Source: an uncultured Planctomycetia bacterium
GTDB lineage: Bacteria; Planctomycetota; Phycisphaerae; Phycisphaerales; SM1A02
Assembly: GCA_937919205.1 (NCBI GenBank)
Contig: CALFOZ010000128.1
Location: 1 to 34,875 of the forward strand
DNA: 34,875 bases
Reading direction: 5' to 3'
Below, in pieces: positions 1 to 34,875 of the stretch. Position numbers and translations under genes: made by a program. Within the stretch, counting starts at the first letter, position 1; every line of letters begins with the position of its first letter. Below the pieces are notes generated by a model. That model made no database searches. It was not told the DNA's origin and worked only from the letters and a program-made list of their open reading frames with translations.

Positions 1-193
1 CCGCGGCGTGTTGGGGCAACTGCGCTGGCGCCACTGCTGGCAATGTCTTTGGCAAATCGCGCTGGATAGGTGACTGCGTTGGTACTGCGTGTTGCAAGGA
101 AGCCATATCCGCCACTTTGGGCGACATGTTTAAGCCCATTGCTTGATCGGCCAACGTAAGTGATCGAAGTTTGGAATTGATCGAGGGACTCAT
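1..193 (-). CDS. Partial hypothetical protein, cut by the left edge
   Basis: An ATG at 191-193 (minus strand) opens a frame that stays free of stops for 64 codons to the window edge. The visible N-terminus starts MSPSINSKLRSLTLADQAMG and becomes rich in Pro, Ala and Gln. It has no signal peptide, no membrane segment and no motif I recognise. No Shine-Dalgarno sequence is visible upstream, and an earlier ATG at the same spot in another frame closes at once. It could be the start of a soluble protein with a disordered linker, but without the rest of the gene the function cannot be judged. A chance open frame of this length is also possible. Confidence 0.4.
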   Translation of the reverse strand, partial: MSPSINSKLRSLTLADQAMGLNMSPKVADMASLQHAVPTQSPIQRDLPKTLPAVAPAQLPQHAA

Positions 194-262
194 GGGGTAT
201 TCATTTTAAAGTAGCAGACAGCGCGAGTGAATTGCTGATGTAAAAATATATTGTTGAATCGC

Positions 263-1294
263 TCACGCATTCGGAGCCGTCGCCGCGGTTGCCAAAATCA
301 CAACTCCCACCACCGCGATGATCGCGCCCAAGATGGCGCGCGGCGTGGGCCATCTGCCCTCGATCCATTTGGAAAATGGCAAGATCATCACTGGAACCAA
401 CGACATAAGTGTGGTGGCAATTCCAACCTCCAATTTTTGCAGTGCGATCAGTGAGCACCAGACGCCCAGGACTGGTCCAGAAAATGTTCCGATGACAATC
501 GCAACGATCACGGCTTGATTTGTCCAGCGGAGTGTTGGCTGAAGCTCGATGATCTCGGATTGCGTTGTGCTCCGCAAACGATTGCGCAAATCCACTGACT
601 GCGAAGTCGTGGAAGCGTCCTGGATTGGGCTGATTGGGCTGATTGGGCTGGCTTTACGCATGCGATTGACCACCAACGCGATGACGATGATTGCCAACGT
701 GCCCGCGCTCATGCGCACGGTTTGCGCTGACATTGCATCCACCTCGCCGCTCAATGCGTTGCCTGCCAGAACCATTCCAATGCCCTGGCATACTGCGGCG
801 GCGGCGCCAAACATAATTCCTTTGCGTTGTTGTCCTGGCTTGATGCAGTTCGCCGCGTGCGGTGATTCGGCGGCAACCCACAGCACGCCGATCAACGTGA
901 TTGCCATTCCCAGGATCGCTTGCCACGACATTGATTGTCCAAACATGATCCAAGACAATGATGCCGCCGTGGCTGGCGCGAGTGTCATAAGCAATGTCGT
1001 GGTGCGTGGTCCAACTAGCACATATCCGGCGAAAAGAAATTGATCGCCAATCGCTAGGCCAAGCAGTCCGCTGATGGCTAGAAATAAAGTTGAATGACCT
1101 CCAATAGTGGGCCACGGATTGCCATGGAGAAACCACTGCAACCCCAACAAAAATGCGCACGCAAGAAGACTGCGCAGTAAATTAAGTTGGGTGGCGCCAA
1201 TACTGCGCCCCGCCGCCGCGAAAGCCAAACTTGAAACAACCCACAACGCGCTCGTTGCGAGTCCGGCTAGCTCACCGGCATGTTGCATGTCCAT
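263..1294 (-). CDS. EamA/DMT-family transporter
   Basis: A 343-residue, very hydrophobic protein with about ten predicted membrane segments in two halves, the layout of the EamA (DUF6, drug/metabolite transporter) family. The first half begins near residue 8 (AGLATSALWVVSSLAFA) and includes LAISGLLGLAIGDQFLFAGY. The second half holds GVWCSLIALQKLEVGIATTL and ends in a segment rich in Ile, Val and Ala. Family members move small organic compounds across the inner membrane; the substrate cannot be told from sequence. The polar loop joining the halves, near residues 210-250, is long and contains a small Ser-Pro-Ile triplet repeat encoded by a 9-bp tandem repeat. Start codons at residue 1 or 3 (both Met) are equally plausible. 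It lies upstream of the partial left-edge gene on the same strand, about 70 bp apart, so the two may be co-transcribed. Confidence 0.88.
   Translation of the reverse strand: MDMQHAGELAGLATSALWVVSSLAFAAAGRSIGATQLNLLRSLLACAFLLGLQWFLHGNPWPTIGGHSTLFLAISGLLGLAIGDQFLFAGYVLVGPRTTTLLMTLAPATAASLSWIMFGQSMSWQAILGMAITLIGVLWVAAESPHAANCIKPGQQRKGIMFGAAAAVCQGIGMVLAGNALSGEVDAMSAQTVRMSAGTLAIIVIALVVNRMRKASPISPISPIQDASTTSQSVDLRNRLRSTTQSEIIELQPTLRWTNQAVIVAIVIGTFSGPVLGVWCSLIALQKLEVGIATTLMSLVPVMILPFSKWIEGRWPTPRAILGAIIAVVGVVILATAATAPNA
623..649. repeat. 9-bp coding tandem repeat, three copies
   Basis: The unit GATTGGGCT (plus strand) occurs three times head to tail inside the transporter gene. Read on the minus strand it encodes three Ser-Pro-Ile units in the polar loop between the two membrane halves. 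The unit is a multiple of three, so copy number changes would keep the frame. It looks like slippage in a loop that tolerates length change. Confidence 0.8.
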
Positions 1295-1328
1295 GCGCGG
1301 ATGCTAACCCATTGATGATGAATACAAT

Positions 1329-1958
1329 TTACGCGAGTTTGTTTTTGCTTGACTTGGACGTCTTGGGCGACGGCGCGTGATCACCACCCATTTTAAACAT
1401 GGACTGCGTGCGCAGAACCATTCCAGTGTCACTGCGCAAATGAAAGCCCTGAATATGCACTTCGTTGCGGTAGCGTTGCATGTCGATCAGCGACAAATTT
1501 TGACGACCCTTGGAATCTGTCCAAATGCTGTGCAACGAATTGGAGTCGCGGATGTGCGCCAACATTTCGCGGTGCGTTCCGCTGTACAGGTGCTCCGACA
1601 AAGTCTCGGTTTGAATGGTGGTCATGTAGGTCAAACTGTCGCTCATGACCTCGGTGTGGTCACGCTCACCGGCGCAAGGCAGATTGGCCAAGAGACCGCG
1701 ATCGGGCAGATTGCCACCACCCTCCACCACCACTTCACACACGCACATGTTGGCAAATTGAAAGCGTCCAGCGTGGCCGCCCTTGAAGATCCAACCCTCA
1801 AATTCATACTCTGGATGAACGATGCGGCGACGGCCCTCTATGCCAAAAAACTCGGGATGCACGGCCTTTCGATAAACCAACATGACATACGATTGCAAGC
1901 CATTTGGCTTGTTGTTGGAGTTCTCTGGAATTTCACGTTTGAGCGAGTTCTTTTGCAT
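1329..1958 (-). CDS. Conserved-looking hypothetical protein, 209 aa
   Basis: I do not recognise this protein. It is soluble, with no signal peptide or membrane segment. Its central part (about residues 25-185) is well mixed in composition, with stretches such as EYEFEGWIFKGGHAGRFQFA and a Cys pair in MCVCEVV. Then come an acidic segment, a SIWTDSKGRQ patch and a Lys/Ser-rich tail ending KTSKSSKNKLA. The ATG at 1958 is chosen because a promoter-like pair of hexamers ends nine bases before it; a later Met at residue 26 is also possible. The opposite strand is open for 244 codons, but that frame is His/Gln-rich and runs on through the rnpB terminator, so it is treated as a shadow. The gene stands alone between the transporter and rnpB. 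Confidence 0.7.
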   Translation of the reverse strand: MQKNSLKREIPENSNNKPNGLQSYVMLVYRKAVHPEFFGIEGRRRIVHPEYEFEGWIFKGGHAGRFQFANMCVCEVVVEGGGNLPDRGLLANLPCAGERDHTEVMSDSLTYMTTIQTETLSEHLYSGTHREMLAHIRDSNSLHSIWTDSKGRQNLSLIDMQRYRNEVHIQGFHLRSDTGMVLRTQSMFKMGGDHAPSPKTSKSSKNKLA

Positions 1959-1967
1959 AGGTTTGCC

Positions 1968-1996
1968 ATTATCGCAGATTCGATCTTTAAATTCAA
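1968..1996 (-). promoter_or_regulatory. Promoter-like hexamers giving a near-leaderless start
   Basis: On the minus strand TTGAAT (1991-1996) and GATAAT (1968-1973) are separated by 17 bases, a good match to a housekeeping sigma factor promoter. The -10 element ends nine bases before the ATG of the 209-residue protein at 1958. Transcription would therefore start within a few bases of the start codon and leave no room for a Shine-Dalgarno sequence. Confidence 0.5.
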
Positions 1997-2059
1997 GACT
2001 TTTCTTTTATTTTTCTGCATTGCGATTATTTGGCGAAGAAATTTCATATCGGACAACGC

Positions 2060-2092
2060 AAAAATGACACGGCGGGTCCGAAGACCCGCCGT
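2060..2092 (-). terminator. Intrinsic terminator of rnpB
   Basis: A perfect 10-bp GC-rich stem, ACGGCGGGTC with GACCCGCCGT on the minus strand (arms 2083-2092 and 2069-2078), closes a TTCG tetraloop. It is followed within a few bases by five T residues (2060-2064). It sits a few bases past the 3' end of the RNase P RNA. Confidence 0.9.
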
Positions 2093-2097
2093 CGCTG

Positions 2098-2486
2098 AAA
2101 TTTGGAAATAAGCCGGATTTTGTTCCAGCTTTCGCTGGTAGTGATCATTTCTCTCTGGACCAACGTTGCCGTTGGCCTCGAAGCACGCGACCCGTCCTGC
2201 CCGCGAACAACGGGAGTTGGTTTCCCAACAAGGACTGCTTGCGCTTGCACGCGGTGGGGTTTTCCTTGCCTTGTTTGTCACCAAACAAGCGGTGCGCTCT
2301 TACCGCACCTTTTCACCCTTGCCACGCACTCCCGAGGGAGCCGTTCGGCGGTTTCTTCTCTGTGGCACTATCCCTAATCATCAGCTTGATCGATGGCCGT
2401 TCGCCATCACCGTGTTCTTCCGTGTCCGGACTTTCCTCGCCTGAAGGCGCACACACAACAAGGGCGATCACCTATCCAAAATCATG
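2098..2486 (-). ncRNA. rnpB: RNase P RNA, bacterial type A
   Basis: The catalytic RNA of ribonuclease P, which matures tRNA 5' ends. Diagnostic elements on the minus strand are the conserved GAGGAAAGTCCGGACAC near 2423-2440, the GGTGAAAAGGTGCGGTAAGA region near 2300-2320, GGCCAACG and CAGAGAGAAATGATCAC near the 3' side, and the terminal AAAATCCGGCTTAT at about 2106-2119. The 5' and 3' ends can pair (TTTGGA near 2475-2480 with TCCAAA near 2100-2105), giving helix P1 and ends good to a few bases. The length of about 390 nt fits type A. It lies downstream of rplU on the same strand and ends in a strong intrinsic terminator. I see no convincing promoter directly before it, so co-transcription with rplU and processing is possible. 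Confidence 0.95.
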
Positions 2487-2487
2487 C

Positions 2488-2544
2488 GACGCTTGAAGTG
2501 CGGTGCGCGCCGATGAAGACGAGCCACAAGCACATTCAAGCGTC
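2488..2544. repeat. Long inverted repeat between rplU and rnpB
   Basis: The arms GACGCTTGAAGTGC (2488-2501) and GCACATTCAAGCGTC (2530-2544) are complementary over 14 pairs with one bulged base, with a 28-base loop. On the minus strand the hairpin falls between the rplU stop and the 5' end of rnpB, followed by only a weak T stretch (ATTTT). It could be an rplU terminator, a processing site releasing rnpB, or both. Confidence 0.7.
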
Positions 2545-2556
2545 AATTACGGGAAA

Positions 2557-2877
2557 TTAAGCGGAAATACCGGTCACGCGAACAAGCAGTAAACCTTGGC
2601 GATGGCCAAGCGTGCGGCGGTAACCCTTGCGACGTGAATACTTTCCAATGACAAGTTTCTCGCCCAGGAATTTCTCAATGAGCTCGGCTTCAACCTTTGC
2701 TGAGGCGAGGTATGGCACGCCAATCTTGGCGGGCTGACCATCGGTTCCACCAAGAGCAAGAACCTTATCAAAGGTGATTGTCTTTTGGCCTTCAACAAGC
2801 GGACGAAGATCGATTTCGATTTCATCACCTTGGCGAACAAGAATTTGGGTTCCACTATCTTCAAAAATTGCGTACAT
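2557..2877 (-). CDS. rplU: 50S ribosomal protein L21
   Basis: A 106-residue protein matching bacterial L21 over its full length. It starts MYAIFEDSGTQILVRQGDEI, has the VLALGG turn near residues 40-45 and the basic KYSRRKGYRRTLGHRQG block near residues 79-95 that binds 23S rRNA, and ends with a short LLVRVTGISA strand. The start is supported by an AGGAGA Shine-Dalgarno sequence at 2884-2889. In most bacteria rplU is followed directly by rpmA (L27); here the next gene is rnpB and no L27 gene is in the window. An extended -10 promoter lies just upstream. Confidence 0.96.
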   Translation of the reverse strand: MYAIFEDSGTQILVRQGDEIEIDLRPLVEGQKTITFDKVLALGGTDGQPAKIGVPYLASAKVEAELIEKFLGEKLVIGKYSRRKGYRRTLGHRQGLLLVRVTGISA

Positions 2878-2912
2878 GAGAATCTCCTAAAGGTAAAAGC
2901 GACGAGCCGAAC

Positions 2913-2921
2913 ACTGTAGCA
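2913..2921 (-). promoter_or_regulatory. Extended -10 promoter element for rplU
   Basis: On the minus strand TGCTACAGT contains a TG motif one base before TACAGT, a recognised extended -10 form. It lies about 36 bases before the rplU ATG, leaving a leader with the AGGAGA ribosome binding site. No good -35 hexamer is seen, as is usual for extended -10 promoters. Confidence 0.4.
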
Positions 2922-3045
2922 CAAATCTCGATGTGTTGCGGGTCTGTTTCGATGAAATCAGAGGCTTGATTTGGATCGAATTCACATGATGTCATCGGCA
3001 AATCCGCCATCCAAGCAGTATTGCAATTTCATCGGGCCAGAACAA

Positions 3046-4281
3046 TCACCGGCCCATTTTGAAGACCCAAGTTTCCTCCTGAGTTGCCCGCAATGTGGCT
3101 TTCATGCGCCGCCCCGCTTCCTGAATTGTTTCCAAGTCCTTGCAAAAAGCGAAGCGAATCATGCTTGTGCTTTCCTTTACATCGCGCGTTCCAGCGGGAT
3201 CATAAAACGCGTTGCACGGAATGGCCGCGACTCCAACACTCTTGACCAAGTATTCGCAGAAGGCCTCGTCGGGGGCAAGCGCGCCGGGCTCCAAATAGAA
3301 AGGTTCGTGCTTGGCCAGCACAAAGTATGAGCCCTCTGGAATGAACGGATCAAAGCCCACATCGCGCAACATGGACAGCATGGCGTCGCGCCGCGCCGCG
3401 TAGTCGACGCGCAATTGCGTGAAATACTTTTTGGGAGCTTTCAACGCGTCCACCGCCGCGCGTTGCAATGGAGTGGCCGTGCTGAATGTGAGAAATTGAT
3501 GCGCGCCGCGGATGGCCTGGGTGAATTTCGCCGGCGCGATGGCCCATCCAACTTTCCAACCAGTGAGTGAAAATGTTTTTCCCAAACTTGAAAGCACAAT
3601 TGTGCGTTCGCGCATTCCAGGCAACGTGGAAATGGATTTATGTTTGCGCTTAAAATAAATATGCTCGTACACCTCGTCGCTCACCACCAAGCAATCATTG
3701 GCGATCGCGATCTGCGCGATCTGCGCAAGTTCTTCATCGCTCAACACGCGGCCAGTTGGATTGTGCGGCGAGTTGATCAAGATCAAACGCGTCTTGGAGT
3801 TCACGGCGGCGCGCAACTGCTCCACGGGAAATGCGAAGTCCGGCGACTGCATCCGAATGCAACGCATGACCGCGCCAGCCATGGACACCGCCGCGATGTA
3901 ACTGTCGTAGAACGGCTCGACCAAAATCACTTCTTCGCCCGGCTCCACAAGACCAAGCATCACCGCGGCGAGGGCCTCCGTGGCGCCACTGGTGACGGTG
4001 ATTTCCGTTTCGGGATTCACTTCCATCGCGGAATCTTTGTGAAAGCGCGCGGCGATGGCTTGGTTCAATTCAGGCAGGCCAAAGGAACGTGCGTACTGTC
4101 CAAAACCAGCGTCAATGGCGGCTTTCCCAGCGGTTTTTACAAAGTCGGGTCCGTCAAAATTAGGAAACCCCTGCCCCAAATTCACCGCCTTGTGCGCCGC
4201 GGCCAAACGACTCATGCGCGCGAATACGCTTTCGCCAAAGTGTGCCAGACGACTTGCGGTGGGTGAATTCTCTCGAAGCAT
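3046..4281 (-). CDS. PLP aminotransferase, class I/II (kynurenine/methionine transaminase type)
   Basis: A 411-residue fold-type I PLP enzyme. The N-terminal VNLGQGFPNFDGPDF (about residues 33-47) is the hallmark of the kynurenine aminotransferase / YbdL methionine aminotransferase subgroup. Further landmarks are SGATEA (98-103), SPHNPTG (171-177), SDEVYEH (201-207) and the PLP lysine at about residue 235 in SSLGKTFSLTGWKVGW. The reaction is transfer of an amino group from an aromatic or sulfur amino acid to a 2-oxo acid; the exact substrate is not determinable here. A TTG at 4308 would add nine residues, but the ATG at 4281 fits the usual family N-terminus better. It is a single gene, divergent from the pseudouridine synthase about 50 bp away. 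Confidence 0.9.
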   Translation of the reverse strand: MLRENSPTASRLAHFGESVFARMSRLAAAHKAVNLGQGFPNFDGPDFVKTAGKAAIDAGFGQYARSFGLPELNQAIAARFHKDSAMEVNPETEITVTSGATEALAAVMLGLVEPGEEVILVEPFYDSYIAAVSMAGAVMRCIRMQSPDFAFPVEQLRAAVNSKTRLILINSPHNPTGRVLSDEELAQIAQIAIANDCLVVSDEVYEHIYFKRKHKSISTLPGMRERTIVLSSLGKTFSLTGWKVGWAIAPAKFTQAIRGAHQFLTFSTATPLQRAAVDALKAPKKYFTQLRVDYAARRDAMLSMLRDVGFDPFIPEGSYFVLAKHEPFYLEPGALAPDEAFCEYLVKSVGVAAIPCNAFYDPAGTRDVKESTSMIRFAFCKDLETIQEAGRRMKATLRATQEETWVFKMGR

Positions 4282-4332
4282 GTGGAGATAGTATCGGCGC
4301 TTGGGCAATGATCAATCTTTGCCAAGGGATTC

Positions 4333-5130
4333 ATGTCAAGCAACCACCACAAACCAAAGCACTCCCAGCCCGCGCGGCCCGAGCGACTTTTGCCCAAGGC
4401 CAACGCAAAAATTCGCGTGAACATTTTGTATGACGACGGCCATGTCTTGGCGCTGGACAAACCAGTTGGATTGGCGTCGCAACCTGGCCGCGGACATATT
4501 GACGACACGCTTGTGAACGCCGCGTTCGCAACCCACGGCGAGGCGTTGTGCAAACTTGGCGCCGATCGAGATTGGGGTTTGCTACATCGACTGGACATGG
4601 ATGTTGGTGGCGTGGTGTTGATGGGCTTGACTGACATTGGCTACGACAATGTGCGCGCGCAGTTTGAGGATCGCACCATCGCAAAAAAATATCTAGCCAT
4701 CGCGCACAACGCGCCGCCAGCCGACACCGGTCGTTGCACACGCGCGCTGACCGAGGTGATTCGCGGCGACATGAAAGTGAGTGTGAATGTGCCGCGCGGC
4801 GGCGAGGAGGCGCACACGCGCTGGAAAGTATTGGACAAATCAAAGACCCATTGCCTTCTGGAAGTGGAGCCGCTCACTGGGCGCCTGCACCAAATCCGCG
4901 CGCATTTGGCCATGATGGGTTGCCCAATTGTTGGCGAGCGCGTGTATCGATCCGACCTGCCACCCAACACCTCTCGCGCTCCAGCGGGGCGCGCCATGGA
5001 ACCCCTGCTGTTGCAAGCCTGGGAAATTGAATTTCGCTGTGTGGCCGGAACCATGCAACGCGTGCGAAGCAAGTTGGGAATTGACGTACTGCAATTCGCA
5101 ACGCAACAGCGCTGGCGGATTCCTGTCTAA
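4333..5130 (+). CDS. RluA-family pseudouridine synthase
   Basis: A 265-residue protein with the catalytic motif LLHRLDMDVGG; the active-site Asp is about residue 88 in HRLD. The domain starts with NILYDDGHVLALDKPVGLASQ (first 20 letters end at the Ser before Gln) and continues to LEVEPLTGRLHQIRAHLAMMG (the GRLHQIR strand, near residues 183-197). These are standard for the RluA group, which isomerises uridine to pseudouridine in rRNA or tRNA. There is no N-terminal S4 domain; the first 25 residues are basic and Pro-rich instead. The family consensus after HRLD is usually xxTSG, while here it is MDVGG, a mild divergence. The target RNA is unknown. It is followed after a few bases by the FlgI-like gene on the same strand. 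Confidence 0.9.
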   Translation: MSSNHHKPKHSQPARPERLLPKANAKIRVNILYDDGHVLALDKPVGLASQPGRGHIDDTLVNAAFATHGEALCKLGADRDWGLLHRLDMDVGGVVLMGLTDIGYDNVRAQFEDRTIAKKYLAIAHNAPPADTGRCTRALTEVIRGDMKVSVNVPRGGEEAHTRWKVLDKSKTHCLLEVEPLTGRLHQIRAHLAMMGCPIVGERVYRSDLPPNTSRAPAGRAMEPLLLQAWEIEFRCVAGTMQRVRSKLGIDVLQFATQQRWRIPV

Positions 5131-5141
5131 AAAAAATTCCA

Positions 5142-6977
5142 ATGCCACGCTACTCTTTCATGCGCATGCGCAAACTATTGATGGTGACCATGATTTGCCT
5201 GGGCTCAAGTTGCAGTAACATTGAGAAGGCCACGCCACAACCAAAATCAACTTTCGCGCAACGTCCGCCCGTTGAAATGGATGTGGATCCAATCATGCGC
5301 GGCACCATCGCCGGCGAGGCCGTACTGCTTGGATTTAACGACACGGTTGTGCGCGGCTACGGACTTGTGGTTGGACTCAAGGGAACGGGCAGTCGCGCCA
5401 TGCCCGTGGAAGTTCGCGCTTTGCTGTTGCGGGAAATGGGTCGGCGAAAAATGTCCGATCCCCTTCAGAATCTTGGCGGCTCTCCTTCGCGCCTGCTGGA
5501 TACCGACGATATTGCGGCCGTGATTGTGGAGGGAATTATTCCGCCAGGCGCCGTGGGCGGATCCAAATTTGACGTGCGCGTGTATTCGGCGCCGGGCACA
5601 TCAACCACAAGTTTGGAAGGTGGACGGCTTTGGACTACAGAGTTGCGGGCGGGCATTTTGATGACTGGCTCGCAACAATCTTTCCCAATCGCGGACGCTG
5701 GCGGACCGGTGTTCATCAATCCATTTTCAACCGCGGTCGCCATTGGCGCTGACGCGGTCGACCGTTTAAGCGGACGAATTCTTGATGGAGGAACCGTGCT
5801 CAAGGATCGCTCCTTGAAATTGCGCTTGGCCACGCCAAGCCACAATCGCACCCGCACTATTCAGTCGGCGATCAATGGATTATTTCCACGCGAAGTTGGT
5901 CAACGCAATGACACCGCCATGGGAAAAAGCGACGAGTTGATTGATCTCACAGTGCCGCCAAGTTTCAAGGATCGAACCGGTGATTTTGCGCAGTTGATCC
6001 GCCATTCACCGGTGGACATTGGCGCCACTGAGCAAACCGCCAACAACATCCGCAGAAGTTTGCTGGCCAATCCCGGGTCCGCGGAAGCCGCCGCGTGGCG
6101 TTGGCAAGCGCTGGGCAAAAAATGTATTCCAGTGATTCAAGAGTTGTACACAAATGCGGAGGAGCAACCGCGCATGGCCGCGCTTGAGGCGGGCTCCAAA
6201 CTAAATGATCCGCTGGTGGTGCCGGCGCTTTTGGAAATGGCGAAGTCGGGACCAAATGAAAATCGACAAGCCGCAATCCGTCTTTTATCAAAGATGGATT
6301 CCAATCCAAACATTGACTTGGGGGTGCGGTCATTTCTTGACGATCGCGACATGGAAATTCGTTTCACCGCCTATGAATGCTTGCGGCGCAGACGCGACTC
6401 CTCCGTGCGTGTATTTCCTCTAAACGGCCGCTTTAAATTGGAGCTTGTGGACGCCAAGAAGCCGCTGATTTATCTCACCCAAACTGGGGATCCGCGCATT
6501 GTGATTTTTGGCGACAGCTCCGAGTTGCTTCTGCCTTTGACGGCCAACATGTGGAACGGGCGCTTGCTGATGCGCGGTGAATCCGCCGACACCAACGTGC
6601 AAATTTTCTACCGCTCCGATCCAAACATAAGTCCGACCATTGACAATGTTCCGGCGAAACTATCTGCCATCGTTGGGTTTATGGCGCGGCCCGCTGGTCC
6701 GCGCGGCGTGGACGCCGGAATTGGTTTGAGCTACAGCGAAACCATCAACGCGCTTCATACTTTGTGGAATTCTGGTTACATCGCTGGCGACTTCAAGGGC
6801 GAGCAAGATCGGTTGCTCGCGGCGATCTTGAAAGAGGAGAAGCGCGCCACTCCGGTTGATCGACCGGAGTTTCCAACCGAGGCAGAAATCATCAATCCTT
6901 TGACCAATCGAACACCGAATTCCCCCACAAAAGAACTTGAAAATAAACCAAAAGTAATCGATACTGTGCCGCGCTAA
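5142..6977 (+). CDS. FlgI-like P-ring domain lipoprotein with HEAT-like repeats
   Basis: A 611-residue exported protein. A basic start and hydrophobic stretch (RKLLMVTMICLGSSCS, residues 10-25) end in a Cys that could be a lipidation site, although the -3 to -1 residues (GSS) are a weak lipobox. Residues 58-300 resemble the flagellar P-ring protein FlgI: LLGFNDTVVRGYGLVVGLKG, then IAAVIVEGIIPPGAVGGSKF (near 124-143), SLEGGRLWTTEL and later RIQ-like spacing. Residues about 325-415 look like two or three HEAT/PBS-lyase-type helical repeats (LNDPLVVPALLEMAKSG, ENRQAAIRLLSKM). The last 200 residues are unassigned. In flagellates FlgI forms a periplasmic ring around the rod, but no other flagellar gene is nearby, so a different envelope role is likely. 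The start is uncertain: Met 7 or Met 9 would give a more standard signal peptide. It is about 80 bp upstream of smc. Confidence 0.75.
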   Translation: MPRYSFMRMRKLLMVTMICLGSSCSNIEKATPQPKSTFAQRPPVEMDVDPIMRGTIAGEAVLLGFNDTVVRGYGLVVGLKGTGSRAMPVEVRALLLREMGRRKMSDPLQNLGGSPSRLLDTDDIAAVIVEGIIPPGAVGGSKFDVRVYSAPGTSTTSLEGGRLWTTELRAGILMTGSQQSFPIADAGGPVFINPFSTAVAIGADAVDRLSGRILDGGTVLKDRSLKLRLATPSHNRTRTIQSAINGLFPREVGQRNDTAMGKSDELIDLTVPPSFKDRTGDFAQLIRHSPVDIGATEQTANNIRRSLLANPGSAEAAAWRWQALGKKCIPVIQELYTNAEEQPRMAALEAGSKLNDPLVVPALLEMAKSGPNENRQAAIRLLSKMDSNPNIDLGVRSFLDDRDMEIRFTAYECLRRRRDSSVRVFPLNGRFKLELVDAKKPLIYLTQTGDPRIVIFGDSSELLLPLTANMWNGRLLMRGESADTNVQIFYRSDPNISPTIDNVPAKLSAIVGFMARPAGPRGVDAGIGLSYSETINALHTLWNSGYIAGDFKGEQDRLLAAILKEEKRATPVDRPEFPTEAEIINPLTNRTPNSPTKELENKPKVIDTVPR

Positions 6978-7001
6978 GTGAATGTGTTTCACTTGTGTTT
7001 T
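6976..7001 (+). terminator. Weak hairpin at the end of the FlgI-like gene
   Basis: AAGTGAA (6976-6982) pairs with TTCACTT (6988-6994) around a five-base loop, overlapping the stop codon, and is followed by the T-rich GTGTTTT. The stem is short and AT-rich, so any termination would be partial. Confidence 0.35.
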
Positions 7002-7017
7002 GTAGATGTTTGTACAG

Positions 7018-7053
7018 GCGTCCAGGAGGGACGCGCCGCAACTGACAGGAGGT
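7018..7053 (+). promoter_or_regulatory. Double Shine-Dalgarno leader of smc, one copy in a hairpin loop
   Basis: Two AGGAGG sequences precede smc. The second (AGGAGGT, 7047-7053) lies three bases before the ATG at 7057 and defines that start. The first (7024-7029) has AGGAG exactly in the five-base loop of a 6-bp hairpin, GCGTCC (7018-7023) with GGACGC (7029-7034). This may be chance, or a standby ribosome site. Confidence 0.5.
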
Positions 7054-7056
7054 CCC

Positions 7057-10000
7057 ATGCGTCTTGCTCGACTTGTATTGAGTGGCTTTAAAAGTTTCGC
7101 CGACACAACTGAATTCCGTTTTGATTCCCCGCTCACTGGAGTTGTGGGACCAAATGGTTGCGGCAAGAGCAATGTTGTTGACGCGGTGAAATGGGTTCTG
7201 GGCGAACGCAGCGCCAAAAGTTTGCGCGGCGGCGCGATGATGGACGTGATCTTCGCGGGCAGTGCCTCGCGCAAGCCAGCGGGAATGGCCAGCGTTATTT
7301 TGGTATTTGAAAATCCAAAGATGGCGGAATTTTTACAGCGATCAGAAGCATCGCCTGAACTTGTTGAAGCCGAGGAATTTGGCGACGAGCCCGTGGACGG
7401 CGAAGTGATTCGCCGCGAGGCCGTGCGCGACCGCGTGTTGCCCGTGGACAGCGATGAGGTGCAAGTGGAGCGCAGGCTTTGGGCCGATGGCCGCAGTGAA
7501 TATTTGGTGAACTCCAAGAAGGTTCGATTGCGCGACATCCGTGAATTGTTTCTTGACACCGGCATTGGCAACGACGCGTATTGCATCATTGAACAAGGCA
7601 AAGTTGACGCCATGCTGCGCGCGCAGCCCGTTGAGCGGCGAACTATTTTGGAGGAAGCCGCGGGCGTGGCGAGATTTCGTTCGCGCAAGCATGAGGCCGC
7701 GCGCAAGTTGGATTTGGCGGAGCGTCATCTTGTGGCGGTGCGCGAACAATTGATTGGCGTTGAAAGACGATTGCGCATTGTGCGCGGCCAGGCCGAGAAG
7801 GCGAAAAAATATCAACTGCTTGAGGAGCGCAGGCGAAGTTTGCGCCGCTCGGTTGCGTTTGAGCAATACCACGAATTGCGCGAGCAACTTGTTGGCCTCA
7901 CCAATCAAGTGACATCGCTTGAGGAGCGCCGCCGACAAGTTACGGCGCAATTGGAAAACACCGAGCAAATGCGCATGGACGCCGATGGCGACCGCGCCCA
8001 GAAACTGGATCGACGCCACGCGCTTGAGCAAACCCAGCTTGAGGCCGTTGGCGTGGAGCGTCAATGCCAACAGCGTTTGGAATTTTTAGCGCGCGCGCGC
8101 GCCGAAAATTTGGCGGCCGCGGAATCAGAGGCCCAACGAATTGCTGTGATCAAGAGCAAATTAAGCGAGTTGTCCGCCAGCCTGGAGGACGCGCAATCTT
8201 TAACCGCCGCGGCCGAGGCGCAAGTAACCGAGTCGGAGCAAGCCGCCGCAAGCGCTTCTCGTGAACGCGCCGTGGCTTCGGAACGCCTGAGCGAATCCGA
8301 GCAAGAAATTCGTCGACGCAGTGACACCGCGACTGGCGTGGAGCGTGAACGCGCCCGCGCCGCTGGTCGATTGGCGGCCATGGATGAGCGTGTTCCATTG
8401 CTTAACGATGAAGTCATTCGCCTCACGGCGCGCGTGGAAAGTTTGCGCCAAGAATTGTTGACGCTTGAAACACAGCGCGAACAAGAATTGCAATCGCGCA
8501 AAGTTGCGGAGTTTGAAATCGAGCAACTGCACACGCAACTGCAAACGGAGGCGAGCGCGGTTGAAGCCGTGGGTGATCGCCAAGCCGAAGCCATCGCGCG
8601 CCTTTCGTCGCGGCGCGAGGAGCGTTCGAGCCTTGAAAGTAGATTGCGACTGCTTGATGAGATGGCCTCCATGGGCGAGGGCTTGGACGAGGCCGTGAAA
8701 CGCATTCTTGCCCAGCGCCAGAATTACACATGGTTCGCGGGCATGCTTGGCGACTTGATTGAAACCGACAGCGCGCACGCGACATTTATCGAGTCCGCGC
8801 TTGGCGAAGATTTGCAAATGCTTTTGGTGGCAACACACACGGATCTTGAGACCGCTGTGGATTCCATCCGCGGTCAAGAAGGCCGCGTGCGCATTGGCGC
8901 CATTGACTTGGTGAATCCCCCCGCCCATACCCGCCCACAATTGCCGGGCGTGGAACCTTTGGTGAACGCGGTGCGCTGTGGAAGTGAATTGCAACCATTG
9001 CTACATTCATTGTTGGGCGACGCGTTTGTTGTGGATTCACTGGCCATGGCTTTGCGATTGGCCGCCGGCGATTTCCGCGGCGCGACTTTGGTGAGCCGAT
9101 GCGGAGCCATGCTGGATCATCGCGGTCAAATTCACATGACAGGCGCGCGCGCGTTGCGCTCTGGCGTGTTGGCACGCCGCGTGGAGCGTGGCGAACTTGA
9201 GGCCGCGATTGGCGCAATCTCGGTGGAAATTTCCATGGCCGAGGGCGACCTTTCTGGTCTCACCGAGGAATCCAAAATCGCCGCGGCGCGTCATCGTGAA
9301 GCTGATGAGAGCATGAAGTTGTCCATGCGCAAACGTCTTGACGCCCAGTATCAAGCCGATCGTTTGGAGCAACTCGCCTCGCGCGTGCGTCACGATCGTG
9401 ATCGCACCGAATTGGAGCGCCACGAAGCCGATCGTCGCCTGCGCGAAATTGATACCGAGCGCAGTGATGGCGCCGTCAAGGTTGCAAGTTTGGATCGACT
9501 GTTGTTGGATGAGCGAACCGCGATCGCCGTTGCAACCGAAGCCGCGTCTGGCATTCGCCACTCGCTTGAGACGGCCAACGAGGCTTTCTCCAGCGCGCGC
9601 ACGCGCGTGGGCGAATCGGGCGCCCTGCTTCAAGGTCGCCAACGTGAACGCAGACTTCTTGAGAATTCTTTTGACGAGGCGAAATTGCAGGACGCGGATC
9701 TTCAATCAGAGTCGGAGCGTCGCGCCGAAAGATCCCAGGATCTTGCCCGCCAGCAAGCCGAGGCCGAGGCCGAGAAATCCGCCGCGGCCAATCGTCAACA
9801 AACTGCGGCGGCGCAAGTGGGCGTTGTGGTTGAGCAACTTGAGCAAGCCGTGCAACTGGCGGAGCAACTTTCAGAGGCGCTACGTATTGTCAGGGACGAA
9901 GCCAGCCGCGTGGAGCGCGATCATTCCGAAGTGGAAATGAGCCGCCGCGAGGCCGAAGTGCGCCGCGAATCCATCGAGGAAAATTCCCTCGCCGAACTTA

Positions 10001-10791
10001 CGATTGATTTGTCCTCGGGTTACATCGATTACATGGCCGAGCGCGCGACGCCGGAATTCATGACGCCCGACCGCGAAGCCGCCGGCCGCGAGGCCGAGCA
10101 ACTGCGCGTGGAAATCAAGGCGCTTGGCAATGTCAACATGGAGGCCATCGACGAACTCTCGCAACTTGAGGGCAAGAACGAGGAGCTAGCCAAGCAAGTT
10201 GGCGACATTGATCTTGCGCGCGCCGGCTTGAACGAGTTGGTGGTGAAATTGGACGATGTCAGTCGCCGCAAGTTTAAGGAAACATTCGAGGCCGTTCGCG
10301 AACGCTTCGCCGGCAATGACGGAATGTTCCGTCGACTCTTTGGTGGCGGTAGCGCGGACTTGTATTTGATTCCAATGGAGAATGGCGAAATTGATTGGCT
10401 TGAAAGCGGCGTTGAAATTCGCGCCAAGCCACCGGGCAAAGAGCCCCGCGTGATCAGTCAACTTTCTGGCGGCGAAAAAACCATGACCGCCGTGGCGTTG
10501 CTTATGGCTATTTTCCGTAGCCGCCCAAGTCCGTTTTGCATTCTGGACGAAGTTGACGCCGCCCTTGACGAGGCCAATGTTGAGCGTTTCACAAAGGCTC
10601 TGCCGCCGTTCCTTGACCGCAGTCACTTTATCATTATCACCCACCATAAACGCACCATGCAGGCTTGCCATGAACTGCACGGCGTGACCATGGCGGAGCG
10701 CGGCGTGAGCCGGCGCGTGACCGTGAAGGTGGATCAGGTGGGTGAGGATGGTAAAATTGCCGCTTCCGCCACGGAAACTCCAGTGGCTTAA
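7057..10791 (+). CDS. smc: Chromosome segregation ATPase SMC
   Basis: A 1244-residue SMC protein, which condenses and segregates chromosomes as a ring with ScpA/ScpB. The N-terminal head has Walker A GPNGCGKS (31-38) and the family block [12 protein letters not shown]. Long heptad-rich coiled coils (about 150-500 and 670-980) flank a hinge near residues 535-680 ([10 protein letters not shown], then [20 protein letters not shown]). The C-terminal head has the ABC signature LSGGEK (about 1134-1139) and Walker [14 protein letters not shown] (about 1158-1170). The ATG at 7057 is chosen over an in-frame one at 7006 because AGGAGGT precedes it and it aligns with the usual MxLxxLxLxGFKSF start. An acidic insertion of roughly 35 residues after about residue 80 separates two conserved strands of the N-terminal head. 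No scpA or scpB is in the window. Confidence 0.97.
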
Positions 10792-10816
10792 CATTTTTAG
10801 ACAAATGTAAAATTAT

Positions 10817-10838
10817 TCCACTTTGGATTTGAAGTGGA
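10817..10838. repeat. Hairpin after smc
   Basis: TCCACTT (10817-10823) and AAGTGGA (10832-10838) form a 7-bp stem with an eight-base loop, 26 bases after the smc stop. There is no T run after it on the plus strand; on the minus strand it is followed by ATAATTTTA. It may be a weak smc 3' end structure, or a weak terminator for leftward transcription. Confidence 0.4.
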
Positions 10839-10858
10839 CAAAGCACAACGTATTGTTG

Positions 10859-10966
10859 CAATGCCGCCTGATGGGCGGAGCGCTCGGCGGGTCTCCGAGT
10901 TGCGCACTGAGCCCTTGTGGGGGTTGCAGTGTGATTCGCTCCGAATGTCAGGCGGCGTTGTTTTTT
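10859..10966 (+). ncRNA. Candidate structured RNA with three-way junction and built-in terminator
   Basis: The ends pair over 13 bases, CAATGCCGCCTGA (10859-10871) with TCAGGCGGCGTTG (10948-10960), including one G-U pair, and are followed at once by six T residues (10961-10966). Inside, CGGAGCG (10876-10882) pairs with CGCTCCG (10937-10943) and encloses two hairpins. Hairpin A is CTCGG/CCGAG (10883-10887, 10895-10899) with a seven-base loop. Hairpin B is CACTG plus AGCCC (10905-10914) with GGGTT plus CAGTG (10921-10931) and one bulge. The T run places it on the plus strand. It lacks the GGAA-type SRP loop, tmRNA features and a tRNA anticodon/T arm, so I cannot name it. Alternatives are a large smc terminator or a REP/MITE-like DNA repeat. 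Confidence 0.6.
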
Positions 10967-11000
10967 ATAAAGCCAACATCAATTTCATGCTTGAGATTTC

Positions 11001-12029
11001 TCACGCGGGCAGACGCTTGATCACCGCGTCGGCGAATTGTTCGGTGGACAAAGTTCCGCCAATGTCGCCAGTTTTTTCGCCATCTTGCAACGCGCGATCG
11101 TAGGCGCGACGAATGTGATCGCCGATGATTTTAAGTTTGGGAAGATCGCGCGTCACCGCCAAATGATTCAGCATCATCACTCCGCTCATCAACAAACTCA
11201 ACGGATTCGCGATGCCTTTGCCAGCGATGTCGGGGGCGGATCCGTGCACCGCCTCAAAGACCGCGTACTCATCGCCAAAGTTGGCGCCAGGCGCCACGCC
11301 CAATCCACCGATCAAACCCGCGGCGAGATCGCTGACAATATCGCCGTATAAATTTTCCATCAAGATCACGTCAAAGCGCGTCGGGTCCTGCACCAAGCGC
11401 ATGCACGCGGCGTCGATGATCAATTCCTCGTAGTGGATTTTGCCCAGCCATTTCTGCGAAACTTCTTTGGCGCATCGAATAAACAAGCCATCGCTCATCT
11501 TCATGATGTTGGCCTTGTGAAACACTGAGATCTTCTTGCGTCCGCGGTCGTTGGCGTATTGAAATGCGAACTCCGCGATGCGGCGGCTGGCCAGTTCGGT
11601 GGCCACTTTCAAACTTGTGACCACGCCGGGCGTGATTTCATTCTCAATGCCCGCGTACAAGCCCTCGGTATTTTCTCGGACCACCACAAGATCCACATTT
11701 TCAAAGCGCGTGGTCACGCCGGCCAAACTGCGGATGGGGCGAACCGCTCCGTACAAACCAAGCGTCTTGCGCAACGCGACATTCACGCTGGAGAAACCCG
11801 TTCCCACCGGCGTGGTGCATGGACCTTTCAAGGCAACGCGATGCTCGCGGATAGCGGCAAGCGTGGATTCGGGCAAAGTGCTTTTGGAACCGCCCTGCAC
11901 CGCGGCAAGTCCGGCGTCATGGCGTAGCCATTGGATGTCCACTTTGGCGGCGGCGAAAATGCGGCATACTGCCGCGGAAACTTCGGGTCCAATACCATCA
12001 CCAGGAATAAGAACTGCTTGAATTGTCAT
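11001..12029 (-). CDS. NAD-dependent isocitrate dehydrogenase type
   Basis: A 342-residue enzyme of the isocitrate/isopropylmalate dehydrogenase family. It starts MTIQAVLIPGDGIGPEV and carries RENTEGLYAGIE (substrate-binding region), FHKANIMKMSDGLF and, with the metal-binding Asp residues, MENLYGDIVSDLAAGLIGG. The short length and these motifs match the NAD-using, mitochondrial-IDH3-like and homoisocitrate dehydrogenase branch rather than the longer NADP enzyme of E. coli. It would convert isocitrate to 2-oxoglutarate and CO2 in the citric acid cycle. The isopropylmalate activity (leuB) is less likely but not excluded by reading alone. The ATG at 12029 fits the family; the upstream ATG at 12104 would add 25 unrelated residues overlapping the divergent gene. 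Confidence 0.87.
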   Translation of the reverse strand: MTIQAVLIPGDGIGPEVSAAVCRIFAAAKVDIQWLRHDAGLAAVQGGSKSTLPESTLAAIREHRVALKGPCTTPVGTGFSSVNVALRKTLGLYGAVRPIRSLAGVTTRFENVDLVVVRENTEGLYAGIENEITPGVVTSLKVATELASRRIAEFAFQYANDRGRKKISVFHKANIMKMSDGLFIRCAKEVSQKWLGKIHYEELIIDAACMRLVQDPTRFDVILMENLYGDIVSDLAAGLIGGLGVAPGANFGDEYAVFEAVHGSAPDIAGKGIANPLSLLMSGVMMLNHLAVTRDLPKLKIIGDHIRRAYDRALQDGEKTGDIGGTLSTEQFADAVIKRLPA

Positions 12030-12091
12030 AATATTTTTCAGCGTGAGATTGTGCGAGGGAATCAGGATAGCATCCATCAGCAACTTGCTAC

Positions 12092-13300
12092 ATGAGTGAG
12101 CCAATCCTTATCGATGTCTTGGTTGTTGGCGGCGGTGCCGCGGGGCTTTTTGCGCTTCATGCTTTACGCCGCGCGGGCGCTTCTGTGCTTCTAGTAGAGA
12201 ACAACTCCTTGGGTTTTGGCCAGACCACTTCAAGCCAAGGCATTTTGCACGCGGGTGTAAAATATTCCCTGGGCGGCCTGGCTGGTGACGACGCAAAAGA
12301 GGCCGCGGAGGCCGCGCATCAATGGATTCAATTGTTGGATGGAGCGAATGCGGACTTGCGCAACGTTCGGGTGCTCACGCGCCAATGTTATTTGTGGAGG
12401 ACATCAACCTTGCGTGGCGCGGCGGGAATGTTGGGCGCCAAACTTGCGCTTAAGACCAAGCCAAAAGCTATTGCAAGCATCGATCGACCAAGCTGGCTTG
12501 ATGGCGTGGGCGGCGAGGTGTTGACATTGGGTGAAACCGTGATCGATCCGCGCTCCCTGCTACGCGAACTTTCCACCCCGCATGCGCATGCGATGCTTAA
12601 AGGCAATGTCACAAGCATCACGCCGCGGACAAGCGATGTGGATGTTGAGATTGAAAGTTCTAGGCGCGTGCGTATTCGCGCGCGCCATGTGATCTTGACC
12701 GCGGGAATTGGCAATCAAGACATGGTGGGATTGTCCCACACGCCCAACGCGTCAATGCAACAGCGGCCACTTCGACAAGCCATGATTCGTGGAGCATTGC
12801 CGCTGGTGTTTGGTCATTGCATTGATGGCGCCAAAACAAGAATCACGGTGACCAGCGATGTATTTACTGCGCCAGATGATGTGATAAATGCTGGCCACGC
12901 AAGCGCGGCCAACGATGTGGTGTGGCATGTCGGCGGCCAAATTGCCGAGGACGGGCCACGCATGGGCGACAAGGAATTTCTGGAGTACGCCACGGGCGAA
13001 ATATGCCGCTGTATTCCCGGCGTTTCATTGAAAGAGTGTGGCTTTGCAAGTTACGACGTCACACGCGCCGAGCCACGCACTGGCGATGGAAAGCGACCCC
13101 CCACTGGATTCTGTCGCACGCAGGATCGAATCACCACGATTTGGCCGGTGAAACTTGTTTTGGCGCCCAAGATCGCCGCGCAACTTGTGAAAGACATGGA
13201 GCCATCCACACACCCTCAAATCACTTTGCCAATGGATCTGCCTCGGCCAGAATTGGCGCCGCGCCCATGGGAAACCGCGCGTTGGAGCGCGCTTGTATGA
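12092..13300 (+). CDS. FAD-dependent oxidoreductase (DAO family)
   Basis: A 402-residue flavoprotein. The N-terminal Rossmann motif DVLVVGGGAAGLFALHALRR (residues 8-27) is followed by an acidic residue (ENNSLGFGQTTSSQG) that would bind the ribose of FAD. A second FAD contact, HVILTAGIGNQ, lies near residues 200-210. The TTSSQGILHAGVKYS segment recalls glycerol-3-phosphate and L-2-hydroxyglutarate dehydrogenases of the D-amino-acid-oxidase (DAO) superfamily. The oxidised substrate cannot be read from sequence. Its stop TGA overlaps the ATG of the aldo/keto reductase gene (ATGA), which suggests coupled translation and a shared redox pathway. It is divergent from the isocitrate dehydrogenase gene. 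Confidence 0.85.
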   Translation: MSEPILIDVLVVGGGAAGLFALHALRRAGASVLLVENNSLGFGQTTSSQGILHAGVKYSLGGLAGDDAKEAAEAAHQWIQLLDGANADLRNVRVLTRQCYLWRTSTLRGAAGMLGAKLALKTKPKAIASIDRPSWLDGVGGEVLTLGETVIDPRSLLRELSTPHAHAMLKGNVTSITPRTSDVDVEIESSRRVRIRARHVILTAGIGNQDMVGLSHTPNASMQQRPLRQAMIRGALPLVFGHCIDGAKTRITVTSDVFTAPDDVINAGHASAANDVVWHVGGQIAEDGPRMGDKEFLEYATGEICRCIPGVSLKECGFASYDVTRAEPRTGDGKRPPTGFCRTQDRITTIWPVKLVLAPKIAAQLVKDMEPSTHPQITLPMDLPRPELAPRPWETARWSALV

Positions 13301-14139
13301 GTGACCACAATTCTGACGCCAATACTTCCAACAACACACCCGCGCCAAGCGCGTTGAATATTCCCACGCGCATGGCTTCTCGAATGCATCGCGCCGTGCC
13401 GGTGATTGGCTGGGGCGCGTTCAAGATTGGCCGCAATCAAGGCGCGAAATATCCAAACGCGTTTGATATTCCAAGCGATACAGACGCTATTGCCTTGGTG
13501 CGTGAACTGATCAAGGATGGAGTGCGATTGATCGATACGGCGCCGGCGTATGGACTGAGCGAGGAGCGCTTGGGCAAGGTGTTCGCAAGCTTGCCAACTG
13601 AATTGAGATCCGAATTGTTCATCACCACAAAAGTTGGCGAGACATGTGTGGACGGAGTTTCCAGCTTTGATTTTTCACCGGCCGCGGTAACCGCCAGCGT
13701 GGCGCGTAGTTTGGCAAAACTCAATTGCGCCTTTGTTGACGCTGTGTTTGTGCACTCCAATGGAAGCGATCAAGACATCATTCAAGAGAGCGGTTGTGTT
13801 GAGGCTCTTGGCGATTTAAAAAATAAATCGATCATTGGAAGCGTGGGCTTCTCGTCAAAAACTATTTTGGGCGGCGAAATCGCTTTGAAACATCCGTTGA
13901 TCGACGCGGTGATGTTGGAGATACATCCTGACGCCACGGATATGTTGACATTACTGCCGTTGGCGCATGAACTAGGCAAGGCCGTGTTTGTAAAAAAACC
14001 GCTTGCCAGCGGCACGCTGGATCCAAAAATTGCGTTGCCTTGGTTGTTGGCGCACAAGCACATCACCAGCATTGTGGTTGGCGGGTTGAACCAGAAACGC
14101 TTGCGCGAAAATTTCAGGATGGCTTGCCAGGTGTCGTGA
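13297..14139 (+). CDS. Aldo/keto reductase family protein
   Basis: A 280-residue TIM-barrel protein. After a Ser/Asn/Pro-rich start (residues 1-25) come VIGWGAFKIGRNQG and LIDTAPAYGLSEERLGKVF, holding the catalytic Asp and Tyr. The catalytic Lys is in FITTKVGE and the His in FVHSNGS. It lacks the long C-terminal NADPH-binding RxxxxR block in a clear form, although the end (VVGGLNQKRLRENFRMA) is in the right place. Family members reduce aldehydes or ketones with NADPH. The ATG at 13297 overlaps the stop of the FAD oxidoreductase by four bases. The reading frame is open further upstream, but that part overlaps the neighbour and is not protein-like. Confidence 0.87.
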   Translation: MSDHNSDANTSNNTPAPSALNIPTRMASRMHRAVPVIGWGAFKIGRNQGAKYPNAFDIPSDTDAIALVRELIKDGVRLIDTAPAYGLSEERLGKVFASLPTELRSELFITTKVGETCVDGVSSFDFSPAAVTASVARSLAKLNCAFVDAVFVHSNGSDQDIIQESGCVEALGDLKNKSIIGSVGFSSKTILGGEIALKHPLIDAVMLEIHPDATDMLTLLPLAHELGKAVFVKKPLASGTLDPKIALPWLLAHKHITSIVVGGLNQKRLRENFRMACQVS

Positions 14140-14212
14140 CTGGCGGCGTTGGAATTGGAGCCGTGGTGGAAGGCGTTGACATAGGAGCGCTTGAGCCACC
14201 AGCGCCACCAGT
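14114..14212 (-). other. In-frame coding-like extension beyond the stop of the LysM gene
   Basis: After the TAA at 14213-14215 the same frame stays open for 32 codons until TGA at 14114-14116. The predicted tail (TGGAGGSSAPMSTPSTTAPI, then more Pro/Thr) has the same Ser/Thr/Pro/Ala composition as the end of the LysM protein. This suggests that the annotated stop is a recent nonsense mutation, a sequencing error or a read-through site. The tail overlaps the 3' end of the convergent aldo/keto reductase gene by 26 bases. Confidence 0.45.
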
Positions 14213-15352
14213 TTAAGTAGAACCTGTCGCTGGCTTGGCCGCTGGGGTAGTGATTGGCGCGCGTGGAACCACCGGACTTGTAACTGGCTTTGTTGCTGGC
14301 GTGGCATTGGCGCCACTCTGTGGCTTTGCTGGAATGGTTAATTTTGTTCCCACCACAAGATTCGCTGGATCTTCGCCAATGACTTTCTTGTTGGCTTCAT
14401 AAATTGCATTCCAGTGCTTGGAATCACCGTACACCTTGTTGGAAATTTGCGACAGCGAGTCGCCAGAAACAATCTCATAGTTCTGGACAGCGCCCGCGCC
14501 CGATGTGGTTGCGCTGGGGATTGATGGCATTGGAGTCTTGGCGATGGCCGCTTCTTTGGCGGGGATATTCAGTTTGGAGCCAATCTTTAAATTGGTTGGA
14601 GTTAAACCAGGATTGGCTTTGACGATATTTTCCCAACCCTGTGAAGTGCCCCAATATTGCTTGGCGATGGAAGATAAATTGTCGCCCTCGGCAACTACAT
14701 GGATTATCGCAGGCGCGGCGGATGGCGGCGCTGATTTTGCTGAAGACTTTGTAGCCGCTCCACTTACTGCAGAGGCGCTTGGTGCAACGCTGGGCGCAAC
14801 GCTTGGTGTTGACGATGTTGTTTGTGTGGCATTGGGAGTTTTTGCACCCGCGCTAGTGCTTGTAGGAACTGGCGCGATGGTGGCCGCGCTTGGCGCAGTG
14901 GCGCTGGAAGTTTGCGAAGTGGCGCTGGAAGTTGGCGCACTGGCGCTTACGCCTACAACTGCGCCCGAAGTTGTGACTGGAGTGAAGCCAGGCAAGTTGC
15001 TTGGCAATGGTTGCATGGGCGAGTTGTCAGGCGCAAAGCCTGGAGGAATGGAGGGACTGCTGGATTGTGTTGTCGAGCCCATCGCGCTAGTTGGCGCCGT
15101 AGTTGGTGTTGTGGTGGGTAGCGATGACGATGAAACAGAAACCGGCGCGGAGGGTGATGACGAATTGGAAGAACGTACATCTTCCATAGGCTTGCCCTCA
15201 TCCGTGGCCACTTTGGCCCCGAATTGCTTGCGCACATCCAATTTTTCAGTCATGGGCTTGTTGACCGTGGGTGCGAACCAAGCGTAATACAAACCGGCGG
15301 CGGCGAAGGCGAGAACGATAACGGCAAGCAATGCGCGAAGAGGTTTGTTCAT
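14213..15352 (-). CDS. Membrane-anchored protein with two LysM domains
   Basis: A 379-residue protein. Residues 5-25 (LRALLAVIVLAFAAAGLYYAW) form one membrane anchor. Residues about 60-215 are a low-complexity Ser/Thr/Pro/Ala linker. Two LysM domains follow: one at about 217-265 (HVVAEGDNLSSIAKQYWG, ending KIGSKLNIP) and one at about 290-340 (YEIVSGDSLSQISNKVYG, ending VVGTKLTIP). LysM domains bind N-acetylglucosamine in peptidoglycan, so this is probably an envelope protein tethering the inner membrane to the wall; no catalytic domain is seen. It is the last gene of the rhomboid-tgt-yajC-secDF run, 36 bases after secDF. The Pro/Thr-rich C-terminus seems cut short by a stop codon. Confidence 0.88.
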   Translation of the reverse strand: MNKPLRALLAVIVLAFAAAGLYYAWFAPTVNKPMTEKLDVRKQFGAKVATDEGKPMEDVRSSNSSSPSAPVSVSSSSLPTTTPTTAPTSAMGSTTQSSSPSIPPGFAPDNSPMQPLPSNLPGFTPVTTSGAVVGVSASAPTSSATSQTSSATAPSAATIAPVPTSTSAGAKTPNATQTTSSTPSVAPSVAPSASAVSGAATKSSAKSAPPSAAPAIIHVVAEGDNLSSIAKQYWGTSQGWENIVKANPGLTPTNLKIGSKLNIPAKEAAIAKTPMPSIPSATTSGAGAVQNYEIVSGDSLSQISNKVYGDSKHWNAIYEANKKVIGEDPANLVVGTKLTIPAKPQSGANATPATKPVTSPVVPRAPITTPAAKPATGST

Positions 15353-15388
15353 TGTGTTCCTTATTTTTGTGAGGCCTGGAAATTTGGT

Positions 15389-18300
15389 TTATGCGGGCAA
15401 CACTTTTGCGTTGGCGCGTGAATCGGACTCCGACATTTCTTGAGCTGTGGGATCTTCATTTTTGCGATAGATAATTGTGCCCGCAATCGCAATGCTAGAG
15501 AATGTTCCCGCAATTAAACCCACCAAGAAGGTTACGGCGAACGGACGAATGCCGGTGCCTCCAAGTGAATACAAAATAATTGCCGTTGCGATGGTGCTTC
15601 CACCCGTTAAAAGAGTTCGACTAAATGTTTGATTGATACTGAGATTGACAACCGCGCGAGTGACATACGTGGCCTTGCCGCGATTTTCTCGGATGCGATC
15701 CAAGATGACCACGGTGTCGTTGAGTGAGTATCCAACGATGGTCAACAAGCCCGCCACAACGTTGAGATCGATTCGGAAATCGCTCATGAGTATGGAGGCG
15801 CCAAAGGTGGTATCACCCAATGCGCGGCTGATGGATAGGAAGCCAAGACACACCGCCAAATTGAACAGCACAGCCAAGACCGTGGCGAATGAGAATCGCA
15901 AAGAACCAAATCGCACCCAGATATAGCCAAGCATCAGGAACAAACTCATGAGCACTGCGACAGTGGCGTTGGCCACCAAGGTGCGCGCCACGGCGGGACT
16001 GAAACTGCTGACTTGATCAAGCGTTGTGCCTTGCGCAACAGCGGACGAAACCAATTTCCATTCCTTGGCCGCCAAGTTGCTATCCCACGCGTCGATGGAA
16101 CCCTTGAGGGAATTGATTTGTGGATCGGACACCAACACCGCCACGCTGGTTTGACCTTGGTCAGGTTGTGTGGAATCTGCTGGCGTGAGTCCAACCACAA
16201 GCGTGTCGCGGCCGGCGATCTCGGAGAAATCAGGTTGATTGCGAAGACGCGCAATGCGCTGTTGCAAATCAGCGGTGGTGATGGGTGGATTGATGTTGTC
16301 GATCACCACAGCCACGCCACCTCTATAGGAGCCAACGGAACTTTGCGAACCAGACCGCGCGATGTTGTCGCCCAGCTTGTCTTTTTCCAGCGGATACGTG
16401 TGGCTGGCATGTGAGGTGTCGCCCACGCCTGTAAATGTGGATGGAAGACGCGCGTCCAAGTCGCTGGCCAACACCCCCACCACGGCGTTGGTGACCGAGG
16501 AGGTGATTTTACTTTCATCATCGATGGAAGTTGGATTGCCAACCTTGATTTGGAATGAACTGGCGCGGAAATCCTTGGTTTGCTCGCCCACCGAGAGCAC
16601 GTTGGCGCTTTCCAATTGGGAAAGAATTGGATCGCTGGCCTTAGACACACCGAAGGCGCGGATTTTATTTTCAACATCAACGCGTGAAAGAAGCAAGCGC
16701 CCAGTGGCGTCGGCATCTTCGCCATTTTTGGCTTGGCGGGTTGTCATTGTCATGGACACACCACCACGGAACTCGGTTTCAAAAATATCACCGCCGCGGA
16801 TCACGACCATGATCACGCCAAGAAGCGCCACAACAAGTGAGCCACCTAAAAGCATGGGACGCAATGTGATCCAATCAATATTTGGCTTGAGCGCGCGGGC
16901 GACGGCTGGAAATTGAACCGGAAGCATAGGCAATGTACGCTGACCCATCCAACCAGACCACACCGCCAATAACACGCGCGTGATCCACAAACCAGAGATG
17001 AACGTGGCGAACACGCCGATAGCCATGGTGACGCCGAAGCCCTTGACTTCTGTTCCCGCGAACAAGATCAACACAAGACACACGATCAAGTTGGTGATGT
17101 TGCCGTCAAAGATGGCGGAGAAGGCGCGCGCAAATCCCAAACGGATCGCGTTGCGCAGACTCTCCTTATTGTCCATCATTTCCTCGCGGATGCGCTCATA
17201 AATAAGCACGTTGGCGTCCACGGCCATGGCCACGCTTAGGGAAATGCCCGCTAGACCTGGCAAGGTGAATGTGGCATCCATGAATGCCATCACGCCAAAG
17301 ATAATGGCGGCGTTGACAATCAGCGACAAGTTGGCGATAAAACCAGCCACAAAGTAATACAGCAACATGACCACTGCGGTCACGCCAATGGAAAGCATCA
17401 CGGCCGCCAAGCCGCGCTCAAGATTGTCCGCGCCGATTGATGGACCAAGCACATTCATGCTCACGGGTTCCGAACTCAGTTGCCCTTCAAGCGCGCCGGA
17501 GGAAAGAACACGAATGAGATATTTAATTTCATCCTCATCGAAACTGCCGGTGATTTGACCGTTGCCACCAATGCGGCTTTGCAAAGTTGGAGCGGTGTAG
17601 ACCTGACCATCGAGCACAATGGCCATGGCGCGGCCAATGTTTGGACCAGTGAGTCGACCCATTTCTTGCCCGCCCGTTGTGTCCAGACGAAACGCGATGC
17701 TGGTTCGACCAAGTTCGTCGATACCGCGCGAGGCGCTCTCCAAGCTCCATGAATGACCGGAGCCGGTGTGGGTTAGAATTTTTTCCGCGGATGTGGCTAG
17801 CAATACATATGGCTTTCCGTCGTAGCTGGCGCCGATCAAATCGCGGCCGGCGAAAAATGAAGCTGGGTCACTTAACAAGGCGTCGATTTGCGCCGGAGTA
17901 TCGCCCCACTGCTTGGGATCATTGATTGGAAACCAAGCGGCAAGCGCGCTGGTGGAACCAATGGGGCCCCGCTCGGCCAATTCCTTGCGCATTTGTTCAG
18001 GGTTCACGCCTTCTGGCATGCGATTGCTCATGGCAATTCTAAAATCAAGAACGCCCGCGCCGCGGAACAAGCGCTTTAAATCCTCGGGATCATCAAGACT
18101 GGTTCGAATGGAGTCATACTCTGTGAACGCCACCAGCGTGGCGTCAATATCCTTGGCAGATCCAGCGAACTCATTGCGGATGGCTTGCAACCCGCGCTCG
18201 CGATCACTTGCACCCATGCGTGGAGTTCCATTGGATTCCATTTCAATGTCGCCGGATCCGTTACGAATTGGCCGTGGAGAATTATCCAACGCCAACACAC

Positions 18301-18916
18301 GAAGCAAGCGAGATTCAGAGATGCCCTTGCCGGCAATTCCAACCATTTTGGATTCCAAAGACAGATCAGCTTTTGCAAGCGCGTTCTCGGCGGCGGACAC
18401 ATCTCCTCCACTTTGAATTGCTTCTTGCAAAGCAATCTTGGATGATTTCACCTCATCAAACGCCGCCTGAAGCTGGGTCAATCTTTGTTGAAACAACGGA
18501 TCGCTTGAGCCAAATCGTTGCGCCGTGGTGCCGGCAACAAGACTTTGCTCCAAGTCTGCCCCATCAATTCCACTGCGTTTCACCAAGTCGGCAAGTGCCT
18601 GACGAAATGTAAGTTGCTTCTGTCGAACCTCGGCGCCAGGCAAAGGCATGATCACTTCAATTCGATCCCGACCCTGTGGAACAAAGGAAATATCCAACAC
18701 GCCAGTGGGATTCACTCGTTGCTTGAGAACCTCGATCACTTGCTTGAGAACCAACTCGGGTTGCGCGTCGACCGGCATTTTGACCGCGTACACCAAACTC
18801 ACGCCACCGCGAAGATCCCTGCCAAGACGCAGGGTTTTGTTGAGTGGCCAGACACTCCAAATGAGCGCCGCGGCGAGAGCAATGATACACGTTACTTGAA
18901 ATGCGAGCCGATTCAT
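15389..18916 (-). CDS. secDF: SecDF fusion protein translocase subunit
   Basis: A 1175-residue fusion of SecD and SecF, which use the proton gradient to help pull proteins through SecYEG and release them in the periplasm. The SecD half has the N-terminal LGRDLRGG (31-38), a long periplasmic domain, then the membrane block with MAVDANVLIYERIREEM. The SecF half starts at about residue 690, with EFRGGVSM near 722, and has GYSLNDTVVILDRIRENRG in its membrane block. Both halves show six membrane segments. The periplasmic P1 region is unusually long, with a helical, Gln/Ala-rich insertion near residues 115-200. An AAAGGG ribosome binding site precedes the ATG. Position after tgt and yajC is the common bacterial order. 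A roughly 100-bp AT-rich gap before it could hold a promoter, but none is clear. Confidence 0.96.
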   Translation of the reverse strand: MNRLAFQVTCIIALAAALIWSVWPLNKTLRLGRDLRGGVSLVYAVKMPVDAQPELVLKQVIEVLKQRVNPTGVLDISFVPQGRDRIEVIMPLPGAEVRQKQLTFRQALADLVKRSGIDGADLEQSLVAGTTAQRFGSSDPLFQQRLTQLQAAFDEVKSSKIALQEAIQSGGDVSAAENALAKADLSLESKMVGIAGKGISESRLLRVLALDNSPRPIRNGSGDIEMESNGTPRMGASDRERGLQAIRNEFAGSAKDIDATLVAFTEYDSIRTSLDDPEDLKRLFRGAGVLDFRIAMSNRMPEGVNPEQMRKELAERGPIGSTSALAAWFPINDPKQWGDTPAQIDALLSDPASFFAGRDLIGASYDGKPYVLLATSAEKILTHTGSGHSWSLESASRGIDELGRTSIAFRLDTTGGQEMGRLTGPNIGRAMAIVLDGQVYTAPTLQSRIGGNGQITGSFDEDEIKYLIRVLSSGALEGQLSSEPVSMNVLGPSIGADNLERGLAAVMLSIGVTAVVMLLYYFVAGFIANLSLIVNAAIIFGVMAFMDATFTLPGLAGISLSVAMAVDANVLIYERIREEMMDNKESLRNAIRLGFARAFSAIFDGNITNLIVCLVLILFAGTEVKGFGVTMAIGVFATFISGLWITRVLLAVWSGWMGQRTLPMLPVQFPAVARALKPNIDWITLRPMLLGGSLVVALLGVIMVVIRGGDIFETEFRGGVSMTMTTRQAKNGEDADATGRLLLSRVDVENKIRAFGVSKASDPILSQLESANVLSVGEQTKDFRASSFQIKVGNPTSIDDESKITSSVTNAVVGVLASDLDARLPSTFTGVGDTSHASHTYPLEKDKLGDNIARSGSQSSVGSYRGGVAVVIDNINPPITTADLQQRIARLRNQPDFSEIAGRDTLVVGLTPADSTQPDQGQTSVAVLVSDPQINSLKGSIDAWDSNLAAKEWKLVSSAVAQGTTLDQVSSFSPAVARTLVANATVAVLMSLFLMLGYIWVRFGSLRFSFATVLAVLFNLAVCLGFLSISRALGDTTFGASILMSDFRIDLNVVAGLLTIVGYSLNDTVVILDRIRENRGKATYVTRAVVNLSINQTFSRTLLTGGSTIATAIILYSLGGTGIRPFAVTFLVGLIAGTFSSIAIAGTIIYRKNEDPTAQEMSESDSRANAKVLPA

Positions 18917-19015
18917 TCAAACCCTTTCACAGAATTACTTTGAGAGATGTATCCAAAAATTGAACTGTATTTAAAAACTTATTTCAACGAAATATAATTT
19001 ACATGCATGCGGACA

Positions 19016-19459
19016 TTATAAATTTGTCTTGGTGGCCGACTCCACAGCTGTTTCAATGGCCGCGGGTTGCAAGATAGTTGTGATGGCGTCGCGGGTGAAT
19101 GTGAGTTTGGTCTCACGGCCCTCATCAACACGAAGCACCACGACATCTGGTTTCACCTCGACAACACTTCCAATGATTCCGCCCGCGGTGACCACGCGGT
19201 CATTCTTGCGAAGTTCGGAAAGCATTTTGGCGCGCGCCTTCTTTTGTTTGCGACCACTGAGCGTGCTGAACAGAACCATCATCACCAAAACTGGAATCAA
19301 GATCCAGAACATGTCGGCGCCTGGAGGCGCGGCTGGCGCGCCTGTTGGCGTTGCGGTGGCGACACCGTTAACCATGGTTGGCGCGGGCGTGGCTGGTTGA
19401 CCCGCGAGCGATGGACCAGGACCAATTTGAGCTTGTGCAAACGCGATTAGATGTGTCAT
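19016..19459 (-). CDS. yajC: Preprotein translocase subunit YajC
   Basis: A 147-residue small membrane protein of the Sec accessory complex. The membrane segment is DMFWILIPVLVMMVLFSTL (about 49-67), followed by the basic GRKQKKARAKM and the cytoplasmic LRKNDRVVTAGGIIGSVVEV block, the family hallmark. Unlike most YajC proteins, which start a few residues before the membrane segment, this one has a 48-residue Ala/Pro/Thr-rich N-terminal part. Its ATG overlaps the tgt stop by four bases (ATGA), showing translational coupling. A start at the Met of DMFW would remove the extension, but the overlap favours the longer form. Confidence 0.94.
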   Translation of the reverse strand: MTHLIAFAQAQIGPGPSLAGQPATPAPTMVNGVATATPTGAPAAPPGADMFWILIPVLVMMVLFSTLSGRKQKKARAKMLSELRKNDRVVTAGGIIGSVVEVKPDVVVLRVDEGRETKLTFTRDAITTILQPAAIETAVESATKTNL

Positions 19460-20607
19460 TGCGTATCTCCATCAAGGCCTTGGGGGCTGGCCGCTAGACA
19501 CGGCCAAGCCTCTTTCAGCGAAGACCACGCATTGCAACCGATTGCCCGCCGAATGTCTAGCAGTAGTCTTTGATAGAAACGAATGTTGTGGATGCTGGCG
19601 AGGGTGGGACCAAGCATTTCCCCCGCCATAAACAGGTGTCGCAGGTAGGCGCGGGAAAATCCGCCAGCGCAGGTTTCACAGTCACAATTGGCTTCAATTG
19701 GCTCGGAATCAGCAACGTGAATGGCGTTGCGAAGGCGAATGGGCCCATGCTTGGTGAAGACCAACCCGTTGCGCCCGTTGCGCGTGGGAAGGACGCAATC
19801 GAACATGTCCACACCCGCGGCCACGGCCATGACAATGTCGTGGGCGTACCCCACGCCCATTAAGTAGCGCGGCTTGTGCTCTGGCAATTTGCTGGCGGTG
19901 AATTGCACCACATCGCAAATGGCTTGAGTGCTTTCGCCGACCGCCACGCCGCCAATGGCGTAGCCGGGCAAGTCAACTTGTTGCGTAAGTTCAAGACTGC
20001 GCGCGCGAAGTTCCAATGATGTTCCGCCTTGCACAATTCCAAACAACGCTTGATCGCTTTTGCGCGCGTGCGCTTTGTTGCAACGCTCCAGCCAGCGCGC
20101 GCTACGTTCAATGGCGAGCTCCACGCGCGCGGTGGAAGTTTCTGCGCCTGCGCTTGGCGGACAATCATCAAAGGCCATGATGATGTCGGCGCCAATATTA
20201 TTTTGCGCTTGAATGCTACGCTCGGGCGTGACGCGAACGCGCGCGCCGTCAACAAAAGATTTAAACGTGACTCCATCGTCGTCGATGTCGCGGATGGCGG
20301 CCATGGAAAAAGCTTGAAAGCCACCGGAGTCCGTCAAGATGGGTCCACTCCAGCGCATGAAATTATGCGCGCCGCCAAGAAGCGCGACGCGTTCGTCACC
20401 GGGGCGCAACATAAGGTGCAAAGTGTTGTTGAGAATGCACTGGCTACCCGTGGCGCGAACCTGCGCTGGTGTAAGTCCCTTCATTGCGGCGGCGGTGGCC
20501 ACGGGCATGAACGCGGGTGTTTGCATGTCGCCATGCGCGGTTTTGATCACGCCCAATCGTGCGTGATTTTCAGTGGATTTGTGCAGAATTGAAAATTGGA
20601 TTGACAT
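19456..20607 (-). CDS. tgt: tRNA-guanine transglycosylase
   Basis: A 383-residue enzyme that exchanges guanine 34 of Asp, Asn, His and Tyr tRNAs for the queuosine precursor preQ1. Visible residues are Asp93 in TDSGGFQAFSM (general base), the GGVAVGE loop (220-226) and Asp271 in DMFDCVLPTRNGRNG (nucleophile). The zinc site is Cys309, Cys311, Cys314 and His340 (CDCETC, then IHNIRFY). The length is usual for the bacterial enzyme. It lies 15 bases after the rhomboid gene and overlaps yajC, matching the widespread tgt-yajC-secDF order. queA is not in the window. Confidence 0.97.
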   Translation of the reverse strand: MSIQFSILHKSTENHARLGVIKTAHGDMQTPAFMPVATAAAMKGLTPAQVRATGSQCILNNTLHLMLRPGDERVALLGGAHNFMRWSGPILTDSGGFQAFSMAAIRDIDDDGVTFKSFVDGARVRVTPERSIQAQNNIGADIIMAFDDCPPSAGAETSTARVELAIERSARWLERCNKAHARKSDQALFGIVQGGTSLELRARSLELTQQVDLPGYAIGGVAVGESTQAICDVVQFTASKLPEHKPRYLMGVGYAHDIVMAVAAGVDMFDCVLPTRNGRNGLVFTKHGPIRLRNAIHVADSEPIEANCDCETCAGGFSRAYLRHLFMAGEMLGPTLASIHNIRFYQRLLLDIRRAIGCNAWSSLKEAWPCLAASPQGLDGDTQ

Positions 20608-20622
20608 GTGAATTGCGCAAAC

Positions 20623-21756
20623 TCACTGCTTGCGGCTGGCGGCGCGCAAAATTTCACGCTCGTTGTCATTCAAAGCTTGCAAACCGCCCTTGCGAATTTT
20701 GTCCAGGATGCGATCAATGGTGGCGGCGTCTGGACCAGAATCACGGCGCTTGCTGGCCTTAAGTTTGCGCGTGCGACTGGTTGGATCGGCGTTGCCAAGC
20801 AAGTTCAACAATCCATGCAAAGAATCTGGATGGCGAATGAACCAATAGCCGGCAATGGCGCCGCCCAAGTGCCCCGCTTCGCCACCCGCGTTGTTGAAGC
20901 CAAAGAAAATAGTGAGTAGCGCGATGCCAACCAGCGCGTAGGCCAACGTTCGCAGTGGCATGGGCAAGACAAAGAACAGCAATACTTGCGCCGTGGGCGC
21001 CAAGAATGCCGCCGCCATGATCACGCCAAATATTCCGGCGCTTGCGCCAACCAGTGGCGTGGTTGGATCGTTGGGAAGCACAAATGGAATGCGCGCATTT
21101 GGAAATTGAATGCCCAAAAAGTTCAACAATAAATACATGGTGGCGCCAGCCATGCCGCAAATTAAATAGAACGCCAAGTAGCGCTTGCCGCCCAAATAGC
21201 GCTCAACAATGGGTCCAAAGAAATACAGCGCCATCATGTTGAACAACAAATGATTTAGGTTGGCGTGCAGAAATTGAAAGCCAACAAAGCGCCACAATTC
21301 CAAGCCACGGCCAGGTGGACTGTCGGCGCTCCACAGCGCGGTGCTGGTGGAGAAATGAAGCCACGCCTGGAGCGGCGATGTGGCTTGAAACCAAGCGAAG
21401 CCAACCATTTCGTTTTCAATTTGCAGTGGCTCAACTCCAATGTTGGGGTCGCTAAATGGAATTGATTTCGAGGCCGTCTGCAACAAGGGTGCAAGCCTGG
21501 GATCAAGTTGCGTTAATGAAAGCGATTTGATTGGACCGGCTTGCTTCACTTGACTGCTTTGCGCGCTTGACAGTGGCTGGCCGTTGAGATCGGTTGAACC
21601 AACAAACATCCAGCCAGGAATTTTTTTCTCAAGGAATCCGTCGAGCACAAACACGGTCACGCAAATGGCGATGATCCAAGTGGTGACCGACCACTGCGGC
21701 AAGGCAATGCGCGATTGGGAGCGCGGTCTCATCCAGTCACGGTTTTCAAAGGCCAT
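20623..21756 (-). CDS. Rhomboid-family intramembrane serine protease
   Basis: A 377-residue protein with about seven membrane segments. The catalytic Ser239 is in GASAGIFG and His296 in GGEAGHLGGAIAGY. The HxxxN motif of the second helix is FLHANLNHLLFN (His164, Asn168). A first membrane helix (TTWIIAICVTVFVLDGFL, about 25-42) is followed by a polar periplasmic loop of about 110 residues before the rhomboid core, longer than usual. The C-terminal 65 residues are cytosolic, charged, and hold a short helical segment (ATIDRILDKIRKGGLQALND) of the kind seen in other planctomycete rhomboids; this last comparison is from memory. Substrates are unknown. It opens the tgt-yajC-secDF run and is divergent from mlaF. 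Confidence 0.93.
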   Translation of the reverse strand: MAFENRDWMRPRSQSRIALPQWSVTTWIIAICVTVFVLDGFLEKKIPGWMFVGSTDLNGQPLSSAQSSQVKQAGPIKSLSLTQLDPRLAPLLQTASKSIPFSDPNIGVEPLQIENEMVGFAWFQATSPLQAWLHFSTSTALWSADSPPGRGLELWRFVGFQFLHANLNHLLFNMMALYFFGPIVERYLGGKRYLAFYLICGMAGATMYLLLNFLGIQFPNARIPFVLPNDPTTPLVGASAGIFGVIMAAAFLAPTAQVLLFFVLPMPLRTLAYALVGIALLTIFFGFNNAGGEAGHLGGAIAGYWFIRHPDSLHGLLNLLGNADPTSRTRKLKASKRRDSGPDAATIDRILDKIRKGGLQALNDNEREILRAASRKQ

Positions 21757-21842
21757 GCACGAAGCCTAACCATTTTAAAGAATCCCGTGACCGCAGAACG
21801 CGCCCCTTGCGCAACACGGCAGAATGTTGGCATGATGCGCCT

Positions 21843-22619
21843 GTGAGCGAAACCACCACCGACGCATTCCGCGTGCAGAACCTGCATAAATCATTTGGGG
21901 AACTGCACGTGTTGAAAGGCGTGGAAATGCAATTTCCCCGCGGCAAGACCACGGTGGTGCTAGGTCCCAGTGGTTGCGGCAAGAGCGTGTTACTACGGCA
22001 TTTGGTGGGTTTGGAAAAACCCGACCAAGGCAGTGTGTGGTTTGGGCAACAACGAATCGACCAACTCACGGAGTCGCAATTGATCGATCCAAGGCGGCAG
22101 ATTGGATTTTTATTTCAACAAGGCGCGCTTTTTGATTCGCTCACCGTGCAAGACAACATCGCGTTTCCATTAATCGAACATGGCGTGGCCAGTGGCGCCA
22201 AAGCGCGCGCCATGGTTGAGCATGTACTGCACTTGGTTGGATTGAACGACAAGATCAATGTCATGCCCGCTTCGCTTTCTGGTGGACAGCGCAAACGCGT
22301 GGCGTTGGCGCGCGCCATTGTCATGCAACCCGCCGTGGTGCTGTATGACGAACCCACCACCGGTCTTGATCCAATCACCAGCGATGTGATCAACGAGCTC
22401 ATCATGAAGTTGGCGCGCGAACTGAACATCACAAGCATCGTGGTGACGCATGATTTGGCCAGCGCCTTTCAAGTGGCCGATCGAATCATCATGTTGTATG
22501 ACGGGCGCGTTGAATTGGCGGGAACGCCCGCGCAAGTTCGTCAATCAGAATTGCCGGTGGTGGCGCGATTTCTAAAAGGCAAGGCCAGCCCCGAGGAACT
22601 TGCGGAGATTCAATCGTGA
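21843..22619 (+). CDS. mlaF: ABC transporter ATPase, MlaF type
   Basis: A 258-residue ATPase from the GTG start at 21843, which begins just before the ABC domain (FRVQNLHKSFGELHVLKGVE). Walker A is GPSGCGKS (41-48), the signature LSGGQRKRVALARAI, Walker B VVLYDEPTTGLDP and the switch His in VVTHD. The extended GLDPITSDVINELI and the adjacent MCE-domain gene identify it as the MlaF/Mkl type that powers phospholipid transfer between membranes. A TTG at 21807 would add 12 residues without family support. The usual permease MlaE is missing from this locus. The gap to mlaD is 90 bases. Confidence 0.9.
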   Translation: MSETTTDAFRVQNLHKSFGELHVLKGVEMQFPRGKTTVVLGPSGCGKSVLLRHLVGLEKPDQGSVWFGQQRIDQLTESQLIDPRRQIGFLFQQGALFDSLTVQDNIAFPLIEHGVASGAKARAMVEHVLHLVGLNDKINVMPASLSGGQRKRVALARAIVMQPAVVLYDEPTTGLDPITSDVINELIMKLARELNITSIVVTHDLASAFQVADRIIMLYDGRVELAGTPAQVRQSELPVVARFLKGKASPEELAEIQS

Positions 22620-22709
22620 TCACGACGCGCCACATGTATCAAGCGAGTTTCATGCGCTGGCCGCGCGCTCGTTTCGCCCCCTCGCCGCATTTCACCTAAA
22701 GTCCGATCC

Positions 22710-23558
22710 ATGCAATCCTCCACAAGAGATTTCGCCGTTGGACTGACCTCCATCATTGGACTGCTGGGCCTCGCCGCCATGATGTTGTTGTTTGGTGAAT
22801 TGACGTGGCTATTTCAAAAGACATATCCCATCGCGTTGCAGGCCAACTCAGCGGCGGGATTGCGCGAAGGCGGACAAGTGATGCTTGAAGGCGTGGTTGT
22901 GGGACAAGTCAGCCATATCCATATTGAACCCACCGAACCAAATCCGGTGCGCATCACGCTGGCGATTGTGGAACGGACGCAATTGCCAACGGGTGTCATC
23001 CCAACCATCAGCGCGGGGTTGATCGGTGGCGGAAGTCGAATTGATTTGAAAATTCCAAAGAGCTACGTTAAGAGCGACGGGGTGATCGATGCAAAGCATC
23101 CAACAATTCTTGTGGGGCGATTCTTCACAATCACCGATCGCATAGACGCGATTGGCAACGGCGTGGAGCGCGTAGTGGCTGGCGCGCAGGCGTGGCTTGG
23201 CGACGAGCAAATGCGCGCGGATTTCAAGAGCGCGGTTTGGAAAGCCAACGAGTTAATTACGCAAGCCACCGCGACGGCGGATGGCATCACCAAACTTTCC
23301 GCGCAACTGCAAAGCGATTCGCATGAGTTGCTTAAACAAGTGGCGCCGGCCTTCGCGGGTCTCACCGCGGCGCTGGATGAAATTCGAGCCTTGGCCAAGA
23401 AGGCCACAGAGGGCGATGGCACGGTTGGCCGCTTGATGAGCGATCCTGAATTGTTTGAGAACCTGTCCGACGCCTCGCGGCGATTGGACATGACCATGCG
23501 CGATTTGCAATTGCTGATCCGCAAGATCAAGGAAGAGGGATTGGGCGTGAGTTTCTAA
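22710..23558 (+). CDS. mlaD: MCE-domain protein, MlaD type
   Basis: A 282-residue lipid-binding protein. An N-terminal anchor (FAVGLTSIIGLLGLAAMMLL, residues 8-27) is followed by the MCE domain (about 40-120): NSAAGLREGGQVMLEGVVVG, then VRITLAIVERTQLP and GLIGGGSRIDL. The C-terminal half is a long helix-forming region with repeated Ala/Leu, as in other MlaD/PqiB-like proteins that form hexameric rings or tunnels. It acts in the periplasm with MlaF and MlaE. No clear ribosome binding site precedes the ATG. It converges on the OmpA gene and shares a hairpin terminator. Confidence 0.9.
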   Translation: MQSSTRDFAVGLTSIIGLLGLAAMMLLFGELTWLFQKTYPIALQANSAAGLREGGQVMLEGVVVGQVSHIHIEPTEPNPVRITLAIVERTQLPTGVIPTISAGLIGGGSRIDLKIPKSYVKSDGVIDAKHPTILVGRFFTITDRIDAIGNGVERVVAGAQAWLGDEQMRADFKSAVWKANELITQATATADGITKLSAQLQSDSHELLKQVAPAFAGLTAALDEIRALAKKATEGDGTVGRLMSDPELFENLSDASRRLDMTMRDLQLLIRKIKEEGLGVSF

Positions 23559-23576
23559 GCGCGCTTGCATGGCGCG

Positions 23577-23616
23577 AAATAAAAAGCGGTTCGACTCAGT
23601 TGAATCGAACCGCTTT
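23577..23616 (-). terminator. Strong hairpin terminator between mlaD and the OmpA gene
   Basis: AAAGCGGTTCGA (23583-23594) and TCGAACCGCTTT (23605-23616) form a perfect 12-bp stem. Leftward, for the OmpA gene, it is followed by TTTTTATTT. Rightward, for mlaD, it is followed only by the T residues inside the stem and GATGTAT, so it is best on the minus strand but may serve both genes. Confidence 0.85.
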
Positions 23617-23649
23617 GATGTATCAAACAAAATGCGCGAAAGGCGCGAA

Positions 23650-24282
23650 TTAGTTGCTGACCACGATCACTTCAACGCGGCGGCTTTGCGCCTTGGTCTT
23701 CAACGGAACGTCTGGACCAAAGCTGGAAAGCGAAATCACATTGCCCTCAAGGCCCTTCTTAATGATGTATTCACGCACTGAATAGGCGCGATCGAAACCC
23801 AAATAATAATTGTCCTTGAAGCCGGACTTCTTGATTGGATCGGTGTCGGTGAAGCCCGCGACGCGAATGTACTTGCCGGCATACTTGTCCTTCAAGATGG
23901 CCGCGACCTTGTCAAGACTTTTCTTGGCGTTCTCTTTCAGCGCGGTCTTGCCGGAATCAAACAGCACGTCGCCTTCAATGCTGACATGCAACTCGTTTCC
24001 AATTTGGTTGGCGGTTACGCCCTCAATGCCGCTGAAATTCTTGTCGCCAGCGCCTGCGGTGCCAGCGGCGCCCTTGGACTTGTCTGCTTCATCAGCGCGG
24101 GCAATCGCGGCTTGACGCTCACGGTCCGCGGATTCCAAGGCGGCGTTGCGGTCGTCAAGTTGCTTGCGAAGACTTTCATTTTCGGTGGTCAACTCGTCAA
24201 CGGTTTGTTGATTGTTCTTGCAACCAACCACTGTTGTGGCGGCGATAAGTGCGAGCAGGGACATAAGACGTTTTGTTTTCAT
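23650..24282 (-). CDS. OmpA-family lipoprotein (Pal-like)
   Basis: A 210-residue protein. The signal peptide MKTKRLMSLLALIAATTVVG ends at a VVGC lipobox (lipidated Cys about residue 21). A coiled-coil stretch (TTENESLRKQLDDRNAALES) follows, then an Ala/Gly-rich linker and an OmpA C-terminal domain (about 80-210). This has VLFDSGKTALKENAKKSLDK, the peptidoglycan-binding Asp in RVAGFTDTDP and the Arg pair in AQSRRVEVIV. Such proteins tie the outer membrane to peptidoglycan. The ATG at 24282 is chosen because AAGGA lies about ten bases before it and the signal peptide starts there. It is a single gene ending in a strong terminator. Confidence 0.93.
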   Translation of the reverse strand: MKTKRLMSLLALIAATTVVGCKNNQQTVDELTTENESLRKQLDDRNAALESADRERQAAIARADEADKSKGAAGTAGAGDKNFSGIEGVTANQIGNELHVSIEGDVLFDSGKTALKENAKKSLDKVAAILKDKYAGKYIRVAGFTDTDPIKKSGFKDNYYLGFDRAYSVREYIIKKGLEGNVISLSSFGPDVPLKTKAQSRRVEVIVVSN

Positions 24283-24417
24283 AATGCGCAATCCTTCCGT
24301 TGAATGAGCCCGCAACAGGTCCCGTTGACATGCTGAATAGAGCCCCGATTACTTGAAGGACGCAGTGCAAACGCAATCACTTGGTTTGTCAAGCGATCGT
24401 TGCGAAATTGCTTGAAT

Positions 24418-25578
24418 TCATTGAGCGTTTGGAGTGAGAAGTGCGACAAGAAAGGCTTCGACCCATGGGTTGCCCAAGAATGAAACAGCGCACGCGATGG
24501 CCAAGTATGGTCCATAGGGAATTTCCTGCGACTGGATTCCACGGATTCGGTTCAATCCACCGGAAATCGCCAACCATGTAAGCGCGATGAAGGGCGCCAT
24601 GAAAAAAGTGATCACGGCGATCTTCCAACCCAGCGTGGCACCCGCCGCGCCCAGAATGTGCACATCGCCCAAACCCATGGCCTCGCGGCCAAACGCCAGC
24701 GAGGCAAGGATGCGCGTGAACCAGATCAGCGCGGCCCCCACAAGAAATCCAAACGAGCACATTCCATACACGGCGAATGTGACGCCGTCACAGCGCTCTT
24801 GAATGATTTCAAATTGGCCCAGCCAGTAGCCAAGAGCGAACGCGCCAATGATGGGAAGTAAAAAATAAATTTCCTTCAGCATCTCGCTGCGGATTAAGCT
24901 TGCGGGAATAATTTCTTGCTCATAATCAATAACACTGCGTGGGATCACCCCGCGCCACAGCAGAACGTTTGACATAAGTAAGCCAACCATTGCCACAACC
25001 GCGGCGACGCACAATCGAGTGGGCAAGATGTCCATCCCCCATCGACCGCGAGGAAATGCCTCCGCAACCGACGGCACCAACGCTTGCATTCTCCACAACA
25101 CAAACGCGGCAATCGTTGTAGCGGCCGTCATGCGAATGGGAACAAAAAATGTGCGCGCGTCGATCAGCGACACGGTGGCAAGAGTGGACCAACAAATTAA
25201 AATCGCAATCAGCGCGGGCAAGGTTGCGATGGGCCCATTGCGGGTCCACCACCATGCTTGCTCAGTGGCTGGAAACCGCCACGGACCCGCGTACAACATC
25301 AGATATGTGGCGAAGAACAACGCGCCCATAGCCAGTTCAACCACAACATGCTCAAAGCCAAAACTGGTGCGGCATGTGCGGCAACGGCCACGCAGAATTA
25401 AGCATGAAAGCACGGGGATATTTTCAAACCACGCCAACGAGCGCCCGCACGCGCCGCAGTGGCTTTCGGGTTGGATAATTCCCTGGCCGCGCGGCAAGCG
25501 CCAGGCGATGAGATTGATGAAACTGCCAACGCACGCGCCGGCGGCGAAGACAAAAAAACCTTGCACCAAATGCGGCAA
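24418..25578 (-). CDS. Prepilin peptidase / N-methyltransferase (A24)
   Basis: A 386-residue membrane protein that cleaves and N-methylates type IV pilin-like proteins. The N-terminal domain has GACVGSFINLIAWRLPRG and the zinc-type pairs Cys41/Cys44 (CGAC) and Cys66/Cys69 (CRTC). The catalytic Asp residues are probably Asp140 (LIDARTFFVP) and Asp305 (MGLGDVHIL). The stretch between them is about 165 residues, more than twice the usual, and contains a second ID-x6-P-like motif (VIDYEQEIIP, Asp218). The start at 25578 is TTG; a GTG at 25566 is an alternative, and neither has a clear ribosome binding site. It is the third gene of the xseA-xseB run; no pilin gene is in the window. Confidence 0.9.
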   Translation of the reverse strand: MPHLVQGFFVFAAGACVGSFINLIAWRLPRGQGIIQPESHCGACGRSLAWFENIPVLSCLILRGRCRTCRTSFGFEHVVVELAMGALFFATYLMLYAGPWRFPATEQAWWWTRNGPIATLPALIAILICWSTLATVSLIDARTFFVPIRMTAATTIAAFVLWRMQALVPSVAEAFPRGRWGMDILPTRLCVAAVVAMVGLLMSNVLLWRGVIPRSVIDYEQEIIPASLIRSEMLKEIYFLLPIIGAFALGYWLGQFEIIQERCDGVTFAVYGMCSFGFLVGAALIWFTRILASLAFGREAMGLGDVHILGAAGATLGWKIAVITFFMAPFIALTWLAISGGLNRIRGIQSQEIPYGPYLAIACAVSFLGNPWVEAFLVALLTPNAQ

Positions 25579-25622
25579 GAGAATCGTGAGGCGCTCCGTT
25601 ATTGCATTGGCAAGCGTGCTGA

Positions 25623-25898
25623 TTATTCCGGCTCCTGCTTGCTCAACGCGTCGGCGGTCAGGGTTTGAATTCGCTTGGTGGCGTTGTCAAGAATGCCACG
25701 GCAATGATTGGACAACGCGCGGCCGCGCTCGAAAGCCTTCAAACTGTCCTCCAGCGAAATGGCGCCGCTTTCCAGTTGATCCACTATGGATTCAAGTTGC
25801 TTCATGGCGTCCTCGTAGCCCAAGTTGGAAATGGCGGGATCCGCGCTGGCCAGGTCGCCTGCTTTGTCCAATGATTTTTCATTTGATGTTTTTGCCAT
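25623..25898 (-). CDS. xseB: Exodeoxyribonuclease VII small subunit
   Basis: A 91-residue helical protein matching XseB: YEDAMKQLESIVDQLESGAI (about 28-47), then SLEDSLKAFERGRALSNHCR. Several copies bind each XseA to form exonuclease VII, which degrades single-stranded DNA from both ends. It starts nine bases after the xseA stop, so the two are co-expressed. An Asp/Ala-rich N-terminal extension of about 25 residues precedes the conserved part. Confidence 0.95.
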   Translation of the reverse strand: MAKTSNEKSLDKAGDLASADPAISNLGYEDAMKQLESIVDQLESGAISLEDSLKAFERGRALSNHCRGILDNATKRIQTLTADALSKQEPE

Positions 25899-25907
25899 GG
25901 TTGAAAT

Positions 25908-27338
25908 CTACCCGCCCTTCTCTATTTGTGATTGAAGTTCGCCGTCACCCAAGATGGTGTGAATCACATCGCCTGGCTTGACGCCGCTAACACTGCGCAG
26001 AAGTTTGCCGTCGCTTGTCTTAGTGATGGAATAGCCGCGCGCCAATGTTCCTTGCGGACCCACCGCTTGCAGTTGCGCGGCCATGGCTTGTACGTCGCGG
26101 TTGGCGCGCGCAAGCCATTGATTCATGGACATGTCAAGGCGCTGGCGCGTGGCGTGCGCCTTGGCTTGTGATCGAGCAAGCAGTGTTGCTGGCGAAGTGG
26201 CTTGCAAGCGCGTGGAAAGTTCCAGCGTGGCGCGGCGCGCGCGTTCAATGCGCGCCATCATTGTGGCTGGAAATTGCTTACAAAGATGCTCCAACTTAGC
26301 GCGCGGCATAAGCACAAGTTGCGCCGGATCACGCAGACATGGACGACTGGAAACTTGCGTGAGCGCGCGCGATTTCAACTGGCAACATTGCAACAATGAT
26401 TGGCGCAAGGAAGAATTGACAAAGTCCAATTGCTGACGCAACTCGCCGCGGTCTGGAAGAATTCGATTCATGGCCGCCGTGGGCGTGCTGGCGCGCACAT
26501 CGGCCACCAATTCTATGACGGAGGTGTCGGACTCATGACCAATGGCCGCGACAACAGGCGTGGTGCAGTTGTACACCGCGTCCGCGATCAGGCGATGATT
26601 GAACGCGTCAAGATCCTCGCGGCTTCCACCGCCACGCGTGACCAGAATCACATCAATGCCCATGCGACGCGCGGCAAGATCAACCGCGTGGATTGCGTTT
26701 GAAACTGCGGCCGCGGCATTGAGGCCTTGCACCACAACATCAATGATGGTGATTGCAACAGAGGGAAATTTTCTGGCGGCAACGGCAAGGCAATCTTGCA
26801 GAGCCGCGCCCGAAGCGCTGGTGATTATGGCGATTCCCCGCGGCAACATGGGCAAAGCGCGCTTGCGGGATTCCTCGAAATATCCAAGCTCTTTCAACTG
26901 GGCGCACAGCAAGCGAAACTTGGCATCAAGATCGCCTTGGCCAGTAGCGCGGATGGAATCCACAATGAAGGAAAGTTTGCCGCCCTCGGCGTAATAGTTG
27001 AAGCGCCCCTCCACCACAACTTGCAGTCCATCTGCCAATGCAATTTTTATGCTTGGCGCTTTTGATTTCCACACTACGCAATGAAGCACGCACTGCGCGT
27101 CTTTGATTGAGAAATACACATGGCCGCTGTTGTTGGGGCCACGGTAACTGGTGACTTCACCTTGAACGGCCAACTTGCCAAGCGCCGAAACTTGCTCGCC
27201 CACCAGTTGCGCGGCCTCGCTCACGTTTAAGGGTCGCGCCGGCTCATTGGTCTTGGCCGCCTTTGTGGCATCGACCGGCGCAGGTTGGTCAAACAGACCG
27301 CCTTGCGCAAATGTTGGATCAAAGGGTGGGCGCTTCAT
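25908..27338 (-). CDS. xseA: Exodeoxyribonuclease VII large subunit
   Basis: A 476-residue catalytic subunit. The OB-fold part is about residues 35-130 (LNVSEAAQLVGEQV, GEVTSYRGPNNSGHVYFSIK). The catalytic domain has GIAIITSASGAALQD, the RGGGSREDLDAFN motif and the conserved AIGHESDTSVIELVADVRAS followed by TPTAA. A helical region that binds XseB follows, and the C-terminus is GTLARGYSITKTSDG. The ATG at 27338 has AGAGAAG upstream and a sensible N-terminus. A TTG at 27401 would add 21 residues. Exonuclease VII works in mismatch repair and clearing of single-stranded DNA. It is divergent from recG. Confidence 0.96.
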   Translation of the reverse strand: MKRPPFDPTFAQGGLFDQPAPVDATKAAKTNEPARPLNVSEAAQLVGEQVSALGKLAVQGEVTSYRGPNNSGHVYFSIKDAQCVLHCVVWKSKAPSIKIALADGLQVVVEGRFNYYAEGGKLSFIVDSIRATGQGDLDAKFRLLCAQLKELGYFEESRKRALPMLPRGIAIITSASGAALQDCLAVAARKFPSVAITIIDVVVQGLNAAAAVSNAIHAVDLAARRMGIDVILVTRGGGSREDLDAFNHRLIADAVYNCTTPVVAAIGHESDTSVIELVADVRASTPTAAMNRILPDRGELRQQLDFVNSSLRQSLLQCCQLKSRALTQVSSRPCLRDPAQLVLMPRAKLEHLCKQFPATMMARIERARRATLELSTRLQATSPATLLARSQAKAHATRQRLDMSMNQWLARANRDVQAMAAQLQAVGPQGTLARGYSITKTSDGKLLRSVSGVKPGDVIHTILGDGELQSQIEKGG

Positions 27339-27417
27339 TGCATGGCTTCTCTTGTGAGTATCGTACGAGGGAGTTGGCGTGATTTGCGAATAGTGGAACA
27401 AAGAAATGCAATTGATG

Positions 27418-27430
27418 ATGAATCATTCAT
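27418..27430. promoter_or_regulatory. Palindrome in the xseA-recG promoter region
   Basis: ATGAAT and ATTCAT flank a single central base, making a 13-base near-perfect palindrome in the divergent gap between xseA and recG. It could be an operator for a dimeric regulator shared by the two DNA-processing genes. A short palindrome in AT-rich sequence can also arise by chance. Confidence 0.3.
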
Positions 27431-27476
27431 ATATTTCAACGGCATGAAGAACATCAAGAAGGCGAACTGAAACACA

Positions 27477-29753
27477 ATGGCTCAGAACACCGGCGCGAAC
27501 AACATCAACGCCAAGACCGCGCTTGCTGATATTGAAGGCATTGGCGCGCGCTTGGTTGAGCGCCTGAACGCCTTTGAATTGCGCAGTGCGGGCGATGTGG
27601 TGCGCCACTTTCCAATGCGCCACGAGCGCAAGTTAGCGGAGCGAAGCATTTTGCAAACACAACTGCAAGTGGCCGATGAGCAAGCGGTGATTCGCATTCG
27701 CGGCTCCGTGGCCACGGTTCGTGTGCGCCGCGGCCGCGCCACCATGGTTGAAGCCACGCTTGAAGATGATTCGAGCAGTGCGCGCTTGGTGTGGTTCAAC
27801 GCGGGTTGGATGCGCGACAAAATTCATCCAGGCGATACAGGCGTGGCGGAAGGCCGCGCCAAAGTACGCAATGGTTTTTTGGAGTTGGGAAATCCGCGCT
27901 GGATTCCAGACCATGTTGCAAGCGACACCTTGGCGCAGCGCGCGGAGTCCGCAGCTGCGACAACAAGTGCGACCTCGAATGCGCCAATAAGTGCGCCAAC
28001 GAATGCGACAACAAGTGCGACAACAAGTGCGCCAATAAGTGCGACCACGAATTCGCCCACCATTCCTCGCATCAATCCCCCGCTGCTTGATGTGGCGCAG
28101 GATCAACTGCGCGCAATTTATCCAGCGTCGGAGAATCTGCTCTCCAGCGAAATTGAAAGCGTGGTTGCAAAAGTTCTTGAGCCCGTGTGCGCCACCATTG
28201 AGGACCCGCTTCCAATTGCGTTTCGACAAGAGCGTGGTTTGATCGCGCTTGCGGACGCGTATCGCTTGTACCACCAAGCGCGCGATGAAGATGATGTAGC
28301 CGCGGCGCGCAAGCGCTTGGCCTTTGACGAATTGTTCCTGTTGCAACTTGGCGTCATGATGCGGCGCGCGCAACTTCGCTCACGCACTCGCGCGTTGCCG
28401 CTGAAACTTGAACCCAAAATAAACGCGCACATTCGCTCGCGCATTCCTTTTGTGCTGACGCCAGAACAAGACCGCGTGATTGGCGAAATCGTGGCGGACA
28501 TGGGTCAGCCCTTCGCCATGAACCGCCTTCTGCAAGGCGACGTGGGTAGCGGAAAAACCGCGGTGGCCGTGTACGCCATGTTGCTTGCGGTGGCGCATGG
28601 ATTTCAAGCGGCGTTGGTGGCGCCCACGGAACTTCTTGCCGAACAACATTACGCCGTGCTTGGCGCCATGCTTAAAGGAAGCCAAGTTCGCATTGCATTT
28701 ATCACCGGTTCAAATACCAGCGCCGAGCGTCGCGAGCGTGTGGCTGGCTTGGCTACTGGAAAGTTTGACATTGCCATTGGCACGCACGCTCTGCTTGAGG
28801 GCGGCGTCGCGTTTCGCAACCTTGCAGTTGCCGTGATCGATGAGCAACATCGCTTCGGCGTAAAACAGCGCGCGGCCATTCGCCAGAAAGGTCAAGGCGA
28901 ATTGCCAGTGGTGCCGCACACATTGGTCATGACGGCCACACCTATTCCACGCACGCTTGCCATAACGCTGTACGGAGATTTGGACACCAGCGTGTTGCGC
29001 GGCGCGCCGCCTGGGCGCACTCGCATTATCACGCGCGTGGTGGCTCCAGAAAAAGCGCCCGAGGTGTATTCATATTTGCGCACGCGCTTGGAGCGCGGTG
29101 AGCAGGCGTATGTGGTTGTGCCCGCCGTTGAAGAATCTGATTTGGGTTTGAAAGATGTCGCCAATCATTTGCGCTATTTGCAAGAAGGCCCATGGAAAGG
29201 CTTAAAATTGGCTGGTTTGCACGGCGCCATGGCTCGCGATGAACGCGACGCAACCATGAACGCGTTTCGCGCAGGCACAGTGCAGGCGTTGGTGGCCACC
29301 ATTGTGATTGAAGTTGGCGTGGATGTTTCCAACGCCAGCGTGATGGTGGTCGAACATGCGGATCGCTTTGGCTTAGCGCAACTGCATCAACTTCGTGGGC
29401 GCGTTGGCCGCGGTAGCACGCAAAGTTTGTGCGTGTTTCTTGGTGAGTCAACCACCGATGATGGCAAGCAACGATTGGAGGCCATCGGCAACACCGACGA
29501 TGGATTTGTGATCGCGGAAACTGATTTGCGCATTCGCGGCCCAGGTGAAGTTTTTGGAAGCCGTCAATCTGGTTTGCCGCCATTTCAAATTGCCAACTTG
29601 GCGACCGACGGCGAACTGTTGCGCGTGGCGCGCGAGGACGCTCATGCGTGGATTGAAAAAGATCCCGAGCTTGGCGCGCCCGGCGTTGCCACGCTGAAAA
29701 ATAAATTATGGCTCACTTATGGCAAGGCGCTTGGCCTAGGCGATGTGGGTTAA
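27477..29753 (+). CDS. recG: ATP-dependent DNA helicase RecG
   Basis: A 758-residue helicase that remodels stalled forks and Holliday junctions. The N-terminal wedge/OB domain starts with LADIEGIGARLVERLNAFEL and includes IRGSVATVRVRRG. The helicase core has Walker A GDVGSGKTAVA (about 354), APTELLAEQHY, the RecG-type motif II DEQHRFG (about 454), MTATPIPRTLA, GLHGAMARDERDA and the GRVGRG motif VI. The C-terminus holds RGPGEVFGSRQSG. An unusual Ala/Thr/Ser/Pro insertion (about residues 160-195), encoded by tandem 12-nt repeats, sits in the wedge domain. An eight-codon ORF (MKNIKKAN, 27444-27470) ends six bases before the ATG and could act in translational coupling. Confidence 0.96.
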   Translation: MAQNTGANNINAKTALADIEGIGARLVERLNAFELRSAGDVVRHFPMRHERKLAERSILQTQLQVADEQAVIRIRGSVATVRVRRGRATMVEATLEDDSSSARLVWFNAGWMRDKIHPGDTGVAEGRAKVRNGFLELGNPRWIPDHVASDTLAQRAESAAATTSATSNAPISAPTNATTSATTSAPISATTNSPTIPRINPPLLDVAQDQLRAIYPASENLLSSEIESVVAKVLEPVCATIEDPLPIAFRQERGLIALADAYRLYHQARDEDDVAAARKRLAFDELFLLQLGVMMRRAQLRSRTRALPLKLEPKINAHIRSRIPFVLTPEQDRVIGEIVADMGQPFAMNRLLQGDVGSGKTAVAVYAMLLAVAHGFQAALVAPTELLAEQHYAVLGAMLKGSQVRIAFITGSNTSAERRERVAGLATGKFDIAIGTHALLEGGVAFRNLAVAVIDEQHRFGVKQRAAIRQKGQGELPVVPHTLVMTATPIPRTLAITLYGDLDTSVLRGAPPGRTRIITRVVAPEKAPEVYSYLRTRLERGEQAYVVVPAVEESDLGLKDVANHLRYLQEGPWKGLKLAGLHGAMARDERDATMNAFRAGTVQALVATIVIEVGVDVSNASVMVVEHADRFGLAQLHQLRGRVGRGSTQSLCVFLGESTTDDGKQRLEAIGNTDDGFVIAETDLRIRGPGEVFGSRQSGLPPFQIANLATDGELLRVAREDAHAWIEKDPELGAPGVATLKNKLWLTYGKALGLGDVG
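27957..28052 (+). repeat. Eight tandem 12-nt coding repeats inside recG
   Basis: Eight consecutive imperfect 12-base units, typified by GCGACAACAAGT, encode the tetrapeptides ATTS, ATSN, APIS, APTN, ATTS, ATTS, APIS and ATTN. The unit keeps the frame, and the variants recur in a pattern (APIS twice, ATTS three times), which suggests whole blocks were duplicated. Confidence 0.9.
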
Positions 29754-29810
29754 GCAGGTATTTGAAATCTAAATAGGACAATCCTGACATCGCATCCGCA
29801 ATACAAATTC

Positions 29811-29865
29811 ACAACGCATTATTTCTATGTGAACTTGCGCCGTAGATGTGAACCAGATGCGTTGT
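29811..29865 (+). promoter_or_regulatory. Inverted repeat in the leader of the ABC operon
   Basis: ACAACGCAT (29811-29819) and ATGCGTTGT (29857-29865) are perfect 9-base arms around a 37-base loop, ending ten bases before the ABC ATPase start. Within the loop the octamer ATGTGAAC occurs twice (29827-29834 and 29846-29853). It may be an RNA leader structure or a protein binding region; no known riboswitch is recognised. No Shine-Dalgarno sequence is seen. Confidence 0.4.
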
Positions 29866-29875
29866 CTGCGCTACT

Positions 29876-30574
29876 ATGACATCAATGAGCCATGCCCTGC
29901 AACTTGCCAATGTGACCTTTGACTACGGCGAAGATTTTTCCTTGTCGATCAAGGAACTCAGCCTAAACAAAGGCGAAATGGCGCTTATTTCTGGCGGCTC
30001 CGGCTCTGGCAAAAGTACATTGCTATGGCTGATCGCTGGCTTACTTCGCGCCACAAGTGGTTCCATTACAGTGGCAGGCGAACGCATGGATGGTGTCAGC
30101 GAAAGCGCCGCCGACCGCATTCGCGCGCGCCACATTGGGCTTGTGTTTCAAACGCATCACTTGCTTCCGGAATTTTCCGCGCAAGACAATGTGTCCTTGG
30201 CGTTGATGGCCGCGGGCGAACCAGAAAATACGCATGCATCACGCGCGCGCGAACTGTTGAACAAACTTGGCATTGAACGCGTGCATGTTCCAGTTGCAAA
30301 TTTAAGCGTGGGCCAACAGCAACGTGTGGCCGTGGCGCGCGCCATTGTGTGCAAACCAACTATTGTTCTGGCTGACGAACCAACCGCAAGCCTAGATGAA
30401 GTAAACGCAAGCCAAGCCATGGATTTAATTCAACAAGCATGCCGCGAGGCTGGAGCCGCGTTGTTGTGCGCCAGCCATGACCGCGCCATGCAGTCACGCT
30501 TTGAACGCGTGATCCAAGTTGATTCATTCGTCTCCACCGCGCGCGCAGGAACAAAGTCCGGAGCTCGCGCATGA
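29876..30574 (+). CDS. ABC transporter ATPase (MacB/LolD type)
   Basis: A 232-residue ATPase. Walker A is GGSGSGKS (40-47), then the Q-loop in GLVFQTHHLLPEFSAQDNVS, the signature LSVGQQQRVAVARAI, Walker B IVLADEPTASLDE and the switch His in CASHDRAM. The sequence and the following FtsX-like permease place it in the LolD/MacB group, which drives mechanotransmission rather than classic import. A second Met, at residue 4, could be the start. Its stop TGA overlaps the ATG of a 17-codon mini-ORF at the duplicated junction. It is the first gene of an operon with the permease and the DUF3299-type protein. Confidence 0.93.
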   Translation: MTSMSHALQLANVTFDYGEDFSLSIKELSLNKGEMALISGGSGSGKSTLLWLIAGLLRATSGSITVAGERMDGVSESAADRIRARHIGLVFQTHHLLPEFSAQDNVSLALMAAGEPENTHASRARELLNKLGIERVHVPVANLSVGQQQRVAVARAIVCKPTIVLADEPTASLDEVNASQAMDLIQQACREAGAALLCASHDRAMQSRFERVIQVDSFVSTARAGTKSGARA

Positions 30575-30636
30575 ATGACATTTCAAATTCATGCTCGCAC
30601 AATTTGTCTGGAGCTCGCGCATGAATGACATTTCAA
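30556..30636 (+). repeat. 50-bp tandem duplication at the ATPase/permease junction
   Basis: A 31-base segment (30556-30586) recurs at 30606-30636 with one mismatch, so the period is 50 bp. Each copy includes GAGCTCGCGCATGAATGACA, the ATGA stop-start overlap and the first codons of the permease. The simplest history is a duplication of the ATPase end and permease start. Confidence 0.9.
30571..30624 (+). CDS. 17-codon mini-ORF bridging ATPase and permease
   Basis: The first-copy ATG (30571) overlaps the ATPase stop as ATGA and opens MNDISNSCSHNLSGARA. It ends at a TGA (30622-30624) that overlaps the second-copy ATG of the permease, again as ATGA. The first five residues equal those of the permease and the last four those of the ATPase. 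It is a product of the 50-bp duplication, probably with no function as a peptide, but it could keep ribosomes coupled across the junction. Confidence 0.45.
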   Translation: MNDISNSCSHNLSGARA

Positions 30637-31895
30637 TTGTCGTGAAAAGTTTGCGCTCCCGCCAACTCAGCACCATCATCACCGCAGTAAGCGTTGCCGT
30701 GGCCACTGCGTTGCTACTGACCATGCTTTCACTGCGCACCGCAAGTTTTGAGGCATTTCAGAGGGGAACTGGCACAACGCACTTGCTTGTCAGCGCCGAC
30801 TCCAGCCCGCTGACCGCTGTGCTTAACGGCGTGTTCTACGCCAACGCTCCAAGCAATCCAATTGCGTGGGCCAAATATCAGGAAATTAAAAACGCATTTC
30901 CTTATGACTGGACCGTTGCCACTCAGCAAGGCGATTCATTCCGCGGCTTTCCCGTGGCCGCGGTTGGTCCGGAATTTTTCACCCGCTTTGAGCCAGTGCG
31001 CGGCGAGCCGTGGCAATTGGCGCAGGGACAATTTCCAAGCAAGCCATTTGAAATTTGCCTGGGATCAACCGCGGCGGCGGGCAGTGGTTTGCGCCTTGGC
31101 CAAAAAGTATTTTTAACCCATGGCTCTGGTACAAGCCGCGAAGGCGAGCACGCGCACGAGCACGCCGAGTATCCATTCACCGTGGTTGGCATTTTGCAAC
31201 CCAGCGGTTCGGCGCATGACCGCGTGGTATTCACCGACTTAGACAGCAGTTGGATTTTGCACGCGCATGACAGGCGCGAGCGCGAGGGAGTTGAGGGATT
31301 GACCACCCTTGCCGATCTGAAAGATGAAGATCGCAAGATCACTGGTATTTTACTGCGTTTACCAACTAGACCAGGCCGCGACGCCAGCGCCGCCATTCAA
31401 CAACAATTTGACGCCTTGCGACGCGACACCAGCATTGTGGTGGCGCAACCGGCGCAACAAATTGATCGTCTACGTTCCATCATTGGAAATGTCGACGAAT
31501 TGTTTATCGCACTTGGCATTGCGGTGTTGCTGTCCAGCGGTATTTCAATTTTGCTTTCCATGCACAACTCAATGGCGGAGCGGCGCAAACAAATCGCGCT
31601 GTTGCGCGCGCTTGGCGTGGCGCGCATGCGAATCACGGCAATGATTTTAACCGAGGCCACGCTGATTGGTTTCGCTGGCGCCATTGGCGGATGTGTGTTG
31701 AGTTTGATTGGCAACGCCATTGCCTCGGGCGCGCTCAAGGCGCGCATTGGCCTGGTTGTGGATCCCACACTTGATCCACGAAGCACCGTGATTATTGTTG
31801 CGGGCGCGATTGTGTTGTCGGCGCTTGCAGGCGTGTTGCCGGCGATCACCGCGTACCGAACTGCTGTGGCGGACAATTTAAGACCGGAGGCGTGA
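30621..31895 (+). CDS. FtsX-like ABC transporter permease with His cluster
   Basis: A 424-residue permease of the FtsX/MacB type. One membrane helix near residues 17-38 (STIITAVSVAVATALLLTML) is followed by a large periplasmic domain (about 45-290) and three helices at the C-terminus, including ALGIAVLLSSGISILLSMHN and the RKQIALLRALGVARMRI coupling segment. The periplasmic part has a His cluster, LTHGSGTSREGEHAHEHAEY (His167, 177, 179, 181), followed by PFTVVGILQPSGSAHDR. Together with the DUF3299 neighbour this suggests a link to metal ions, as an inference. The start at 30621 comes from the second junction copy; an in-frame ATG at 30591 would add ten residues. The stop overlaps the next gene's ATG by one base. 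Confidence 0.92.
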   Translation: MNDISIVVKSLRSRQLSTIITAVSVAVATALLLTMLSLRTASFEAFQRGTGTTHLLVSADSSPLTAVLNGVFYANAPSNPIAWAKYQEIKNAFPYDWTVATQQGDSFRGFPVAAVGPEFFTRFEPVRGEPWQLAQGQFPSKPFEICLGSTAAAGSGLRLGQKVFLTHGSGTSREGEHAHEHAEYPFTVVGILQPSGSAHDRVVFTDLDSSWILHAHDRREREGVEGLTTLADLKDEDRKITGILLRLPTRPGRDASAAIQQQFDALRRDTSIVVAQPAQQIDRLRSIIGNVDELFIALGIAVLLSSGISILLSMHNSMAERRKQIALLRALGVARMRITAMILTEATLIGFAGAIGGCVLSLIGNAIASGALKARIGLVVDPTLDPRSTVIIVAGAIVLSALAGVLPAITAYRTAVADNLRPEA

Positions 31896-32806
31896 TGAAA
31901 ATAGTCTGGAGCCTATTGCTGTTGGTGTGTTTGGCTGGATTTGCCGCTGTCTTTTGGCCAGTTTCAAATACCCCATCCAAAGACGTTGATGACTTTGCAC
32001 TTGCGAAACCGTCGCAATCAATCGCCGCACCAACTGCGTCAGCCACCACCACTGCAACCACCAGTACGCCCGCGACAACGACGGCGGTCACACCTATTTC
32101 ATCCACGCCATCAACGACCAAGGTAAACACTTCCGCCACAACAAGCGCGCCCGCTTCAGCCACAAGCCCCGCCAGCAATACGAATGCCGCCAACAAGAAC
32201 GCCACCGCAACCGCAAACACTTCCACCGCGCCTGCCAGCAATCTTGCCGCCAAGACCAAGCCTGCGTCCGTTGTCATTTCGCCCGACTCGCTCAAAGATG
32301 GTCTTGACCGCAAACTTGGCAACGCGGTGATTGTGCCTGGCAATATTCTTAAGCAAGCCGACGGCTCCATACTTGCCGACAATAAATATCTCATCACTGG
32401 CGCGGGCACATTTGAAAATCCATATCGCGTGACGTGGGAGTGTTTAACCAGCGCGTCGCAAACCTACATTCCTAGGTTGCAACAAAACAACATTCCACAG
32501 CGCGTGGCCATGCTGGACGACAAGTGGATTCGCATTGAGGGCTACATGGCGTTCCCCTTAATGTTGCAGGAAAGCAGTGAAATTCTGGCCATGCTCAATC
32601 AATGGGATGGCTGTTGTATTGGCGTTCCACCAACTCCGTATGACGCGATCGAGGTGAAGTTGGCCGTGCCAGTCAAGCCTGGACGCAGGCACACCTACAA
32701 CTTTGGAACGGTCACGGGCAAGTTCAAGGTTGATCCATACTTGGTTGAGAATTGGCTGGTGGGTTTGTACCAACTTGAATCGGCGTCGCTTCAATCAGAT
32801 ATGTGA
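31895..32806 (+). CDS. DUF3299-type exported protein
   Basis: A 303-residue protein. A membrane anchor or signal (SLLLLVCLAGFAAVFWPV, residues 6-23) precedes a Thr/Ser/Ala/Pro linker (about 40-125). The C-terminal domain (about 165-300) has VTWECL, WIRIEGYMAFPLMLQ, the double-Cys motif WDGCCIGVPPTPYDAIEVKL (238-257) and GTVTGKFKVD. The CC-GVPP block and the order of strands fit my memory of the DUF3299 family, which is often next to an ABC ATPase and a FtsX-like permease in proteobacteria. The function is unknown. The ATG at 31895 overlaps the permease stop by one base and has GGAGG (31886-31890) upstream. A GTG at 31892 is the alternative. Confidence 0.8.
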   Translation: MKIVWSLLLLVCLAGFAAVFWPVSNTPSKDVDDFALAKPSQSIAAPTASATTTATTSTPATTTAVTPISSTPSTTKVNTSATTSAPASATSPASNTNAANKNATATANTSTAPASNLAAKTKPASVVISPDSLKDGLDRKLGNAVIVPGNILKQADGSILADNKYLITGAGTFENPYRVTWECLTSASQTYIPRLQQNNIPQRVAMLDDKWIRIEGYMAFPLMLQESSEILAMLNQWDGCCIGVPPTPYDAIEVKLAVPVKPGRRHTYNFGTVTGKFKVDPYLVENWLVGLYQLESASLQSDM

Positions 32807-32842
32807 ATAAAGTTTTTGCGCTTGCAACCCGCGGAAATTTTT

Positions 32843-32870
32843 TTGACATTGCGCACGACGTCTACATAAT
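32843..32870 (+). promoter_or_regulatory. Strong promoter-like sequence pointing antisense to ispD
   Basis: TTGACA (32843-32848) and CATAAT (32865-32870) are 16 bases apart, one of the best sigma-70-like matches in the window, on the plus strand. The nearest plus-strand gene start is over 1.6 kb away, so a transcript would run antisense into the 3' end of ispD. A 69-codon ORF starts at 32880 but looks like a shadow of ispD. Confidence 0.45.
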
Positions 32871-32916
32871 CCAACGCCCATGGCGCTGAGTATCCATGTT
32901 CTTAGCACACGAACAA

Positions 32917-33711
32917 TTAAAATCGTTTATGAACCGCGCGACCTTCCGGCGCGGCAATTCCCAACAGCAAGCGAATGGTTCGCAAATCTTCCGGCACCGT
33001 CACCTTCAGATTGCGCAACTCGCCATCCACCACCAACACCTTTGTTCCCATTCGCTCCACCAATGACGCGTCGTCGGTCACGCCACTGAGATCAGTTTGT
33101 GCATAGGCGCGGCGCAATACATCAGCCTTAAACACCTGCGGAGTTTGCACCGCGACCAGGTTGCGCCGATCAACTGTGGCCTGCACAAATCGGCCTTTTG
33201 CCTTGGACAAATCCGCGTCCTCGCCCAAAATGGAATCGGCGATGGAGTCCTCTTTCTGCGCCTCCACGCTCTCCTCACTTACACGCTTGAGCGTGTCGGC
33301 CACATTCAGCGCGGGAATAACAGCGTCATGCAACTTGGCCGCTTCAAACACGCGCGAGATCAAGTCATCGCTGGTTGCGGGTCGCGCCGCGTCATGCACG
33401 GCAATGTGCGTCGCGTCGGCGGGCACGGCCTTGAGCGCGTTGCGAATGGTCTCCCATCGATCAATTGTTCCGCCAGGGACAATGGTGACGCCGTGGAAAC
33501 TTAACTGCGCGCCAAAGCGATCTCGGAACTCCGTCATATTTTCTGGAGGCGCCGCGACAATGATGGAGCGAACCTCATCGCGCTTGGTGAATAATTCAAC
33601 ACTGCGCAACAGCAAAGGCCTACCGCCTAAATCTTGGCCAAGCTTGTCACTGCCAAAGCGCGTGCTGTTTCCAGCGGCGGCAAGTATGAGCGATACTGAA
33701 AATGATTCCAT
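32917..33711 (-). CDS. ispD: 2-C-methyl-D-erythritol 4-phosphate cytidylyltransferase
   Basis: A 264-residue enzyme of the MEP isoprenoid pathway, joining MEP and CTP to give CDP-methylerythritol. Motifs are the nucleotide-binding LILAAAGNSTRFGSDKLGQ (8-26; the family consensus is GxGxRMG), VPGGTIDRWETIRNAL (usual GGxxRxxSV), the metal-binding VHDAARP and TDDASLVE near the end. A charged insertion of roughly 30 residues (SEESVEAQKEDSIADS and following) lies between the VADTLKRV and VQATVDRRNLVAVQTPQVF segments. ispF, a common neighbour, is not here. It is about 120 bp downstream of rsmD. Confidence 0.94.
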   Translation of the reverse strand: MESFSVSLILAAAGNSTRFGSDKLGQDLGGRPLLLRSVELFTKRDEVRSIIVAAPPENMTEFRDRFGAQLSFHGVTIVPGGTIDRWETIRNALKAVPADATHIAVHDAARPATSDDLISRVFEAAKLHDAVIPALNVADTLKRVSEESVEAQKEDSIADSILGEDADLSKAKGRFVQATVDRRNLVAVQTPQVFKADVLRRAYAQTDLSGVTDDASLVERMGTKVLVVDGELRNLKVTVPEDLRTIRLLLGIAAPEGRAVHKRF

Positions 33712-33830
33712 GGTTCACCTAAAAATGTAGCAAGACTGAAAGACCCACAAGCTTGCGACAGAGGATTTCACAAATCTAAGTGCGTATTGCACTTTTATAA
33801 GCGCGAAATGTAAGTTGAATTGAAACTCTC

Positions 33831-34421
33831 TCACGCGGGTGGACTTTCAAAATGCGGCATATACAACAGCACATTCTGCTGATTTCCGTATTCACGAATT
33901 TCTGGGCCATCAAATCCTGCGATCGTTGGCGGCGGATCTGACACCTTTGGCAAACGGATGACAAGAAATCCCTTGCCCAGAAATAGTGAGCGCGTGCGAG
34001 CCGCTTGGTCAAGAACTTCTTTCAAACCTTCCTCGGTTTCCACCAATGCAAATGGCGGATCCATCAGCACCACATTCACCTCTGGTTGCGCCGCCATAAT
34101 CGCGGCTTCACCAAGCGCGTCGGCTTGCACAGCGATGGCGCGTTCACCGCAACCCAACGATTCAATATTGTCACGCAGAAGCGCAAATATTTTTCTATCC
34201 TTCTCCACCATGAACACCTTGATGGCGCCGCGGCTGACCGCCTCCAGTCCAAGCGTGCCCACGCCCGCGAATAAATCAAGAACGCGCGCGCCTTCAAACC
34301 ATCCGCGCAACACATTGAACAAACCTTCCTTGGTGCGACTTCCCATTGGACGCGTGATAGCGTCATCTGTGGGAGTCTTCAGAATGCGGGATTTAAATTC
34401 GCCGGCGAGCACATGGAGCAT
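33831..34421 (-). CDS. rsmD: 16S rRNA (guanine966-N2)-methyltransferase
   Basis: A 196-residue SAM-dependent methyltransferase. It starts MLHVLAGEFKSRILKTP, followed by TRPMGSRTKEGLFNVL, the SAM-binding VLDLFAGVGTLGLEAVSRGA (about 47-66), the acidic loop residue in FMVEKDRK and the catalytic DPPF (family [DN]PP[FY]) near residue 122. RsmD methylates G966 of 16S rRNA during 30S assembly. The ATG at 34421 gives the usual family N-terminus. It is divergent from the hydrolase gene at the right edge. Confidence 0.94.
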   Translation of the reverse strand: MLHVLAGEFKSRILKTPTDDAITRPMGSRTKEGLFNVLRGWFEGARVLDLFAGVGTLGLEAVSRGAIKVFMVEKDRKIFALLRDNIESLGCGERAIAVQADALGEAAIMAAQPEVNVVLMDPPFALVETEEGLKEVLDQAARTRSLFLGKGFLVIRLPKVSDPPPTIAGFDGPEIREYGNQQNVLLYMPHFESPPA

Positions 34422-34501
34422 TGCGTAATGTTAGTGTGTCTTGGGAATATGCCCCCGCTAATCTGCCGCCTTCAGATGTTTGCCGATTGACTCGATTCAA
34501 C

Positions 34502-34875
34502 ATGCCCGACCTTGCAACAACACTTCCCCGTTCTTTAGTGGCGCAAAGCCGCGTGTTGCGTCTTGGTTCTGCCAACACTCCAGCGCTGCTGATTCACCCG
34601 CGCTTTGATAAACAAGCGGAAAAACCACTAGAACCCGCGCCTATATTGCTGTGGCTGCACGGACGGACCGCGCAAAAAGAATTGGACAGCGGCCGCTATT
34701 TGCGATTGTCGCGCGCAGGCATTGCAACAGTTGCGCTTGATTTGCCCGCGCACGGAGAGCGCGCCGTTGCACAAAAGCAAACTTTCCAATTCTCGTTGGA
34801 AGTGATCGAAGAGTTGCTGGGTGAAATTCCTGGCGTGCTTGACGCGCTGAAACAATTTCCAGAATTTGATCTGTC
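34502..34875 (+). CDS. Alpha/beta hydrolase family protein, cut by the right edge
   Basis: An ATG at 34502 opens a frame that runs for 124 codons to the window end. After a start of about 50 residues come ILLWLHGRTAQKELDSGRYL and GIATVALDLPAHGERAV. The HG oxyanion strand and DLPAHGER are typical of alpha/beta hydrolases of the dienelactone hydrolase / prolyl peptidase-like group. The nucleophile elbow lies beyond the window, so activity and substrate cannot be inferred. Confidence 0.8.
   Translation, partial: MPDLATTLPRSLVAQSRVLRLGSANTPALLIHPRFDKQAEKPLEPAPILLWLHGRTAQKELDSGRYLRLSRAGIATVALDLPAHGERAVAQKQTFQFSLEVIEELLGEIPGVLDALKQFPEFDL

Follow-up and report, generated by a model that had tools for sequence, protein, structure and literature searches.

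A candidate small structured RNA downstream of smc in an uncultured lineage of Planctomycetota

The window analysed here, a 34,875-nucleotide stretch of DNA from an uncultured Planctomycetia bacterium, hosts the gene smc on its forward strand (7006-10791, TIGR02168 above cut-off). Downstream lies a convergent gene of the isocitrate/isopropylmalate dehydrogenase type (11001-12104, reverse strand, Pfam Iso_dh), which scores below every NCBIfam equivalog cut-off. Between the two genes, and outside the second, we find a predicted small structured RNA (10862-10966, forward strand), identified by its fold, by covariance searches and by covariation. Further upstream the window carries a class A RNase P RNA (2094-2483, reverse strand, 248.9 bits), its sole Rfam match at gathering score. 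A 611-residue protein encoded just before smc (5142-6977, forward strand) has HEAT repeats and a match to the flagellar P-ring protein FlgI over residues 64-293, which is far under the NCBIfam FlgI cut-off.

The first-pass annotation had described this intergenic segment as a three-way-junction RNA of four helices, and all four are present. The closing stem P1 pairs 10862-10873 with 10946-10957 and the inner stem P2 pairs 10876-10881 with 10938-10943. These carry two hairpins at a three-way junction, P3 (10882-10900) and P4 (10903-10933). P3 pairs 10882-10887 with 10895-10900 and its loop (10888-10894) contains a conserved GGGUCU; P4 pairs 10903-10915 with 10920-10933, with one bulge, and carries a conserved UYGUGGGGG at 10915-10923. 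The two stems are defined by the fold and covariation, the two hairpins by loop identity as well. Folded as 10859-10966 the RNA reaches -64.3 kcal/mol, compared with a mean of -41.04 for 200 dinucleotide shuffles (sd 3.43, z -6.78), none of which is as low, and the shorter stretch 10862-10966 folded alone gives a z of -5.47. The closing stem had been put at 13 bp. This is near the mark but not exact, as the longer fold has 15 bp (10859-10873 with 10946-10960) and our models include 12 of these, from 10862 inward. As had also been noted, the stem runs straight into six T residues (10961-10966). No pairing between the P3 and P4 loops was seen by eye.

A competing hairpin at the 5′ end (10864-10868 with 10874-10878, forward strand, CCGCC/GGCGG) would exclude P1. 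It can form in most copies from the same genus, with 88.6% of cells paired, although 65 of 500 shuffles reach a covariation as high and just one compensation was found, in genome G001. This hairpin could be a folding intermediate.

Upstream of the RNA there is a promoter-like pair. A -35-like hexamer, TTGAAG (10829-10834), is followed after 16 bases by a -10-like hexamer, TATTGT (10851-10856), sitting just before the stem. TTG, the 16-base spacing and a TATGTT-like box precede the RNA in 14 of 14 copies; the box reads TATGTT in most relatives and TATTCT in G030 and G200. The pattern was chosen after inspecting the alignment; G008 and G010 each have a further box, which lacks TTG and was disregarded. 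A calibrated promoter scan of the window omits this pair. The scan needs 9 of 12 consensus letters, of which the pair has 8, and lists another forward-strand site at 10788-10816. The predicted start, at about 10863, coincides with the first G-C pair of P1, and the predicted transcript runs from there to the T tract, where P1 and the six T residues together resemble an intrinsic terminator. G010 has a weak T tract and G200 no visible one. A promoter of the RNA's own and these transcript ends are supported as predictions. On the opposite strand there is a weak terminator-like hairpin (10817-10838), one being found where shuffled sequences would give 0.7. A transcript of the dehydrogenase-type gene that stopped at this hairpin would cross the small RNA in the antisense direction.

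How widespread is this RNA? The window's own genome (G000, a 2.49-Mb draft in 241 contigs) contains a single copy by BLAST at E <= 0.001. A blastn search of 60 other relatives with 231 bases found clear matches in seven (G002, G003, G009, G011, G013, G014 and G015). In G002 and G011 the match includes the flanks, whereas in the other five it covers the RNA and reaches no more than about 23 bases beyond it on the upstream side. A covariance model built from eight sequences matched 12 of the 16 genomes of genus g1. A 13-sequence model added G200, which together with the previously seen G030 belongs to genus g16, and brought the total to 14 carriers among the 181 family genomes, every one of them in these two genera. 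For the g1 genomes G004, G005, G007 and G012 we make no claim of absence, because in each the smc match runs into the end of a contig. G003 has the RNA twice, once where contig C253 begins and once 23 bases short of the end of its C113 piece, which we read as a contig overlap. All 14 copies are found downstream of smc and on its strand, in agreement with the placement after smc proposed at first pass.

Beyond these two genera the searches returned weak matches. Model R2 run over the 181 family genomes matched 25 at E <= 1. Strong matches (E <= 1.6e-7) account for 14 of these; the remaining 11, with E values from 0.0115 to 0.704, were treated as chance, without inspection at those places. A weak earlier match in G061 looks by eye like coding sequence. 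Among 400 genomes of the order, 13 matched at E <= 0.01, namely 12 known carriers and G310. Apart from this weak, uninspected 52-base match in G310, the sample gave no convincing member beyond the known carriers. Among 397 genomes of the class, 11 matched, three of them known and eight new and weak. Five of the eight weak class matches were inspected, and by eye they lack the pair of loops, although L159 does contain UCGUGGGGG, in apparent coding DNA; the inspection did not extend to G253, G444, G474 or the second match in G545. The 801-base stretches downstream of smc in 60 genomes from 37 other genera gave 42 matches at E <= 10. The best of these (23.7 bits, E 8.8e-5 in that search) is a long hairpin without the loops, and 7 of the 60 stretches matched when the two loops were sought with a permissive letter pattern. 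No convincing member was found in these stretches, where the alignments of the best four matches were read and copies farther from smc would escape. Searches over 40 genomes used stricter filters, with the loss of weak members. Diverged members may have been missed.

A repeat of the REP or MITE kind, whose pairing would simply be that of a palindromic element, is barely credible here. The long, near-palindromic closing stem would suit such an element, and repeat-like palindromes do score weakly in other genomes. However, the RNA occurs once in its own genome and at a constant position in 14 genomes, and it has no phage or plasmid match (blastn, E 1e-5). The many copies that the first-pass annotation had considered fatal to its reading are thus not seen. 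Separately, other members of the class host long nested palindromes (L157 1501-1603, L158 1501-1630 and L160 1501-1601), followed in L157 and L158 by eight T residues; these look like repeat-type hairpins.

Compensatory changes that support helices are a mark of a structured non-coding RNA, and their absence had been named as the other observation that would count against this one. We scored them on two alignments. A6 contains 14 sequences fitted to the model and so leans towards structure; for this reason the counting was repeated with 13 sequences aligned by MAFFT without structural guidance (A4) and scored with the structure of the window copy. In A6, 94.6% of 497 cells are paired and 26 of 36 pairs show two-sided changes, compared with a shuffled mean of 10.0 (0/500 as high). 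Its covariation score is 0.466 versus 0.169 when shuffled, and falls to 0.052-0.083 when the alignment is slid by one to three columns. The structure-blind A4 gives weaker support in the same direction: 92.5% paired, two-sided changes in 13 of 37 pairs (5/500 shuffles as high), and a covariation of 0.334 against 0.169 (0/500). One of the five measures, the number of further pair types, shows no excess in A4 (33 versus a shuffled 32.7, 272/500). Covariation is present in all the helices. In addition, five copies folded alone give z values of -5.47, -4.01, -2.87, -3.61 and -6.06, with 2 of 200 shuffles as low in G006 and none in the others. The A6 row of G200 appears shifted in P1 and P2, and the fold of G200 by itself retains the architecture.

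The loops are the best-conserved parts of the RNA. GGGUCU and UYGUGGGGG are nearly invariant among the copies. In seven chosen representatives the mean pairwise identity is 0.77 for the P3 loop and 0.83 for the P4 loop region, compared with 0.52-0.61 for the stem classes, 0.29 for the junctions, 0.34 for the 5′ extension and 0.41 for the tail. The P4 motif is partly paired in the window fold and mostly loop in G030 and G200. The rate of change can be compared with that of the neighbouring smc, counting gaps in the RNA as differences. In comparisons with G003, G013 and G009, identity is 94-95% for the RNA, 81-83% for smc DNA and 60-63% for the third codon positions of smc. The corresponding figures for RNA and smc are 80% and 78% for G014, 61.5% and 62-63% for G001 and G006, and 44% and 53% for G030. 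The RNA therefore evolves far more slowly than smc between near relatives. Between distant ones it does not, and a large part of the divergence in its stems is compensated. A hidden small open reading frame was considered and dropped. Many g1 copies do have an open frame 0, but no reading frame is conserved across the 14 copies, being broken by single-base gaps and in-frame stops.

Since the RNA is always found downstream of smc, co-transcription with smc or processing from its mRNA is possible. Is it then simply a complex intrinsic terminator that serves smc, or a 3′ UTR processed from the smc transcript, and otherwise functionless? The constant position on the strand of smc and the stem followed by six T residues would fit, and the GC-rich stem directly before the T tract is shared with intrinsic terminators. 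Unlike these, the RNA has a branched fold, conserved loops and an upstream promoter-like pair, the last in every one of the 14 copies. A plain terminator needs its stem more than its loop, and here the loops are the more conserved. In G200 the structure is kept without a visible T tract. In G015 about 2.5 kb of DNA, with an integrase-core (rve) transposase-type gene (contig C154, L081 2283-2771, reverse strand) and another reading frame, separates smc from the RNA, yet both are kept. On this evidence we consider the terminator or 3′ UTR explanation improbable.

The genes on the other side are more variable. In seven g1 genomes (G000, G002, G003, G009, G013, G014 and G015) the next gene is the convergent dehydrogenase, and the same is inferred for G011, where the contig ends 243 bases on, because its flanks match. 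G001, G006, G008 and G010 instead have a codirectional FAD oxidoreductase, a family assignment tested in G001 alone, and G030 has a convergent HSP20 gene. The window has its own FAD oxidoreductase (12092-13300), which shares 50% identity with the G001 protein; the dehydrogenase gene therefore probably lies between genes that were once adjacent. The G030 homologue is about 75 kb from the RNA on the same contig.

These arrangements bear on whether the RNA is a cis-acting leader that controls a following FAD oxidoreductase gene as a riboswitch or attenuator. The four genomes with that gene on the same strand, and a fold that ends in a terminator-like stem, are what such a leader would show. It would also be expected to keep a constant codirectional gene downstream, but the next gene is codirectional in just these four. 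It is convergent in the seven g1 genomes, where the RNA is still highly similar, presumably in G011 as an eighth, and in G030, whose oxidoreductase homologue lies far away. The probable position of the dehydrogenase gene between former neighbours and the distant G030 homologue therefore disfavour a leader function, which we regard as very unlikely.

The suggestion that the RNA matches no recognised small RNA holds against Rfam 15, where neither the RNA in the window nor the diverged loci L060-L063 and L034 have a family at gathering score. At E up to 10, the segment 10780-11010 gave four matches, all sub-threshold. The small SRP RNA (RF00169) is likewise strongly folded and about 100 nt long, but has no Rfam match at the element, and four of the five carriers searched have a separate SRP RNA gene (G001, G006, G014 and G030); G124 and G063 match RF00169 too. 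It was not found in G000 itself, which may reflect a gap in the draft. The 6S RNA (RF00013) is also small and structured with a long duplex, in a model of 187 positions; it has no Rfam match at the element and none in G000. Elsewhere, 6S-like matches (E <= 0.001) occur in 19 of 151 family genomes, including L162, L163 and L164 and none in genus g1. The best of these, at 42.1 bits, is under the Rfam cut-off of 46.4, and they are possibly diverged 6S RNAs. A run of CUGAUG, GAA and GUC, which resembles a hammerhead core, was considered by eye and rejected, because these letters fall within the covarying closing stem or next to it and a third stem is missing.

Searches of the open-access literature listed no description of this smc-downstream RNA. 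One published candidate structured RNA, Rhodopirellula-1, is tabulated for Planctomycetes and also for Proteobacteria, with a 'y' as its middle mark (PMC2864571). The mark presumably denotes cis-regulation. The comparison with the smc-downstream RNA is by this description.

Among known kinds of RNA, those close in design include bacterial small RNAs that act in trans through conserved seeds in their loops, such as the C-rich-loop sRNAs of staphylococci. Like these, the RNA described here is about 100 nt long and has a promoter-like pair, hairpins with conserved loops and a terminator-like end. Unlike the staphylococcal RNAs, it has G-rich loops on a three-way-junction scaffold and matches no Rfam family.

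The best overall explanation, to which we assign a probability of roughly 0.6, is an independent, trans-acting small structured RNA gene. It is most likely a small RNA of about 104 nt in its own right, not merely a terminator of smc, a repeat or a leader. A sigma70-type promoter (TTG, 16 bases, TAtgtT) would start the transcript at about 10863. This would fold into a long closing duplex (P1-P2) bearing P3 and P4 at the three-way junction, and the duplex and U tract would also terminate transcription. The GGGUCU and UYGUGGGGG loops would then form the working surface. We infer action in trans because the downstream genes change and the loops are conserved.

What might the loops bind? Pairing with C-rich stretches of other RNAs would be the most likely mode of action, and we prefer it tentatively. 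Somewhat less likely, the small RNA would still be independent but its loops would contact a protein instead of another RNA, either to sequester it or as the core of a ribonucleoprotein. Two near-invariant loops on covarying stems fit protein recognition equally well, but no partner gene was identified beside the RNA. Furthermore, CsrA and RsmA recognise a GGA motif, and neither loop is of that kind. The base-pairing and protein-binding readings share most of their evidence, and our confidences in them therefore overlap.

The RNA is probably a new, lineage-restricted family of an already known kind, the bacterial small RNA, with no family at threshold in Rfam 15. That it is instead a new class of structured RNA, a two-loop scaffold of one uncultured Planctomycetota lineage that serves as a global regulator or ribonucleoprotein core, seems doubtful. 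For the whole PVC group, one table gives eight entries, presumably small-RNA families (PMC9029176). Because this RNA is small, sits at one site and has conserved loops, its function should be directly testable with a cultured relative or mapped metatranscriptomes. If it is transcribed, it would be a new, covariation-supported small-RNA family in a phylum where few seem to have been described.
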